NCBI RefSeq assembly: GCF_040939125.1
Contig: NZ_CP162495.1
Span: 2,356,001-2,420,000, forward strand
Origin: Clostridium sp. BJN0013
GTDB taxonomy: Bacteria; Bacillota; Clostridia; Clostridiales; Clostridiaceae
Direction of reading: 5' to 3'
Length of the DNA stretch: 64,000 nt
Shown here: positions 1-64,000 of the stretch, in pieces
Layout of the letters: every line of letters begins with the position of its first letter
Position numbering within the stretch: position 1 is the first letter of the stretch
Made by a program: the position numbers and the translations under genes
Notes under the pieces: generated by a model
The model's input: the letters and a program-made list of their open reading frames with translations, nothing else
Database searches by the model: none
What the model was told of the DNA's origin: nothing

Positions 1-1
1 A

Positions 2-1333
2 AAAATAACAGTTAATCTAGCTCCTGCAGACATAAAAAAAGTAGGTTCCCTATTTGATTTACCTATAGCTCTCGGAATACTAATTGCTACAAATCAAATA
101 GATTTTCATGATTCACAAAAATTTTTAATAATGGGAGAGCTTTCACTATGTGGGGACTTGAATAAGATAAGAGGAGTGCTTCCAATAACAATGGAAGGCA
201 TAAAAAATAATATAATAAATTTTATAGTTCCTATGAATAATGCAGAAGAATGCTCTTCGATAAAGGGAAGTAACTGTTATGCCTTTAAAAATTTAAAGGA
301 AGTAGTCTACTTTATAAAACACAGAGATTTACTTCCCTACAATTACAAAAAAGTATATTCTAGAAAACAATTTTCACTTGACTTCTCAGACATATTAGGA
401 CAGGAAAGCTGTAAACGTGCTCTGGAAATTGCTGCTGCTGGAAATCACAATATAATTATCTCAGGTGCCCCTGGTTCAGGTAAAACCATGTTGGCTAAAA
501 GAATGCCCTCTATATTACCTGATCTAAGCTATAAGGAGGCTTTAGAAGTTACTAAGATATATAGTATAAGTGGGAATTTACCACAAAAAGAAGGCCTGCT
601 TACAAATCCTCCTTTTAGAAGTCCTCATCACACCAGTACTTCTATTTCTCTAGTAGGTGGAGGAAAAAATCTAATGCCTGGTGAAATATCCCTTGCCCAC
701 AATGGAGTACTATTTTTGGATGAAATATTAGAATTTAAAAAAAATGTACTGGAAGCCTTAAGACAGCCCTTAGAAGATAAAAAAATAACTATAACCAGAT
801 CTTCTGGTACCGTTACTTTTCCATGTAATTTTATGACTATTTTGGCCACTAATCTATGCCCCTGCGGAAATTTTTCTTCCAATAGGCCTTGTACTTGTAC
901 TGAACATGAAAGAAAAAGATACATATCAAAATTATCCAGACCCTTTTTAGATAGAATAGATCTATTTACATATGTAAATCCCATTGATTTTAAGTATATT
1001 GAAAATTATTCCAAAGGAGAAAGTTCCATAAATATAAAAAAAAGAGTAGAAAATGCCCGAGATATCCAAAAAGAAAGATTTAAAAAAGAAAATATATACT
1101 ATAATTCAGATATGAACAGCTCACTTATAAGAAAATATTGTAAACTTAATAAAAAATCCATGGAATTAATAAAAAAAATTTATACTAAATATAACCTAAC
1201 TACTAGAGCTTATAGTAAAATACTAAAAATATCTAGAACCATAGCTGACTTAAATAACTGTGATCGAATAAAAGAATTCCACATAAAAGAAGCCCTATAC
1301 TATAGAAAATTTATGGATAAGGATTTTCTATAA
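2..1333 (+). CDS. comM: ComM/YifB-family Mg-chelatase-like AAA+ ATPase, 5' end cut by the window
   Basis: The frame is open from base 2, and the residues before the first internal ATG (131) read VNLAPADIKK and FDLPIALGIL, the Lon-like N-terminal domain of YifB/ComM, so the gene begins outside the window. About 444 codons remain of a family of roughly 500. Walker A GAPGSGKT is near 464-487, Walker B LFLDEI near 710-730, and a cysteine-rich CPCG..RPCTC stretch is typical of the family. The C-terminal part holds TTRAYSKILKISRTIADL. In Gram-negatives ComM is a branch-migration helicase for natural transformation; its role in clostridia is not established. It is followed by yraN after one small gene. 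Confidence 0.9.
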   Translation, partial: KITVNLAPADIKKVGSLFDLPIALGILIATNQIDFHDSQKFLIMGELSLCGDLNKIRGVLPITMEGIKNNIINFIVPMNNAEECSSIKGSNCYAFKNLKEVVYFIKHRDLLPYNYKKVYSRKQFSLDFSDILGQESCKRALEIAAAGNHNIIISGAPGSGKTMLAKRMPSILPDLSYKEALEVTKIYSISGNLPQKEGLLTNPPFRSPHHTSTSISLVGGGKNLMPGEISLAHNGVLFLDEILEFKKNVLEALRQPLEDKKITITRSSGTVTFPCNFMTILATNLCPCGNFSSNRPCTCTEHERKRYISKLSRPFLDRIDLFTYVNPIDFKYIENYSKGESSINIKKRVENARDIQKERFKKENIYYNSDMNSSLIRKYCKLNKKSMELIKKIYTKYNLTTRAYSKILKISRTIADLNNCDRIKEFHIKEALYYRKFMDKDFL

Positions 1334-1453
1334 GTAAAATTTATTGTAGCCTATAAAAATTTCTAAAAAAATCTTTATTTTGTTTTACAATAATTGTATA
1401 ATATACGTAATAAAAGTTATTTAATACAATATTTATAAAAGCAGGGTGATTTT

Positions 1454-1660
1454 ATGTGTTTTATATTTGTCATACTAGGACTAATACTGGGAATTGTATT
1501 ATTTCTAATTGGAATAAAAACTAATAATGTTGATATTATTAGCATCGGAAGCGTACTTTCTATATTTTTTTTATTAATTTGTATAAATATATACATACCT
1601 AATTTAATACATACTTTAAATTCTAGTGTAATTAGAATAAATAATAGACTACCCCATTAA
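1454..1660 (+). CDS. small two-helix membrane protein, function unknown
   Basis: A 68-residue protein starting at ATG 1454 with a good site (AGGGTGA, 6 bases upstream). Residues 2-22 and about 27-50 are almost entirely hydrophobic, giving two predicted membrane helices with a short polar turn (KTNNVD) between them. The C-terminus is basic and polar. I do not recognise a family. A TATAAT-like hexamer lies about 55 bases upstream with a weak -35. It sits between comM and yraN on the same strand. Composition and the ribosome binding site support a real gene; no function can be given. Confidence 0.6.
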   Translation: MCFIFVILGLILGIVLFLIGIKTNNVDIISIGSVLSIFFLLICINIYIPNLIHTLNSSVIRINNRLPH

Positions 1661-1686
1661 AAATTCACTGAATAAAAATAATGGGG
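1652..1686 (+). other. inverted repeat covering the first possible yraN ribosome binding site
   Basis: CCCCATTA (1652-1659) pairs exactly with TAATGGGG (1679-1686) across a 19-base loop. There is no T-run after it, so it is a poor terminator. The right arm contains the GGGGG that would serve the upstream candidate start of yraN at 1692. It may end or process the upstream transcript, or mask that site. Confidence 0.35.
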
Positions 1687-1754
1687 GAATAATGCAAATT
1701 TTTATTACAAATGATATAATAATAAAAAAGTTTGGAAATGAAAGGGGAAAATTT

Positions 1755-2123
1755 ATGCATTCTTTTAACAAGGATATAGGTTCCCTGGGCGAAGATATTG
1801 CTAAAAATTATTTGAATCAAATTGGATATACCGTACTTGAAAGAAACTTTCGATGTAAAGTAGGTGAAATAGACATTATAGGAAAAGATGGTGATTATAT
1901 TTGCTTTATAGAAGTCAAGTCTCGCTATGGAAAATTATATGGAAATCCCTGCGAATCGGTAAATTATTCTAAACGTCTCAAAATCTATAAAGCAGCTAAT
2001 ATATATATAATGAGAAAGAAATTATTTAAATTTAATTTTAGATTTGATGTAATAGAAATTATATTTAATACTTATAATGATGTTCCATCTATAAAACTTA
2101 TTAAAGATGCTTTTCAAATATAA
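1755..2123 (+). CDS. yraN: YraN / UPF0102 family nuclease-fold protein
   Basis: 122 residues from the ATG at 1755, chosen because AAAGGGG lies 8 bases upstream and the protein then starts close to the conserved GSLGEDIAKNYL. An in-frame ATG at 1692 would add 21 unconserved residues. The core has the restriction-endonuclease-like signature GEIDIIGKDG...CFIEVKSR, including the E-x-K pair of PD-(D/E)XK folds. Family function is unproven; it is usually linked to rnhB, as here, where rnhB is convergent and 16 bases away. Confidence 0.85.
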   Translation: MHSFNKDIGSLGEDIAKNYLNQIGYTVLERNFRCKVGEIDIIGKDGDYICFIEVKSRYGKLYGNPCESVNYSKRLKIYKAANIYIMRKKLFKFNFRFDVIEIIFNTYNDVPSIKLIKDAFQI

Positions 2124-2139
2124 CTTTATCTGCTTTATT

Positions 2140-3006
2140 TTAAACTATGTTTTTTAAAAAACTTAGTCTATGTATTTTACAGGTGCCGTACTTCCTTATG
2201 GCACCAATATGTTCCTTGGTTCCATAACCCGAATTACTTTCAAAATTATATTCAGTATAAACTTTTGAATATTCTCTCATAAGTTCATCTCTATAGACTT
2301 TAGCTATAATGGAAGCTGATGCTATACTTACACTTTTTGAATCACCTTTTATTATAAATTCATTACGAATAGGTAAATTTTTAACGGCATATCCATCAGA
2401 TAAAACCAACTCTACAGGTAACTTCAAACCCAGTACAGCTTTTCTTAAAACTTCATTATTACACCATGAAATTCCTCTCTTATCTATTTCTCTGTTATTT
2501 ATAACCGCAATACTATAGCTTAAAGCTTTTTCTTTTATGGTCTGTGACAATTCACGTCTAGCCTTTGGAGTGAGTTTCTTAGAATCTTTTACACCTAGAA
2601 TTAACTTTTTATCTTCCATATAATCTAAGTTTAGTATAACCGCAGCTGCAACTATAGGACCTGCTAAAGGCCCTCTTCCTACTTCATCTGTTCCAGCTAC
2701 ATATACATAATTTCCAAAATATTTATCAAAATTATACATTTGTTTTACTCTTTCAATTTCTTTTTTTTGATTTAAAAGAAATTTATAAAGACTAAAATAT
2801 AAGCCATTCACATTTTTTCTCTTATCTGCCTTTAGTTTTTGTAAGATATTTATAAATATATGATAATCTTTAAAATTAAAATACTCTTTTTTTAAATTAG
2901 TAACTTCTGTTTTTATTTTTTCAAAATTAAATTCTTCTAAATTATCCCACAATGAACTCTCTATTTCTTTAGTAAATTTATTCATATTTTCACTACTTTC
3001 ATACAT
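2140..3006 (-). CDS. rnhB: ribonuclease HII
   Basis: Cleaves the RNA strand of RNA-DNA hybrids and removes misincorporated ribonucleotides. The catalytic domain starts near residue 110 with [12 protein letters not shown], the DEVGRG motif carrying two acidic metal ligands. VLSDG and the GYGTKEH region follow. An approximately 100-residue N-terminal extension precedes it, as in other Firmicute RNase HII proteins. I chose the ATG at 3006, which has GAAAGGTG 8 bases upstream; the longer frame begins with a TTG that overlaps this site. It lies 21 bases after rbgA, the usual Firmicute pairing. Confidence 0.93.
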
Positions 3007-3027
3007 TATCCTTACACCTTTCAATAA

Positions 3028-3870
3028 TTATGGTTTCTCTAAAGAAATAGGCCCCAATTTTCCTCCTCTGAATTCATCTAAAAGCATAATAGACACTCTA
3101 TTATAATTTATCTCCCCCCCAGATAATATAGCTCCCCTTTTTCTCGCTATATTATCCATATTTTCTAGAGGCTCCTCACTTAACCCATCCAATTTATACC
3201 TATTTATTACTCTGTTGGGATAATCTCTACATAGAATCTTCAAAAGCATTAATGCTAAATTTTCTATGTCCATAATTTCATCTTTTATAGCCCCAGTAAA
3301 AGCTAAATTTAATTGTGTCTCCTCACTTTCTAGTTTAGGCCACAATATACCTGGTGTGTCCATAAGTTCTACTCCTAATTTAGTCTTAATCCACTGCCTA
3401 CTTTTTGTAACTCCAGGTCTATCCCCTGTTTTAGCTATGCTACTTCTTGCCATTTTGTTGATAAAGGAGGATTTACCTACATTTGGTATTCCTACTACCA
3501 TAGCTCTATCAACTATTTTTGAAACACCTTTCTTTTTCATTCTGTTATGTTTTTCTTCTAATAATTCATTTAACATAGGTCTTATACCTTTAAGGCCCTG
3601 ACCTGTATTACAATTTACTGCTAAAATCCTCACATTATCTTCAGAAAGGTAACTTATCCACTGCTTGGTTGTACCTTCTTCACTTAAATCACTTTTATTT
3701 AACAGTATTATTCTAGGCTTGCTGCCACAGATACTCTCTATATCAGGATTTTTACTAGCTTTTATTATTCTGGCATCCCTTATTTCTATAACAGCATCTA
3801 CTAATTTTAAGCTCTCCTTTATTTCTCTTTTAGTCCTAGCCATATGTCCAGGAAACCAATTTATAGCCAT
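3028..3870 (-). CDS. rbgA: ribosome biogenesis GTPase RbgA (YlqF)
   Basis: A circularly permuted GTPase needed for late 50S subunit assembly. The G4 motif LNKSDL comes near residue 60, before G1 GIPNVGKSSFINKMA (near 127) and G3 DTPGILWPK, which is the permuted order of the YlqF/RbgA group. The N-terminus NWFPGHMARTKREI is the family hallmark. At 280 residues it has normal length. Neighbours are lepB upstream (15 bases) and rnhB downstream, the same order as in Bacillus. Likely co-transcribed with lepB and rnhB. Confidence 0.95.
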   Translation of the reverse strand: MAINWFPGHMARTKREIKESLKLVDAVIEIRDARIIKASKNPDIESICGSKPRIILLNKSDLSEEGTTKQWISYLSEDNVRILAVNCNTGQGLKGIRPMLNELLEEKHNRMKKKGVSKIVDRAMVVGIPNVGKSSFINKMARSSIAKTGDRPGVTKSRQWIKTKLGVELMDTPGILWPKLESEETQLNLAFTGAIKDEIMDIENLALMLLKILCRDYPNRVINRYKLDGLSEEPLENMDNIARKRGAILSGGEINYNRVSIMLLDEFRGGKLGPISLEKP

Positions 3871-3884
3871 ATATTTCTTCTCCT

Positions 3885-4409
3885 CTAATTTACAACTGAA
3901 CTTAAGCTGCCCATCCTATTAAAAGGATATATTCTAAGGGCTGCTCTTCCCACTACCATTTTATAATCTACAAATCCCACATCGGAAAATCTACTGTCTC
4001 TGCTGTTATTTCTATTATCTCCCATTACAAATACCGTGTTTTCCGGTACCGTAACTTCGTCAAAATCACCTAACATAGGTTCTAATATATAAGATTCTTT
4101 TTTCAGTACATCATTTACATAAAGATTACCATTTTCAATTTTTATCCTGTCTCCACCTACTCCAATTACTCTTTTAATGAATTTTTCTTTAGGATTTGCT
4201 GGATATTTTATTACCACTATATCTCCAGGCTTTGGTGCTCTAAAATAATAACTTACTTTTTCCACAATCAGACGATCCTTATTATTTAAAGTAGGATCCA
4301 TGGAATGCCCATCTACACTTACAGTTTCAAACACAAAGGTTATAATCAAAAATGCAGCTATAATAGCTATCACTACTGATTTACCAAGTTCTATCAATTC
4401 CTTTAACAA
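3885..4409 (-). CDS. lepB: type I signal peptidase
   Basis: Cleaves signal peptides from exported proteins at the outer face of the membrane. One N-terminal membrane helix (KSVVIAIIAAFLIITFVF) is followed by the catalytic Ser in GHSMDPTL, the Lys in KFIKRVIGVGGD and the box VMGDNRNNSRDSR. I choose the TTG at 4409, about 9 bases after AAGGTGG. The in-frame ATG at 4430 falls inside the T-run of the rplS terminator and has no ribosome binding site. The result is 174 residues, typical of Gram-positive enzymes. Start choice is moderate, function is firm. Confidence 0.92.
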   Translation of the reverse strand: MLKELIELGKSVVIAIIAAFLIITFVFETVSVDGHSMDPTLNNKDRLIVEKVSYYFRAPKPGDIVVIKYPANPKEKFIKRVIGVGGDRIKIENGNLYVNDVLKKESYILEPMLGDFDEVTVPENTVFVMGDNRNNSRDSRFSDVGFVDYKMVVGRAALRIYPFNRMGSLSSVVN

Positions 4410-4432
4410 ACTTCCACACCACCTTAACATAC

Positions 4433-4462
4433 AAAAGAGGGACTTTATAAAGCCCCTCTTTT
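4433..4462 (-). terminator. rho-independent terminator after rplS
   Basis: Read on the minus strand, AAAGAGGG and CCCTCTTT form the stem around a GCTTTATAAAGT centre, followed by TTTTGT. It overlaps the last codon of rplS and separates it from lepB. Confidence 0.75.
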
Positions 4463-4808
4463 ATTTTAATATTTCTTTTACTTTAGCCGCTTTACCTACT
4501 CTATCTCTTAAATAATATAATTTGGCTCTCCTTACCTTACCTCTTCTTACTACTTGTATTTTTTCTATTATAGGAGCATTAACAGGAAATGTTCTTTCAA
4601 CACCTACACCATAAGCAACTCTTCTAACTGTGAAAGTTTCCCTTACGCCACCATTTTGTCTTTTCAAAACTATACCTTCAAAAACCTGTATTCTCTGTCT
4701 ACTTCCCTCTTTAATTTTTACATGAACCCTTACTGTATCCCCTATGTTAAAATTAGGCAGATCAGTTCTTATATATTCTGATTCTATTTGCTTTATTATA
4801 TCTAACAT
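4461..4808 (-). CDS. rplS: 50S ribosomal protein L19
   Basis: 115 residues; L19 lies at the 30S-50S interface. The conserved stretch [13 protein letters not shown], then [13 protein letters not shown] and the [17 protein letters not shown] region, identify it. The start is the ATG at 4808 with AGGAGG 9 bases upstream; the longer open frame from a TTG would contain the ribosome binding site itself. It has its own promoter and structured leader (4809-4921) although it follows trmD, and is closed by a strong terminator, so it can be expressed apart from the genes around it. Confidence 0.96.
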
Positions 4809-4888
4809 TGTGCATAACCTCCTAAACAATTATTAAACGTTCTTATCTTGTAACATTTATAGACAGAGGAACGCCCGTATGACACAAA
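4809..4888 (-). promoter_or_regulatory. structured 5' leader of rplS, candidate L19 autoregulatory leader
   Basis: About 78 nt lie between the predicted transcription start and the rplS ATG. On the minus strand the segment CGGGCGTTCCTCTG is followed about 25 nt later by AAGAACGTTTAA, so CGTTC can pair with GAACG, and the AGGAGG follows directly. Firmicutes have a described L19 leader at this position (Rfam L19_leader). Assignment is by position and recalled sequence resemblance, not by a covariance search. Confidence 0.5.
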
Positions 4889-4892
4889 AAGA

Positions 4893-4921
4893 ATTTTATC
4901 ACAACCATATTTTTTTTTCAA
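4893..4921 (-). promoter_or_regulatory. sigma-A promoter of rplS
   Basis: Minus strand TTGAAA (4916-4921), 17-base spacer, TAAAAT (4893-4898). It falls between the trmD stop and the rplS leader. Confidence 0.6.
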
Positions 4922-4969
4922 TATATAATTTAAATCTATATTTATAACTGGAATAATAATAGAAACTAT

Positions 4970-5704
4970 TTAATCAGTATATCCATTTTCATATGATTTT
5001 ATTAGTTCTTTATCTTCTTTGGATAGCTCTATCCTTTCAAATAAATCCGGACGTTTACTTTTAGTTAATATAAGTGACTTTGCCCTTCTCCATTTCCTTA
5101 TATTTTCATGATGACCAGACATGAGAACTTCCGGTACCCTATCCCCTCTAAAAAACTCTGGTCTTGTATATTGTGGATATTCAAGTACTCCATTATAAAA
5201 AGATTCTTCAGTATAACTTTCAGTACTTGAAAGTACACCAGGTATCATTCTGCATATACTGTCCACAACAGGGATACAAGCCATTTCTCCTCCAGTCACT
5301 ACAAAATCTCCAATGGATATTTCTAAGTCTATATACCTATAAACTCTTTCATCTATTCCTTCATAATGTCCGCATAAAAATATTAATTCCCTTTCTTTTG
5401 AAAGTTTTTCTGCCATAGATTGGTTGAAAATCTTACCTTTAGGTCCTAAATATATCACATTTCCCCTATTTTGAGTTTTTACATTATTTATACAATCTAC
5501 AATAGGCTGGGCAGTCATTATCATTCCAGATCCACCCCCATAGGGATAGTCATCTACTTTCCTATGCTTATTTTCAGTAAAATTTCTTATATCAAAAGTA
5601 TTTATACTTAAAATATTTTTTTCAATGGCCCTTCCAATTATACTATAGTTAAACACTTGAAACATCTCTGGAAAAAGAGTCAATATATCTATTTTTACAT
5701 CCAT
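4970..5704 (-). CDS. trmD: tRNA (guanine-37-N1)-methyltransferase
   Basis: Methylates G37 next to the anticodon using S-adenosylmethionine, preventing +1 frameshifts. The protein starts [15 protein letters not shown], contains [13 protein letters not shown], and has the trefoil-knot cofactor site around [12 protein letters not shown] and [11 protein letters not shown]. The C-terminal half carries the [19 protein letters not shown] motif. Length of 244 is normal. Its first codons overlap the end of rimM by 10 bases, implying translational coupling, and rplS follows under its own promoter. Confidence 0.97.
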
Positions 5705-6183
5705 GTTTCCACCGGCTTTATAATTATTTCTTGTTTTTCCACATCTACTTTTAAAACTATGTCCTCTATAGCTGGAATTAAAAGTTCCTTATCACCTTTT
5801 ATCCAATAAACATCATTATGGTATGTATTTATTACCTCTGATATTTTTCCATAAAAAACTCCTTTTTCATCTATTACTCTACATCCTATTATATCAACAA
5901 TAAAATATCTTCCTTCTTCCAATTTAACTGCATCTTCTCTAGCTACTTCCAAATATTTGCCCTTATACTCCAGAGCTTTTTCTATGGAATCTATACCTCC
6001 AATTTTAAGAATGACCTTTTTTGATTGTAATTTACATCCAGTTATATTTTTTAATATACCTTCTATATATACAGATTTTAGTTCTTTAAATCTCTTAATA
6101 TCATCAGTTAAAGGGTATACTTTCAATTCTCCTTTTAATCCATGAGTATTTATTATTTGTCCTACAGTTATAAAATCTTTCAT
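5695..6183 (-). CDS. rimM: 16S rRNA processing protein RimM
   Basis: Assembly factor for the 30S head domain that binds S19. The N-terminal beta-barrel begins with [22 protein letters not shown], the family signature, and the C-terminal PRC-like domain contains [13 protein letters not shown] and the [14 protein letters not shown] closing motif. At 162 residues it has standard length. The ribosome binding site is weak (AGGA about 11 bases upstream). It overlaps trmD by 10 bases and is preceded by khpA 131 bases upstream. Confidence 0.94.
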
Positions 6184-6295
6184 AGAACATACTGTCCTGC
6201 ATTAGTCAAAAATATTTTATAAATAAAACAGGACAATTTCACCCCTTTTTCATTAAATATTAGAAGTCTATAAAATATTTTTCAGATTAATATAA

Positions 6296-6320
6296 GAGTT
6301 AGATAATCTAACTCTTATAT
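6296..6320 (-). terminator. stem-loop overlapping the khpA stop codon
   Basis: Minus strand AAGAGTTAGAT and ATCTAACTCTT form a near-perfect 10-11 bp stem starting at the khpA stop. Only a weak T-rich tail (ATATTAAT) follows, so it may be an attenuator or RNA-stabilising stem rather than a full terminator. Confidence 0.45.
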
Positions 6321-6542
6321 TATCTCTACAACAACTCTCTTATTTTCCTTTATAGCTGCAGCTTTTACTACAGTTCTTATAGCCTTTGCTATTCTCCCCT
6401 GCTTTCCTATTACTTTTCCCATATCCTCCGGTGCAACTTTCAATTCAAGAATTATAGATTGCTCACCTGCAATTTCATTTACTTGAACCATATCTGGGTT
6501 ATCCACTAGCGATTTAGCAATAATTTCCACTAATTCTTTCAT
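6315..6542 (-). CDS. khpA: KH-domain RNA-binding protein KhpA (YlqC)
   Basis: A 75-residue single KH domain. The motif [22 protein letters not shown] is the GxxG loop that grips single-stranded RNA. It starts with ATG at 6542, preceded by GGGGGTG. KhpA proteins bind many RNAs and affect cell division and elongation in Gram-positives, usually with KhpB. Its place between rpsP and rimM is the standard Firmicute order. A stem-loop overlaps its stop. Confidence 0.93.
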
Positions 6543-6561
6543 TTAATACACCCCCAGTTAA

Positions 6562-6819
6562 TTACTTACCAAGCTTATCTTTCAGTCCTGCCTTATCAAA
6601 AAGCTTTTTTACAATATCTGTTGGTTGAGCACCATTTTTTATCCATTTCACAGCTTTTTCTTCATCAAACTTAATAGTAGTAGGCTCAGTTGTAGGATTA
6701 TAATATCCTATTTCTTCTACGAATCTACCATCCCTTGGGGATCTTGAATCTGCTACAACAATTCTATAAAACGGAGCTTTCTTAGCACCCATTCTTCTTA
6801 ATCTTATTTTTACTGCCAT
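6562..6819 (-). CDS. rpsP: 30S ribosomal protein S16
   Basis: Small subunit protein binding 16S rRNA. The sequence [26 protein letters not shown] is diagnostic. I use the ATG at 6819, which has AAGGAGGTGA just upstream; the open frame continues ten codons further only because no stop intervenes. This gives 85 residues, the usual size. khpA follows after 19 bases. Upstream, between ffh and rpsP, lies a partial copy of the dispersed repeat described below. Confidence 0.96.
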
Positions 6820-6852
6820 TAATATCACCTCCTTAATAGTATCAAACAATTG

Positions 6853-6904
6853 TTAGGCTCAGCTGAAGTTTATTATCAGTCAAATACTCCTCCTTGGAAC
6901 CTTT
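6853..6904 (-). repeat. dispersed repeat, copy E (partial, 3' hairpin only)
   Basis: On the minus strand this reads AAGGTTCC...GGAG, a variable loop with GAGTATTT, then AAACTTCAGCTGAGCC. It matches the last third of copy C at 63651-63790 (AAACTTCACCTGAGCC) at most positions. Only the long terminal hairpin remains. It sits between ffh and rpsP and would be co-transcribed with them. Confidence 0.55.
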
Positions 6905-6911
6905 ATTGTAT

Positions 6912-8261
6912 TTAAAAAGGAAATTTCCCAAACAATCCCTTTTTAAATCCCTTTTTCATACCATTAAATTGTTTCATTGCTTTTTTTATCTTTTCAAAAT
7001 CCTTAAGAAGTTTATTTACTGACTGTATGTTAGTACCAGACCCCATTGCTATTCTTTTTTTTCGTGAGGAAGAACCACTTACAATAGAAGGTTTTCTTCT
7101 TTCTTTTAAGGTCATAGAATTAATTATGGCTTCAACCTTTACCATTTCCTTTTCTCCCTGGGAAAAATCTACTCCTTTTAATTCTTTCGTATTTATCCCC
7201 GGAAACATCTCTATAAGTTTACTTATAGGTCCCAGTTTTTTAGTTTGATCCATTATAGCTAAAAAGTCTTCAAAATTGAACTCCTTATTCAGCATTCTGT
7301 CCCCTAACTTTTTTGCCTCTTCCTCATCAATTGATTGTTGTGCCTTTTCTATAAGTGAAAGTACATCTCCCATACCTAATATTCTGGAGGCCATTCTATC
7401 TGGATAAAATACTTCAAAATCATTCATTTTCTCTCCCATACCTATAAATTTTATAGGCTTACCCGTAATGGCTCTTATGGAAAGAGCTGCTCCTCCTCTT
7501 GTATCTCCATCTAATTTAGTAAGTACAACTCCATTTATATTAAGCTGTTCATTAAAACTAGATGCCACATTAACAGCATCCTGCCCAGTCATAGAATCCA
7601 CTACCAGAAGTATTTCCTGTGGATTTATATTTTCTTTAATCTGTTTTAGCTCATCCATTAATTCTTCATCTATTTGAAGTCTACCTGCAGTATCTATTAT
7701 AATTACATTTAAATTGTTATTCTTAGCGTAAGCTACTGCACCTTTACATATATCTACAGCCTCTATTTTATCCCCCATGGAGAATACAGGTATATCAATT
7801 TGCTTTCCAACTACCTGTAGTTGTTTTATTGCTGCAGGTCTATATATATCACAAGCTACTAGAAGGGGTTTTTTATTCTTTTTTCTAAGCTGCAACGCCA
7901 ATTTTCCGCACATAGTGGTTTTTCCTGAACCCTGAAGTCCTACTAGCATTATTATAGTTAATCCATCAGGAGAATATTCAATAGAACTTTGACTATTACC
8001 CATTAAAGACGTAAGTTCATCATTTACTATTTTTATAACTTGCTGTGCAGGAGTAAGGCTCTTTAACACCTCTTCCCCTAAACATTTTTCACTAACACTT
8101 TTAACAAAATTCCTTACTACTTTATAGTTAACATCTGCCTCTAAAAGTGCTAGTTTTACTTCCCTCATAGCATCTTTTATATCTTTTTCAGAAAGTTTAC
8201 CTTTACCTCTAAGCTTTTTTAAAGTTTCCTGAAGCTTAGATGCTAATCCTTCAAAAGCCAT
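6912..8261 (-). CDS. ffh: signal recognition particle protein Ffh (SRP54)
   Basis: GTPase that binds 4.5S/6S RNA and signal sequences and delivers ribosomes to FtsY at the membrane. The N domain is followed by G1 GLQGSGKTTMCGKLA (near residue 107), DTAGRLQ, and TKLDGDTRGGAALS. The C-terminal M domain contains SRKKRIAMGSGT, the RNA-binding motif, and a basic, methionine-rich tail ending FGKFPF. At 449 residues it is full length. ylxM precedes it by 16 bases, as in most Firmicutes. Confidence 0.97.
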   Translation of the reverse strand: MAFEGLASKLQETLKKLRGKGKLSEKDIKDAMREVKLALLEADVNYKVVRNFVKSVSEKCLGEEVLKSLTPAQQVIKIVNDELTSLMGNSQSSIEYSPDGLTIIMLVGLQGSGKTTMCGKLALQLRKKNKKPLLVACDIYRPAAIKQLQVVGKQIDIPVFSMGDKIEAVDICKGAVAYAKNNNLNVIIIDTAGRLQIDEELMDELKQIKENINPQEILLVVDSMTGQDAVNVASSFNEQLNINGVVLTKLDGDTRGGAALSIRAITGKPIKFIGMGEKMNDFEVFYPDRMASRILGMGDVLSLIEKAQQSIDEEEAKKLGDRMLNKEFNFEDFLAIMDQTKKLGPISKLIEMFPGINTKELKGVDFSQGEKEMVKVEAIINSMTLKERRKPSIVSGSSSRKKRIAMGSGTNIQSVNKLLKDFEKIKKAMKQFNGMKKGFKKGLFGKFPF

Positions 8262-8277
8262 GCTAATCCTCCTAAAC

Positions 8278-8613
8278 TCAAATATTATTTATTATATAAT
8301 TCTTTATTTTATCTAACACTTCAGCATTTTTATCAGAGTACAGTGAATCTATAAAGTCAATAATACATTTCTTACTCTCTTCTATATTTTTTTTCTCTCT
8401 CATCAAATTCAATTTATCCTCATATTGCAATAAAAGCATATGACATCTTTTTATAATATCATGCACTGCCTGCCTGCTGGTACTAGTATGTTCAGCTATT
8501 TCTGCCAGGGACAGATCTTGATTATAATAAAGATCCATAACATTTCTCTGTTTTTCTGTTAAGAGCCTCCCATATATATCAAGTAATATGGACAGCTGTA
8601 CTCTCTCTTCCAT
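8278..8613 (-). CDS. ylxM: YlxM, helix-turn-helix partner of Ffh
   Basis: 111 residues with a sigma-70 region-4-like helix-turn-helix (LTEKQRNVMDLYYNQDLSLAEIAEHTSTSRQAVHDIIKR), the UPF0122 family. Streptococcal YlxM modulates SRP GTPase activity, and its constant position before ffh suggests the same here. It starts with ATG at 8613 with GAGGGT upstream. A strong promoter lies about 50 bases before it, so ylxM is probably the first gene of the ffh-rpsP-khpA-rimM-trmD transcript. Confidence 0.9.
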   Translation of the reverse strand: MEERVQLSILLDIYGRLLTEKQRNVMDLYYNQDLSLAEIAEHTSTSRQAVHDIIKRCHMLLLQYEDKLNLMREKKNIEESKKCIIDFIDSLYSDKNAEVLDKIKNYIINNI

Positions 8614-8660
8614 AATACCCTCTCAATTTAAAGATAATTTAAAATTTCTTAACGAGTCTT

Positions 8661-8689
8661 ATAATATCAAAATTTTTAAAGTATGTCAA
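8661..8689 (-). promoter_or_regulatory. sigma-A promoter of ylxM-ffh
   Basis: Minus strand TTGACA (8684-8689), 17-base spacer, TATTAT (8661-8666). This is one of the best consensus promoters in the window, placed just after the ftsY stop. Confidence 0.8.
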
Positions 8690-8706
8690 GTATTTTTACT
8701 TAACAC

Positions 8707-9618
8707 CTAAAACAGTGCCTCTACAAATTCTCTACTTTTAAATTCCTGCAAATCATATATACCTTCTCCCACTCCTATTAATTTTACTGGTATATTTAAC
8801 ATATGCTTTATGGATATAACTATGCCTCCTTTAGCAGTTCCATCTAATTTAGTAAGTATTATACCATCTACAGGGCAAACTTCCATAAACTGCTTAGCCT
8901 GCTGCACTGCATTTTGTCCTGTTGTAGCATCCAGTACAAGAAAAGTTTGCCTATACGCTTCTTTATATTCTCTATCTATTACCCTATTTATTTTTGCAAG
9001 TTCTTCCATTAAATTTTTCTTGTTATGTAATCTGCCAGCTGTATCACAAACTAAAACATCTGCCTTTCTTGCTTTTGATGCCTGAATAGCATCAAAAATA
9101 ACTGCAGCAGGATCCGAACCTGCCTGATGTTTTATTATATCTACTCCTGCCCTTTTACTCCATATTTCCAGTTGTTCTATTGCTGCTGCCCTGAAAGTAT
9201 CTGCTGCAGCCATAATCACCTTATATCCCTCATCCTTTAATCTATAACACATCTTCCCTATGGAAGTAGTCTTTCCCACCCCATTTACACCTATTACGAG
9301 AATTATTTCCGGAGTATTCCTAGGTCTTATACTATTTTCTTCATTTCCCAATATATCCAGTATCACTTCTTTTAAACAATTACTTAAAAGAGATGGCTCC
9401 TTTATCTTTTCTTCTTTTATTTTTTTCTTTAAATTTTCTATAATGTATAATGTAGTTTCCACTCCTATATCACAGGTTATAAGTATTTCTTCTAATTCCT
9501 CATAAAGTTCTTCGTCTATGTTAACTGCCTTACTTAAAAGATCAGTTATCTTTTCCGTTAAATTATTTTTAGTTTTTTCAAGTCCACTTTTTAATTTATC
9601 AAAAAATCCTTTAAACAT
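8707..9618 (-). CDS. ftsY: signal recognition particle receptor FtsY
   Basis: SRP receptor GTPase that docks Ffh-ribosome complexes on the membrane. The NG domain holds G1 GVNGVGKTTSIGKM (near residue 109), VCDTAGRLHNK and the ILTKLDGTAKGG motif, with the terminal SREFVEALF typical of FtsY. At 303 residues it lacks the long acidic A domain of enterobacterial FtsY, as usual in Firmicutes. The N-terminus is amphipathic (FKGFFDKLKSGLEK). It starts 23 bases after the smc stop and is probably in the rnc-smc-ftsY transcript. Confidence 0.97.
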   Translation of the reverse strand: MFKGFFDKLKSGLEKTKNNLTEKITDLLSKAVNIDEELYEELEEILITCDIGVETTLYIIENLKKKIKEEKIKEPSLLSNCLKEVILDILGNEENSIRPRNTPEIILVIGVNGVGKTTSIGKMCYRLKDEGYKVIMAAADTFRAAAIEQLEIWSKRAGVDIIKHQAGSDPAAVIFDAIQASKARKADVLVCDTAGRLHNKKNLMEELAKINRVIDREYKEAYRQTFLVLDATTGQNAVQQAKQFMEVCPVDGIILTKLDGTAKGGIVISIKHMLNIPVKLIGVGEGIYDLQEFKSREFVEALF

Positions 9619-9641
9619 AATATATCTGTCCTTTCCTTATA

Positions 9642-12600
9642 CTATAATTTTAGAGAAATTATTTTTGAAACTCCTTTTTCTTCCATAGTAACTCCATATA
9701 AGATGTCACTTACCTCCATAGTTCCTTTCCTGTGAGTTATTACAATAAATTGAGTATCTCTAGAAAACTTCCTAAGAAATTCTGCATACCGTAATACATT
9801 GGCATCATCTAATGAGGCCTCTATCTCATCCAATATGCAAAAAGGAGTAGGCTTAATTTTGAGCATAGCAAATAAAAGAGCTATGGCAGATAATCCCTTC
9901 TCTCCACCAGACATAAGATTTATATTTTGTAGTTTTTTACCGGGAGGTTGTACTGTTATATCTATGTTTCCAGTAAGTTCATCTCCTTTGGTAAGTATCA
10001 AATCTGCACTTCCCCCTTTAAATAATTCTCTAAAAGTGTCATTAAAATTTCTTCTTAACTTAATAAAATTTTCTTTAAACACTCCTTTCATTTTTTCTGT
10101 CATTGCATCTATTACTTTTTTTAATTCCCCTTTTGATTTTATTAGGTCTTCTCTTTGAAAATTTAAAAAAGTTACCTTTTCCTGCAAATTTTTATACTCT
10201 TCTATTGCACTTAAATTCACCACCCCAAGTTTAGAAATACTGTTTTTTAAATGTACTATTTTACTCTTATATTCTTCTAAATTTTCTATTTGTCCATCGT
10301 ACTCCACGGTTTCATCACGAGTAATATTCATATCTTGTTTTAATTTTAAATATATATTCTCTTTTTGAGAATTTAACCTTGTAAGTTCAAGCTGCGTTTT
10401 ATGAAAGGAGGCCTCTCTTTTATTTATTATAAGTGTTAAACTATCTATTTTATCATTGCTATCACTTATCTTCTGTTTTAATTCAATAATTTTTACATCG
10501 CTTTTTTCTATGTTTTTTTGCATTTCTTCCACATGTTGCTTAAAATCTTTTGATTCTTTTTCATTTGCATGTATTTCAAGTTCATTCTTATGTATAAGTG
10601 CCTTGGAAATTTTAATTTCTTCATTTATAGGCTCATTTTTAGCCTCTATAGTTTTTATTTCTTCATTTAACCTTAATAACTCTCTTTCTATACTTAAAAT
10701 ATTTTCACTAATCTGAGCTCTTTTAACTTTTAAATTCATAAGACTTTCTTTTAAATTTGCAATATACTCTCTACTGTCTTTTAATCCTTCTTCTACTTTT
10801 AAAATATAGTCATCATTTTTAATTTCCTCCTGGGAATAATCTTTTAATTTTTTTTCTTCTTCCTGTAATTTATTTAAGTTAATTTCTTTATTTTTATAAA
10901 GTGCCTTGATTCCTCTATTAGCTATTTCTCTACTTTCTATCAATTTTTTAGTTTCCCTATCTATAGTATCACTTTGCTGCTGTAATTTAGTTAACTCTAT
11001 ATTCTCTAAATATATTTTTTCCTTCAAATCTTCATTTTGCTGGTAAATTTTCTGTCTATCAGCTTTAAGTTTCTTTATATCTTCACTTAAAACCTCTAGA
11101 GTTTTTTTTGTATTTTTTATTTTAACTAAGGTTTCTTCTATTTCTCTTTTTCTGCCTATAATACTATTACTTCTCTTTTGAAAGCTCCCTCCTGTAATAG
11201 CCCCTCCTGAATTTACCACATCACCAGATAAAGTAACTATTTTAAACCTGTATTCTCCCAATCTAGCTATTTCAAAAGCATTATCTATATTTTCACATAT
11301 TATTGTTCTCCCCAATATATATTCTAAAATATCTTTAAATTCCTGACTGTAACTTACTAATTCACTGGCAATTCCAATAAAACCTTTTATATTTTTAAAT
11401 TTATGTAAATTTAAAATTTTTCTCCCTCTAATTGTAGAAATGGGTAAAAAAGTAGCTCTACCCATTTTATTATCTTTAAGATATTTTATAATGGTTTTAG
11501 CTATAATTTCATTTTTAGTTATTATACTGGATATACTGTTCCCCAAAGAAGTTTCTATACAGGTTTCAAATTTTTTCTCCAAACTTATTACTTCTCCTAC
11601 TAAAAAACAACTCTGTGTAGGCACATCCAACTTATGATTTTTTATATTTTCCATAAGTACTTTTACAGTTCTATTATACCCTTCATACTGTTTATGAAAA
11701 TTTACAAGCATTGTATAATTTGCTTCCAATGTACTAAGTATACCATTTAGTTTTTGTAAATTATCTTCTTTATCATTAAATATACTGGTTAATTTTAAAT
11801 TTTCTTTATTATTTTCATCAATTTCACTTTGGTAAACTGATATATTTTCTTTAATGTCAGCAATTTTACCAAATAATTTATTTTTTTCTTCAGAATTTGT
11901 TTTAATGACTTTACTATAATTTTTACAAGAATTTTTTAATTTATCAATTTTTTCTATAATATTTTCCCTATCTTTTTTAATTGAAACAATATTATTCTTT
12001 AACTTTGAAATATTACTAAAATATTGTATTTTATCATCTTTTAACTTTTTACATATATTTTCCCTACCACAAATATGGTCTTCATTTTTTTTTATGTTAT
12101 TTTCATAATCCAATATGCTAACATTAATTTCTTTCTCTTGATTTTTTAATTTTAAAATATTATGATTTTGTAAAGTTATTTCCTCAGATTTTTTAATTTT
12201 ATCATTTTCCATCTGTTTTAATTCTAAATGATTTCTTTTTATATTACTTTCTAAATCCTCTATTTTTTGTTTTAAAAGTTTTATTTTATTCTCTCTCTGA
12301 TGAATTAACTCTCTCCTATTATAATAATCTTTTTTACAGTCAGCAATTTCAGCTATAATATTTTCCATTTTTAAATTGTATTCATTTATGTTATTCTTTA
12401 ATCCCATAAGCTCTAAATCTGATTGTTTATTACTATTAGTTATCTGCTCTATAGAGCTTTCCATTTTGTCTATTCTATGCTGTATTTTTTTCAAGGAATA
12501 TATTAATATTGTTATTTCCTTATCCTTTAGCTCCTCGGATAGCCTTAAAAATTCATCAGCTTTTTTATTTTCCAGTTCAAGGGGCTTTAATCTCTCTTCA

Positions 12601-13193
12601 TAAGTCTGCAGGATATCTTCTATCCTTATTAAATTCACTTCAGTATTTTCCAGCTTTTTCTCTGCCTCTGATCTTCTCCATCTGAATTTAACGATACCTG
12701 CAGCCTCTTCTAAAAGAAGTCTTCTATCCTCCTGTTTACCACTCAGCAGGGCATCTATCCTTCCCTGGCCTATTATGGAATACCCCTCTTTTCCTATACC
12801 TGTATCCATAAAAAGTTCATGTATATTCTTTAGCCTGCACTGCACATTATTTATATAATATTCACTTTCTCCAGACCTATAAAGCCTTCTAGAAACAGTT
12901 ATATTAGAATAATCAAGAGAAAGCTTTTTATCTTCATTATCCAGAGTAAGGGAAACCTGACATAAACCTAGTGGTTTTCTAAATTGTGTACCTGCAAAAA
13001 TAACATCTTCCATCTTGCCTCCCCTTAAAGTTTTTACACTCTGTTCTCCCAATACCCATCTAACTGCATCTGAAATATTACTCTTTCCACTTCCATTTGG
13101 CCCTACTATAGCTGTAATTCCTCCTGTAAATATTAGCTCTGTCTTATCAGCAAAAGACTTAAATCCTTTCATCTCAATAGTTTTCAAAAACAT
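9642..13193 (-). CDS. smc: chromosome segregation protein SMC
   Basis: Condensin ATPase that extrudes DNA loops with ScpA/ScpB. N-terminal Walker A GPNGSGKSNISDAVRWVLG is near residue 32, a long coiled coil follows (roughly 170-500), the hinge is near 510-670 with GGAITGGSF, a second coiled coil runs to about 1020, then the signature LMSGGEKGLSAIALLFA and Walker B FCILDEIEASLDD. About 1183 residues is the normal bacterial length. The ATG at 13193 has GAGGTG 8 bases upstream; a TTG six bases earlier is less likely. Confidence 0.97.
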   Translation of the reverse strand: MFLKTIEMKGFKSFADKTELIFTGGITAIVGPNGSGKSNISDAVRWVLGEQSVKTLRGGKMEDVIFAGTQFRKPLGLCQVSLTLDNEDKKLSLDYSNITVSRRLYRSGESEYYINNVQCRLKNIHELFMDTGIGKEGYSIIGQGRIDALLSGKQEDRRLLLEEAAGIVKFRWRRSEAEKKLENTEVNLIRIEDILQTYEERLKPLELENKKADEFLRLSEELKDKEITILIYSLKKIQHRIDKMESSIEQITNSNKQSDLELMGLKNNINEYNLKMENIIAEIADCKKDYYNRRELIHQRENKIKLLKQKIEDLESNIKRNHLELKQMENDKIKKSEEITLQNHNILKLKNQEKEINVSILDYENNIKKNEDHICGRENICKKLKDDKIQYFSNISKLKNNIVSIKKDRENIIEKIDKLKNSCKNYSKVIKTNSEEKNKLFGKIADIKENISVYQSEIDENNKENLKLTSIFNDKEDNLQKLNGILSTLEANYTMLVNFHKQYEGYNRTVKVLMENIKNHKLDVPTQSCFLVGEVISLEKKFETCIETSLGNSISSIITKNEIIAKTIIKYLKDNKMGRATFLPISTIRGRKILNLHKFKNIKGFIGIASELVSYSQEFKDILEYILGRTIICENIDNAFEIARLGEYRFKIVTLSGDVVNSGGAITGGSFQKRSNSIIGRKREIEETLVKIKNTKKTLEVLSEDIKKLKADRQKIYQQNEDLKEKIYLENIELTKLQQQSDTIDRETKKLIESREIANRGIKALYKNKEINLNKLQEEEKKLKDYSQEEIKNDDYILKVEEGLKDSREYIANLKESLMNLKVKRAQISENILSIERELLRLNEEIKTIEAKNEPINEEIKISKALIHKNELEIHANEKESKDFKQHVEEMQKNIEKSDVKIIELKQKISDSNDKIDSLTLIINKREASFHKTQLELTRLNSQKENIYLKLKQDMNITRDETVEYDGQIENLEEYKSKIVHLKNSISKLGVVNLSAIEEYKNLQEKVTFLNFQREDLIKSKGELKKVIDAMTEKMKGVFKENFIKLRRNFNDTFRELFKGGSADLILTKGDELTGNIDITVQPPGKKLQNINLMSGGEKGLSAIALLFAMLKIKPTPFCILDEIEASLDDANVLRYAEFLRKFSRDTQFIVITHRKGTMEVSDILYGVTMEEKGVSKIISLKL

Positions 13194-13214
13194 AGACAAG
13201 TCACCTCTTATCTA

Positions 13215-13307
13215 TTAAAAAAGTATTGGAAGCAATCCAACTACAAACATAAATACCACTAAAACTATTATTACTTTTAACATCTTATCCCTAGTATTTT
13301 TCTTCAT
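13215..13307 (-). CDS. 30-residue single-helix membrane peptide
   Basis: A short frame not usually called. It has ATG at 13307, a well-placed GGAG 9 bases upstream, and stop TAA at 13215-13217. The peptide begins MKKNTRDKMLK and then runs VIIVLVVFMFVVGLLPILF, that is, a basic cytoplasmic stub and one membrane helix. It fits exactly in the gap between the radical SAM gene and smc, all on the same strand. The strong ribosome binding site and perfect basic-plus-hydrophobic layout argue it is translated. I do not recognise its family with certainty and give no function. Confidence 0.65.
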   Translation of the reverse strand: MKKNTRDKMLKVIIVLVVFMFVVGLLPILF

Positions 13308-13322
13308 GATACTTATCTCCTT

Positions 13323-14396
13323 TTAAAAATTTTTATAATTATTTATTATATAGTCATCCAGCTCTATGTACTCGTTAAAATTTCCCCCAATTATATTCAA
13401 AGTCTCCCTGTTCATTAAAAAATCTTGTACCACTTTTATAGAACAATGAATAAATTTTTCCTTCATATGATTAAAATATTCTTTTTTATTTGCATAAAGT
13501 TTGGAAAGGTCTCTGTTATTTATTCCAATAGTTATTTCTCCTTTATAAGATAAAGGTATATTTTCTTCTATGATGTGATTATAAATTCTACCTTCCACCA
13601 GTTCTCTAAAGGCGGGGTGAAAAGGACCTGCTATAACATCTTTGCCTAAATTTATATTTTCTGTAGGCTGAAGCCCAATCCTTATTACCTTTATTTTATT
13701 AGCCCTTAAAATACAATATAGAATCTTACATATATCTACTGCTTCAGAAAGTTCATATGGTTTATATTGCTTCCTTTTATACATATCTTCCATGACAGTT
13801 CCCTTTATTACTAAAGCCGGGTATATCCTGTATATATCTGGCTTCATACTTATTGAATTCTTTACTGTTTCTATATCCTTTTCAAAAGTATCACAAGGTA
13901 ATCCTACCATAATTTGATGTCCCAGTACAAATCCGTATTTTTTTATAAGATAAGATGCACGTTTTACATCTTCTTTAGAATGTCCTCTTCCTGACTTAAA
14001 AAGTACTTCCCTATCTAAAGATTGTATGCCAAGTTCTATTATATCCACAGAATACTCCTTTAAATTGTCAAGTATACAGCTATCAATATAATCTGGTCTT
14101 GTAGACAGACGAATATAATCTATATCTCTCTTATCTTTATATTCTTTAGCTACCTTTAATAACTCCCTCTGCTTATCTATGGGTATAGCAGTAAAAGTTC
14201 CTCCAAAAAAAGATACCTCCACTTTAGAAGTACTTCTTTTTATAGTTTTTAAATGATTCTCTATAGTTCTTCTTACAAAATTCACATCAACCTCTTGTTT
14301 ATTTCCAGTAATTATAGTTTGATCACAAAAAATACAATTATGAGGACATCCTTCATGAGAAACAAATATAGGTATTATATAGTGCTTATTTTCCAT
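13323..14396 (-). CDS. radical SAM protein with Elp3-like architecture
   Basis: The cluster motif CPHNCIFC (C-x3-C-x2-C) near residue 17 binds the 4Fe-4S cluster that cleaves S-adenosylmethionine. FFGGTFTAIP and the LSTRPDYID stretch match the Elp3/YtqA-like radical SAM group, but no acetyltransferase domain follows, so it is not a full Elp3. 357 residues. It overlaps the 3' end of rnc by 11 bases and is regularly found between rnc and smc in clostridia. The substrate is unknown; a tRNA or rRNA role is only a guess from context. Confidence 0.85.
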   Translation of the reverse strand: MENKHYIIPIFVSHEGCPHNCIFCDQTIITGNKQEVDVNFVRRTIENHLKTIKRSTSKVEVSFFGGTFTAIPIDKQRELLKVAKEYKDKRDIDYIRLSTRPDYIDSCILDNLKEYSVDIIELGIQSLDREVLFKSGRGHSKEDVKRASYLIKKYGFVLGHQIMVGLPCDTFEKDIETVKNSISMKPDIYRIYPALVIKGTVMEDMYKRKQYKPYELSEAVDICKILYCILRANKIKVIRIGLQPTENINLGKDVIAGPFHPAFRELVEGRIYNHIIEENIPLSYKGEITIGINNRDLSKLYANKKEYFNHMKEKFIHCSIKVVQDFLMNRETLNIIGGNFNEYIELDDYIINNYKNF

Positions 14397-15123
14397 CTAT
14401 ATCTATCTCCTTTTTATCACATCCATGTTCAATCTTCAATTTCTTCAAGGCATTGTGGGCTGCATTCTGTTCAGATTCTTTTTTAGTATATCCTACACCG
14501 CTTCCCAGTATATTATTATCTACACATACCTTGGTATAAAATTTTCGTCTATGGGGAGGACCTTCATACTTTATAAGTATATACTGTATATGTATATCTC
14601 CATTTTGCTGCACAATTTCCTGAAGATTAGTCTTATAGTCCAATACTATTTCATTTTTTATAGCTTTTTCTATAATATCTTTAAAATTGTCTATTATAAA
14701 TCGTTTTGTTTTTTCATACCCAGAATCTATATAAATAGCCGCAATAATAGCTTCAACACAATTTGCTAATATTGAAATTCTCTCCCGTCCCCCTGTAATT
14801 TCTTCTCCTTTACTCATCTTTATATATTTACCAATATTCCATTTTTTAGCTACTTCATGTAGAGAATTTTCACAGACTATTAATGCCCTTTTTTTAGTAA
14901 GCTCTCCTTCTGACTTATTCTTATATATTAAAAACAAATATTCAGATATACAAAGCTGCAATACAGAATCTCCTAAAAACTCCATCCTTTCATTGAATTT
15001 TACTCCTTTTTTTCCATTAGCATAGGAACTATGGGTTAATGCTGTATTTATTAACTCTTTATCATTAATGGATATATTTAATGCTTTTTCTAATTCTTCC
15101 AAAAAATTTATTTTTTTCTCCAT
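14386..15123 (-). CDS. rnc: ribonuclease III
   Basis: Cleaves double-stranded RNA in rRNA and mRNA maturation. The signature NERMEFLGDSVLQLCISEYLF is near residue 44, the second acidic site is around CVEAIIAAIYIDSG, and a double-stranded RNA-binding domain runs from about 165 to 235 (NLQEIVQQNG ... GSGVGYTKKESEQNAAHNALKKL). 245 residues. It begins after GGGAGAAA. It overlaps the following radical SAM gene by 11 bases. acpP lies upstream with its own terminator. Confidence 0.96.
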   Translation of the reverse strand: MEKKINFLEELEKALNISINDKELINTALTHSSYANGKKGVKFNERMEFLGDSVLQLCISEYLFLIYKNKSEGELTKKRALIVCENSLHEVAKKWNIGKYIKMSKGEEITGGRERISILANCVEAIIAAIYIDSGYEKTKRFIIDNFKDIIEKAIKNEIVLDYKTNLQEIVQQNGDIHIQYILIKYEGPPHRRKFYTKVCVDNNILGSGVGYTKKESEQNAAHNALKKLKIEHGCDKKEIDIDGK

Positions 15124-15233
15124 TTTATATTTCTCCCTTGAAATATATTCTTCAGTTTGTTAGAAATCCAAATATTGAATTTAATAAACAAATTCAAGAA
15201 TAAATTTACTTTTATTTTAAAAAATCTAAATTT

Positions 15234-15256
15234 AAAGTCCCGTATGAAACGGGACC
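15234..15256 (-). terminator. terminator after acpP
   Basis: Minus strand GTCCCGT, 5-base loop TTCAT, ACGGGAC (15237-15255), followed by TTTAAATTT. A GC-rich perfect 7-bp stem in very AT-rich DNA, 14 bases after the acpP stop. Confidence 0.75.
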
Positions 15257-15268
15257 TATCTTCTGATG

Positions 15269-15502
15269 TTATTCTTCAGTATGAGCTTTTATGTAATCAA
15301 CCACATCTCCTACTACTTTCACCTTTTCCGCTTCTTCATCTGGTATTTCTAAATCAAACTCTGTTTCTACAGCCATTATTAATTCAACTATATCAAGTGA
15401 ATCTGCACCTAAATCGTCAATAAAAGATGATTCCAAGCTTATCTCCTCTGAATCTATACCTAGCTGCTCAGATATTATTTTCTGTATCTTTTCAAAAATC
15501 AT
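15269..15502 (-). CDS. acpP: acyl carrier protein
   Basis: 77-residue carrier of fatty acyl chains on a 4'-phosphopantetheine arm. The attachment serine is in [13 protein letters not shown], the universal DSL motif, and the protein is strongly acidic. The start is ATG at 15502 with GGAGG 8 bases upstream. It has its own promoter and terminator, so it is probably made as a short abundant monocistronic message. plsX is next upstream, linking it to phospholipid synthesis. Confidence 0.97.
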
Positions 15503-15533
15503 AATTTTACCTCCAAAAAATTTTTATACATAA

Positions 15534-15562
15534 ATAATATTATATAACTTATATACCGTCAA
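15534..15562 (-). promoter_or_regulatory. promoter of acpP
   Basis: Minus strand TTGACG (15557-15562), 17-base spacer, TATTAT (15534-15539). An alternative TATAAT overlaps nearby with worse spacing. Confidence 0.55.
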
Positions 15563-15643
15563 CAACAACTATGTAATAAATAAACCTACTAATTATTTAT
15601 TACAATATATTTTATTATATTTATAATTATTCTTGCTATAATA

Positions 15644-16651
15644 CTACTCTTTTTCCCTATCATATATTTTTTCTATTTCAAATTTTATTTTATCTATAAC
15701 TTTATTATCATAACATATTACTGCTTGCTTTATTGCATTTTTAAAAGCCTTCCCATTAGAATTCCCGTGTGCTTTTACACATATTCCTCTACAACCTAAA
15801 AAAGCAGATCCTCCATATTCTGAATAGTCTAACTTACTTTTTATCTTTTTAAAAACAGGCTTTAAAAAAATGCCTGCCAGCTTACTTGTAGTTGACTTCA
15901 TAATTTCCTCTTTCACCATATGAATTAAATTTAAAGATACTCCTTCATAGGTTTTTAAAATTGTGTTCCCTACAAATCCATCACAAACTAATATATTTAC
16001 ATCTCCATTTGTAGCCTCTCTAGGTTCTACATTACCCACAAAATTAAAATCCATATCTTTCAAAAGTTTATAGGTGTTTTTGGTCAATTCATTGCCTTTT
16101 TCTTCTTCTGCTCCTATATTTATCAGGCCTATGGAAGGTTCTTTTATTTTAAGTACATTTTCAAAATATATTTTTCCCATAAGCGAAAACTGTAAAAGAT
16201 AATGGGGCTTACAATCCACATTAGCTCCTGTATCTATAATCATAAAAGCTCCATTTTTACCTGGTATCATAGGCGCCAGTGCTACTCTTTCTATTCCTTT
16301 AATTCTTCCTATAATCAAAGTTGCACCAGCCATAAGAGCCCCGGTACTTCCTGCAGATATAGCTGCATCTGCCTTTCCCTCTTTCACAAGTTGAAGAGCC
16401 TTGACTAAACTAGAATCTTTTTTTCTCCTTACTGCCATTACTGGAGGTTCTAAAGTAGTTACAACTTCTCTAGTATCTAAAATGCGTATTTTTTCTTTTT
16501 CATATTCATATTTTTTTAATTCTGCTTCAATAAGTTCTTTTTTTCCCGTTATAATTATATTTATATCCCGTTCTTTAACTGCCTCAACTACACCTTCTAC
16601 TACTGCATAAGGTGCAAAGTCTCCTCCCATGCCATCCACAGCAATTATCAT
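15644..16651 (-). CDS. plsX: phosphate acyltransferase PlsX
   Basis: Makes acyl-phosphate from acyl-ACP, the first step of phosphatidic acid synthesis with PlsY. The start [14 protein letters not shown] is diagnostic; [15 protein letters not shown] and [12 protein letters not shown] follow. 335 residues, normal size. Located between rpmF and acpP. Many Firmicutes have fapR immediately before plsX; no fapR gene is present here, and I could not identify a clear FapR operator in the 217-base upstream gap. Confidence 0.96.
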
Positions 16652-16776
16652 AATTTTATTTCACATCCTTAAATGTTAGTAGTATAAATAATTTAATTTT
16701 CAGATATTATTTGGAACTAAAATTAAATATTAACATTATACCATAAGATAATTTTACTTGGAACATGTTAAATTAT

Positions 16777-16838
16777 AAAAAGCCCATCAAATTGTTTTAT
16801 CACAGTAAATTATAAATAAAATAAAACAACAGGATGGG
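16777..16838 (-). terminator. terminator after rpmF
   Basis: Minus strand CCCATC...GATGGG (16833-16838 with 16783-16788) with an extra inner pairing TTGTTTTAT/ATAAAACAA, followed by CTTTTTA. The stem is long with an internal bulge. Confidence 0.65.
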
Positions 16839-16868
16839 ATTCTTATGTAAGATTTATTAGCAGTTTTA

Positions 16869-17051
16869 CTAATTTTCAGTTAAAACAACTTCTTTACCTT
16901 TATAATATCCGCAAATCTTGCACACTCTATGGGCAAGCTTCATTTCATGACACTGAGGGCACTCTACTAGTTGTGGCGCACTTAACTTAAAAGTTTGTGC
17001 TCTTCTTGAGTCCCTTCTTGCTCTTGAGAATTTTCTGGCTGGATTTCCCAC
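16869..17051 (-). CDS. rpmF: 50S ribosomal protein L32
   Basis: 60 residues starting at the GTG at 17051 ([21 protein letters not shown]), because AAGGAGGTG lies just before it and the upstream GTG is part of that site. The C-terminal half has a zinc ribbon, CPQC...CKIC, so this is the zinc-binding C+ form of L32. It follows yceD by 13 bases, the universal yceD-rpmF pair, and ends at a terminator. Confidence 0.95.
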
Positions 17052-17064
17052 AGTAAACACCTCC

Positions 17065-17568
17065 TTAATCAGTGAAGAACATATCCTCTAGCTTTGCTAA
17101 TCTTGGATCAATATCATGGCTTTTACATTGGCATTTGAACTTATTTAAATTAGTGCCGCACTGTTGACATAACCCTTTACAATTCTGTTTGCAAAGCTTT
17201 TTTATTGGTAAACTCAATATAATGTTATTTTGTATTATTTGTGTAATATCTATAACATTATCCTCTATAAATATGATTTCATCATCTTCATCTTCTTTGT
17301 AAACATTTGTAAGTTTTTCAACAATTGTAATATTCAATTCATAGGGGAATTTTTCAATACACCTTGAGCAGCTAAGCTCTAATATTCCTTGGATTTCTCC
17401 CTTTAATGTAAAATCATTTTCTACTTTACTTAAAATCCCAACAAAACTTATGGGCTGTAATAATTCAATATATTCTATACCATCATAAAGCCCATTTTCT
17501 TGTATTATAAGATTGAGTTTTTTTTCAGCTTTTTTTTCTTTCAATAATTCTGATATATTTAGTTCCAC
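17065..17568 (-). CDS. yceD: YceD / DUF177 family protein
   Basis: About 167 residues. It has the conserved [12 protein letters not shown] near the middle and a C-terminal cluster [17 protein letters not shown], the DUF177 signature. In bacteria and plastids this family is tied to 23S rRNA accumulation, consistent with always preceding rpmF. The GTG at 17568 is preferred because GAGGTG lies about 6 bases before it; the first in-frame GTG (17577) is part of that site. Confidence 0.88.
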
Positions 17569-17599
17569 AATACTCACCTCTATACATTAGCCACAACTA

Positions 17600-17628
17600 A
17601 TTATATAAAGGTAACCTTAAAAAGTCAA
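17600..17628 (-). promoter_or_regulatory. sigma-A promoter of yceD-rpmF
   Basis: Minus strand TTGACT (17623-17628), 17-base spacer, TATAAT (17600-17605). Near-consensus and correctly placed about 30 bases before the start. Confidence 0.75.
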
Positions 17629-17706
17629 GTTATTATTCTAATATTAGATAATAACAGAATAAACTAAGATTTACCCTGTTAATATCTTCATTAACTTGTT
17701 TTATTT

Positions 17707-17844
17707 GAACGCTGCCATTAACTGCAATTTTCTTCAAAGTGGAAGATAAGTATTGCTACACACATTTTTATAAGTTCTTCCAAGGTTCAGATGGAGAAAA
17801 GAATTCCTCATGAACAAACTCCATCCGAACCCCTGAATCACTAG
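17707..17844 (+). repeat. dispersed structured repeat, copy B
   Basis: Diverged long copy. It keeps CTTCAAAGTGGAAGATAAG, TAAGTTCTTC and the hairpin AAGGTTCAGATGGAG ... CTCCATCCGAACC, then TGAATCACT. The family is defined at 22542-22681. Here it is on the plus strand, antisense to ackA and yceD, in the gap between them. It occupies the region where an ackA terminator would be expected. Confidence 0.75.
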
Positions 17845-17861
17845 ATTGCCTTAAAAACCTA

Positions 17862-19079
17862 TTATTTGGATTTTGGTGAGATTTTCTTCTCAACTAAGGA
17901 TTTTGTATCTCTAGCTATTACAAGCTCTTCATTAGTAGGAATTACAAATACTTTTGTTTTTGAATCTGCAGTAGTTATTTCTGTGGCCTTTCCTCTTATA
18001 TTGTTCTTCTCTTCATCTATGGTAATTCCAAGATAGGTAAGCCCTGAACATATTGCAGTTCTACCAATAGATGAATTTTCTCCTACACCTGCTGTAAATA
18101 CTATGGCATCCACTCCATCTAAAACAGCTACATAAGAACCTATAAAAGATTTTACCCTGTAATAAAATACGTCTAATGCAAGCTGTGCTCTTCTATCGTG
18201 TTTAAAGCTTGCAATTTCCTCTACATCTCTAAAATCACTGCTTATCCCCGACATTCCAAGTATACCGGACTCATTGTTCATTATATTGCTTATTTCATCT
18301 ATGGACATACCTATTTCGTTTATTAGAAATGGTATTATAGCTGGATCTATATCGCCACACCTAGTTCCCATGGCTAAACCTGCAAGTGGAGTAAATCCCA
18401 TATTTGTATCTATTGACTTTCCTCTATCCACAGCACAAATACTAGCTCCATTTCCTAAGTGACAAGTTATTATCTTAAGTTCAGATATATCTTTTCCCAT
18501 AAGCCTAGCTGCTTCCTCTGATACAAATCTGTGAGAAGTTCCATGAAATCCATATTTTCTAATTCCATATCTTTCATATAGTTCATAAGGCAATGGATAA
18601 ATATATGCATATTTGGGCATGGTATGATGAAAAGCCGTATCAAATACTGCCACCATAGGGGCCTTAGGCATTAATGCCTTGCAAGCATTTATTCCTATTA
18701 TATTTGGCGGATTATGCAACGGTGCCAATTTACTGCACTCCTTTAAAGATTCCATAACTTTGTCATCTATAATAACTGCATCTGAATATTGTTCACCTCC
18801 ATGAACAACTCTATGTCCTACAGCAGATATTTCAGACATATCCTTTATTACACCATGTTCTTTATCTACAAGAGCCTCCAGCACTAATTTAACAGCTACT
18901 TTATGATCTTTTATAGGTTCGGTTACCACATGTTTTTTACCATTAACTTTGTGAGTTAACATGGAGCCATCTATTCCTATCCTTTCCACAAGCCCCTTAG
19001 CCAAAACTTTTTCATCTTCCATGTTTATTAGCTGATACTTTAAAGATGAGCTTCCACAATTTACTACCAATATTTTCAT
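17862..19079 (-). CDS. ackA: acetate kinase
   Basis: Converts acetyl phosphate and ADP to acetate and ATP, the energy-yielding end of the Pta-Ack route. [17 protein letters not shown] is the N-terminal ASKHA phosphate motif; [22 protein letters not shown] and FTAGVGENS follow. About 405 residues. Two ATGs compete. The second, at 19079, is 9 bases after AGGAGG and gives the family's usual MKIL start, while the first (19085) is only 3 bases away. Unusually, pta is about 900 bases upstream instead of adjacent. Confidence 0.97.
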
Positions 19080-19085
19080 ATACAT

Positions 19086-19988
19086 TTTCCTCCTAATAAA
19101 ATTAATCTTTATGTTTTGTTATAATAACCCTATATTAAGTTTATAGTTATTTAATAATTAGTGTTTTAATATACTTTTAAATCTCATTAAAAATATTCTA
19201 AATAATGCTTGTTTAAAAACTCAAGTTTATTCAAAATTTTATACCATAATACCTCTGTAAAATATAGTTAAAACAAACATTTTTATATTAGTAAATAAAT
19301 ATTATTAATAATATTTATTTACCAGTCATACACTAATATTAAAATAAAATTTTATTTATTAAAGAAACTCATAATATTTTTAATTCACTTTATCTAAATA
19401 TAAAGTCTATAACATTTATTATTATAAAATCATTAACTTACGTATATACTCTTAAGTTTTTGCTATGTTTTTTAAATTCACCAAAATTATTAGTCATAGG
19501 AACATTAAATTATTACTGGACTTATAGAATTTTAAGTAAAGTGAAAGCGATACCAATATTAATAATTTAGTAAAGCAATTAATTTATCCCATAACACATA
19601 AAAATCACAACTAATTTAAAACACCAAGTATTAATATGTAAAATATATACTAATATTATTTTAACCATAAATGATAAATTATACAACTATTTATTATTTA
19701 TATAATTTTAGCATATAAACCTTACTTTCATTATCTAATATTTTAACAAAATTTATCAAATCTATACAATATATAAATACAAACTATTTAAAAGTTTTTG
19801 ACTTTAAATACCCTGTATTTTAATTTTCATAAAAATAAAATATGTAATTTAATTTTTTATATAACGATGTCTTGCTTCCATCATTTTTGTATAAGCTATC
19901 CTTTGTTGGATTTTAAAATATTAAACCACAAAGTGACAGCTTATTCCTATTTAAGTAATTAATCTTCTATAAAAGTTTATAACAAATT
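19086..19988. other. about 900 bp AT-rich gene-free spacer between pta and ackA
   Basis: No open frame of useful length occurs on either strand and I recognise no RNA gene. The DNA is extremely AT-rich with only scattered GC. It contains a perfect 32-bp palindrome (19291-19322). TATAAT-like hexamers are frequent, as expected by chance at this composition. No dispersed-repeat copy and no transposase remnant was seen. It may be decayed sequence or a long leader or regulatory region for ackA. Confidence 0.6.
19291..19322. repeat. perfect 32-bp palindrome upstream of ackA
   Basis: GTAAATAAATATTATT (19291-19306) is followed directly by its exact reverse complement. There is no loop, so it is more like a dimeric-regulator site or cruciform-prone DNA than a terminator. 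It lies about 210 bases before the ackA start. Confidence 0.7.
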
Positions 19989-20984
19989 CTAACTCTGTGC
20001 TTGAACTGCAGTTACAGCCACTACCTTTACTATATCATCAACACTGCAACCTCTTGATAAATCGTTTATAGGCTTTGCAAATCCCTGGCATATAGGTCCT
20101 ATAGCTTCAGCTTTCGCAAATCTTTGAACTAACTTATATCCTATATTTCCTGCTTGTATGTCAGGGAATATAAGTACATTAGCTTTTCCTGCTACTTTAC
20201 TGTTAGGAGCTTTTAAGTCCGCAACTTTTTTTACTATGGCAGCATCTAATTGAAGTTCTCCATCTATATCTAAATCAGGTCTAGCTTCTTTAGCAAGCTT
20301 TGTTGCCTTTGTAACTTTATCTACCAATTCATGACTAGCACTTCCCATAGTAGAAAATGAAAGCATAGCAACTCTTGGTTCTATTTTACACAAACTTTTT
20401 GCAGTTTCCGCTGTAGTTATTGCAATTGAAGCTAACTCTTCAGCAGTAGGGTATACATTTACAGCACAATCAGCAAATAACAGGAATCCATCTTCTCCAT
20501 ATTCACAATCTGGTACACTCATTAAAAATATACTGGAAACTACAGAAGCACCTGGAACTGTCTTTACTATTTGAAGCCCAGGTCTTAAGAGATCTCCTGT
20601 TGTATGTATTGCACCTGAAACTAAGCCATCTGCATCTCCAAGTTTTACTATCATTGTTGCAAAGTATATAGGATCTCTAACTATTTTATCTGCCTTTTCT
20701 AGTGTAACTCCCTTATTCTTTCTGATTTCATAAAAAGCATTGGCATAGCCTGCTGTCTTACTTGAAGTCTCAGGATCTACTATCTCAGCTCCAGCTAAAT
20801 TCACTCCCAATTTAGATGCATTTTCTTTTATTACATTTTCGCTTCCTACCAGAATTATGTCTGCAATACCATTTTTTATTATTTCTTCGCAAGCTTTAAT
20901 GTTCCTTTGTTCTTCTCCCTCCGCCAAAACAATTTTTTTCTTATTTGACTTAGCCAAGTCAAAAATTTTTTCCATTAATTTCAT
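19989..20984 (-). CDS. pta: phosphate acetyltransferase
   Basis: Interconverts acetyl-CoA and acetyl phosphate, supplying AckA. The 331-residue protein is the short, single-domain Firmicute form. It has KKIVLAEGEEQRNIKA at the N-terminus, DADGLVSGAIHTTGDLLRPGLQIVKT in the middle and FPDIQAGNIGYKLVQRF near the end, all typical. ATG at 20984 follows GAAAGGAG. It has its own promoter. The 3' side opens on the long spacer before ackA, so co-transcription of the two is not certain. Confidence 0.97.
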   Translation of the reverse strand: MKLMEKIFDLAKSNKKKIVLAEGEEQRNIKACEEIIKNGIADIILVGSENVIKENASKLGVNLAGAEIVDPETSSKTAGYANAFYEIRKNKGVTLEKADKIVRDPIYFATMIVKLGDADGLVSGAIHTTGDLLRPGLQIVKTVPGASVVSSIFLMSVPDCEYGEDGFLLFADCAVNVYPTAEELASIAITTAETAKSLCKIEPRVAMLSFSTMGSASHELVDKVTKATKLAKEARPDLDIDGELQLDAAIVKKVADLKAPNSKVAGKANVLIFPDIQAGNIGYKLVQRFAKAEAIGPICQGFAKPINDLSRGCSVDDIVKVVAVTAVQAQS

Positions 20985-21037
20985 GTTTTATTCTCCTTTC
21001 AAATTTTAAATTTAGATAATTAAGATTATACACTTAT

Positions 21038-21067
21038 ACTATAATCCTTTTTACCTATATTTTTCAA
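21038..21067 (-). promoter_or_regulatory. promoter of pta
   Basis: Minus strand TTGAAA (21062-21067), 18-base spacer, TATAGT (21038-21043), about 55 bases before the pta ATG. Confidence 0.6.
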
Positions 21068-21247
21068 TGGAAAATTATTTGATTTTAATATTTTATTAAA
21101 ATTTTTTCTCTCTAGATACAAATATTTTATAATCATTTTTTAATATTTCATGTTTTAATATTTCATGAAAAAATAATTATAATAAACGAAATTTTACTGG
21201 TATAATATTTGTATAAATATAAATGCCAAGGAAAGGAATTTTAGTAT

Positions 21248-22474
21248 ATGAAAATAACTGGTATAATAGTCGAGTATAATCCTTTTCACAATGGTCATAA
21301 ATATCATATTGAAAAAACAAAATCCATAACAAACTGTGATAGTATAATTGCAGTAATAAGTGGAAACTTTGTACAAAGAGGGGCCCCCTCTATGGTAGAC
21401 AAATGGAACAAAACTAAAATGGCTCTTTTAAACGGAGTTGATTTAGTGTTAGAACTTCCAGTTCTCTATAGTTTATCTTCTGCAGAATTTTTTGCCTACG
21501 GAGCTGTAAGCCTTTTAGAAAATTTAGGAGTAGTAGAAAATTTGTGCTTTGGAAGTGAGTGTGAAGATATTAAACTATTAACTCTTATAGGAAAAATTCT
21601 ATGTGAAGAACCAGAAGAATTGAGATTAACTTTAAAAGAAAAACTATACCAGGGTATGTCTTATGCTTCTGCACGAGGGTATGCCTTAAAAGAATTTTTT
21701 TGCCGTAAATATCCTCTTAAAAATAACAGTATAACAGAAATACTTCATTTACCTAACAATATACTGGCAATAGAATACTGTAAGAGCCTAGCAAGACTTA
21801 AAAGTACTATTAATCCTGTGTCCATAAAAAGAATCGGAAATTCATATAACAGTACACATATAAATCATGGTTTTTCAAGTGCTACCTCCATTCGCAATTT
21901 TTTAAAAGAAAATAATTCTCTACAGGAACTAGAAAAAGCTTTGCCTTATAATATATTATGTATTTTAAGGAATTTAAGTCACTCCAATTATAAATTTACT
22001 TTTGAAGATTCTCTAGTGCCTTACTTAAAATATAAAAATTTATTTTATGGAAAGAATATAAAATATTTACCTGACGTATCAGAGGGACTTGAAAATAGAA
22101 TAGAAAAAGCTTTAAAAAATGCTTCTTCCTATGACCAAATTATAAATTATGCTAAAACCAAACGATATACCTACAGCCGCATAAGTAGAATTCTATGCCA
22201 ATTTTTCTTAGGATTTGAAAATTTAGATACAAAAGCTTTAAGGAAAAATAAATGTCCTTATGGAAGAGTTTTAGGATTTAACAGTAAAGGTATGGAAATA
22301 TTGAAAGAAATAAAACAAAATTCCTCTATACCTATATATACAAAACTTCCTAAAAATATAAATGATACATTAAAATTAGATATTATGGCCACAAAAGGCT
22401 ATAGTCTTTTAAATAAAAATATAGCCTTCAATCAAGATTATATTTCAAGTCCACTTATAATGGATAAAATTTAG
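21248..22474 (+). CDS. tmcAL: tRNA(Met) cytidine acetate ligase TmcAL
   Basis: Activates acetate with ATP and transfers it to C34 of elongator tRNA(Met). The nucleotidyltransferase signature EYNPFHNGHKYHIE is near residue 9, and ISGNFVQRGAPSMVDKW and the GFSSATSIRNFL stretch match the former DUF795 family. 408 residues. It is divergent from pta, with a TATAAT at 21201-21206 in the shared 263-base region. Use of acetate gives a plausible, unproven link to the adjacent acetate genes. Confidence 0.93.
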   Translation: MKITGIIVEYNPFHNGHKYHIEKTKSITNCDSIIAVISGNFVQRGAPSMVDKWNKTKMALLNGVDLVLELPVLYSLSSAEFFAYGAVSLLENLGVVENLCFGSECEDIKLLTLIGKILCEEPEELRLTLKEKLYQGMSYASARGYALKEFFCRKYPLKNNSITEILHLPNNILAIEYCKSLARLKSTINPVSIKRIGNSYNSTHINHGFSSATSIRNFLKENNSLQELEKALPYNILCILRNLSHSNYKFTFEDSLVPYLKYKNLFYGKNIKYLPDVSEGLENRIEKALKNASSYDQIINYAKTKRYTYSRISRILCQFFLGFENLDTKALRKNKCPYGRVLGFNSKGMEILKEIKQNSSIPIYTKLPKNINDTLKLDIMATKGYSLLNKNIAFNQDYISSPLIMDKI

Positions 22475-22541
22475 AATAAGTAGCCTGCTTAATAAATATA
22501 CTTTACTAAATCATATATTATATTTATTAAAATTTTTATCT

Positions 22542-22681
22542 GAGCGCGGTAATTGGCTAATACTCCCATCTTCTTTAAAGTGAGAGATAAGCACGACTAA
22601 CGCGCCTGAATAAGTTCTTCTAAGGTTCAGATGGAGATAAGCATTTCTCTATAGCAAACTCCACCTGAACCTTAGAATCAC
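22542..22681 (+). repeat. dispersed structured repeat, copy A (best copy)
   Basis: A roughly 140-base unit with three possible helices. GCGCG near its start can pair with CGCGC (about 22600). Inside is CTCCCAT ... GTGAGAG (22563-22586). Then a long hairpin has 19-base arms TTCTAAGGTTCAGATGGAG (22618-22636) and CTCCACCTGAACCTTAGAA (22659-22677) with one mismatch. Related copies are at 17707-17844 and 63651-63790, with partial ones at 51881-51930 and 6853-6904. It runs up to the start region of ylbJ on the same strand. Confidence 0.85.
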
Positions 22682-22708
22682 TTGATATTAGAAAGTAGGC
22701 GATTGACT

Positions 22709-23875
22709 TTGGAATTTTTACTTTATTTTTTAATATGTGCAATAATAATTCTTTTATATATTTTATTTAAGAACACAAATTTAATTGTAACCATAATCTG
22801 TTCAATTTTAATAGTACAAATTATAATGGCTCCAAAAATATGTATAGATGGAGTAATTATGGGAAGTTTTTTATTCTTTTATAAAGTGTTTCCATCCCTA
22901 TTTTCATTTTTAGTTGTATGTAATATAATTCTCTGTTATGATGGAATAAATATATATTCTAAATTAATAGGAAAAATCTTGTGCAAACCACTTAAACTTC
23001 CTATAAGTTGCAGCTTTGTAGTAATAATAAGTATACTCTGTGGCTATCCTTTAGGTGCCAAATACGCCTGTGAACTATATGAAAAAAACATAATAGATTC
23101 TTTTACCTGCGAAAGACTTTTAAATATAGCGTCTAATGCAAGTCCCATATTTATATTAGGTTCTGTAGGAATATCTATGCTTAAAAACTCCTTTATAGGT
23201 TATATATTATTATTGTCCAATTTTTTATCCTGTATTGTCATGGGACTTTTACTTCCTGCCAAAAAATCCTACAAAAATTATAACTTTGAGAAAACCCATA
23301 CTTATGTTTATGAAAATATAGGAATATCAATAAAAAGAAGCATAGAAAATTCTCTAACAACTTGCATATCTATAGGAGGATTTATAATTATATTTTCTGT
23401 AGTTAATAATATTTTAAAACACAATTTTTTATTTGATTCCCTCGTATATAGAATTTCAAATATAATAGGGATTTCCAAAGATATAGTAGAAGGTACTTTA
23501 CTTGGAATAATAGAAATGACAAATGGGTGCAATCTTATATCATCTTCTACTGCTTCCACTACTTTAAAACTTATAATTATAAGTTTTTTATTTACTTTTA
23601 GCGGTATTTGTATTATATTTCAGGTTTACTCTTTTACCTATAAATTTAAAATATCCATAAAAAAATATATAATCAGAAAAATGTTTCAGGGAATTATATG
23701 TTCTATAATAAGTTTTTTACTTTATAATTTATCTTTTCACAAATTATCTACACAAACTTTTTTACCTAACTATAAAATTACAGGAGATTTAAGTAATGTA
23801 TTTATACTTACTTTAATTTTACTCATAGTACCCTGGTTATTATTTAAATTAAAACACTTATTTCATATCTCTTAA
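22709..23875 (+). CDS. ylbJ: sporulation integral membrane protein YlbJ
   Basis: A polytopic membrane protein of about 388 residues with around eight helices. CGYPLGAKYACELYE and LLNIASNASPIFILGSVG match the YlbJ/nucleoside-recognition-gate family needed for spore cortex formation. No ATG exists at the 5' end. The TTG at 22709 is about 9 bases after AAGTAGG; TTGs at 22703 and 22682 are alternatives. The last 18 bases overlap the convergent gene at 23858. The repeat copy ends just before the ribosome binding site. Confidence 0.85.
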   Translation: MEFLLYFLICAIIILLYILFKNTNLIVTIICSILIVQIIMAPKICIDGVIMGSFLFFYKVFPSLFSFLVVCNIILCYDGINIYSKLIGKILCKPLKLPISCSFVVIISILCGYPLGAKYACELYEKNIIDSFTCERLLNIASNASPIFILGSVGISMLKNSFIGYILLLSNFLSCIVMGLLLPAKKSYKNYNFEKTHTYVYENIGISIKRSIENSLTTCISIGGFIIIFSVVNNILKHNFLFDSLVYRISNIIGISKDIVEGTLLGIIEMTNGCNLISSSTASTTLKLIIISFLFTFSGICIIFQVYSFTYKFKISIKKYIIRKMFQGIICSIISFLLYNLSFHKLSTQTFLPNYKITGDLSNVFILTLILLIVPWLLFKLKHLFHIS

Positions 23876-24382
23876 CTGCTTTATATTATCTTTTATAGAT
23901 TCAGTATTTAAATTTATACTACCTTCTAAATTATCTAAAAACTCTTGAAGTTCTAACTTTAAACTTGACAACATTTCATTGCTTTTACGTAATATTTCAC
24001 TATCCAATTGACTTAACATTTCATCTGCATAGTCCCTTGCACCTACTCTTATTGCTTTGGCATTTTTTTGTGCAGATGAAATAATCTCTTCAGCTCTTAT
24101 ATTGGCCTCTTTTGTAATATCATGATTTTCTATCTGACGTCTTAATAAATTTAAATTTTGTTTTTTTATATCATCTGCTTCTTGTACAGCTTCAGTTAAA
24201 ATTCTCTCTTTTTCTTCTATTATCCACTGTGCTTTTTTTAATTCACTTGGAAGACAATTAATTATTCTGTCCAATATCTCTGATATTTCATTTTTATTCA
24301 CCATAACTTTTTTACTTAAAGGAACTTTGGCAGAAGTATCTACAATCTCTTGAAGATATTCCAGTAGTTTGATAACATCCAT
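23858..24382 (-). CDS. coiled-coil protein, DivIVA/ATP-synthase-b-like helix pattern
   Basis: 174 residues. After a short N-terminal segment (MDVIKLLEYLQEIVDTSAKV) nearly the whole protein is charged heptad-like helix, including KKAQWIIEEKERILTEAVQEADD and ANIRAEEIISSAQKNAKAI. No membrane segment or catalytic motif is visible. Homologues commonly lie next to coaD in clostridia and are annotated only as ATPase or coiled-coil proteins. A structural or scaffold role is likely but unproven. Its end overlaps ylbJ by 18 bases in convergent orientation. Confidence 0.75.
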   Translation of the reverse strand: MDVIKLLEYLQEIVDTSAKVPLSKKVMVNKNEISEILDRIINCLPSELKKAQWIIEEKERILTEAVQEADDIKKQNLNLLRRQIENHDITKEANIRAEEIISSAQKNAKAIRVGARDYADEMLSQLDSEILRKSNEMLSSLKLELQEFLDNLEGSINLNTESIKDNIKQLRDMK

Positions 24383-24403
24383 ACTCTTTCCCCCTAAGGT
24401 GTA

Positions 24404-24898
24404 TCAACAATTTTTATAAGCTTTATCAAATTTTTTAATAATATCAATAATCACTTCTTTAGGAACCAATTCTTCTATACATCCCCCAAACATAGCTACT
24501 TGTTTTACAGAAGATGAACTTAAAAACGAATTCATAGCACTGGCCATCATAAAAACCGTATCTATATTAGGATCAAGTTTTTTATTCATAAGAGACATCT
24601 GACATTCATATTCAAAATCCGATACAGCTCTTAATCCTTTTACTATAACTTGACTTTGTTTTTCCTTCATAAAATCTATTAAAAGTCCACTAAAACTTTC
24701 AACCTTTACATTTGGCATATCTTTTACCACTCTTTTTATCAATTCTACTCTTTCTTCAACAGTAAATAATCCCTTCTTGTCAGGATTGACTAGTACTCCA
24801 ACTATTAATTCATCAAATACTTTAGATGCCCTATCTATTATATCTAAATGTCCATTGGTTATAGGATCAAAACTTCCAGGATATATTGCCCTACTCAT
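24404..24898 (-). CDS. coaD: phosphopantetheine adenylyltransferase
   Basis: Penultimate step of coenzyme A synthesis, adenylating 4'-phosphopantetheine. The N-terminal [19 protein letters not shown] contains the nucleotidyltransferase T/HxGH motif (NGHLD), and [20 protein letters not shown] plus [12 protein letters not shown] complete the active site. 164 residues, the normal size. It follows rsmD with a 5-base gap, the usual rsmD-coaD pair, and is probably transcribed from the rsmD promoter. Confidence 0.97.
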
Positions 24899-24903
24899 AA
24901 TAA

Positions 24904-25464
24904 TTAGTCCTCCTTGTATTTATAAAAACACACTGTAGTATTTCCGTACTTTCTATGATCTGCTAAAATTATGTTATTACTCCCTTTATATATCTCCTCA
25001 CCTGTATCAATCTTAGTAACTATAATTCCACTTTTACACAATAATTTTTTACTTTCTACTATTTCTATAACCGGTGGAATCATATTTTTTTTATAGGGTG
25101 GATCAACAAATATTATATCGAATATTTCTGTTTTTCTTTTTATTTGTCTAAGAAATTCATAAGAATCCTTATTTATGGTTTCACAAATTTCACCAAAACC
25201 CAAACTTTCCACATTTTGTTTTAAAAAAGAAAATGTATCTTTATCCCTATCAACCAATAAACATTTTTTAGCCCCTCTGCTTATAGCCTCAAGGCCCAAA
25301 CTTCCCGTACCTGCAAATACATCTAACACGCAAGAACCATAGATTCTATTTTGTATTATGTTAAACATAGCTTCCTTTACCCTGTCTAAAGTAGGTCTTG
25401 TAGTATCATATCCTTTAGGAGACATTAATCTTCTTCCTTTTGCAAGACCTCCAATTACTCTCAT
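24904..25464 (-). CDS. rsmD: 16S rRNA (guanine-966-N2)-methyltransferase RsmD
   Basis: Methylates G966 of 16S rRNA in assembled 30S subunits. The protein begins [13 protein letters not shown], then [15 protein letters not shown], the S-adenosylmethionine site [20 protein letters not shown] and the catalytic DPPY ([10 protein letters not shown]). 186 residues. A good promoter lies about 50 bases upstream and coaD follows immediately. Confidence 0.95.
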
Positions 25465-25512
25465 AATTTTTTCCCTACCTTCTATATTTCATATACTGCA
25501 TTTTTCTATAAT

Positions 25513-25541
25513 ATTTTAACATATATGTTTCTATTATTCAA
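25513..25541 (-). promoter_or_regulatory. promoter of rsmD-coaD
   Basis: Minus strand TTGAAT (25536-25541), 17-base spacer, TAAAAT (25513-25518). Confidence 0.6.
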
Positions 25542-25589
25542 AACCATTTCAATAGGTGCTATATAAATCCTCTACATTAAATTTTTAAA

Positions 25590-27629
25590 CTAATTAAAAC
25601 TTATGATTTTAGAAGTTTTCTCTAATTTATCCATAAGTTCCTTTTTAATTTTTTCGTCCTCACTTTGTTTACTTTCTAGAAACTTCTTTGCTTCTAAATT
25701 GGCCAATCTAAATATATGTATATCTTCTGATAAATTTGAAAAAATCAATCCATTTTCACCATGCTGTTTAAATCCAAAAATTTCTCCTGTACCTCTTATT
25801 TTTAAATCTTCTTCTGCAATAAAAAATCCATCATTGCTACTTCTCATTATTTCCATTCTTCTCCTTGTGAAATCATTTTTAATGTCTGCAATTAAAATAC
25901 AATAAGATTTATATTCTCCCCTTCCAACTCTTCCCCTCAACTGATGAAGCTGTGCCAGTCCAAATCTCTCTGCATTTTCTATTATCATAACTGTAGCATT
26001 TGGCACATTAACACCCACTTCTATAACTGTTGTAGATATAATAGCTTTTATATCTCCATTTTTAAATTTATTCATAGTCTCTTCTTTGGAACCAGATGGC
26101 ATCTTACCATACAATATACCTATCTCTAGGTCTTTGAAATATTTTTCTTTCAATTTATTATAGATTTCTTTTACAGAACTTAAATGTAAATTATTATTTT
26201 CTTCCACTAAAGGACATACTACATATACTTGCCTACCTTTCTTTATCTCTTCTACTGCAAATTTATATACCTTATCTTTTGAATTTTTATCTGTATAATA
26301 AGTATGTATTTTTTTTCTTCCGGGAGGAAGTTCATCTATAGTAGATATATTTAAATCTCCATACAAGCATAAACTTAAAGTTCTTGGAATAGGTGTAGCT
26401 GTCATAACTAAAGTATCTACATGTTTACCTTTATTTATAAGTTTGCTCCTTTGAACCACTCCAAATCTATGTTGTTCATCTGTAACTACCATTCCTATAT
26501 TTTTAAATTCGACATCATCTTCTATGAGGGCATGAGTTCCTATTATAATATCTATCTTTCCAGCTTTTAAATCTCCCTTTATTATCTTTTTATTTTTTTC
26601 AGTAATACTCCCGCAAAGTAATTGTACATTTACTCCTGTATCTTTTAAAAACTTTTTACATTCTTCATAATGCTGGTTTGCAAGTATTTCTGTAGGAGCC
26701 ATAAAAACTGCCTGATATCCATTTTTTACTACATTAAAAATAGCTATAATAGCCACTATAGTTTTTCCGCTGCCTACATCTCCCTGTAACAATCTATTCA
26801 TAGGTAACTCTATTTTTTCATCTAATAATATTTCTCTTATAACCTTATTTTGAGATTTAGTAAGCTCATAAGGTATTTTTTTCTTTAATTCTTTCAATTC
26901 TGGAACTATTTTAAAAGCTATACCTTCTCTATTTTTACTATGATAATTTTTTAACATTAAAATTTTCAAGGAATAGGAAAACAATTCTTGAAATTTAAGT
27001 CTTCTTTTCGCTTCTTCCAATTCTTCTATACTACTGGGTTTATGTATTGCCTTTATAGCTTTATTTAAATTACAAAATTTGTATTTTTTAATTATCCAAA
27101 TGGGTAAATTTTCTTCTATATCTACTTCATTAATTACCTTAGATATAAGTTTTATAAAAATATTATTTGTAATACCCGATTTTAAAGGATAAATCGGTAT
27201 TATTTTATTCTCTTTTTTATTATTTACCTCATTGTTAACCAAGGTAGGATTCATAATAGAAATACTTCCATTAAATCTTTCAATTTTACCCATTATCCTA
27301 TAAACTTTATTTATCTTAAATTTGTTTTTCATATAAGGCTGGTTGAACCATTTACCTTGAAAAGTTCCACTTTCATTCTCAAATACAACTGTAGAAAGTA
27401 TCTTCTTATTCTTAGTTCTTATATCTTTTTCTATAGACTTTACTCTACAGTCTATTATGACCTTTTCAGTTTCAATTTTATTTAAATTATTCAAGCTAGA
27501 GATAACTTCATAATCCCGTGGAAAATATAAAAGCAAGTCTAATATGTTAAATATACAACATCTATTTAAATTTTGAGCAGTTACATCACCTACTCCCTTT
27601 ATAGATTTAACATCATCATATACATTCAT
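25590..27629 (-). CDS. recG: ATP-dependent DNA helicase RecG
   Basis: Remodels stalled replication forks and branched DNA. An N-terminal OB-fold wedge domain is followed by Walker A LLQGDVGSGKTIVA (near 280), the DEQH box MVVTDEQHRFGV, TATPIPRTL and C-terminal helicase motifs ERFGLAQLHQLRGRVGRG. About 679 residues, full length. I prefer the ATG at 27629 with AGGTGA upstream; a GTG three codons earlier overlaps that site. It has its own promoter after the terminator of the DAK gene. Confidence 0.96.
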   Translation of the reverse strand: MNVYDDVKSIKGVGDVTAQNLNRCCIFNILDLLLYFPRDYEVISSLNNLNKIETEKVIIDCRVKSIEKDIRTKNKKILSTVVFENESGTFQGKWFNQPYMKNKFKINKVYRIMGKIERFNGSISIMNPTLVNNEVNNKKENKIIPIYPLKSGITNNIFIKLISKVINEVDIEENLPIWIIKKYKFCNLNKAIKAIHKPSSIEELEEAKRRLKFQELFSYSLKILMLKNYHSKNREGIAFKIVPELKELKKKIPYELTKSQNKVIREILLDEKIELPMNRLLQGDVGSGKTIVAIIAIFNVVKNGYQAVFMAPTEILANQHYEECKKFLKDTGVNVQLLCGSITEKNKKIIKGDLKAGKIDIIIGTHALIEDDVEFKNIGMVVTDEQHRFGVVQRSKLINKGKHVDTLVMTATPIPRTLSLCLYGDLNISTIDELPPGRKKIHTYYTDKNSKDKVYKFAVEEIKKGRQVYVVCPLVEENNNLHLSSVKEIYNKLKEKYFKDLEIGILYGKMPSGSKEETMNKFKNGDIKAIISTTVIEVGVNVPNATVMIIENAERFGLAQLHQLRGRVGRGEYKSYCILIADIKNDFTRRRMEIMRSSNDGFFIAEEDLKIRGTGEIFGFKQHGENGLIFSNLSEDIHIFRLANLEAKKFLESKQSEDEKIKKELMDKLEKTSKIISFN

Positions 27630-27656
27630 ATATCTCACCTACCCTTAATATATCCT

Positions 27657-27685
27657 ATAATAAAATTCTTTTCTTCTTCAATCAA
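27657..27685 (-). promoter_or_regulatory. promoter of recG
   Basis: Minus strand TTGATT (27680-27685), 17-base spacer, TATTAT (27657-27662), directly after the fakA-like terminator. Confidence 0.6.
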
Positions 27686-27703
27686 AAAATAAATAATTTG
27701 CAT

Positions 27704-27735
27704 GAATAAAAAAGCCACAGTAGGCTTTTTTATTC
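27704..27735 (-). terminator. terminator of the Asp23-DAK operon
   Basis: Minus strand AATAAAAAAGCC, loop TACTGT, GGCTTTTTTATT. It overlaps the stop codon of the DAK gene and is nearly symmetrical. Confidence 0.8.
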
Positions 27736-29397
27736 AACAGAAACTATAAAATAATATAAGGGCTGTTCCCCACTATAACACTGTATATCTATATCATCAT
27801 AGCTGCCTTCAAGCTTCCCTACAAAAGAATTTACTCCATCCTCATTGCAATCCTTACCATAATATATACTTATAAGTTCACTGTTTTCTTTTACCATATG
27901 ACTTATAATTTTATCACATACTTGGAATATATCTTTTCCAACTTTCTCTATTTTGCCTTCTACAAGTCCCAATATATCTCCTGCCTTTATATCTTTTCCA
28001 TCTATTTGAGTATCTCTTACTGCATAGGTGACAGAGCCTGTAGTCACAGTACTTATAGCCTCTTCCATAACACTTATATTTTTCTGTAGTTCCTCTTCAG
28101 GATTGAAAGCTGTTATAGCAGTAATTCCCTGGGGTACCGTTTTAGTAGGTATTACTTTCACAACTTTATCTGAAAGTTCTGCAGCCTGATTGGCGGCCAT
28201 AATTATATTTTTATTATTAGGCAGTACAAATATATTTTCTGCATTTAATTTATTTATACAATTTAATATATCTTCTGTACTAGGATTCATGGTCTGACCA
28301 CCTTCTATTACATAATTCACTCCTAAATCCTGAAATATTCTTTTAATACCCTCTCCTGCAGCTACTGTAATAAAAGCATATTCTTTTCCCTCAACACTTC
28401 CTTCAGAAATATATGCTTCCTCTTCACTATCATTATTTATATCCTCAAGTGGAGTTTTTTCACCATTCACATTTAAAATATTTCTATGCTGTTCTCTCAT
28501 ATTATCAATTTTTATCTTTGACAACTCTCCAAGTTTAATTGCCTGAGACAGTACTTCACCTGGGTCATTACTGTGAATATGAACTTTTAGAACATCTCCA
28601 TCCTTTACTACTACTATGGAATCTCCTATAGTTTGTATCTTATCTTTAAAACTACTTATATCCGAATTTTTAAGATGAATAAAAAATTCAGTACAATATC
28701 CATATTTTATTTCTTCTGATTCCACACTTTTAGCCGAAGATTGAGTTACTACATCTTCAGCTTTCTTTAAATACACTTCCTCTATATCCTCTTTTAAAGC
28801 CTCATACATTCCTTGAAATATAATCAAAAGTCCCATGCCACCTGCATCTACTACTCCTGCTTTTCTAAGTACAGGGAGCATTTCAGGAGTTTTATCCAAT
28901 ATTTTTTTACTATAATCACACACTTCCTGTAAAAGTCCAGTTATATTTTCCTTTTTAGATTTTAAGGCACTATCCCCTGCAGCCCTTATAATAGTTAATA
29001 TAGTACCTTCTGTTGGACGCATAACAGCCTTATATGCAGCCTTTGTACCTTCTTCTAAAGCTACTGCAAATTCTGATGAATTCACCTGATTTTTTCCCTG
29101 GAGTCCATTAGATATGCCTCTAAATATCTGAGAAAGTATTACTCCTGAATTTCCTCTTGCCCCCATAAGGGCTCCTTTAGCTAATTCTTTAGATACATTA
29201 TCTATAGATTTACCTTTTGTATTAGATATTTCTATTACCGCATTTTTAAGAGTCATAGACATATTGGTCCCTGTATCTCCATCTGGTACAGGAAATACAT
29301 TTAGAGAATTCACAAAATCTTTTTGCTCTTCTAGTTTGTTACTAGCGTTTACAACCATATTGTAAAAACGCTGTCCATCTATACTTAAGTATTCCAT
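27730..29397 (-). CDS. DAK-domain protein, FakA/YloV type
   Basis: 555 residues. The N-terminal DAK2 (DhaL) domain has VFPVPDGDTGTNMSMT, whose aspartates bind Mg-ATP, and GALMGARGNSGVILSQI. A middle domain contains HIHSNDPG and the C-terminal part the DegV-like fold. In Staphylococcus FakA phosphorylates fatty acids bound to FakB. No fakB/degV gene is in the window, so that activity is inferred from family only. It follows the Asp23 gene by 17 bases. Confidence 0.9.
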   Translation of the reverse strand: MEYLSIDGQRFYNMVVNASNKLEEQKDFVNSLNVFPVPDGDTGTNMSMTLKNAVIEISNTKGKSIDNVSKELAKGALMGARGNSGVILSQIFRGISNGLQGKNQVNSSEFAVALEEGTKAAYKAVMRPTEGTILTIIRAAGDSALKSKKENITGLLQEVCDYSKKILDKTPEMLPVLRKAGVVDAGGMGLLIIFQGMYEALKEDIEEVYLKKAEDVVTQSSAKSVESEEIKYGYCTEFFIHLKNSDISSFKDKIQTIGDSIVVVKDGDVLKVHIHSNDPGEVLSQAIKLGELSKIKIDNMREQHRNILNVNGEKTPLEDINNDSEEEAYISEGSVEGKEYAFITVAAGEGIKRIFQDLGVNYVIEGGQTMNPSTEDILNCINKLNAENIFVLPNNKNIIMAANQAAELSDKVVKVIPTKTVPQGITAITAFNPEEELQKNISVMEEAISTVTTGSVTYAVRDTQIDGKDIKAGDILGLVEGKIEKVGKDIFQVCDKIISHMVKENSELISIYYGKDCNEDGVNSFVGKLEGSYDDIDIQCYSGEQPLYYFIVSVE

Positions 29398-29414
29398 TTT
29401 TACGAATTACCTCC

Positions 29415-29765
29415 CTAGACTCTAACACCCTGAACATTTACAGTAATAGTTGAAACCTTCAGTCCTGTGTAGTTTTCTACATTATATTTTATCCTCTGTA
29501 TTATATTATTTGCAATTACAGATATTTTTGTTCCATATTCTAATATTATATAAAGTTCTATCATTAATTCATTATCTTTAGAACGAATTTTTACTCCTCT
29601 GCTTAAATTTTCGCCCTTTATTAATTCCCAAAAACCATCCTTTGCATTCTTGGAAGCCATACCCACTACTCCATAGCATTCCATAGTTGATAATCCAACT
29701 ATATTAGCAACTACTTCCTCTGAATAATCGATATAGCCATTTTCTCCAACAATACTACCTATCAT
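29415..29765 (-). CDS. Asp23/YloU family protein
   Basis: 116 residues with the Asp23 core (YSEEVVANIVGLSTMECYGVVGM, then ELYIILEYGTKISVIANNI and VNVQGVRV). Family members are membrane-surface or stress-related proteins; the YloU branch always precedes the FakA-like gene, as here. ATG at 29765 follows AAGGAGG. Upstream, ldh lies between this gene and rpmB, which are adjacent in many Firmicutes. Confidence 0.9.
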   Translation of the reverse strand: MIGSIVGENGYIDYSEEVVANIVGLSTMECYGVVGMASKNAKDGFWELIKGENLSRGVKIRSKDNELMIELYIILEYGTKISVIANNIIQRIKYNVENYTGLKVSTITVNVQGVRV

Positions 29766-29865
29766 ATAAAAACCTCCTTACATTCCTATAATACCATAAA
29801 CATATTTTATATTAAACAAAGTATTTATTCAACCTACAATAGTTTTAAGTAAAATTCTAGAAAAA

Positions 29866-29900
29866 AACCATTAATTAGAGTATACTTCTAATTAATGGTT
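29866..29900 (-). terminator. strong terminator after ldh
   Basis: Minus strand AACCATTAATTAGA pairs with TCTAATTAATGGTT around a short loop, followed by seven Ts. It begins 8 bases after the ldh stop. Confidence 0.85.
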
Positions 29901-29908
29901 AAAATCAA

Positions 29909-30856
29909 TTAAATATTTAAATGTTCTATTATTTTTTTTAATATTTGTGCAGAATTTTCAAGAGCTTTAGATTCATTTTCATCTAAAGGAATTTGCAGTA
30001 TGCTCTTTACTCCCGAAGAGCCAATAATACAAGGAACTCCCATAAAAACTCCTTTAATTCCATATTCTCCATTTAACAGAGTGGATGTTGTTAATATAGA
30101 ATTTTCATCTCTAAATAGTGCTTCTACAATTCTCTTTACTGAAAGTGCAATAGCATAATAGGTAGAACCTTTTCTATTTATTACCTCATAGGCAGCTTTT
30201 CTCACACAGTTTAATATTTTTTCTTGATATTCTTTACTAAAATCCTTATGGATAAGCCTGTAATACTCTTCTAAAGGTATACCATTAATTGAAGTCAAAC
30301 TCCATGCAGCTATTTCTGAATCTCCATGTTCACCCATTACATAACTATGGACATCTCTAATATCCACATCAAGTTCATCACTCACCATATACCTTAATCG
30401 TGAGGTATCCAGAACTGTTCCTGAGCCTATTATTCTATTTTCAGGAAATCCTGACAGTTTATAAGTTATATATGTAAGTATATCTACGGGATTTGAAACA
30501 ACTAAAAGTATAGAATTAGAACTATATTTTACAATCTCAGTTATTATGGATTTAAATATAATATAGTTTTTATCAATTAATTCAAGTCTAGTTTGGCCGG
30601 ATTTTTGTGCAGTTCCTGCTGTTATTATGACTATGTTGGAATCCTTAGTATCTTTATAATCCCTTGCTCTTACAGATACAGGCTTCACAAAAGACTGACC
30701 CTGTGCTAAATCCATAGCTTCACCTTCAGCTTTAGCTTTGTTTACATCCACAATTACAATCTCAGAGGCCAATCCAGACATCATAATGGCAAAGGCCGTA
30801 CTTGAGCCCACAAAGCCAGCGCCAACTATTGATATCTTATTACTATTTATTCTCAT
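29909..30856 (-). CDS. ldh: L-lactate dehydrogenase
   Basis: Reduces pyruvate to lactate with NADH. The nucleotide fold starts [12 protein letters not shown], the substrate loop reads [13 protein letters not shown] with Gln at the specificity site (lactate rather than malate), and the catalytic region contains VMGEHGDSE. About 315 residues. The ATG at 30856 has GGAGGTG about 9-10 bases upstream; the earlier TTG start would overlap that site. It stands alone with its own terminator, inserted between rpmB and the Asp23 gene. Malate dehydrogenase is the main alternative but the Gln argues against it. Confidence 0.92.
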
Positions 30857-30984
30857 TATAAACTGCACCTCCAAATTATTAATTAGTTGTGATTATATAA
30901 CTAATAATTACAATTATCCACATATAAATATTAAAATTTTACTTTTAATAGTATGCCTAATACTGAAGAAAATTATATATTTAC

Positions 30985-31014
30985 TTGCACATATTATACA
31001 TTCTGTGGTAAAAT
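30985..31014 (+). promoter_or_regulatory. promoter of rpmB
   Basis: TTGCAC (30985-30990), 18-base spacer, TAAAAT (31009-31014), about 45 bases before the rpmB start, which itself has AAGGAGGTG. Confidence 0.65.
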
Positions 31015-31057
31015 AATGTGTGTTTAAGTTCAGAGACTGTTAAGGAGGTGTTTTCAA

Positions 31058-31249
31058 ATGTCCAAGAAATGTGATATATGCGGAAAAGGCGTTGTATTTG
31101 GTGTACAGTATAGTCATTCACATCGTCAATCTAAAAGAACCTGGTCTCCAAATATAAGAAAGATTAAAGCTATAGTGAAGGGAACACCAAAAACTATACA
31201 TGTTTGTACAAGATGCCTTCGTTCAGGAAAGGTTCAACGTGCTATATAA
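31058..31249 (+). CDS. rpmB: 50S ribosomal protein L28
   Basis: 63 residues, starting MSKKCDICGKGVVFG, with SHRQSKRTWSPN in the middle and CTRCLRSGKV near the end. Two CxxC pairs make this the zinc-binding form. It is the only ribosomal gene here on the plus strand, divergent from ldh and convergent with spoVM, as in Bacillus. A bidirectional terminator follows. Confidence 0.96.
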   Translation: MSKKCDICGKGVVFGVQYSHSHRQSKRTWSPNIRKIKAIVKGTPKTIHVCTRCLRSGKVQRAI

Positions 31250-31251
31250 AA

Positions 31252-31293
31252 AACAAAAATGCAGTTGTTATGCACAATTGCATTTTTGTTTTA
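31252..31293. terminator. bidirectional terminator between rpmB and spoVM
   Basis: AACAAAAATGCAGTTGT (31252-31268) pairs with ACAATTGCATTTTTGTT (31274-31290), giving a 17-bp stem with one wobble. Runs of Ts follow on both strands, serving convergent rpmB and spoVM. Confidence 0.85.
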
Positions 31294-31300
31294 ACTAATA

Positions 31301-31372
31301 CTACTTTTTTTTAGTAAAAAATTTTATAATTGCAGATAGAGCACTGGGAAGCTTAAATGCAATAATTTTCAT
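31301..31372 (-). CDS. spoVM: stage V sporulation protein M
   Basis: A 23-residue peptide, far below usual gene-calling limits, starting ATG at 31372 after AAGGAGG and ending TAG at 31301. It reads MKIIAFKLPSALSAII, then a basic tail. The KLP with proline at position 9 matches Bacillus SpoVM, where Pro9 and the amphipathic helix let the peptide sense the convex forespore membrane and anchor SpoIVA and the coat. Position next to rpmB, after prkC-rsgA-rpe-thiN, is also as in Bacillus. spoIVA, its partner, is at 46980 in this window. Confidence 0.88.
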   Translation of the reverse strand: MKIIAFKLPSALSAIIKFFTKKK

Positions 31373-31384
31373 TAAACTACCTCC

Positions 31385-31555
31385 TTATTTATGACATTCT
31401 ATCAAGTACCATCCACAATAAATTAATCCAGCTCCTGCAGCTATTATCCAACCCCATATAGGGATAATAATTGTCATTAAAAACCCAGCACCTATACACA
31501 CAGCTGCCAATCCTATTTTCTTTTTAGTTCTTCTTCTAAAACTTCTTTTTTTCAC
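31385..31555 (-). CDS. small membrane protein upstream of spoVM
   Basis: 56 residues from GTG 31555, with GGGGA 7 bases upstream, to TAA at 31385. The N-terminus is highly basic (KKRSFRRRTKKK), then two hydrophobic segments, LAAVCIGAGFLMTIIIPIW and GWIIAAGAGLIYCGWYL, form a hairpin or two helices. It ends 12 bases before spoVM, and the AAGGAGG of spoVM comes right after its stop, so the two are probably co-transcribed. I do not know the family; a sporulation role is inferred only from the neighbour. Confidence 0.7.
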   Translation of the reverse strand: MKKRSFRRRTKKKIGLAAVCIGAGFLMTIIIPIWGWIIAAGAGLIYCGWYLIECHK

Positions 31556-31583
31556 GTTATTATCCCCACGAATTGCTTTATAC

Positions 31584-31612
31584 TATTATATGCTGTTCCT
31601 CCTTATATGTTA
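31584..31612 (-). promoter_or_regulatory. possible mother-cell sigma promoter for the spoVM pair
   Basis: Minus strand GCATATAATA fits the -10 of SigK/SigE-type promoters, with ACATATA upstream at somewhat short spacing. It lies about 30 bases before the GTG of the 56-residue gene. Weak evidence, since AT-rich DNA gives such matches by chance. Confidence 0.3.
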
Positions 31613-31654
31613 CCAATATTTTTTAATACAGGAGCTATTATATTTAAATTAAAA

Positions 31655-32290
31655 CTACTCTCTGGACCTTATTAAAAGTAATTTTCCATCATCAAATATT
31701 ATATTTACATCCTTATCTAAGAATTCATTAGATACTGTCCTCCCATCTCCTATATACAAATTATAATGATCTAGCTTATATTTTGCCCCTATTATGCTTA
31801 AATTTTTAACACAGTCACAATATGCATGAAGGGAAAAAGTTTGTCCTCGACATCCTTTTATTACCTTAGAATTATCTAATAATTCCATAATATTATTTTT
31901 ATCCTTTATACATGCCTTAATATTTAAATGATTACACTTTAAAAGCATTCCTAAATTAGCAAAAACATGATCTAATCTACTTCCTGTACATCCAGTAAAT
32001 ATTATTTCATCTGCTCTTAAATCTACAGCCTTATTTAAGGCAATTTCAGTATCTGTAAAATTTTTGTCCCTGGGATATTTCTCTATTTTACAATTATTGC
32101 TTTTAAAAAACATCAATGCCTCTCCATCTATAGAATCAAAATCTCCTACAAGATATTCTGGTATAATTTTATAATTATAAAGACAATTTCCTCCCCCATC
32201 TGCACAAATTATCAGTGGATTATCCTTAATTTGTTCCTGAACAAGTTCTCTGGAGGGTGCAGTTCCCCCAGATACTATAAGTACTTTCAT
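31655..32290 (-). CDS. thiN: thiamine pyrophosphokinase
   Basis: Transfers pyrophosphate from ATP to thiamine, making the coenzyme TPP. 211 residues. ICADGGGNCLYNYKIIPEYLVGDFDSI contains the acidic metal-binding DFDS motif, followed by DKNFTDTEIALNKA and GCTGSRLDHVFANL, all family landmarks. It starts one base after rpe stops, so is translationally linked to it, in the Firmicute order rsgA-rpe-thiN. Confidence 0.94.
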   Translation of the reverse strand: MKVLIVSGGTAPSRELVQEQIKDNPLIICADGGGNCLYNYKIIPEYLVGDFDSIDGEALMFFKSNNCKIEKYPRDKNFTDTEIALNKAVDLRADEIIFTGCTGSRLDHVFANLGMLLKCNHLNIKACIKDKNNIMELLDNSKVIKGCRGQTFSLHAYCDCVKNLSIIGAKYKLDHYNLYIGDGRTVSNEFLDKDVNIIFDDGKLLLIRSRE

Positions 32291-32291
32291 A

Positions 32292-32942
32292 TTAAATTTC
32301 CTCTCTTAACAACTTTATATTCTCTTCTATAGTTCCTCCCTTAAATACAGATGAGCCTGCCACTATTACATTAGCCCCGCTATGCACCACTTCAGCTATA
32401 TTATCTTTAGTAATACCTCCATCTACTTCTATCATTAAATTTTTATTATATTTATCTGCCAACTCTTTAACATGACCAATCTTACTGTTACAATACTCTA
32501 TATATTTTTGACCTCCAAAACCAGGATTTACAGACATAATAAGTACCATATCCAATTTAGGTATTAAATACTTTATATTATCCACTAAAGTAGCGGGATT
32601 CAATGCCACTGCGGCTTTAACTCCCAGGCTTTTTATATAATCTATAGTCCTATCCAAATGTCTATCCGCTTCAAAATGTACTGTTATAATATCTGCTCCT
32701 TCATCTACAAAATCCTTTACATACCTTACAGGTTCTTCTATCATTAAATGTACATCAAAGGGGATTTTTGTAAGATGTTTTATACTTTTAATAACAGGTA
32801 TTCCAAAACTTATATTTGGCACAAAACTTCCATCCATCACATCTACATGTACCAAATCTGCCCCATATTTATCTAAAGATTTTATTTCTTCTCCTAATTT
32901 TGAAAAATCTGCAGATAATATCGAAGGTGCTATTTTTATCAT
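32292..32942 (-). CDS. rpe: ribulose-phosphate 3-epimerase
   Basis: Interconverts ribulose 5-phosphate and xylulose 5-phosphate in the pentose phosphate pathway. A TIM barrel with KIAPSILSADFSKLGEE at the N-terminus, VHVDVMDGSFVPNISFG with the metal-binding His and Asp, MSVNPGFGGQKYIE, and EVDGGI. 216 residues, normal length. It lies between rsgA (41 bases) and thiN (1 base). Confidence 0.97.
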   Translation of the reverse strand: MIKIAPSILSADFSKLGEEIKSLDKYGADLVHVDVMDGSFVPNISFGIPVIKSIKHLTKIPFDVHLMIEEPVRYVKDFVDEGADIITVHFEADRHLDRTIDYIKSLGVKAAVALNPATLVDNIKYLIPKLDMVLIMSVNPGFGGQKYIEYCNSKIGHVKELADKYNKNLMIEVDGGITKDNIAEVVHSGANVIVAGSSVFKGGTIEENIKLLREEI

Positions 32943-32983
32943 AGGTAATTTCTCTCCTTCTTTATACCAGTATACTTAATAAT

Positions 32984-33847
32984 TTAGTATTTCTTTCTAC
33001 TACTAATCTCATTTAAAGTTTTAACATAAAAATCATATCTTCTTTTATTTATTTTCCCATTATCAAGGGCTAACTTGATAGCACAGTCAGGTTCTTTGTA
33101 ATGAACACATCCCTTAAATCTACACATGCCTATAAATTCTATAAATTCTGGAAAGCAATATTGAAGCTCCTCTTTAGTTATATGACCTATATCTAATGAA
33201 GAAAAACCTGGTGTATCCACCATAAATCCATCTTTCAATTCTATTATCTCACTATGCCTTGTGGTATGTTTTCCTCTATTTAACTTATGGCTTATTTGTC
33301 CGGTCTCCATAAGCTCCTTTCCATAGATGGCATTTAAAATAGTAGATTTCCCTACTCCTGAAGGTCCACATAAAACCGTGATATTATCTTTTAATTTTCC
33401 CTTAACCTTATCAATTCCATATCCTTCTTTAGCTTTTAAAAATATTACCTCATATCCTATATTGTTTACCATATCTATAGCATGTAATTTCTTTTTCTCA
33501 TCAGCTAAATCTAATTTGTTAAAACACACCACAGGTTTTAAATTATTAAATTCACAGCTTATAAGAAATTTATTCAATAGATCTTCATTTATCTCTGGAT
33601 AATTAAATGCAAATACTACCAGTGCCTGGGTTATATTAGCTACAGCAGGTCTTTTCAACTGACTTACTCTAGGATAAATTTCATCAATAACTCCTTGATT
33701 TTTTTCCAGTTCTATTTCCACTTCATCTCCTACCATAGGGGATAATCCATTATATCTGAATTTTCCCCTTGCCTTACATTCAATTATGCCATTATCAGTT
33801 CTTACATAATAGAATCCTCCTATTCCTTTCATTATAGTTCCCCGCAT
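32984..33847 (-). CDS. rsgA: ribosome small-subunit GTPase RsgA
   Basis: Circularly permuted GTPase acting late in 30S assembly. An N-terminal OB fold, G4 CFNKLDLAD near residue 118, then G1 [14 protein letters not shown] and G3 DTPGFSSLD, and a C-terminal zinc site [14 protein letters not shown]. About 287 residues. ATG at 33847 comes 4 bases after AGGAGG; a second ATG five codons later is possible. It follows prkC by 28 bases, and in Bacillus RsgA is itself a PrkC substrate. Confidence 0.95.
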
Positions 33848-33875
33848 AATTCCTCCTAATATTTAATATATTATT

Positions 33876-35789
33876 CTATTCCTTTTGTGATGTACCAGAG
33901 CCACCGCCATTATTGGAACCTCCGCTGTTATTTGAGCCATCTCCGTTATTTGAGCCATCTCCATTGTTTGAGCCTCCACCGTTATTTGAGTCATCTCCAT
34001 TGTTTGAGCTTTCTCCATTATTTGAGTCACTGCCGCTGCTTGAACCACTGCCACTACTTGAACCTCCTCCATTATTTGAAATTTCACCTTCAGTTTTTGG
34101 TTCAGTATACTTATAGTAGTTCAAGGTAACCGTAGTACCCTCTTTAACTTGCTGTGATGCACCTATACTTTGGCTAGTTACAATTCCATCTTGAGATTTA
34201 TCCGAAGTATCTATAGGATTTCTTGCAACTTTAAGTCCTGCATTTGCCATTATAGAAGCTGCATCTTCTATACTTTTTCCATAAACATTAGGTACTGTTA
34301 CATATTTAACTTCTGGTCCCTTGCTTATTACAAGATTCACTTTTGTATTATTTTCTGCTTTTGAATCCGCTTCAGGATTCTGACTTATAACTTGATTCCA
34401 TGCCACTGTATTACTATATCTAGAAGATATAGTTCCTACACTAAATCCGCTGTTTGTTATGATATCTTTTGCTGTATCTAGATCTAAACCAACTACACTT
34501 GGAACCACCTGAGTAGCAGGTCCCTCACTTACAATCACCCTTACCTCTGAGTTTACTTTTACTTTTGTTCCCGGTTTAGGAAAACATTGAATTACTGTAC
34601 CTTGTGGTTTATCACTTTTTTCAGTTGCACTTACCACAAAGCTTAATTTCTTACTCTGTACAAGTTTTTTGGCTTCATCCTGCTTCATACCTACTATACT
34701 TGGCACTGCAACTTCACTTGAACTGCTAGATATCTTATTATAAAAATATCCTGAAACTCCACCTATAACTATTACAAGCATAAATAAAGCTATTATAAGT
34801 ATAATTTTCTTTTTCTTGGGATCCAATGCTATCTTATTTTTAAATCTATCTATTGCTCCTTCTTCATAATCATAGTAATCATCCTCATTTTTATACTCAT
34901 CATTTACGTCCACAGGATCCATTATACGGGTCATATCTTTATTAAAATCATCATTTAATAAATTTAATTTTTGATTATTTTCTATCTTCTGCAAATCCAA
35001 AAGCATATCTTCCATAGTCTGATATCTTCTTATAGGTTCTTTCTCTACAGCCTTTAAAATCAATTTATTTAAACTTTCAGGTATATTGTCATTTAACTGA
35101 TTAGGTGGAACTACAGGTTCCTGTATATGTTTTAACGCTATAGATACTGGACTTTCTGCATCATAGGGTACCCGACCTGTAACCATTTCGTACATAACTA
35201 TGCCAAGAGAATATATATCTGTTCTAAAATCCAAAAAACTTCCTTTTGCCTGCTCAGGAGAAAAATAATGTGCAGAGCCCATTATTTTATTTGAATTAGT
35301 TATTGTAACAGAATTTGAAGCCTTTGCGATTCCAAAATCAGTTACTTTTACTATTCCATCTTCTGTTACAAGAATATTATGTGGTTTTATATCTCTATGT
35401 ATAATATTGTTTTTATGAGCACATTTTAAAGCTTTAGTTATTTGAATAGCTATTTCTACAGCTCTATCTGGAAGTATCTTTCCTTCTTCTCTTATTATCT
35501 GCTTTAAAGTTCTTCCTGTAACACATTCCATAACAATATAGTTTATATCCCCCTGAGAGCCTACATCATATATATTTACTATATTATTATCTGAAAGACT
35601 GGCAGCTGCTGTAGCTTCTCTTTTAAATTTTTCCACAAATTCTCCATCACTTGAAAACTGCTCTTTAAGAATTTTCACTGCTACATTTCTATTGAGAAGA
35701 TTGTCTTTAGCTTTATATACAACAGCCATACCTCCTTCTCCTATTTTTTTCAATAGCTCATATCTATTTCCCAGCACAGTCCCTATCAT
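33876..35789 (-). CDS. prkC: membrane Ser/Thr protein kinase PrkC with PASTA repeats
   Basis: Kinase that senses peptidoglycan fragments and phosphorylates growth, translation and germination targets. An N-terminal kinase domain (IGEGGMAVVYKAKD, HRDIKPHNILV, DFGIAKA) covers about 10-265, one membrane helix (IILIIALFMLVIVIGGVSGYF) is near 330-350, and three PASTA domains span about 362-565. A tail of about 60 residues of SNNGxG-type repeats follows. ATG at 35789 follows AAGGAG and overlaps the end of prpC by 26 bases, which couples kinase and phosphatase. Confidence 0.96.
   Translation of the reverse strand: MIGTVLGNRYELLKKIGEGGMAVVYKAKDNLLNRNVAVKILKEQFSSDGEFVEKFKREATAAASLSDNNIVNIYDVGSQGDINYIVMECVTGRTLKQIIREEGKILPDRAVEIAIQITKALKCAHKNNIIHRDIKPHNILVTEDGIVKVTDFGIAKASNSVTITNSNKIMGSAHYFSPEQAKGSFLDFRTDIYSLGIVMYEMVTGRVPYDAESPVSIALKHIQEPVVPPNQLNDNIPESLNKLILKAVEKEPIRRYQTMEDMLLDLQKIENNQKLNLLNDDFNKDMTRIMDPVDVNDEYKNEDDYYDYEEGAIDRFKNKIALDPKKKKIILIIALFMLVIVIGGVSGYFYNKISSSSSEVAVPSIVGMKQDEAKKLVQSKKLSFVVSATEKSDKPQGTVIQCFPKPGTKVKVNSEVRVIVSEGPATQVVPSVVGLDLDTAKDIITNSGFSVGTISSRYSNTVAWNQVISQNPEADSKAENNTKVNLVISKGPEVKYVTVPNVYGKSIEDAASIMANAGLKVARNPIDTSDKSQDGIVTSQSIGASQQVKEGTTVTLNYYKYTEPKTEGEISNNGGGSSSGSGSSSGSDSNNGESSNNGDDSNNGGGSNNGDGSNNGDGSNNSGGSNNGGGSGTSQKE
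33885..34075 (-). repeat. 18-bp tandem coding repeats in the prkC tail
   Basis: About eight degenerate 18-base units encode SNNGDG/SNNGGG-like hexapeptides at the extracellular end of PrkC, preceded by a GS-rich stretch. Near-identical units at the DNA level make length change by slippage likely. Open frames on the other strand in this stretch are by-products of the repeat. Confidence 0.85.
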
Positions 35790-36504
35790 CTTTACACTCT
35801 CCTTCAAATACAATAACTGATATATTATCTCTCCCGCCCCTAAGGTTACTTAGCTCTATTAGCTGTCTACAGCTATTTTCATTATCATTTTTTACTATTA
35901 TATCATACATCTCATTCATGCTTACCCCGTTGGATAATCCATCAGTACATAGTATTACTTTTCTTACCTCTTGAAGATTTACCTTAAAAATATCTACTTC
36001 TACAGATATATTAGTTCCAATAGCCCTTGTTATTATATTTTTATTGGGATGTATAGCTGCTTCTTCTTCAGTTATACTACCCTCATCTACCAGCTGTTGT
36101 ACAAGGGAGTGATCTTTAGTTATTTTTGTAATTCCACTATAACTTATTGTATAACATCCACTATCACCTACATTAGCCACTACCATTTCACCACTTTTAA
36201 CTAAACAAGCTGTGATAGTTGTCCCCATTCCACCAAATTTTTTATTAGTCCTAGACAGCTTATAAATTTTGTCATTTGCTAGATTTATGGCATTTAGCAA
36301 ATCACCTTTCATATCTATTTCCTCTTTAGACTTTATATAAGAGATAGTTGTTTCTACCGCAATTTTACTTGCTACTTCTCCTGCATTATGACCTCCCATC
36401 CCATCTGCTATTACATATATCCCCAAACCTTCACTTTTATAGAAATCTGCAAAGTCTTCGTTTAATTTTCTTACTCTACCTACGTCTGACAAGAGCCCCA
36501 CCAT
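35764..36504 (-). CDS. prpC: PP2C-type protein phosphatase PrpC
   Basis: Mn-dependent Ser/Thr phosphatase that reverses Prk[47 protein letters not shown] and [10 protein letters not shown] are the standard PP2C motifs with the metal-binding aspartates. 246 residues. It overlaps rlmN upstream by 29 bases and prkC downstream by 26 bases, so the three are tightly coupled. Starts at ATG 36504 after GGGTG. Confidence 0.96.
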
Positions 36505-37555
36505 TTTCTACACCCTTTCTATAACTTTTTGATTCTAAATATCTTCTCCTTAATTGTCCGCAAGCGGCATCTATGTCTGAACCCATTTCTCTTCTTATAG
36601 TAGTTTCTATTTTATTTTCAACTAGCTTGCTGTAAAATTTCTTTATATTATTTTGAGAAGACTTTTTAAAATCATTTTCTTTAATTTCATTTACAGGTAT
36701 TAAGTTAACATGACATAACAGCCCTCTTAATAATCGAATCAAACTTTCTGCAAATTCTAAACTGTCATTTACACCTTTAACTAGAGCATATTCAAAAGAA
36801 ACTCTTCTCCCTGTTTTATTTATATAATATTTACAGGCATCTACTATTTCTTCTATAGAATATTTATTCGCAATAGGCATTATATCTCTTCTATTCAAAT
36901 CATCTGGAGAATGAAGGGATATAGCTAGTGTTATCTGTAAATTCTCATCCGCTAACTGTATTATCTTAGGTACTATACCACAGGTGGAAAGAGTTATATG
37001 CCTCTGTCCTATATTTAAACTGTATTTGGAATTTACCATATTTAAAAATTTTAAAACATTATCATAGTTATCCAATGGCTCTCCACTACCCATTAGAACT
37101 ATATTGGAAATTCTTTCATTTATTTCAATCTGAGATTTTAAAATTTGTGCTAACATTTCTCCACTGGTTAAATTTCTTACCATTCCATTTACTGTAGATG
37201 CACAAAATTTGCATCCCATCCTGCAGCCTACTTGAGTAGAAACACATATTGAATTTCCATGTTTATACTTCATAACTACCGTTTCTATAATATTTTTATC
37301 CTGAAACTTATATAAAAATTTAAAAGTATCTTGCGATTTTGATTTTTGTTTTTCTATTAATTCCGGTATACCCATATAAAAATTTTTTTTTAATTTTCCT
37401 ATAACATCTTTAGAAATATTGGTCATATAATTAAAGTCATATTGATTTTTTTTATATATCCAATCCATTATTTGTGACGCTCTAAATTTACTCTCAGCAT
37501 TGTTTTTCATCCAATTCTCTAATTCTTCTATATTAAAATCAAGAATATTATACAT
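36476..37555 (-). CDS. rlmN: 23S rRNA / tRNA adenine-C2 methyltransferase RlmN
   Basis: Radical SAM enzyme that methylates C2 of A2503 in 23S rRNA and A37 in tRNAs. The cluster motif [37 protein letters not shown] and a C-terminal [12 protein letters not shown] with the catalytic Cys are all present. About 359 residues. The ATG at 37555 is better spaced from GAGGT than the GTG three codons earlier. It starts 10 bases after the rsmB stop. Confidence 0.96.
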
Positions 37556-37564
37556 ATATTGCAC

Positions 37565-38896
37565 CTACCTCTGCTTTATAAATCTTGCAATAAAAAATCC
37601 ATCCATATGGTTATCAGGCAATATAGTCATATATCCTTCCTTATGATAAATTATATTATGAAAATTTCCACAATATAATTTATCCAATTTATACCAGGGG
37701 TTTTTGGAAATAAACCAATTCATATTTTCCTCATTTTCCTTCTTATTTAAGGTACAGGTAGAATACACAAGCTTCCCACCTATTTTCACATATTCTGCAG
37801 CATTTAAAATAATCTTTCTCTGTATTTCTATTAGACTTTTCAATGAATCTTCTTTTTTATTCCACTTAATTTCAGGCTTTTTCCTTATTATTCCAAGTCC
37901 TGAACAGGGAACATCAATAAGAACTCTATCCGCTGTATCTTTAAGTTTTTCTAAATACTTTGTAGCATCTAGCTTTTTGCAAGTTATATTTTTAATACCT
38001 AGTCTTTCTGCATTATGCTTAACAAGTGATAACTTGCTTTCATATAGATCATAGCAATATACATTTCCTGTATTTTTCATTAATTCTCCTATATGACAGG
38101 ACTTTCCTCCCGGGGCACTGCACAAATCTAAAACTGTCATATTTTCTTTAACATCCATAAAATAAGATACAAGCATTGAACTTTCATCCTGTACTGTAAT
38201 ATATCCTTTTTTAAAAAGAGGATTTAATTCTATATTACTACCTTTATTTATTATGAGGGCTTCCTTATATACATTTCCCCTTTTTACATCATATCCATTA
38301 ATACTCAATTCATTCCATGCATGCTTGTAATCAGTCTTTAAAGTATTTATCCTTACTGTAACTTTTGGGACAACATTTAGTGAACTCATTATATTTTTTG
38401 TTGAATCCTCTCCATACTGATTAATAAAAAGTTTAGTCATCCATCTGGGAAAAGAATATTGAAAACATATTTTATCTACCTTATCCCCTGTATTTCCACA
38501 AGATAAATTACTCTTATTTCTCAAATAATTTCTAAGTACTCCATTTACCAATTTAGAAAGCTTAAAAGAAATGCTTTTGGAAAATTCTACAGCTTCATTT
38601 ACCACTGCAAACTCAGGAATTTTATCCAGATATCTTAACTGATATATGGAAATTCTAAGCATATTTAATATATCTTTATTCATTTTCTCTAAATTGCTTT
38701 TTATAAAGTTCTTTAATATACAGTCAATAGTATATTTATACTTTAAAGTACCATATACCAACTCTGTGACTAAAGCCCTATCCTTTTTATTTAAATCAAT
38801 TTTATTTAAATACTTATTTAAAACTATACTGGAATATGCATTATCACAGAGTACTTTTTTAACAATTTCCACAGCCATACTTCTAGTACTATTCAT
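37565..38896 (-). CDS. rsmB: 16S rRNA (cytosine-967-C5)-methyltransferase RsmB
   Basis: Methylates C967 of 16S rRNA. An N-terminal NusB-like domain (about 1-140) is followed by the catalytic domain with VLDLCSAPGGKSCHIGEL, DVPCSGLGIIRKKPEIKW, where the PC motif Cys assists, and VYSTCTLNKKENEENM with the catalytic TC. 443 residues, full length. It starts at ATG 38896 after AGAGGT and leads directly to rlmN. Confidence 0.95.
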   Translation of the reverse strand: MNSTRSMAVEIVKKVLCDNAYSSIVLNKYLNKIDLNKKDRALVTELVYGTLKYKYTIDCILKNFIKSNLEKMNKDILNMLRISIYQLRYLDKIPEFAVVNEAVEFSKSISFKLSKLVNGVLRNYLRNKSNLSCGNTGDKVDKICFQYSFPRWMTKLFINQYGEDSTKNIMSSLNVVPKVTVRINTLKTDYKHAWNELSINGYDVKRGNVYKEALIINKGSNIELNPLFKKGYITVQDESSMLVSYFMDVKENMTVLDLCSAPGGKSCHIGELMKNTGNVYCYDLYESKLSLVKHNAERLGIKNITCKKLDATKYLEKLKDTADRVLIDVPCSGLGIIRKKPEIKWNKKEDSLKSLIEIQRKIILNAAEYVKIGGKLVYSTCTLNKKENEENMNWFISKNPWYKLDKLYCGNFHNIIYHKEGYMTILPDNHMDGFFIARFIKQR

Positions 38897-38969
38897 ATTT
38901 TACCTCTATTTTAAAATATATATTTATTCCACAATAGACAAATTCCATAAAAATTTTAAAATGTCCTTA

Positions 38970-39650
38970 TTAATTTCTATCTCTGCTTATATATATAAGT
39001 CTAAGTAAATTAGCCACAGCAGTTAATACTGCAGCTACATATGTCATAGCAGCAGCCCTTAAAACTGATCTTGCTCCTTCTAACTCCTGAGAATAAAGTA
39101 TAGCCTTTCCTTCCAATATCTTTAGTGCTCTACTAGAAGCATTTAATTCTACTGGAAGAGTTACTATCTGAAACAAAACAACTAAAGTAAATAAAAATAT
39201 TCCTATGGTAACAAGACTTCTAATTCCTAAAATAAATCCTGCTATAAGCAATATCCAGGAAGCATTAGAACCAAAATTAACTGCCGGTACAATGGAGTTT
39301 CTAATAACAAGAGGTAAATATCTATTTTTATGTTGAATGGCATGACCGGTTTCATGAGCTGCCACACCTATTGATGCTACAGAATTTCCATGATATACTT
39401 CCTGGGATAATCTCATAACTCGCTTTCCCGGATCGTAGTGATCACTTAGTTTTCCCGGTATCAATTCCACAGGCACATCATAAAGACCACTGCTGTCTAA
39501 TAACATTCTAGCTACTTGTGAGCCTGTATATCCATTAAGACTTTTATATTTTGAATATTTGTTAAAAGTAGAGGATACCCTGTATTGAGCCCATGCTGCT
39601 ACTAAAAGTGCAGGTATTAATATAATAAAACTGCTATCCCAATAAAGCAT
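38970..39650 (-). CDS. zinc metallopeptidase, YugP/DUF2268-like membrane family
   Basis: 226 residues with the zinc-protease motif AAHETGHAIQH (HExxH). The N-terminus has a membrane segment (SFIILIPALLVAAWAQY). A further hydrophobic region near 135-175 (WILLIAGFILGI, TIGIFLFTLVVLFQIV) and a helix near the C-terminus predict an integral membrane peptidase. It matches the neutral zinc metallopeptidase family (Zn_peptidase_2, YugP in Bacillus). Substrate unknown. It follows fmt by 19 bases in the operon and is commonly found there in clostridia. Confidence 0.88.
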   Translation of the reverse strand: MLYWDSSFIILIPALLVAAWAQYRVSSTFNKYSKYKSLNGYTGSQVARMLLDSSGLYDVPVELIPGKLSDHYDPGKRVMRLSQEVYHGNSVASIGVAAHETGHAIQHKNRYLPLVIRNSIVPAVNFGSNASWILLIAGFILGIRSLVTIGIFLFTLVVLFQIVTLPVELNASSRALKILEGKAILYSQELEGARSVLRAAAMTYVAAVLTAVANLLRLIYISRDRN

Positions 39651-39669
39651 AGTTTACACCTCCCATGAA

Positions 39670-40602
39670 CTATTTTTCTAGCATAATATCTTTTTCTATA
39701 GAATGACCTTTTATATATTCCTTAACTTCCATAGGTTTTCCACCTGGAAATTGTATTTTTTTTATTAACACAATTCCCTCTCCACAGGCCACTTTAATTC
39801 CTTCTTTACAAACATCTAATATATATCCAGCTTCTTTTTTTGAGGTTTCATCTAATATATCTACCTCATATATTTTCATATTTTTTTGTTTATATGGAGT
39901 ATATGCAATAGGCCATGGATTTAAACCTCTTACAAAACATTTTATTTTTTTACTGCTCAAATTCCAATTTATTTTTGCCATATCTTTGCTCAGCATTTTT
40001 GCATATGCTGTAGAAGACTCTCCTTGCTTTTTTCTCTTAACTGTGCCTTCTTTTAATCCTTTTAATGTGTCTACTAGAAGGTCTGCTCCATCTTCCATCA
40101 GTATATCGTGAAGCTCTCCTGCAGTCATATTTTCTCCAATTTGAAAAGTACTACTCAGGAGAATATCTCCTGTATCCAATCCTGTATCCATAAACATAGT
40201 AGTATTCCCACTTTTTTCTTCTCCTTCTATAATACACCAGTTTATAGGTGCTGCCCCTCTATATTTAGGTAAAAGGGATGCATGTAAATTAATACATCCT
40301 ATTTTAGGTATATCTAATATTTCCTTTGTAAGTAGTTGTCCATAGGCAATCACAACTATAAATTCTGGTTTTATTTTTTTTAAAGTATCTATTACCTCTC
40401 TATCATCTTTCAATTTTATAGGCTGATACACTGGTATATTATATTTTAGAGCCTCTTCTTTAACTGGAGAAAAGGCCATTTTCCTGCCTCTGCCTTTTGG
40501 TCTATCCGGTTGTGTAACTACAGCCCTAACCTGAAATTCTTCTACTAATCTCTTCAAAGAGGGTACTGAAAAATCAGGAGTGCCCATGAAAACTATATCC
40601 AT
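39670..40602 (-). CDS. fmt: methionyl-tRNA formyltransferase
   Basis: Formylates initiator Met-tRNA using 10-formyltetrahydrofolate. It starts [19 protein letters not shown], has the active-site [20 protein letters not shown] with SLLP and Asn/His, then the [11 protein letters not shown] motif, and a C-terminal OB-fold domain that binds tRNA. 310 residues, standard. It follows def by 15 bases, the universal def-fmt pair which adds and later removes the formyl group. Confidence 0.97.
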
Positions 40603-40617
40603 ATACTGATTTCCTCC

Positions 40618-41061
40618 CTACTTTTTTATCATTTTATCTACAAACAGTATTCCATCTAAATGATCTATCTCATGACAAAATGCCCTAGCTAGCAAATCTT
40701 CTCCTTCTATTATTACTTCTTCTCCTTTTTCATTTAAAGCTTTTACTTTTACTTTTTTGGGCCTTTTTACCTCTCCCTGGATTTCTGGTATGCTCAAGCA
40801 TCCTTCCACATCCACATAACTTCCTTCAGAATATATAATTTCAGGGTTTATAAGTTTAAATATACCCTCACCTATATCTACTACTACAGCTCTTTTCAAA
40901 ACCCCTACCTGTGGTGCTGCAAGCCCCACTCCACACTCTTTGTATAAAGTTTCTTCCATATCATCAAGTAGTGTAAGTATCCTATCATTTATAACATCTA
41001 TTTTTCTGCTTTTTTTTCTAAGAAGCTCATCTCCATATTTTATAATATTTCTCAAAGCCAT
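40618..41061 (-). CDS. def: peptide deformylase
   Basis: Removes the N-formyl group from new proteins. Its three motifs are clear: [21 protein letters not shown] with the metal-binding Cys, and HEIDHLDG with the two His and the catalytic Glu. 147 residues, type I size. The ribosome binding site is weak (GCGGTAAAG upstream of ATG 41061). A small inverted repeat ACCGCA/TGCGGT spans the upstream 40 bases. fmt follows. Confidence 0.97.
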
Positions 41062-41164
41062 ATATCTTTACCGCACAAAAATCTTTACAAAACTTTAAAA
41101 ATATTCTGCGGTTTATTCAACTCCTTTCTTTTATGAATTTTTACTATATTTAATAAACCTACCC

Positions 41165-43366
41165 TCATAACATATTGTTTGGATTTATATCTATACTGAC
41201 TCTTATATCATTATAAACATGTTTCAACAAATGATAAACTGTTTTTCTAACATTTGTTGCATCATCTCTTCCTATTTGTCCTTTTAATATTATCTGCCAT
41301 CTATAAAATTCTTTTATCTTTGATATCTGGCAGGGACAAGGACCTAGTAGTGTAATTTTATCATTCTTTTCCCACATATTTTTTAAAAATATACCAACAT
41401 TTTGTATATTTTTTATTAATAAATTTTCATTTTTACTACTCATATTTATAAGAAGCAAATCTACAAAAGGTGGATATTTCATATTTTTTCTTATGTTGAT
41501 TTCTTCTTTGTAAAAACTCTTATAATCATTACTAGCTGCATATTTTATGCTATAATTTTCAGGATTGTAAGTTTGAACAATTACTTTCCCCAACTTTTCT
41601 CCTCTTCCAGCTCTTCCCGAAACTTGAGTTATAAGCTCATAAGTCCTCTCTGCTGCTCTAAAGTCTGGTAGATTAATAGACACATCCGCTGCTATAACAC
41701 CCACAAGAGTCACATCTTTAAAGTCCAAACCCTTCGCTACCATTTGAGTACCTATTAATATATCTGCTTCTTTATTTTTAAACTTGTTGTAAATATCCTC
41801 ATAAGAATTTTTACTTCTAGTGGTATCAAAATCCATTCTAAGTATACTGGCTTCTGGAAACAATTTTTTTATTTCCTGTTCTACTTTTTCCGTTCCCAGT
41901 CCAAAATACTTTACATATCTACTAAAACATTTAGGACACATTTTGGGTATATCACTTACACTTCCACAATAGTGGCACATAAGCTTTTTTTTATCATAAT
42001 GATAGGTAAAGGATATATCACAATTATTACATTTAAAAACATAGCCACATTTTCTGCAGGATACAAAGGTAGAATATCCTCTTCTATTTAAAAATAATAT
42101 TATCTGTTCTTTTTTTATCAGTCTATCACAAATAGCTTCATATAGAGCTCTGCTGAACATAGATCTATTATTATTTAAAAGTTCCCCTCTCATGTCTACA
42201 ATTTCTACTTCAGGCATTTTTATTCCATTTACTCTATTTTCTATAGTTATAAGTTCAATTTCTCCTATTTTGCATCTATAATAAGTTTCTATGGAAGGGG
42301 TAGCTGAGCCTAATATCATTTTACATCCATATTGACTACATTTCATTTCTCCTATTTCTCTAACATTATATTTAGGATTGCTGTCTGATTTATAGCTTCC
42401 TTCATGTTCCTCATCTATTATTATAAAGCCTAAATTTTCAAAAGGGAGAAAAATTGCAGATCTTGCACCTATAGCAACCTTCACCTTTCCCTGTTTTACT
42501 CTTACCCATTCATCATACCTTTCCCCTTCTGAAAGCTTGCTGTGGACCACACTAATATCTTTTCCAAATCTACCTTTAAATCTTTCAACCATTTGAGGAG
42601 TAAGCACAATTTCAGGAACCAATACCAAAGATTCCTTATTTTCTTCCAAAGCTTTTTCCACTATATGCATGTAAATTTCAGTTTTTCCACTTCCTGTAAC
42701 TCCATGAATTAAGAATAGCTTTTTATTGGAATTTATTATTTTATCTACTGCACTTTGCTGTTCTTTATTTAGTCTTTTTTTTGAATAGTTTGCATATTGA
42801 ACTGTATTATATCTATTTATAATTTTTTCATCTGATAGAAGAAAACCATGTTTTATCATAGTACTTAGTGAAGACTTAGATATATTATAATTTTTACTTA
42901 TAAAATTTTTAGTATATAGTCCATTATTATTTTTTATTAATTCATAAATACTTTTATAAGGCTCTTTATTAAATTTTTTTTCTAGTTCCTTCCCTACAAA
43001 AATTAAATTTTCCCTCTTATTCTTTACACCTTTAAATATCCCTGGTGGTATAAATACCTTTATACACTCCAGATAAGTACATAAATATTTTTCCCTCATA
43101 TTTTCTATAAGTTCTAAATCCTTTTTAGTGAAAAGGGGAAAATCATCACAAATATCAATAATATCTTTAACTTCTATTTGTTCTTGCTCTTTACCATAAA
43201 GCCTAACTATAAATCCATCTAATCTCTTATTTCCCCGGCCAAAAGGAACTTTTACTCTAAAACCTATTTCTACTCTATCCCTTAATTTTTCTGGTATTTT
43301 ATAGGTAAAAATTTTATCTAATTTTATAAAATTGTTATTTACAATCACACCTGCATATATATACAC
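41165..43366 (-). CDS. priA: primosomal protein N' (replication restart helicase PriA)
   Basis: Restarts replication at stalled forks by loading the replicative helicase. An N-terminal DNA-binding domain is followed by Walker A IHGVTGSGKTEIYMHIV (near 222), the box IIIDEEHEGSYK, a zinc-binding segment with repeated CxxC (CRKCGYVFKCNNC ... CHYCGSVSDIPKMCPKC), and helicase motif VSGRAGRG. 733 residues, full length. It lies between coaBC and def. Confidence 0.96.
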   Translation of the reverse strand: MYIYAGVIVNNNFIKLDKIFTYKIPEKLRDRVEIGFRVKVPFGRGNKRLDGFIVRLYGKEQEQIEVKDIIDICDDFPLFTKKDLELIENMREKYLCTYLECIKVFIPPGIFKGVKNKRENLIFVGKELEKKFNKEPYKSIYELIKNNNGLYTKNFISKNYNISKSSLSTMIKHGFLLSDEKIINRYNTVQYANYSKKRLNKEQQSAVDKIINSNKKLFLIHGVTGSGKTEIYMHIVEKALEENKESLVLVPEIVLTPQMVERFKGRFGKDISVVHSKLSEGERYDEWVRVKQGKVKVAIGARSAIFLPFENLGFIIIDEEHEGSYKSDSNPKYNVREIGEMKCSQYGCKMILGSATPSIETYYRCKIGEIELITIENRVNGIKMPEVEIVDMRGELLNNNRSMFSRALYEAICDRLIKKEQIILFLNRRGYSTFVSCRKCGYVFKCNNCDISFTYHYDKKKLMCHYCGSVSDIPKMCPKCFSRYVKYFGLGTEKVEQEIKKLFPEASILRMDFDTTRSKNSYEDIYNKFKNKEADILIGTQMVAKGLDFKDVTLVGVIAADVSINLPDFRAAERTYELITQVSGRAGRGEKLGKVIVQTYNPENYSIKYAASNDYKSFYKEEINIRKNMKYPPFVDLLLINMSSKNENLLIKNIQNVGIFLKNMWEKNDKITLLGPCPCQISKIKEFYRWQIILKGQIGRDDATNVRKTVYHLLKHVYNDIRVSIDINPNNML

Positions 43367-43417
43367 TTAACCACCCTTTTATCCTGTAATTCTCAGTTTG
43401 GATAAATAAACATCAAA

Positions 43418-43452
43418 TAAGAGAGGTATGTTAAATCCCAATCCCTCTCAAA
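43418..43452 (-). terminator. possible terminator after coaBC
   Basis: Minus strand GAGAGG (43444-43449) and CCTCTC (43421-43426) around a 17-base loop, then TTATTTG. Short stem, modest T-tail. Confidence 0.4.
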
Positions 43453-43490
43453 CAATAAGTTCTATATTTTAAAATACCTAAAAAATTAAA

Positions 43491-44681
43491 TTACCTGGAC
43501 ATTATTATATCAAATATTTTTCTGGCAACTTGCCTTTTATTCATTTTATTTAAATTTACTTTGTCTCCATTACTAAATAATATAGTTACTCTATTATCAT
43601 CTGAAGAAAATCCAATATCAGAACCTGTTATATCATTTGCAATTATATAATCTAAATTTTTAGCTTTTAATTTCTTCTCTGCATTTTGAATCAAATCATT
43701 GCTTTCAGCTGCAAATCCTACTAAAATCTGTTTATCTTTCAACTGACCTAATTTTTTCAATATATCTATATCCTTTACTAGAGGCAATAAGAGTTCATTT
43801 TCATTCTTTTTTATCTTTTTATCTGAATAAGTTTTAGGTTTATAATCACACACAGCAGCAGCTTTTACTATTATGTGCTGTTTATCAAAATCCTTAAGCA
43901 CTGCATTTAACATTTCTTCATTTGTATTTACATCTATAAAGTTAACTCCAAAAGGAACTTTTATATTCGTAGGTCCTGAAATAAGAGTTACTTCTGCACC
44001 TCTATCTCTGGCTTCCTCTGCTATGGCATATCCCATTTTTCCAGAAGATCTATTAGTTATATATCTTACAGGATCTAAATCTTCTCTTGTAGGACCTGCA
44101 GTTACCACAACCTTTTTTCCTTTCAGATCTTTTATATCATAGAGCATACTTTCAATTACTTGTACTATAGAATCTGTATTTTCAAGTTTACCTGTCCCTA
44201 TATCACCGCAGGCAAGCTTTCCTGTAGAAGGTTTTATAAACTTATATCCTAATTTCATAAGTTTATTTATATTGTCCTGTACAATAGGGTTATTATACAT
44301 ATTAGTATTCATTGCAGGGGCAAAAACTACAGGAGCCTTAGTAGCCATAATAGTTGTCGTTAAAAGATCATCTGCTATACCATTTGAAACCTTGCCTATT
44401 ATATTTGCAGTAGCTGGAATTATTGCTATCAAATCCGCTTCTTTAGCAAGAGATATATGCTGAATATCCCAAGCTTCAGGTTCTTGAAACATATCAACAT
44501 TTACCAAGTTCCGACTCAAGGTTTGAAAACTGAGAGGAGTTACAAACTTTGTAGCAGCTTCTGTCATTACTACTTTTACTTGAAAATCTTTTTTCTTCAA
44601 TTTACTAATAACATCTAGAGATTTATATACTGCTATTCCACCTGTTACACCTATAACTATGCTTTTTTTCTTACTTACCAT
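43491..44681 (-). CDS. coaBC: bifunctional phosphopantothenoylcysteine decarboxylase / phosphopantothenate-cysteine ligase
   Basis: Two consecutive steps of coenzyme A synthesis. The N-terminal CoaC flavoprotein domain has GVTGGIAVYKSLDVIS, the catalytic SLAKEADLIAIIPATANIIGK region and the MNTNMYNNP motif. The C-terminal CoaB domain begins KKVVVTAGPTREDLDPVRYITNRSSGKMG. About 396 residues. ATG at 44681 overlaps the stop of rpoZ (TGATG). Confidence 0.96.
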   Translation of the reverse strand: MVSKKKSIVIGVTGGIAVYKSLDVISKLKKKDFQVKVVMTEAATKFVTPLSFQTLSRNLVNVDMFQEPEAWDIQHISLAKEADLIAIIPATANIIGKVSNGIADDLLTTTIMATKAPVVFAPAMNTNMYNNPIVQDNINKLMKLGYKFIKPSTGKLACGDIGTGKLENTDSIVQVIESMLYDIKDLKGKKVVVTAGPTREDLDPVRYITNRSSGKMGYAIAEEARDRGAEVTLISGPTNIKVPFGVNFIDVNTNEEMLNAVLKDFDKQHIIVKAAAVCDYKPKTYSDKKIKKNENELLLPLVKDIDILKKLGQLKDKQILVGFAAESNDLIQNAEKKLKAKNLDYIIANDITGSDIGFSSDDNRVTILFSNGDKVNLNKMNKRQVARKIFDIIMSR

Positions 44682-44899
44682 CACTTAATACCTTCTTTTA
44701 CAGTTTCATAAGTAATAGCTCTTTCACTTATTTCTTTAATAGCTATGGTTACAGGTTTAGTTGAGTCTATATCTACTAAAGCCTCAGAGCCTTCAATTAG
44801 CTGCCTTGCCCTTTTAGCAGTCATGGTAACTAAAGTATATCTATTCTCTACTTTTTTCAATAAATCCACAATAGATGGATTTATCATCGAGTTGTTCAT
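44681..44899 (-). CDS. rpoZ: RNA polymerase omega subunit
   Basis: 72-residue omega subunit that helps RNA polymerase assembly. It starts [23 protein letters not shown], with the conserved MTAKRARQLIEG that contacts beta-prime. The start at 44899 has AAGGAGG 8 bases upstream, although this places the first 59 bases inside the 3' end of gmk in another frame. coaBC starts on its stop codon. Order gmk-rpoZ-coaBC is standard. Confidence 0.94.
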   Translation of the reverse strand: MNNSMINPSIVDLLKKVENRYTLVTMTAKRARQLIEGSEALVDIDSTKPVTIAIKEISERAITYETVKEGIK

Positions 44900-45506
44900 A
44901 AGTAATGCCCTCCTTGGAACTTAATATTTCATCTTTAATTCTATCTACTCTGCACCTTTCAGCAGTAATTATGTTTTCTATCTTTTTAACTGCACATTCT
45001 ATAGTATCGTTTATAACTGCATAATTGTATTTTGATACATAATTGATTTCCTTATAAGCTGATTTAAATCTAGTCATAAGAGACTCTGGGGTTTCACTGC
45101 CTCTTTTTATAATTCTATTTTTAAGTTCTTCCATTGAAGGTGGAAGTATAAATATAAATACTCCTTTAGGATAAGCTTCCTTTACTTTTAAGGCTCCTTG
45201 AATATCTATTTCAAGAACCACATCTTTCCCTTCATCTATAGCCTTTAAAACTTCAGATTTAGGAGTTCCATAATAATTTCCATATACTTTTGCATATTCT
45301 AAAAAATCTTTCTTCTTTACTTTAGCTTTAAAAGTTTCTTCAGTAAAAAAATGATAGTTCACCCCATCTACTTCCCCCTTTCTTGGGGATCTTGTAGTAG
45401 CTGAAACTGACATCCAAAGCTTATTTTTGCTGATCAATTCCCTGCATATTGTCCCCTTACCGGTTCCAGAAGGTCCTGATATAACAATTAAAAGCCCTTT
45501 TTTCAT
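44841..45506 (-). CDS. gmk: guanylate kinase
   Basis: Phosphorylates GMP to GDP. P-loop [16 protein letters not shown] is near residue 9, [20 protein letters not shown] binds GMP, and [17 protein letters not shown] and [16 protein letters not shown] follow. 221 residues; the C-terminus runs about 20 residues past the usual end and overlaps rpoZ by 59 bases. The start overlaps the remA stop by 4 bases. Confidence 0.96.
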
Positions 45507-45781
45507 TGTACTTCAACCTCACTAATCTCATCCTCTTCACCTTTAGTGGACAATCTATGAGCTACTGTTTCAGGCTGAACTGCTGAAAGTATTACATGAT
45601 CGCTATCTGTTATTATAACAGCTCTTGTTCTTCTGCCATAAGTAGCATCTATAAGCATTCCTCTATCTCGTGCTTCTTGAATTATTCTCTTTATAGGTGC
45701 AGATTCAGGACTAACTATAGCTATTAATCTATTGGCTGAGACAATATTCCCAAAGCCTATATTTATCAACTTTATACCCAT
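45503..45781 (-). CDS. remA: extracellular matrix regulator RemA-like protein (DUF370)
   Basis: 92 residues. [26 protein letters not shown] and [21 protein letters not shown] are the RemA/DUF370 core. In Bacillus RemA is a DNA-binding activator of matrix and osmoprotection genes; in clostridia the gene keeps its place between yicC and gmk but its targets are unknown. It overlaps gmk by 4 bases. Confidence 0.93.
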
Positions 45782-45796
45782 ATATTTCCTCCTAGT

Positions 45797-46672
45797 TCAT
45801 TCCACATTTTGTATTTGTTCTCTTATTTTTTCTATTTCGTTTTTTATGTCTAATATGTTTCTAGTTATATTCAAATTTGTAGATTTTGAAGCAATAGTAT
45901 TTGCTTCTCTATTCATTTCCTGTAATATAAAATCAAGTTTCCTTCCTACAGGTTCATCTGCAGCTAAAGTTTTCTGAAATTGAACCATATGGCTGTTTAA
46001 TCTTACAATTTCTTCATCAACACTGGATTTATCTGCAAATAAGGCCACTTCCATTGCAACTCTATTTTCATCCACCGGATATTCTTCTAATAAATTCTTT
46101 AACCTTTGGGAAAGTTTATTTCTATAATCTTTTACCACTTCCTGAGAATTATTTTCTACTTCAAGCAGTAAATTTCCAATGTAATTACATTTTTGACATA
46201 AATCTTTTTTAAGCTTTTCTCCCTCTTTCTCTCTCATATCTACAAGCATGGAAAGCGCATCATTTAAAGCATGTGATAAATACTTCCAAGTATGCTCCAT
46301 ATCTTCTTCTTCTTTTTTTAGTGTTATTACTTCAGGAAATTTAGCCACAAGGCTTAGGGGTATATTTTCTTTTATGTCATATTTTTCCTTAATCCTATTA
46401 AAACATTCTATATAGCTATCCACTAAACCTTCATCTAATACAGCCTTTATACCATAACTATTATAACTCCTTTGAGTTACAATTATATCCACCTTACCCC
46501 TATTTATTCTTTGTAATATAACTTTTCTCATTTTATCTTCTAAAAGCATAAGACTTTTAGGCATCTTAATATTTAAATCACAGTATCTGTGATTTACACT
46601 TTTCATTTCTACCGTAAAACTTTGATTTTCATCTTCTAAAGTACCTCTTCCAAATCCAGTCATACTTTTCAT
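45797..46672 (-). CDS. yicC: YicC family endoribonuclease-like protein
   Basis: 291 residues. MKSMTGFGRG at the N-terminus and the C-terminal LDFILQEMNREANTIASKS are the two YicC signatures. Members have been shown to act as endoribonucleases. The ATG at 46672 is chosen because AAGGA lies 9 bases upstream and the family starts at MxSMTGFG; the longer frame adds seven unconserved residues. First gene of the remA-gmk-rpoZ-coaBC run, with a promoter about 45-75 bases upstream. Confidence 0.93.
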   Translation of the reverse strand: MKSMTGFGRGTLEDENQSFTVEMKSVNHRYCDLNIKMPKSLMLLEDKMRKVILQRINRGKVDIIVTQRSYNSYGIKAVLDEGLVDSYIECFNRIKEKYDIKENIPLSLVAKFPEVITLKKEEEDMEHTWKYLSHALNDALSMLVDMREKEGEKLKKDLCQKCNYIGNLLLEVENNSQEVVKDYRNKLSQRLKNLLEEYPVDENRVAMEVALFADKSSVDEEIVRLNSHMVQFQKTLAADEPVGRKLDFILQEMNREANTIASKSTNLNITRNILDIKNEIEKIREQIQNVE

Positions 46673-46717
46673 TATAATTTCATCCTTCCACATGTATAGC
46701 CTTATAAATCCATATTA

Positions 46718-46747
46718 ATTATACATAAATACTAATAATAATTTCAA
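46718..46747 (-). promoter_or_regulatory. promoter of the yicC-remA-gmk-rpoZ-coaBC operon
   Basis: Minus strand TTGAAA (46742-46747), 18-base spacer, TATAAT (46718-46723). The rest of the roughly 300-base gap to spoIVA (46750-46979) shows no gene or clear terminator. Confidence 0.6.
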
Positions 46748-46979
46748 GGTAATTCACAGTAGAAGATTTAAAAATGCCTAAATTCATATATAAATGAGAT
46801 AAATTTAAAACTTTAAGACGATTATAACACAAAATACTCATAATAAAAGGATAAATTAAAAATTTATTTCTATTTTCAATAATGATCTATACCACGTGTA
46901 AAAATTTAGAACTTCAGATAATTAAACCTAAAATTATCCAAAGTCCCCAAATGAATACTGCCATAGATACTTCAAGAAA

Positions 46980-48458
46980 TTATAGTATAATACATATTAA
47001 ACCGCCATTGCCTTCATTTATAATTTTTTGAAGAGTTTTTTGTATCTTTACTTGAATATCTTCCGGCATCTTATATAATTTATTTTGAAGTCCTTCCTTT
47101 ACTAAAATTTCTAAGGATTTTCCAAACATATTGCTTTGCCATATTTTAGAGGGATCGCTTTCAAATTGCTCCAGCAGAGATTTTACCATTTCCTCACTTT
47201 CCCTTTCTGTACCCATAATAGGTGAAACTTCCGTTTGAATATCTGCCCTTATAAAATGAAGGGAAGGAGCACTGGCTTTTAATTTTACTCCAAATCTATT
47301 CCCTTGTTTCACTATTTCAGGTTCTTCCAGCTTCATCTCAGAAAGCTGTGGTGCTACTAGACCATATCCTGTTTCCTTAACTTCCTTTAAAGCTCCTGAT
47401 ATTTTATCATATTCAACTTTAGCTGTATGCATCTTCTCAATTATACTAATTAAATCACTTTCCCCCTGAATTTCTTCTTCACAAACTTCACTAAGTACTC
47501 TATAATAAAGGCTTTTTTTAGACTTTAAGTTAATTCTGGCAGTTCCTTCTCCCATATTAATCTCCTTTATTACAGGTTCATCTATAAATTCTATGTCACG
47601 AACACCTTGAAGTGACCTATCTATATCTCTAACTTTATATATAGTGTCACACATTTCTTTTACTAAATTTATAAAATTCACCTTCAACCAATGCACAGGA
47701 TCCATTTTTTCTATCCATTCTGGCATGTCAATATTTATCTCTTTAACTGGAAACTCTTTAAGTACTCTTTGAAATACACTGGTCACATCTTCTTCTTTCA
47801 TATTCAATACATCCATGGTCTGCACAGGCACATCATATTTACCTTCCAATTCTTTCTTTAAGGCTATAGTATCAGGATCATAAGGATGCTGTGAATTTAG
47901 AACCGTTATAAAAGGCTTATTTATGGACTTTAATTCATTTACTACCCTTTCTTCTGCTTCCACATAATCTTCTCTATTTATATCCGTTATAGAACCATCC
48001 GTAGTAATCAAAAGTCCTATAGTAGAGTGCTCATTTATTACCTTTTTTGTTCCAATTTCTGCAGCTTCCTCAAAAGGTATCTCATAGTCATACCAAGGGG
48101 TAGTCACCATTTTTGCCTCTTCCCCATCCATATATCCCGATGCACTTTTAACTATATAGCCCACACAATCTACCATTCTTATTTTAAATTTAGCACCTCC
48201 TTCTAAATTTATCTCTATAGCTTCATTAGGTACAAATTTAGGCTCTGTAGTATGAATAGATTTTCCTGAAGAACTTTGAGGTAATTCATCTTTAGCCCGT
48301 TGTTTTTTATAGGCATTATTTATGTTAGGCAATACCATTATTTCCATAAATCTTTTTATAAAAGTTGATTTTCCTGTTCTAACAGGCCCTACTACTCCTA
48401 CATATATATCTCCCTGAGTTCTTTCAGCAATATCTTTGTATATATCAAAATTTTCCAA
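46980..48458 (-). CDS. spoIVA: stage IV sporulation protein A
   Basis: Morphogenetic ATPase that polymerises on the forespore and forms the base of the spore coat. Walker A VGPVRTGKSTFIKRFME is near residue 23, MVDCVGYIVK near 98, and the long middle and C-terminal domains match SpoIVA to its end at 492 residues. Start is TTG at 48458, 6 bases after GGAGGG. It is anchored in Bacillus by SpoVM, whose gene is at 31301. It stands alone, as expected for a mother-cell-expressed gene, but I cannot identify the sigma-E promoter with confidence. Confidence 0.96.
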   Translation of the reverse strand: MENFDIYKDIAERTQGDIYVGVVGPVRTGKSTFIKRFMEIMVLPNINNAYKKQRAKDELPQSSSGKSIHTTEPKFVPNEAIEINLEGGAKFKIRMVDCVGYIVKSASGYMDGEEAKMVTTPWYDYEIPFEEAAEIGTKKVINEHSTIGLLITTDGSITDINREDYVEAEERVVNELKSINKPFITVLNSQHPYDPDTIALKKELEGKYDVPVQTMDVLNMKEEDVTSVFQRVLKEFPVKEINIDMPEWIEKMDPVHWLKVNFINLVKEMCDTIYKVRDIDRSLQGVRDIEFIDEPVIKEINMGEGTARINLKSKKSLYYRVLSEVCEEEIQGESDLISIIEKMHTAKVEYDKISGALKEVKETGYGLVAPQLSEMKLEEPEIVKQGNRFGVKLKASAPSLHFIRADIQTEVSPIMGTERESEEMVKSLLEQFESDPSKIWQSNMFGKSLEILVKEGLQNKLYKMPEDIQVKIQKTLQKIINEGNGGLICIIL

Positions 48459-48563
48459 AATATGCCCTCCAATAATCTAATATTAACAGTATATATATAT
48501 TTTTATATATAACATTTTATTACTAGATCTTTTATCAGATTATTGATAATTAAAGCTGATAAT

Positions 48564-49538
48564 CTATCTACCATAAGATTGAACTTTTGAATCCACTTCT
48601 TTATAGCTTACAATATCATCTACTATATATATGGGCCTATCTTTCACTTCATCAAAAATTCTCCCAATATACTGTCCCATTATACCCATACTTATAAATA
48701 GCAAACTTATCATAAATGAATTAATGGAAAGTACTAGTCCTATACTTAAAATATCCACTTTATTAACTATATTTTTAATAATTATAATAATTGCTGAAAG
48801 CAGGCTTGTTATTAATAAAAAAACTCCTATATAATTTATAAAAGATAAGGGCCTGTAGGATAGAGAAGTTATGCCATCTAAAGCTAACTTCACCATTTTA
48901 CTTAATGGGTACTTTGTTTCTCCTGCAAATCTTTTCTGCCTTACAAATTCCACATAAGTCTGTTTAAACCCTACCCAGCTAACAAGTCCCCTTACATATC
49001 TATTTTTTTCCGGCAGTGAAGACAGAGCATCACACACTTTCTTGTCAATAAGTCTAAAATCTCCCACATCTATAGGTATATCAATATTGGTCATGGATTT
49101 TAACACCTTATAATACATTGAAGCTGTAAATTTTTTAAAAAAGCTTTCCCCCTCTCTTTTTACTCTCTTACCGTAAACTACTTCATAACCCTCTCTCCAT
49201 TTTTCTATCATCTTTAGAATAACTTCTGGTGGATCCTGTAGATCTGCATCAATTACAACAATAGCATCTCCCATAGCTATATTCATCCCTGCTGTTATTG
49301 CCGCTTGATGGCCAAAGTTTCTTGAAAAATTAACTAATTTTATTCTAAAGTCCTTTTTACAAATCAGTTGTACTTTATTTTTTGTAGTATCTTTACTGCC
49401 ATCATTTACAAATACAATCTCATACTCTTCTCCTGTGGAATCCATAACTTCCTTAAGTCTTTTATAACTTTCTAAAATTACAAGCTCTTCATTATATAAA
49501 GGCACTACAACACTATAGATAACTTTATCTTTAAACAT
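48564..49538 (-). CDS. family 2 glycosyltransferase, polyprenyl-phosphate sugar transferase (YkcC/GtrB type)
   Basis: Predicted to attach a sugar to a polyprenyl phosphate on the inner membrane face. SVVVPLYNEELVILESYKRL, FVNDGSKDTT and VVIDADLQDPPEVI are the GT2 motifs. QKRFAGETKYPLSKM marks the DPM1-like group, and two C-terminal membrane helices (about 235-310) follow. ATG at 49538 with GGGGTG is chosen, giving about 324 residues; an in-frame ATG 34 codons upstream lacks a ribosome binding site. It probably supplies the GT39-type enzyme at 51966. Confidence 0.9.
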   Translation of the reverse strand: MFKDKVIYSVVVPLYNEELVILESYKRLKEVMDSTGEEYEIVFVNDGSKDTTKNKVQLICKKDFRIKLVNFSRNFGHQAAITAGMNIAMGDAIVVIDADLQDPPEVILKMIEKWREGYEVVYGKRVKREGESFFKKFTASMYYKVLKSMTNIDIPIDVGDFRLIDKKVCDALSSLPEKNRYVRGLVSWVGFKQTYVEFVRQKRFAGETKYPLSKMVKLALDGITSLSYRPLSFINYIGVFLLITSLLSAIIIIIKNIVNKVDILSIGLVLSINSFMISLLFISMGIMGQYIGRIFDEVKDRPIYIVDDIVSYKEVDSKVQSYGR

Positions 49539-49610
49539 TTTTACACCCCATTTAACTTGATCTTTATAAAGATTATAAATAATAATTATAGTTACAATAT
49601 GTAATAGTTG

Positions 49611-49626
49611 TGTGAAATTTATGTGA
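49611..49626 (-). promoter_or_regulatory. TGTGA direct repeat upstream of the GT2 gene
   Basis: TGTGA at 49611-49615 and 49622-49626 are 11 bases apart; on the minus strand this reads ATCACA-N5-TTCACA. It lies about 75 bases before the GT2 start, with TATAAT-like hexamers at 49585-49590 and 49572-49577 between. The same array is upstream of the GT39 gene. The spacing suits an OmpR/PhoB-type regulator. Confidence 0.5.
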
Positions 49627-49630
49627 TCAT

Positions 49631-49665
49631 AAAAAAGCAACCATCTTTATCAACGATTGCTTTTA
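49631..49665 (-). terminator. terminator after the histidine kinase gene
   Basis: Minus strand AAAAGCAA, 16-base loop, TTGCTTTTTT. Separates the two-component genes from the GT2 gene. Confidence 0.75.
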
Positions 49666-49715
49666 AGTATCTGAATATAAATAACAAGTCAAAAATAGCC
49701 TACCATACTGACTAG

Positions 49716-51083
49716 TTATTTATTTAAAGATGCCTTAGTAGGGTACTTAATTATAAAACTTACACCTTTTTCTCTATTTACAGCTTTTATATCTCCACTA
49801 TAAAAATCTATTATTTTTTTTGAAATAGCAAGACCCAGTCCGAAATTTCCTGTTTTGTCTTTATACATATTATCAAATATACGTTCTATATCTTCATTTT
49901 TAATACTATTTCCATCATTATAAATTTCAAGTATGGAAAAGCCCCCTTCATTTTTTAAACTTATTTTTATGGTAGTTCTGGCATACCTTAGTGCATTATC
50001 TAATATATTTTCTACAGAAACCTGTATTTTTTCCCTATCCCCCCAAACCAGGCTTTTATGAATATCCAATTCCCAATGAATATTATTTTTAAGTACCTTA
50101 AATCTCTCCAGCATATTATCGATAATTTGCTGCAAATCAACGCTTTCATTTTTACCATTATTTTCTAGTATATATTCCAAGGTATTAAAATATAATATTT
50201 CCTTAATTCTTTTTTCCAAGTTTACAGCTTCCTCTTTTATTATCTCAGCGGTTTTTTCCACAGAATCTATATATATTCCATCTATAATCGCCTCAGCGTG
50301 ACCCATAATAACCATAACCGGTGTTTTTAAATCATGGGATATACTTTGTAGAAATAGTCTTTCATTTTCATCGGCATATTTTAACTTTTTTTGCATAACA
50401 TTCATAGAATTTGCCAGGCTTCCAATTTCATCATTACTTTTAACCTTAATAGGTTCTCCCCATTGTTTATTAGATATTCTTTTAGTATAATTCTCCAATT
50501 CTTTAAGGGGCCTTGAAATATAGGAAGCCACAAGTTTTGAAGTAAAAAAGGCTATAACAATAAATATAATTCCTATGATAGCTACATTATATAGTATACT
50601 ATTGTCTGCAAAATAAGGCATGTAAGTAATAAGATAAGATTTTCCGGGTTGCTGGATTTTTATTGAACTTATAATAAAAAAGAATTTCTTGTTATTATAA
50701 TATTCTTTAAACTGTTTTTGCCCATTTTCTGCGTATTTAGTAAAACTAATCATCCACTCCTTCTGGCCATTTTCCTCTGGTCTGGATTTTTCTGGAGGTT
50801 TATTTATATCTATTACTTCAGCTTCATTATTATTTATGGTAACAACTAAATTTTGTATTTCTCTAAGATTTCTCAATTTATCAAACCTTAAAGGATCATT
50901 AAAATTATCACTTTTTAATAACATATTATGCGCTGCCTTTAAATCTTCAATTTTAGCCTTTTCATCAAAAGCTCTAAATACAAATACATACAAAAGGGAG
51001 ATACAACATATTATCACAAGAATCATAATGGTAAATGTAATCCATATTCTTAACATTAAAGATTTTATTTTGAACTTTTTCAT
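49716..51083 (-). CDS. sensor histidine kinase
   Basis: 455 residues. Membrane helices at about 12-34 and 160-182 frame an extracytoplasmic sensor region of about 125 residues. A HAMP linker (about 184-236) follows, then the phospho-acceptor His in LQSISHDLKTPVMVIMGH and an ATPase domain with VENILDNALRYART and GLGLAISKKI. The sensor region has no recognised fold by eye. It overlaps the response regulator stop by 4 bases, so the two form one operon. The signal is unknown; the flanking sugar-transferase genes suggest the cell envelope. Confidence 0.93.
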   Translation of the reverse strand: MKKFKIKSLMLRIWITFTIMILVIICCISLLYVFVFRAFDEKAKIEDLKAAHNMLLKSDNFNDPLRFDKLRNLREIQNLVVTINNNEAEVIDINKPPEKSRPEENGQKEWMISFTKYAENGQKQFKEYYNNKKFFFIISSIKIQQPGKSYLITYMPYFADNSILYNVAIIGIIFIVIAFFTSKLVASYISRPLKELENYTKRISNKQWGEPIKVKSNDEIGSLANSMNVMQKKLKYADENERLFLQSISHDLKTPVMVIMGHAEAIIDGIYIDSVEKTAEIIKEEAVNLEKRIKEILYFNTLEYILENNGKNESVDLQQIIDNMLERFKVLKNNIHWELDIHKSLVWGDREKIQVSVENILDNALRYARTTIKISLKNEGGFSILEIYNDGNSIKNEDIERIFDNMYKDKTGNFGLGLAISKKIIDFYSGDIKAVNREKGVSFIIKYPTKASLNK

Positions 51084-51757
51084 ACTCTCACGACCAATTT
51101 ATATCCATAACCATATACTGTTTCTATGGTTAACTTATCTGCTTTTTTCCTAAGCCTTCTTATAGTATCATCTACCACCCTGTCTGAACCAAAATAATCA
51201 TTTCCCCATACATTCATTAAAATTTGTTCTCTGGATATTAAATTGTTTTTATTATCCGTAAGATAACTTAACAATTCAAACTCCTTGTTGGTAAGTTGCA
51301 GTTCCTCTCCTTTAAATGAAACCATTCTTTGACTTTTACTAATTAAATATTCTCCAATATTTATATCTATATTTTCAGTATTGTGCTCATTTCCATATAT
51401 TCTTTCCATAAGCTTATTAGTCCTTATGACCAATTCCCTGGGTAAAAACGGCTTAGACAAATAATCATCACTTCCAAGTTCTAGTCCCACTACCCTATCC
51501 AATTCTTCATTTCTTGCAGACATAAATATAACAGGAGTATTTTTATTATTTTGTTTTATATATTTTATTAGCTCATATCCATCTATATCAGGAAGCATTA
51601 TATCCAGTATCCAAAGATCTGGCATATCCTTTATTCTTTTTTTTGCACAACTGCCGTCAAAAAAAGTGGTAACATCATATCCTTCATTTTTAAGATATTT
51701 TTCAAGCAAAACATTTAGACTTCTTTCATCCTCTACCAAATATATTTTTTTAGCCAA
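51080..51757 (-). CDS. OmpR/PhoB-family response regulator
   Basis: About 225 residues. The receiver domain has VEDERSLNVL, the phospho-acceptor Asp in LWILDIMLPDIDGYEL, the switch MSARNE and the Lys in LSKPFLPREL. A C-terminal winged helix (LTNKEFELLSYL, SREQILMNVWG, VVDDTIRRLRKK) binds DNA, usually at direct repeats. Start is TTG at 51757, 6 bases after GAGGTG; the earlier GTG lies in that site. Its own promoter is at 51811-51839. Confidence 0.94.
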   Translation of the reverse strand: MAKKIYLVEDERSLNVLLEKYLKNEGYDVTTFFDGSCAKKRIKDMPDLWILDIMLPDIDGYELIKYIKQNNKNTPVIFMSARNEELDRVVGLELGSDDYLSKPFLPRELVIRTNKLMERIYGNEHNTENIDINIGEYLISKSQRMVSFKGEELQLTNKEFELLSYLTDNKNNLISREQILMNVWGNDYFGSDRVVDDTIRRLRKKADKLTIETVYGYGYKLVVRV

Positions 51758-51810
51758 TATTATCACCTCAAATTAAATTAACTAGTGATTTTAAATACTT
51801 TAACGCCCCT

Positions 51811-51839
51811 ATTTTATCATATCCTTAAAAAGCTGTCCA
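51811..51839 (-). promoter_or_regulatory. promoter of the response regulator / kinase operon
   Basis: Minus strand TGGACA (51834-51839), 17-base spacer, TAAAAT (51811-51816). Confidence 0.6.
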
Positions 51840-51880
51840 TGAAGCATGAATATTTTAAACAAATAGTATAAAATATAAAA

Positions 51881-51930
51881 GATTCAGGTAAAAAAGCACT
51901 CCGTATAACAGAATTCCACCTGAACCTTAT
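51881..51930 (+). repeat. dispersed repeat, copy D (partial, 3' hairpin only)
   Basis: GATTCAGGT ... TTCCACCTGAACCTTA matches the right half of copy A; GATTCAGGT pairs with ACCTGAACC apart from one position. It lies 36 bases after the stop of the GT39 gene, antisense to it. Read on the minus strand the hairpin is followed by TTTTAT, so it could double as that gene's terminator. Confidence 0.6.
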
Positions 51931-51965
51931 AAAAACTTTTATATCTACTTAAATTGTTGTTTTCT

Positions 51966-54212
51966 CTATAAACTATCTGTATATTCTTTTAAATCATATA
52001 GTTGTTTTTGAGAATCTCTGCCTCCCATTCCCTGTGGATTTTTCGAATTTGTGCTACTTTCTATACTATTCTCTGTATTATCTGATGATTTACTGGTAGA
52101 TTCAGTGGAATTACCATATTCACTTGAAGAAACAACTTTTCCATTTTCCTTAACCCAGTTCATAATTTCACTACTGGAATTACTTCCACCTGAACCTCCT
52201 ACCATTACATATCTAACTTCTCCATTTTTCACTAATTCTTTAAACTCATCCAGGGTAATTGCCTTATTGTTTCCCATAAATCCTCCAAGAGACATTACAG
52301 CTTCTCCTGTATTTAGTATTATATCAGAAGCATCATTAGAGGATGAAACTACAAGCAAATATTTTTCATTTGTCTTATTTTTAAGTAAAAATTCTATAAG
52401 TTTTGAATTGCTATTATTCATATTATCCTGTGGACTACCGCCTGAGTTTCCCTGCTGACCAGGACCTGATTGTTGGTTTGAAGATAGAAGTTCCAATCCT
52501 GCTGCTGGAAAAGAACCATTGAGCTTATTAAATAATACCTGTGAAGATCCTGTAAGCGGTGTTATCAAAAGTCCTATAATTGATACTCCTACCAGAATTT
52601 TTTTCATTCCGAGTATTTTATTTTGTTCATATGTTTTTTTGCCTTTTAAAATATTTAGTGCACCCAATATTATTGAAGGTATTATACATAAAACTGCTAT
52701 TAATACCATCAATACCTTAACAATACCTGAATAGCTGCTAAAGTAACTGGCTACCAATAATTGAATACCTCCATTAACTAATAATGCCCCAGGTAAAAGC
52801 CAGCTCTTCCAACCTCTTTCTTTGTAAAATTCCCACATTGAAGTAATTCCTATTCCCGTAAGTGCGGCAACTGGCGGTGCAAGCATGGTTAAATAATAGG
52901 AATGGAATGTACCTGTATTGAAGCTGAAATATATAAAGACAGGTAAAAACCACATAAACCATAAAGCTAACCCTTGTTTTCTATTATTATCTAATCTGAA
53001 TCTCAACTTTTCTTTAATTGCTGAAGCTATGAATCCAAATATGGCAAGAGGTATAAACCAGCATATTTGATCTGAAAGTGTATTTTTTGAAAATAGTCTT
53101 GTAATTCCCTGAGCAGCCTGACCTCCAAAGGTGCTGGACTGTACTCCTCCTTGAGTATTTCCACCTCCAAGGCCTTGTCCTCCTGCACCACCCTCCATAT
53201 TTTTGCCATTATTAGAGTTAGATGGACTTCCACTGCCATTACCACCCGGATTTCCAGGAAATTGCCCTGAAAACTCTGTAGAATTATAATCGGATGTTTT
53301 TGAATAAGATGATGTACCTTCATCAGCTTTTGAGTTTTCTTTAAACTGCGGAGGAGTTTGTCTATTTCCTCCCAGTGCACCTCCCCCCATACCTTTACTA
53401 GATGAACTAAGGGATAATCTCTCCGTTCCATTATGACCTACTATAAGTTCCATAACCGTATTATTAGTACTGCTGTCTACATAAGGTCTATTGGCAGCAG
53501 ATATGGAGTCCACAGCTAATGCCCAGGACAATGATACTGCCACAAGTACAAAGGTACTTACTACAAGATGGATTATTCTCTTTTTAACCGAAACATTTGT
53601 AGCAAGGAGATATGTTATATATAGTGCGGGAACTACCATATAGGCCTGAAGCATCTTTACATTAAATCCTAGTCCTACAAGTACCATACTTATTATGAGG
53701 TATTTAAATTTTCCCTTTTCCGCCGCTATGGAAAGTGCAAGGCATGCAAATAATAGAACCATCACAAGCACATTATCTATTGTATTGTTTCTGCTTGCAG
53801 CTACAAATACCGGGGTTACTGCAAGACATAATGCAGAAATGAGTCCTGCCATGCTGCCAAAAGCTCTCTTCACAATAACATAAATTAATATAACGGAAAT
53901 TACTCCTGCCAGGGCCTGAGGCAAAATTATACTAACACCGCTAAATCCAAATATTTTAGCAAATATAGCCTGAATCCAAAAACCCAGAGGCGGTTTATCA
54001 ATAGATACAAATCCTGCCGGATCAAAAGATACAAAGAAGAAATTTTTAAAACTCATAGTCATACTTTTTACAGCTGCAGCATAATAAGAATTTCCATAAC
54101 CTTCTATACTTAAATTTGCAAAATTTAATATAGAAGAGAGTAGTATAATTAATATTAGTGCAATATTTTCTTTTGTAAACTTTATTTTATTCACTAATTT
54201 TACTCTGTTCAT
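51966..54212 (-). CDS. GT39-type membrane glycosyltransferase (YkcB-like)
   Basis: About 748 residues. A polytopic protein with ArnT/PMT-like features: an early acidic loop after VKSMTMSFKNFFFVSFDPAG, IDKPPLGFWIQAI, and some ten membrane helices. A Gly/Asn/Ser/Gln-rich external insert (about 260-370) and a Ser-rich tail are low-complexity. It should transfer a sugar from a polyprenyl carrier to an envelope target outside the cell, with the GT2 protein at 48564 making the donor. The ATG at 54212 follows GGGAGTG; the longer frame adds ten residues. Confidence 0.88.
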   Translation of the reverse strand: MNRVKLVNKIKFTKENIALILIILLSSILNFANLSIEGYGNSYYAAAVKSMTMSFKNFFFVSFDPAGFVSIDKPPLGFWIQAIFAKIFGFSGVSIILPQALAGVISVILIYVIVKRAFGSMAGLISALCLAVTPVFVAASRNNTIDNVLVMVLLFACLALSIAAEKGKFKYLIISMVLVGLGFNVKMLQAYMVVPALYITYLLATNVSVKKRIIHLVVSTFVLVAVSLSWALAVDSISAANRPYVDSSTNNTVMELIVGHNGTERLSLSSSSKGMGGGALGGNRQTPPQFKENSKADEGTSSYSKTSDYNSTEFSGQFPGNPGGNGSGSPSNSNNGKNMEGGAGGQGLGGGNTQGGVQSSTFGGQAAQGITRLFSKNTLSDQICWFIPLAIFGFIASAIKEKLRFRLDNNRKQGLALWFMWFLPVFIYFSFNTGTFHSYYLTMLAPPVAALTGIGITSMWEFYKERGWKSWLLPGALLVNGGIQLLVASYFSSYSGIVKVLMVLIAVLCIIPSIILGALNILKGKKTYEQNKILGMKKILVGVSIIGLLITPLTGSSQVLFNKLNGSFPAAGLELLSSNQQSGPGQQGNSGGSPQDNMNNSNSKLIEFLLKNKTNEKYLLVVSSSNDASDIILNTGEAVMSLGGFMGNNKAITLDEFKELVKNGEVRYVMVGGSGGSNSSSEIMNWVKENGKVVSSSEYGNSTESTSKSSDNTENSIESSTNSKNPQGMGGRDSQKQLYDLKEYTDSL

Positions 54213-54287
54213 TAAATTCACTCCCTTTTTATCTACATTCACAATGTAAGATTATACTATGTAAAAAATTATAACCTTTGTTTGTTG

Positions 54288-54322
54288 TGTAAATATCAAA
54301 AATTTATGTGAAATTTATGTGA
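54288..54322 (-). promoter_or_regulatory. TGTGA direct repeats upstream of the GT39 gene
   Basis: TGTGA at 54307-54311 and 54318-54322, 11 bases apart, within a TTATGTGAAAT/TTATGTGATTG array; a looser TGTAAA lies at 54288-54293. The array is about 75-110 bases before the start, upstream of TATAAT on the minus strand (54251-54256) that lacks a good -35, as at activator-dependent promoters. Same motif and spacing as at 49611-49626. Confidence 0.5.
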
Positions 54323-54349
54323 TTGCAAATAATTTAGGAAGAGCATCTA

Positions 54350-55348
54350 TTAATATATTTCACTTTTTTTATCTCTACTCATTAATTCATATACAATATA
54401 TTTAGGATCTTTTTCCTGAAATAATATTTTATAGAGAGCATCTGTTATAGGCATCTGTACTTGTAATTTTTCTTTTAATCCATAAAAGGCATTACATGCC
54501 TTTATACCCTCTACTACCATACCTATTTGTTCCACTGCTTCTTTTACAGGCATTCCTTGACCTATAAGTATACCTGCTCTTCTATTTCTACTGTGCATAC
54601 TTGTACAGGTAACTATAAGATCCCCTATACCTGTAAGCCCTGTAAAGGTTTCTCTCTTTCCCCCCAATTTTTCTCCAACTCTCATTATTTCCGCAATACC
54701 CCTTGTCATAAGTGCAGCTTTAGAATTATCTCCATATCCTATTCCATCAGAAATTCCTGCAGCTAGGGCAATTATATTCTTAACTGCTCCTCCAATTTCT
54801 ACTCCTATAATATCCTCATTGGTATAGACTCTAAATTTTTTTGTCATAAACACATCTTGAATTTTTTTTGCATACTCCATATGTTTTGAAGATACCACTA
54901 CTGTAGTTGGTATATCCCGTGCCACTTCTTCTGCATGACTTGGCCCTGAAAGCACTACTATTTTATTATCAGGCAGCTCTTCCTCAATAACCTGTGAAAG
55001 TCTTTTTCTACTTTCCTCTTCTATGCCTTTTGCTATATTTACAATTATTTGATCTTTTCTTATAAACTTTTTAAAATTTTTACAGACCTCCCTGATAGCC
55101 TGAGAAGGCACTGACAAAACTAAAACATCGCCTTCTTTTATAACTTGTTTTACATTATTAGATGCCTTTACTCCTTCTGGAATTACTACGCCGTGAAGAT
55201 ATTGTATATTTTCCCTTTTTACATTTATATCTTCCACTATGTGTGATTTTCTATCCCACAAATTTACCTTTACTCCTTTTTTTCCAAGCATTACTGAAAG
55301 GGCCGTTCCAAAACTTCCCCCTCCTAAAAAAGATACAGATAAACACAT
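54350..55348 (-). CDS. gpsA: glycerol-3-phosphate dehydrogenase (NAD(P)+)
   Basis: Makes sn-glycerol 3-phosphate for phospholipids from dihydroxyacetone phosphate. [18 protein letters not shown] is the nucleotide-binding fold, [18 protein letters not shown] and the catalytic Lys in [17 protein letters not shown] are present, and [17 protein letters not shown] follows. 332 residues, normal. It begins 3 bases after der stops, so is co-transcribed with it. Confidence 0.97.
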
Positions 55349-55351
55349 AAG

Positions 55352-56668
55352 TTATTCCTTCCTTTCTCTAAATTCTAATTTTATACCAGTTCCAGTAAAA
55401 TCAAAACTATCCCTTAATTGATTTTCAATATATCTTCTGTAGGAAAAGTGAATACACTTGGGGTCATTTACAAAAAACACAAAAGTAGGTGGCTTTATGC
55501 CTATTTGTGTCACATAATAAATTTTCAGTCTTTTGTTGCCTATGACAGGAGGTTCTTTCATCATTACTATTTTACCTACTATATCATTTAAAATTCCCGT
55601 TTTTATCTGTTTGCAATAGTTATCATAACATTGCCTTACTACCTTGAAGATTCTATTGACCCGTTGACCCGTTTTTGCAGATATAAACAAATAAGGGGCA
55701 TATGACATAAATGAAAGACTATTTCCTATACTGGTTCTATACCTATCTGCGGTTTTTGTATCCTTATCTATCAAATCCCATTTATTAATCACAACTATTA
55801 TGGCTTTATTTAATTCATGGGCATACCCTATTATTTTTTCATCCTGTTCGCTTATATCATGGGCAGCATCTAACATCAGCATGCATACATCTGCCCTCTC
55901 CACTGCAGTATAAGTCCTTATAACGCTGTATTTTTCTATTTCTTCTTTAACTTTACTTTTTCTTCTAACTCCTGCAGTATCTATTAATAAAAATTTTCCT
56001 TCATCTGTTTCCAAATAACTGTCTATGGCATCTCTCGTAGTTCCAGGAATATCACTTACTATTACCCTTTCTTCTCCTATAAGTTTATTTATAAGAGAAG
56101 ACTTTCCTACATTAGGTTTTCCTATAAATGCTATTTTTATATATTCGCTATCTTCATCTTCATTACCTTCATTTTTAAAATTTTCCACCAATTTATCCAG
56201 CATGTCTCCAAGTCCTAATCCTTGAGATGCAGAAATAGATATGGGTTCTCCTATCCCCAAGTTATAAAATTCATATATATAATTTTCTTGATTTGTATTA
56301 TCTATTTTATTTACTACAAGCACTATAGGCTTTTTACTTTTTCTAAGCATTTGAGCCACTTCTTTATCCGCTGCAGTAAGTCCTTCTCTACCATCTACTA
56401 TAAATATTATTACACTGGCAGTTTCTATGGCTACCTGTGCCTGCCTTCTCATTTTAGAAATTATTACATCATTATTTTCAGGCTCAATTCCTCCTGTATC
56501 AATTATGGTAAAATTATAATTTAGCCACTCTGCCTGGGCATATACCCTATCTCTGGTAACTCCTGGAGTATCCTCTACTATGGATATCCTCTTTCCTGCC
56601 AATTTATTAAATAACGTAGACTTTCCTACATTAGGTCTTCCTACTATAGCCACTATTGGTTTTCCCAT
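55352..56668 (-). CDS. der: ribosome-associated GTPase Der (EngA)
   Basis: Tandem-GTPase factor for 50S assembly. Domain 1 has [18 protein letters not shown] and DTGGIEP, domain 2 (from about residue 177) has [26 protein letters not shown] and NKWDL, and a C-terminal KH-like domain contains the [13 protein letters not shown] motif. 438 residues. It starts 3 bases after the DUF512 gene and leads into gpsA, the common clostridial order. Confidence 0.97.
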
Positions 56669-56671
56669 TAG

Positions 56672-58006
56672 TTATTCCACCTCACTGTTTTCATTTATAG
56701 TTTGTATTAAATCTTTTCCTGTATAATCACATACCAATATTTTTCTATTTAAAGAATTTTCTAATTCTTCCAAAGTTACATCATCCAAAAATACTCTTTT
56801 ATTTGATTGTGAAAGTTCATATCCTTTTCGCAGCATACACTCCGGTATGATCAAATAATCGCCTAAAGTTTCACATTCTAATTGTTTTAATATATCTTTC
56901 GAAGTAACAAGTCCTGCTATAGTTATAGTGTTGCCAAAGAAATTATTTATTATTTTTTTTACATCGATTATTATATGGGGATTTGTTTTCATTATTTTTT
57001 CAGCCGCATTTTTTATTTCCTCATAGGCTAAATCTCCGGTTATAAAGGTAAATGAACCTTTTGCTTTTAAATTTAAATTTTTAAGGCCATCTTTTATATT
57101 ATCCCTAAAAATTCTTATCATTCCTACTCCATCTTCTAGTTGCTTATAATTCTCATAAAATTCAGCAGGGGGAATTTCCTTCTTTGAAACAATATAAAAT
57201 TCATCAGAAAATCTTACAAAGGGAGCTCCTACTTCTTTTATATACTTTTTCTGAAGTTCTTCTGCTATTTTTAATTGCTCTCTAGCAGAATTTTTATCAT
57301 ATTGTTTTAAATTAAAAAGTCCCTGTCTATATTTTGTAATTCCTACAGGTACTACTGCCACATTTTCCACTCCCGGATATAATTTATAAAGATCTTCTAT
57401 AGTTCTTCTCAATTCCTCACCATCATTTATGTCAGGACACAATACTATCTGACAATTTATTTTTATACGATTTCTTGTGAGTCTCTTTAGCAACTTATAT
57501 ATATTCCCTGCAAATCTGTTATTTATCATTTTTATTCTCAATTTGGGATTAGTAGTATGCACCGATACATTTATAGGACTTATTTTGTATTTAATTATCC
57601 TATCTATATCCTCTTCACGCATATTGGTAAGAGTAACAAAATTGCCCTGTAAAAATGCCAATCTTGAATCATCATCCTTAAAATAGAGAGTTTTTCTCAT
57701 TCCTTCTGGCATTTGATCTATAAAACAAAAAATACAATTATTATGGCAACTTCTTGGTTTATCTAAAATTGCATCTTCAAATTCCACTCCTAAATCCTCA
57801 TCATATTCTTTTTCTATTTCTAGGCTCCATATTTCTCCATTTTTCTTTTGGATTTCTACTTCCACATAATCATCACTTATGAGAAATTTATAGTCTATGA
57901 TATCTTTAACTTCCATATTATTAATGGATATAAGATAATCTCCTACTTCCATTTCCATTTCTTGGGCAATACTTCCAGGTTTAATTGCCTTAATTCTATT
58001 TCTCAT
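56672..58006 (-). CDS. DUF512 radical SAM protein with N-terminal PDZ domain
   Basis: 444 residues. A PDZ-like domain at about 3-65 (IKAIKPGSIAQEMEMEVGDYLISIN), then a radical SAM cluster CHNNCIFC within SCHNNCIFCFIDQMPEGMR, the hallmark of the TIGR03279/DUF512 family, and a C-terminal DUF512 domain ending near GKDLIQTI. Function unproven. Its constant position before der suggests a housekeeping role, possibly RNA- or cofactor-related. It has a clear promoter and begins with ATG 58006 after GGGAG. Confidence 0.9.
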   Translation of the reverse strand: MRNRIKAIKPGSIAQEMEMEVGDYLISINNMEVKDIIDYKFLISDDYVEVEIQKKNGEIWSLEIEKEYDEDLGVEFEDAILDKPRSCHNNCIFCFIDQMPEGMRKTLYFKDDDSRLAFLQGNFVTLTNMREEDIDRIIKYKISPINVSVHTTNPKLRIKMINNRFAGNIYKLLKRLTRNRIKINCQIVLCPDINDGEELRRTIEDLYKLYPGVENVAVVPVGITKYRQGLFNLKQYDKNSAREQLKIAEELQKKYIKEVGAPFVRFSDEFYIVSKKEIPPAEFYENYKQLEDGVGMIRIFRDNIKDGLKNLNLKAKGSFTFITGDLAYEEIKNAAEKIMKTNPHIIIDVKKIINNFFGNTITIAGLVTSKDILKQLECETLGDYLIIPECMLRKGYELSQSNKRVFLDDVTLEELENSLNRKILVCDYTGKDLIQTINENSEVE

Positions 58007-58088
58007 GCATATAACTCCCAGTTAAAATTTTGATTTTTTGGAAACTTCAAAATAAAATATATGTAAAAAAGACCATTTACACACTTAG

Positions 58089-58117
58089 AATATACTCTAA
58101 TATGCCTATTTAGTCAA
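58089..58117 (-). promoter_or_regulatory. promoter of the DUF512-der-gpsA operon
   Basis: Minus strand TTGACT (58112-58117), 17-base spacer, TATATT (58089-58094). Good match, about 85 bases before the first start codon. Confidence 0.7.
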
Positions 58118-58150
58118 TTATTAAAGTTTTTAAGTATATACACCAAAAAA

Positions 58151-58193
58151 ATAAAAAATCTCTCTAAAATTTATTTATAGAAGAGATTTTTCT
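58151..58193 (-). terminator. terminator after pit
   Basis: Minus strand AAAAATCTCT, 17-base loop, AGAGATTTTTTATTTTTTT. Ten perfect pairs, 7 bases after the pit stop. Confidence 0.85.
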
Positions 58194-58197
58194 AAAA

Positions 58198-59196
58198 TTA
58201 AATTAATTCTATTAAAAATATTAAAATTCCCGAAATAAAAGCACAGCCAGGTATTGTAACTATCCAGGTAAAAACTATATCTTTTACCACAGTCCACCTT
58301 ACCGCTGAAAATCTTTTAGATGCACCAACTCCCATTATAGCCGTAGTTATTATATGAGTTGTACTAACCGGTGCATTAAACATAGTAGCTGTAAATATCA
58401 CCGCAGAAGCTCCCATTTCTGCTGAAAAACCATTTACAGGCGCCATTTTAGCCATTTTACATCCCATAGTTTTTATTATCTTTTTTCCTCCAAGGCTTGT
58501 ACCTAAAGCCATAGACAATGCACAACAAAATTTTACCCACAATGGAACAGAAAACACTTGAAGAAAACCTGCACTCACCAATGTCATAGTTATAATTCCC
58601 ATGGTTTTCTGGGCATCATTTCCTCCATGATTAAGAGCTATTAGCATGGCAGAAAATATCTGGGCTTTTGAAAAAATTTTAGTTACCGTACTGGGTTTTG
58701 TATTTTTTAAAATCATATTCATAATAGTCATGAATGCAAATCCTATTATAAATCCCATTATAGGTGATAGTATAAGCCAAAGTATAACTTCAAAAAAAAG
58801 ACTCCCCCAATTGATTATCAGAAAAGAACTTTTATATACAATTGCAGAACCAACTAATCCTCCTATTAATGCATGAGAAGAACTGCTTGGTATGCCAAAA
58901 TACCAGGTTATTAAATTCCAGATTATAGCACCTAAAAGTGCTGCTATAATTACACTCTGAGTAATATCATTGGGGTTTACTATACCTTTTCCTACTGTTT
59001 GTGCTACCTTTACACTCATAAATGCCCCTGCAAAATTAAAAAAAGCTGACATTATTACTGCCTCTTTAAGTGTCATCACCCTAGTGGATACACAACAAGC
59101 TATAGCATTGGCGCTATCATGAAAACCATTTATTGTATCAAATATTAGGGCAATTATTACTATCACTATTGTTAAAATTAAAGTACTGCTAAGCAT
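58198..59196 (-). CDS. pit: PiT-family inorganic phosphate transporter
   Basis: Low-affinity phosphate permease. 332 residues with about ten membrane helices. FDTINGFHDSANAIACCVSTRVM near residue 19 and the second signature NHGGNDAQKTMGIITMTLV near 200 are the duplicated GxND-type PiT motifs. ATG overlaps the stop of the DUF47 gene by 8 bases, so the pair is translationally coupled. Substrate could also be sulfate in rare members, but the DUF47 partner favours phosphate. Confidence 0.93.
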   Translation of the reverse strand: MLSSTLILTIVIVIIALIFDTINGFHDSANAIACCVSTRVMTLKEAVIMSAFFNFAGAFMSVKVAQTVGKGIVNPNDITQSVIIAALLGAIIWNLITWYFGIPSSSSHALIGGLVGSAIVYKSSFLIINWGSLFFEVILWLILSPIMGFIIGFAFMTIMNMILKNTKPSTVTKIFSKAQIFSAMLIALNHGGNDAQKTMGIITMTLVSAGFLQVFSVPLWVKFCCALSMALGTSLGGKKIIKTMGCKMAKMAPVNGFSAEMGASAVIFTATMFNAPVSTTHIITTAIMGVGASKRFSAVRWTVVKDIVFTWIVTIPGCAFISGILIFLIELI

Positions 59197-59812
59197 TTTT
59201 CATTACTACTCCTTCAATAACATTAGCTAGATCTTCACAAGCATCCAGTGTATTTTCTAGATATTGATATATTTCTCTCCACTTTATAACATCTATAACT
59301 TTCATATCTTTTCTAAATATATCTCCAATAGCTTTCCTTGAAAGAATATCTCCTTGTTCTTCTATTCTATTTACTTCTATTATTCTTTTAGCTAAATGTT
59401 TACTTGTCTTCATATTCTTCAATTCTTCCATTATGGAAATCAATTCCTTACAACAATCAACTATCATCTTGCTTAAAACACGAGCTTCCTCAGTACACTC
59501 ACTTACATTAAACATAACAAACCTACTAGCTGTAGATTCTATTAGGTCAATAATATCATCTGTATCTTTTGCTATAACATATATATCCTCCCTATCAAAT
59601 GGAGTAATGAATGTGCTATTTAACTGTTCTAATAATTCATGTTGTTTTTTGTCTCCTTCGTGTTCCACCTCTTTTAACTTTTTTAAATTTTCTTCTGAAT
59701 TTTCAAGGTCATCCAAAAAATCTAATAAAATTTTTGAAGCTTTATAAGCAATATTTGCGGTTTGCACAAAAAACTCATAAAACTTGTCTTCCTTTGGAGT
59801 AAAAGTAAACAT
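59189..59812 (-). CDS. DUF47 family PiT accessory protein (PhoU-like)
   Basis: About 207 residues, wholly helical with a PhoU-like pattern. KLKEVEHEGDKKQHELLEQL, FITPFDREDIYVIAKDTDDIIDLIE and WREIYQYLENTLDACEDLANVIEGV are the DUF47 (Pit accessory) motifs. It likely gates the PiT permease encoded next. The ATG at 59812 is 6 bases after GGGAGG; upstream in-frame ATGs are too close or lack a site. A three-part Pho-box-like array lies 90-120 bases upstream. Confidence 0.92.
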   Translation of the reverse strand: MFTFTPKEDKFYEFFVQTANIAYKASKILLDFLDDLENSEENLKKLKEVEHEGDKKQHELLEQLNSTFITPFDREDIYVIAKDTDDIIDLIESTASRFVMFNVSECTEEARVLSKMIVDCCKELISIMEELKNMKTSKHLAKRIIEVNRIEEQGDILSRKAIGDIFRKDMKVIDVIKWREIYQYLENTLDACEDLANVIEGVVMKNA

Positions 59813-59900
59813 CATATCCCTCCCGGCATTGAAAGTATACATTTTCGACCTTATAAGTATACCATAAATTTGATAAAAATTAAATAAAAGATTTCATAAC

Positions 59901-59934
59901 TTAACATAATATGTTTACATATAATTATTACATA
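59901..59934 (+). promoter_or_regulatory. three Pho-box-like direct repeats upstream of DUF47-pit
   Basis: TTAACATA (59901-59908), TTTACATA (59914-59921) and ATTACATA (59927-59934) recur at an exact 13-base period. They resemble the PhoP hexamer TT(A/C/T)ACA with 7-base spacers. The site is on the plus strand relative to the minus-strand genes, about 90-120 bases before the start. Confidence 0.5.
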
Positions 59935-60005
59935 AATTTCAATTATATTGTAAAATCCTGAGTTTTCATAATAATTATGTTTTATGTTTTGAAATTACAT
60001 AAAAA

Positions 60006-60287
60006 AGGGGCTGTCACATAATTAAATTTCATATGCAACAACTTATTTTTTACTCAAATATAAATGTTTTTTAAAATTCAAGCCTTTATTGACAAAATCA
60101 ACAAGTTTTGTAAAACAAATTTCAGAGAGGAATGTTAAAACTGAATTCATGCTCCTATGTTTAAAGTACGCTAAAAATTCAGCTAATATAAATTTTTTAA
60201 GCAAAAAATTTATATTACTGATTTTTTCAATATATAAAAATGGAGCACTGTAAAACTACTTTAAAAAAGTAGTTTTGCAACACCCCT
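60006..60287. mobile_element. 282-bp element with imperfect terminal inverted repeats (MITE or IS remnant)
   Basis: The left end AGGGGCTGTCACA (60006-60018) and the right end, read inward on the other strand AGGGGTGTTGCAA (60275-60287), are similar and of the kind seen at IS1182-like ends in clostridia. The right end carries a perfect hairpin of 11-base arms AAAACTACTTT/AAAGTAGTTTT (60252-60276). A minus-strand frame stays open for 70 codons (60043-60255) but has no good start and no recognised motif. No clear target duplication. It fills the gap between phoU and DUF47. Confidence 0.5.
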
Positions 60288-60300
60288 AGCATCCACATAA

Positions 60301-60957
60301 TTATTCATTTAAATCCTTCTGTTCTCCCGTAACTAAATATATAGTTCCTTCACATATATTAGTCACATGATCTGCTATTCTCTCTAAATATTTACATACA
60401 AATAGCATTTGAGTCATCTGATCTACTTTACTATTATCCGTTCTCATAACTTCTATTAATTCTTTAAATACATTCTTATACAATCTATCGATATCGTCAT
60501 CCATTTCGCAGGCACTATAGGCTCCATCAACATCTCTATCTACATAAGCATCTAGAGCCTTTTTTATCATATCGTTAACTATTTTAGCTATTTCAGATAT
60601 ATTTATCAATTTCTTTATATATTTTTCCCCTTTTAGTTTTATAGTTATTTTGGCTATATCTACAGCATGATCTGCCATTCTTTCAAGATCTGTTATTATT
60701 CTAGCTGTTGTAAATATTGTCCTTAGATCTATGGCCAGAGGCTGTTCTTTTGCAGTGAGTTTTATACATTTATCTTCTATCTCTCTATATAGATCATCTA
60801 CTAAGTCATCATTTTTTATGGTCTCTTTTGCCAAATTCTCATCCTGTTTAACTAGTGCCTCTATACACTGATGAATTTGTTTTTCTACCATACTTCCCAT
60901 TCTCAATACATCATTATGCATTTCTTCCAATGCATAGTCAAATGCCTTTCTGGTCAT
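60301..60957 (-). CDS. phoU: phosphate transport regulator PhoU
   Basis: Couples the Pst transporter to phosphate signalling. About 218 residues with two PhoU repeats: TRKAFDYALEEMHNDVLRMG at the start, DLRTIFTTARIITDLERMADHAVDIAK in the first half, and MLFVCKYLERIADHVTNICE in the second. ATG at 60957 follows GAGGTGG; a GTG three codons earlier lies in that site. Last gene of pstSCAB-phoU; the stop is followed at once by the inverted-repeat element. Confidence 0.96.
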   Translation of the reverse strand: MTRKAFDYALEEMHNDVLRMGSMVEKQIHQCIEALVKQDENLAKETIKNDDLVDDLYREIEDKCIKLTAKEQPLAIDLRTIFTTARIITDLERMADHAVDIAKITIKLKGEKYIKKLINISEIAKIVNDMIKKALDAYVDRDVDGAYSACEMDDDIDRLYKNVFKELIEVMRTDNSKVDQMTQMLFVCKYLERIADHVTNICEGTIYLVTGEQKDLNE

Positions 60958-61031
60958 AATAACCACCTCTTTTCAATTATTAATTATATTATGACATATA
61001 TTACAATATTTAAAAAGTATTTTCAATAAAA

Positions 61032-61781
61032 TTAGCCAAATCTTCCTGTGATATAATCCTCTGTTCTCTTATCTTTAGGTTTATAAAAAATATCTTCTGT
61101 TTTTTCGGCTTCAATAATTTCCCCATTTAAGAAAAAGGCCGTATAATCGGATATTCTCCCTGCCTGCTGCATATTATGAGTCACTATTATTATGGTATAT
61201 TTCTTCTTTAACACATCCATAAGTTCTTCTATTCTTAATGTAGATATGGGATCCAGTGCTGAAGTAGGTTCATCCATTAAAAGTACATCTGGTTGTACCG
61301 CAAGAGTTCTTGCTATGCACAACCTTTGCTGTTGTCCTCCAGATAGGCCAAGTGCATTTCTGTCTAATCTGTCTTTCACCTCATCCCAAATGGCTGCGTC
61401 TCTTAAGCTATTTTCTACTAATTCGTCTAATACGCTTTTTTTCTTCATACCGTGTATTCTTGGTCCATAGGCTACATTATCATATATAGACATGGGAAAT
61501 GGGTTAGGACTTTGGAATACCATTCCAACTCTTTTCCTTAAATCTATAACGTCATAATCTCTGTATATATTCTTACCTTCAAAAAATACTTCTCCTTCAA
61601 TTTTAACCGAATCTATTAAATCATTCATCCTGTTTAAAGTTCTTAAAAAAGTTGATTTTCCACATCCTGAAGGTCCTATTAAAGCTGTAACAGAATTTTT
61701 TTCCACGCCTAGATTTATCTTTTTAAGAGCTTGATTAGAACCATAATATAAATCAAGGTTTTCTGTCTGTATTATATTCAT
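61032..61781 (-). CDS. pstB: phosphate ABC transporter ATP-binding protein
   Basis: ATPase of the high-affinity phosphate importer. Walker [21 protein letters not shown] (near 36), the Q-loop [19 protein letters not shown] that is specific to PstB, signature [16 protein letters not shown] and Walker [13 protein letters not shown]. About 249 residues, standard. GGGGGAG precedes the ATG at 61781. Between pstA (12 bases) and phoU (74 bases). Confidence 0.97.
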
Positions 61782-61793
61782 CAACTCTCCCCC

Positions 61794-62681
61794 TTATTTC
61801 TTCCCTGTATATGATTCATATATTTTTCTGCCTAATATCCTAGCTATAAGATTAAAAAGCAGTACCATAATTACTAAAACTGCAGAAGCCTTATTTGCTA
61901 TCTGGGTTGCATCAGGCACCATTCCCTCAGAATTTAATTTCCATATATATACCGCTAAAGTTTCTGCAGGTCTCATTATACTAAAAGAAGACCCCTTATC
62001 AATCAAACTCATGTAGGAAAAATTCAATTTAGGTGCACTCATACCTGCCGTATATAAAAGAGCCGCAGCTTCTCCAAATATTCTGCCTGCAGCAAGTATT
62101 ATACCTGTAGATATCTGTGGTATAGCCGATGGGAGAATCACTTTGCTTATGGTCTGCCATTTGGTGGCTCCAAGACCTAAACTGGCTTCCCTTACAGGTG
62201 CAGCAGCTGCAGTTATGGCATTTTCACTTACTCTGGTTAAAGCAGGTAAATTTAATACAGATATGGCAAAGGCTCCTGATAAAAGAGTAAAACCCCAATT
62301 TGTCATGTTTACAAATATTAAAAGGCCAAACAATCCAACTACAATAGAAGGTAATGATGCCATGGTTTCTATACACAATCTTACTATATTTAAAAATATT
62401 CCTTCTTTTGCATATTGGGATAAATATATACCCGCCCCTACACCAAAAGGAACACTTATAAGCAGTGCCACTATTAACATATAAAAAGAATTAAATAACT
62501 GAGGCCCTATACCACCTCCGGATTCCCCAAATCTGGCTTCTCCAAATAAAAAAGACGGTTCTAAAAATCCCATGCCTTTAACTAGTATATATCCTATTAG
62601 AAGCACCAAAATGAGTACTATAAAAACAGTTAATCCATAAAAAACTCCAGTCCATAACCTATCTCTCATTTTAGCATTCAT
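61794..62681 (-). CDS. pstA: phosphate ABC transporter permease PstA
   Basis: Integral membrane subunit of the phosphate importer. 295 residues with six predicted helices. The EAA-type coupling motif EASLGLGATKWQTISKVILPSAIPQI is near 165, and GGIGPQLFNSFYMLIVALLISVPFGVGAGIYLSQYA matches PstA. Its start overlaps the pstC stop by 4 bases. Confidence 0.96.
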   Translation of the reverse strand: MNAKMRDRLWTGVFYGLTVFIVLILVLLIGYILVKGMGFLEPSFLFGEARFGESGGGIGPQLFNSFYMLIVALLISVPFGVGAGIYLSQYAKEGIFLNIVRLCIETMASLPSIVVGLFGLLIFVNMTNWGFTLLSGAFAISVLNLPALTRVSENAITAAAAPVREASLGLGATKWQTISKVILPSAIPQISTGIILAAGRIFGEAAALLYTAGMSAPKLNFSYMSLIDKGSSFSIMRPAETLAVYIWKLNSEGMVPDATQIANKASAVLVIMVLLFNLIARILGRKIYESYTGKK

Positions 62682-63613
62682 CTTTTAACCTCACTCCCTT
62701 TTCCAATGGCCTTTATTATTAAAATAAATACAAAAGAAATTATTAAAAGAAACAATGCCAGAGACCATAGTGCATCATTCCATGCAGTACCAGATACTGT
62801 ATTTCCCATATCCATAGTTAAAATACTAGTCATAGTAGATGTAGGACTTAAGAGTCCACTCGGAAATTTTATGGTATTTCCTATTACCATTTGTACTGCC
62901 AGAGCTTCTCCAAAGGCTCTAGCGAGTCCTAATACCACTCCTGTAAGTATGCCATTTTTAGCAGAGGGAACTATTACTTTACTTATGGTCTGCCATCTGG
63001 TTGCCCCTAATCCATAAGATGCCTCCATGTAACTTCTTGGAATAGTTTTTACTGCATCTGCAGATATGCTGGATATGGTAGGTAGTATCATTACACTTAG
63101 AACCAATATACCTGCTATTAAACTAAAGCCAATTCCATGAAAGCTGTTCTTTAAAAATGGTATAAGTACGCTAAATCCTATCCATCCATATACTACAGAG
63201 GGTATGCCTATAAATAATTCCAGCGAAGGCTGCAATATTTTAGAACCTATCTTAGGAGATATGTAATGCATAAATACAGCAAGGGCTATACTTATGGGAG
63301 CACTTATTATAACCGCCCCTAAAGAAACGAAGGTAGACCCTGCAAAAAATATAAGTGCTCCAAGCTTTGGAGCATTGCCATCTGGCGCCCATTTAGAACT
63401 AAATAAAAATTCCCATAGCGGATATCCTCTTTTTACAAAAGTGGCCATACCTTTTGAAGCTATAAAAAATATTATACTTAAAGTAAGAACTATAATCATG
63501 GCTCCACAAAATGTAGCAAAAAATCTGCCTATATATTCTGTTTTTAGTTTATGCCACAATGACTTTTTTTCTATATTTGTCATCTTTGATAACCCAACTG
63601 ATTTTTTTTCCAT
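62678..63613 (-). CDS. pstC: phosphate ABC transporter permease PstC
   Basis: Partner permease of PstA. About 311 residues with six helices and the coupling motif EASYGLGATRWQTISKVIVPSAKNGI near 205. The segments GLARAFGEALAVQMVIGN and FSSKWAPDGNAPKLGAL are typical of PstC. The ATG at 63613 follows TGAGGTC; the TTG five codons earlier is less likely. Between it and pstS lie a dispersed-repeat copy and a stem-loop. Confidence 0.95.
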   Translation of the reverse strand: MEKKSVGLSKMTNIEKKSLWHKLKTEYIGRFFATFCGAMIIVLTLSIIFFIASKGMATFVKRGYPLWEFLFSSKWAPDGNAPKLGALIFFAGSTFVSLGAVIISAPISIALAVFMHYISPKIGSKILQPSLELFIGIPSVVYGWIGFSVLIPFLKNSFHGIGFSLIAGILVLSVMILPTISSISADAVKTIPRSYMEASYGLGATRWQTISKVIVPSAKNGILTGVVLGLARAFGEALAVQMVIGNTIKFPSGLLSPTSTMTSILTMDMGNTVSGTAWNDALWSLALFLLIISFVFILIIKAIGKGSEVKR

Positions 63614-63650
63614 ATTTACCGACCTCAAAATTTTATTTTATCAAATAATT

Positions 63651-63790
63651 TTTAGGCTCAGGTGAAGTTTGCTATAAAAAAATACTTATCTCCATATGAA
63701 CCTTAGAAGAACCTATCCAGGCGCGTAGACCTGCTTATCTCCCATTTAAAGACTATGGGAGTATTAGCTTAATTACAGCCTTGGGATAAA
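63651..63790 (-). repeat. dispersed structured repeat, copy C, inside the pst operon
   Basis: Read on the minus strand it has TAATACTCCCAT...ATGGGAGATAAGCA, ACGCGCCTGGATAGGTTCTTCTAAGG, then a long hairpin GGTTCATATGGAG ... CTTCACCTGAGCC. It matches copy A over its whole length. The CTCCCAT/ATGGGAG stem is perfect here, whereas copy A has one mismatch. It would be transcribed between pstS and pstC. Confidence 0.85.
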
Positions 63791-63793
63791 TAA

Positions 63794-63813
63794 CTGGCTG
63801 TCTAAACAGCCAG
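63794..63813 (-). terminator. stem-loop after pstS
   Basis: CTGGCTGT / ACAGCCAG with a 4-base loop; on the minus strand followed by TTATTTAT. Eight perfect GC-rich pairs 12 bases after the pstS stop. Likely a partial terminator or mRNA-stabilising stem that raises PstS over the membrane subunits. Confidence 0.7.
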
Positions 63814-63825
63814 CTAAAATAATTT

Positions 63826-64000
63826 CTATTTCATATCACTCATAGGAATATATCCAAGCTTCTTTATGGTTTCTTTATTTTCATCACTTAATACATAATC
63901 TATATATGCTTTTGTCACACCTTCAGCTTCTCCCTTTGTATACATATGTTCATGAGACCAAAATGGATATTTACCTGAAATTATATTTTCTGAAGTAGCT
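63826..64000 (-). CDS. pstS: phosphate-binding protein PstS, 3' end only
   Basis: The last 57 or so codons of a gene running off the window. The frame reads ENIISGKYPFWSHEHMYTKG, then AYIDYVLSDENKETIKKLGY, ending in IPMSDMK and a TAG at 63826. The SGKYPFWSHEHMYT region and GYIPMSDMK are typical of the C-terminal lobe of clostridial PstS, the extracellular phosphate-binding lipoprotein. The location before pstC supports it. Confidence 0.88.
   Translation of the reverse strand, partial: ATSENIISGKYPFWSHEHMYTKGEAEGVTKAYIDYVLSDENKETIKKLGYIPMSDMK

Follow-up and report, generated by a model that had tools for sequence, protein, structure and literature searches.

The closest described counterparts of the repeat analyzed here are the PATEs of Haloquadratum walsbyi, whose palindromes are related to those of IS605-type transposons according to the sections of PMC3119063 consulted; a PATE-like sequence has also been reported in Halanaerobium (consulted sections of PMC7290912). 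As far as these excerpts describe them, PATEs share with the clostridial repeat the lack of terminal inverted repeats, palindromes near both ends, insertion without target duplication, a length too short for a transposase and the nesting of elements within elements. In contrast to PATEs, no IS605-type parent was found for the clostridial repeat in the loci scanned, and its fold, built of two modules with covariation, is met again in several families of a single bacterial class. Members of the IS200/IS605 family such as IS608 and ISDra2 resemble it in inserting 3' of a fixed tetra- or pentanucleotide, in their terminal hairpins and in leaving no duplication, whereas the repeat encodes neither tnpA nor tnpB, and its hairpins exceed the 20–25 nt described and reach the ends themselves (excerpts of PMC6006769 and PMC7290912). 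REP/RAYT systems have in common with it high-copy, mostly intergenic palindromes, and Y1 relatives occur in many genomes that contain the repeat; however, REPs are single hairpins of 21–65 nt, compared to the 147 nt, fixed ends and fixed target of the repeat (excerpts of PMC3733652 and PMC6006769). Searches of open-licence literature gave no earlier description of this repeat family, including in PMC7290912, PMC3119063, PMC3733652, PMC2267715 and PMC6006769.

We consider it probable that the repeat is a short, PATE-like non-autonomous transposable element that is mobilized as single-stranded DNA, in IS200/IS605 fashion, by a Y1 (HUH) transposase acting in trans. Comparison of copies and insertion sites at the sequence level establishes its discrete ends, its insertion directly 3' of a TTTAT-like pentamer, the lack of duplication and of terminal inverted repeats, hairpins at both ends, the lack of room for a transposase, the absence of copies from relatives and a fold with compensatory changes.

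The window, i.e., the whole 64-kb stretch of Clostridium sp. BJN0013 DNA under analysis, contains three full repeat copies and two weak remnants of the right hairpin, as detected by a covariance model. The unit comprises TTTAT and about 147 nt, with its bounds taken from the drop in similarity in 30 oriented copies of the own genome and from empty sites in relatives. Left pentamer included, the full copies span 22535–22686 (+, E = 3e-30), 63640–63790 (−, E = 5.5e-25) and 17700–17846 (+, E = 1.7e-19), scored with a model that was partly built from these very copies. The features are as follows.

22540..22686, + strand: full-length focal element, 147 nt, absent from the relatives G004 and G011
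22535..22539, + strand: left pentamer TTTAT, target side, not duplicated (empty site and own-copy counts)
22540..22611, + strand: left hairpin module with consensus helices ATCC/GGAT, CGC/GCG, GCT/AGC and CTCCCA/TGGGAG (covariation, fold)
22610..22615, + strand: central ATAAGT, proposed guide; complements TTAT on the left target side and ACTT at the right end
22612..22683, + strand: right hairpin, with stem segments of 13 and 5 pairs above an AAGT/ACTT base (covariation, fold)
22682..22686, + strand: right terminal pentamer TTGAT, element end, nothing shared beyond (own-copy counts)
17705..17846, + strand: second full copy (left pentamer 17700–17704), absent from G004 and G011
63640..63785, − strand: third full copy (left pentamer 63786–63790; covariance model, nhmmer)
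51880..51937, + strand: decayed right-hairpin remnant, weak (nhmmer E = 0.0011, covariance model E = 0.36)
6841..6904, − strand: decayed right-hairpin remnant in the interval between SRP54 and ribosomal protein S16, weak (nhmmer E = 0.007 for a match spanning 6841–6902, covariance model E = 0.25)

An earlier note on this DNA, made from the letters alone, had described a dispersed structured repeat family with five copies in the window. This description holds, with three strong copies (E ≤ 1.7e-19) and two weak hairpin-only copies, plausibly decayed right halves; the limits given in the note for the full copies miss 2 to 11 bases at one end or at both. The focal copy is neighboured by a HIGH nucleotidyltransferase on one side and a weak Gate-domain match on the other, the second copy is flanked by yceD-like and acetate kinase genes, and the third is situated immediately upstream of an ABC-transporter permease gene. 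Allowing up to three mismatches, the 14-mer AGGTTCAGATGGAG occurs 20 times in the window compared to 4.5 expected, a number reached in none of 100 shuffles. As the note had also stated, no named family could be matched: the window contains no Rfam match at gathering score. The best sub-threshold match within 22440–22780 was to a plant microRNA family (27.9 bits, 35 required). The alignment of window positions 22620–22720 to MIR480, a plant microRNA family, is sub-threshold (E 0.073); it follows the primary sequence of the right hairpin and is probably due to chance.

The covariance-model search of the genome and of relatives that the note had suggested detected at least 150 copies in the 4.1 Mb genome and hits in 52 of 146 Clostridiaceae genomes. 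With this model, which was derived from 31 copies, each of the 150 scored own-genome candidates gave a match (E ≤ 2e-7), and this number is a lower bound, as 150 of 2724 candidates were scored; a previous DNA search had given at least 42 matches with 40 of 240 candidates scored. Thirty of the 150 matches are longer than 190 nt. Among the 30 oriented copies, similarity breaks off sharply on the outer side of TTTAT and of TTGAT. Of 102 own copies with flanking sequence, chosen by a local search that somewhat favours intact ends, 94 have TTTAT as their left pentamer and 84 have TTGAT as their right one. Without the pentamer, the element measures 143–151 nt (30 of 31 rows) and is thus too short to code for a transposase. 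Terminal inverted repeats are absent, with 6/25 identical positions between the first 25 bases of the consensus and the reverse complement of its last 25. Nearest-neighbour identity among 43 own copies reached at most 94.7% (median 88.8%), so that recent activity in this genome is not evident.

Empty sites give direct insight into insertion. At ten sites, a relative keeps one TTTAT-like pentamer at the position at which the filled site has the element between TTTAT and TTGAT or near variants of these, and no target duplication was seen at any of these ten pairs. The comparisons comprised the own genome versus G004, G011 and G003, C. ragsdalei versus a C. ljungdahlii locus, and nested copies. 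The empty site of the focal copy reads TTTGT directly followed by ATTAG in both G004 and G011. For the 17700 copy, the pentamer is TAAAT, with an 11-nt gap in the left flank (G004, G011). The remaining eight are TTTAT (four sites), TTCAT, TTTAC, TTGAT and CTTAT, the latter representing a related element nested in another copy, for which many uninterrupted copies are available for comparison. While exact TTTAT is found at 4/10 empty sites and 6/10 deviate, 43 of the 50 bases match TTTAT versus 17.5 at random window positions (0/20000 draws equal). Rows with a copy in both genomes were left out of this count. We set aside as ambiguous or unclean L018, L022, L054 (1961–2110), L293, L303 and L193, the comparisons of L016 and L085 with L098, of L051 (1972 and 7637) with L098, of L133 and L055 with L216 and of L256 with L203, and also partly deleted copies (L095/L096; L051 versus L096). 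Judged from these sites, the repeat is mobile DNA. The mobile, non-autonomous nature and IS200/IS605-like behaviour proposed in the earlier note are thereby supported, together with the further genome copies and the covariation across genomes.

The architecture consists of two adjoining hairpins with palindromes near both termini, and the arms of the right hairpin, TCTAAGGTTCAG...CTGAACCTTAGA, stand on an AAGT/ACTT base. Folding z-scores of the focal copy were −5.3 as DNA and −5.35 as RNA. Within the first 31 copies, nine cells were changed on both sides of a pair compared to 5.8 in shuffles (47/500 shuffles), which is no excess. A second alignment held 52 copies less than 90% alike, 35 from the own genome and 17 from others (52 of 53 picked copies; the rearranged L220 copy was omitted). 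Here, 88.0% of cells were paired and both-side changes occurred in 18 of 40 pairs, two of the tested helices having been added after inspection of this alignment; the both-side-changed cells numbered 58, versus 23.3 ± 3.9 in shuffled alignments (0/500) and 14–19 with the partner slid. This covariation supports a two-module fold kept by compensatory change, and the pattern fits a structure needed during movement of the element, with copies drifting afterwards.

Under the reading as a single-stranded DNA transposon, a Y1 transposase would read both hairpins and join the ends produced by cleavage directly 3' of YTTAT (left) and of TTGAT (right); as a possible guide, the central ATAAG may base-pair with the two cleavage sites. 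Among the points against this reading, it could not be established that a guide lies 5' of each hairpin foot, and the bias in replication orientation expected for this type of movement is only weak (86 or 90 of 150 copies by terminus placement, p = 0.086 or 0.018).

A tnpA- or tnpB-bearing parent with the ends of the repeat was not found in the loci scanned. The own genome has 15 Y1 matches, and the three representatives tested are IS200-type by NCBIfam. Nine near-equal Y1 matches with a 151-aa frame lie on the own contig; two contain a TAG stop, and the one of the nine tested (L037) is IS200-type. Among the ten best Y1 loci and five further stretches, repeats were detected only at L047. There, two full copies in opposite orientation flank a decayed IS200-type gene at distances of about 0.45 and 0.14 kb. 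Upstream of an IS200-type gene (L121) in G009, at a distance of about 0.2 kb, there is a left-module remnant (E 0.0003). We read both arrangements as chance, and the full copies at L047 were taken as independent insertions. G004, G015 and G025 harbour many repeat copies and gave no Y1 match. Of five PATE features tested, four were found in the repeat, and for kinship with IS605 there was a weak likeness (E 0.026–0.58) between the left hairpin of the repeat and the one at the left end of an IS605-type element that G010 and G009 contain (L120 1991–2028, others); the target of this element is TTTAAC, and its right end is unlike that of the repeat.

An autonomous version was also sought by searching left and right halves separately in 279 sequences (1.8 Mb, partly overlapping). 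The gaps between halves were 0–19, 50–69 or 120–209 nt, and 20 larger pairings at nine distinct places were rejected as halves of other copies, as the opposite right-hairpin arm or as lone decayed halves. The class with gaps of 50–60 nt mostly contains an extra hairpin, and in a common subclass (L111 2040–2227; L229, L248, others) the extra hairpin GTATTCTAAGTG...CACTAAGAATAC lies within approximately 54–60 additional nt between the modules. Long forms (L250 6567–6905, L247, L270, L277) carry a diverged relative that is nested in another copy at CTTAT and itself ends in CTTAT, which represents a second subfamily.

One possible driving enzyme is a RAYT-like Y1 protein encoded by other clostridia; alternatively, the enzyme may be extinct in the own genome. 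A narrower form of the preferred explanation holds that RAYT-like (REP-associated) Y1 transposases of Clostridia drive the element, that the repeat is the clostridial counterpart of REP/RAYT, and that copies in genomes lacking RAYT are fossils; we regard this as possible, although we lean against it. Matches at E 1e-10 to a 182-aa RAYT-like protein (L118 1462–2010) are commoner in repeat-positive (39/52) than in repeat-negative genomes (45/94; p = 0.0017, uncorrected for kinship). A repeat copy lies within 150 nt of three of the 26 RAYT genes examined in 22 repeat-positive genomes, compared to about 0.4 expected if 50 copies per 4 Mb are assumed (Poisson P ~0.007). One of the three overlaps the 3' end of the gene (G007), one is 96 nt away (G101), and the third is accompanied by a second copy 0.74 kb away (G111). 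However, the other 23 genes have no copy that close, so that, unlike in REP/RAYT systems, most RAYT genes examined are not flanked by the repeat. Moreover, 13 of the 52 repeat-positive genomes, including the own genome, G004 and G011, lack a RAYT-like match at E 1e-10. Since the own genome and 12 others are without such a match, RAYT is a candidate only, a possible but unproven driver. The repeat also differs from REPs in that the GT[AG]G foot is not conserved as a tag: GTAG is present in 5/52 rows on the given strand and in 33/52 on the reverse strand. The 182-aa protein used for these matches scored 67 bits against NF047646, below the cut-off of 80. In G111 (L359 2959–5202) and G101 (L356 6437–8412), the RAYT gene adjoins a PF01078 gene, which we take to be comM-like; in G111 this gene is interrupted, with two repeat copies inside and a dprA-like gene (PF02481) downstream.

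Alternatively, a site-specific recombinase, either serine or tyrosine as in coupling-sequence exchange, could act on circular double-stranded DNA with the pentamers as crossover sequences. The lack of duplication would agree with this, as would the likeness of the two end pentamers, TTTAT and TTGAT, to each other and to those of empty sites, and the near constancy of the left pentamer in filled sites compared to its variation in empty ones. We nevertheless judge it unlikely: both end pentamers are near-fixed in filled sites (94/102 and 84/102), whereas after coupling exchange one end would be expected to vary with the target. Serine and tyrosine recombinases also need no long terminal hairpins.

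It appears very unlikely that the repeat is a dispersed RNA, either cis-regulatory or small, which some unrelated process has spread and which persists through a function in 5' leaders. The strong fold, the compensatory changes and an asymmetry in a first sample of 106 copies, with 24 gene starts within 45 nt on the 3' side versus 12 on the 5' side, were in favour of this reading; the control for that sample was biased low, because calling ORFs from the first start codon hides leader sequence. A 5'-leader role, which had looked good in 34 and 106 copies, was not upheld in the 102 own-genome copies, where the asymmetry dropped to 23 versus 15 (p = 0.26). G-T pairs (86 cells) were no commoner than A-C mismatches (102 cells) on the given strand, which argues against selection as RNA, because a functional RNA of that strand should favour G-T. 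Furthermore, the presence or absence of copies varies between species at orthologous sites. The suggestion of a dispersed regulatory RNA in the earlier note therefore found no support in either G-T preference or one-sided gene starts. Its reading that part of the structure is kept stands on the both-side changes across genomes; G-T wobbles are no sign of it, and the first 31 copies taken by themselves gave no excess. Its statement that all copies are intergenic was nearly right, with some frame open across the element in 6 of the 102 own copies.

Remnants of TnpB-linked omega-RNAs or IStrons, of which the note had raised an omega-RNA-like segment, are scarcely credible: TnpB matches do occur in 11 of the 14 genomes searched (at least 50 in all), and one truncated match overlaps a repeat by 8 bases, but the repeat formed the 3' end of tnpB at none of the 30 loci scanned, of 50 matches listed, and the window is without an Rfam match. 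Full copies near TnpB genes were seen among these loci at L159 and L172 only, and each was taken as a separate insertion. The truncated match is located in G004 (contig C1, 2965618–2965728, −, profile 2–38 of 60) and overlaps the repeat at 2965476–2965625, perhaps reflecting insertion of a repeat into tnpB.

With regard to its distribution, the repeat was detected by DNA search in 18 of 59 relatives. Hits of the covariance model in Clostridiaceae cover 20 of 46 genera, and a class-wide sample gave 8 positives among 196 genomes, four of them outside Clostridiaceae; these two larger searches used stricter filters, by which weak matches are lost. Among named genomes, the 80 listed of 96 hits to an exact pattern all belong to Clostridium, one Clostridiaceae isolate or uncultured Clostridium, and many copies are present in Clostridium ljungdahlii, C. 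ragsdalei and C. carboxidivorans. Phage and plasmid records, from which those close to the own genome were possibly excluded, gave no match at E 1e-5, and an exact 21-mer had no match in viral contigs.

Other families of the class show the same architecture with different arm sequences (copies from G186, G218, G337 and G068). In the 19 of 20 stretches that were readable (L369 was lost to a contig end), these copies start with TTTATCC in 15, end with TGTTTAT in 18 and carry a central GGATAAC in 17. The own genome combines a GGATAAG centre with a CTTGAT end, and the other families combine ATAAC with GTTTAT; as read from these alignments, the paired central and right-end bases are changed together across families. 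A broader proposal, which we put forward tentatively and consider rather doubtful, is a class-wide lineage of gene-less single-stranded DNA transposons in which one central guide (ATAAG or ATAAC) would pair with the right end as well as with the target side, under a Y1 enzyme acting in trans and encoded elsewhere. On this proposal, with guide and right end changed together (ATAAG/CTTGAT, ATAAC/GTTTAT), target choice would be readable from the sequence. The repeat fills intergenic regions and poses the question of which enzyme moves a gene-less element for which no linked transposase was found, and the jointly changed ends make its target rule testable.
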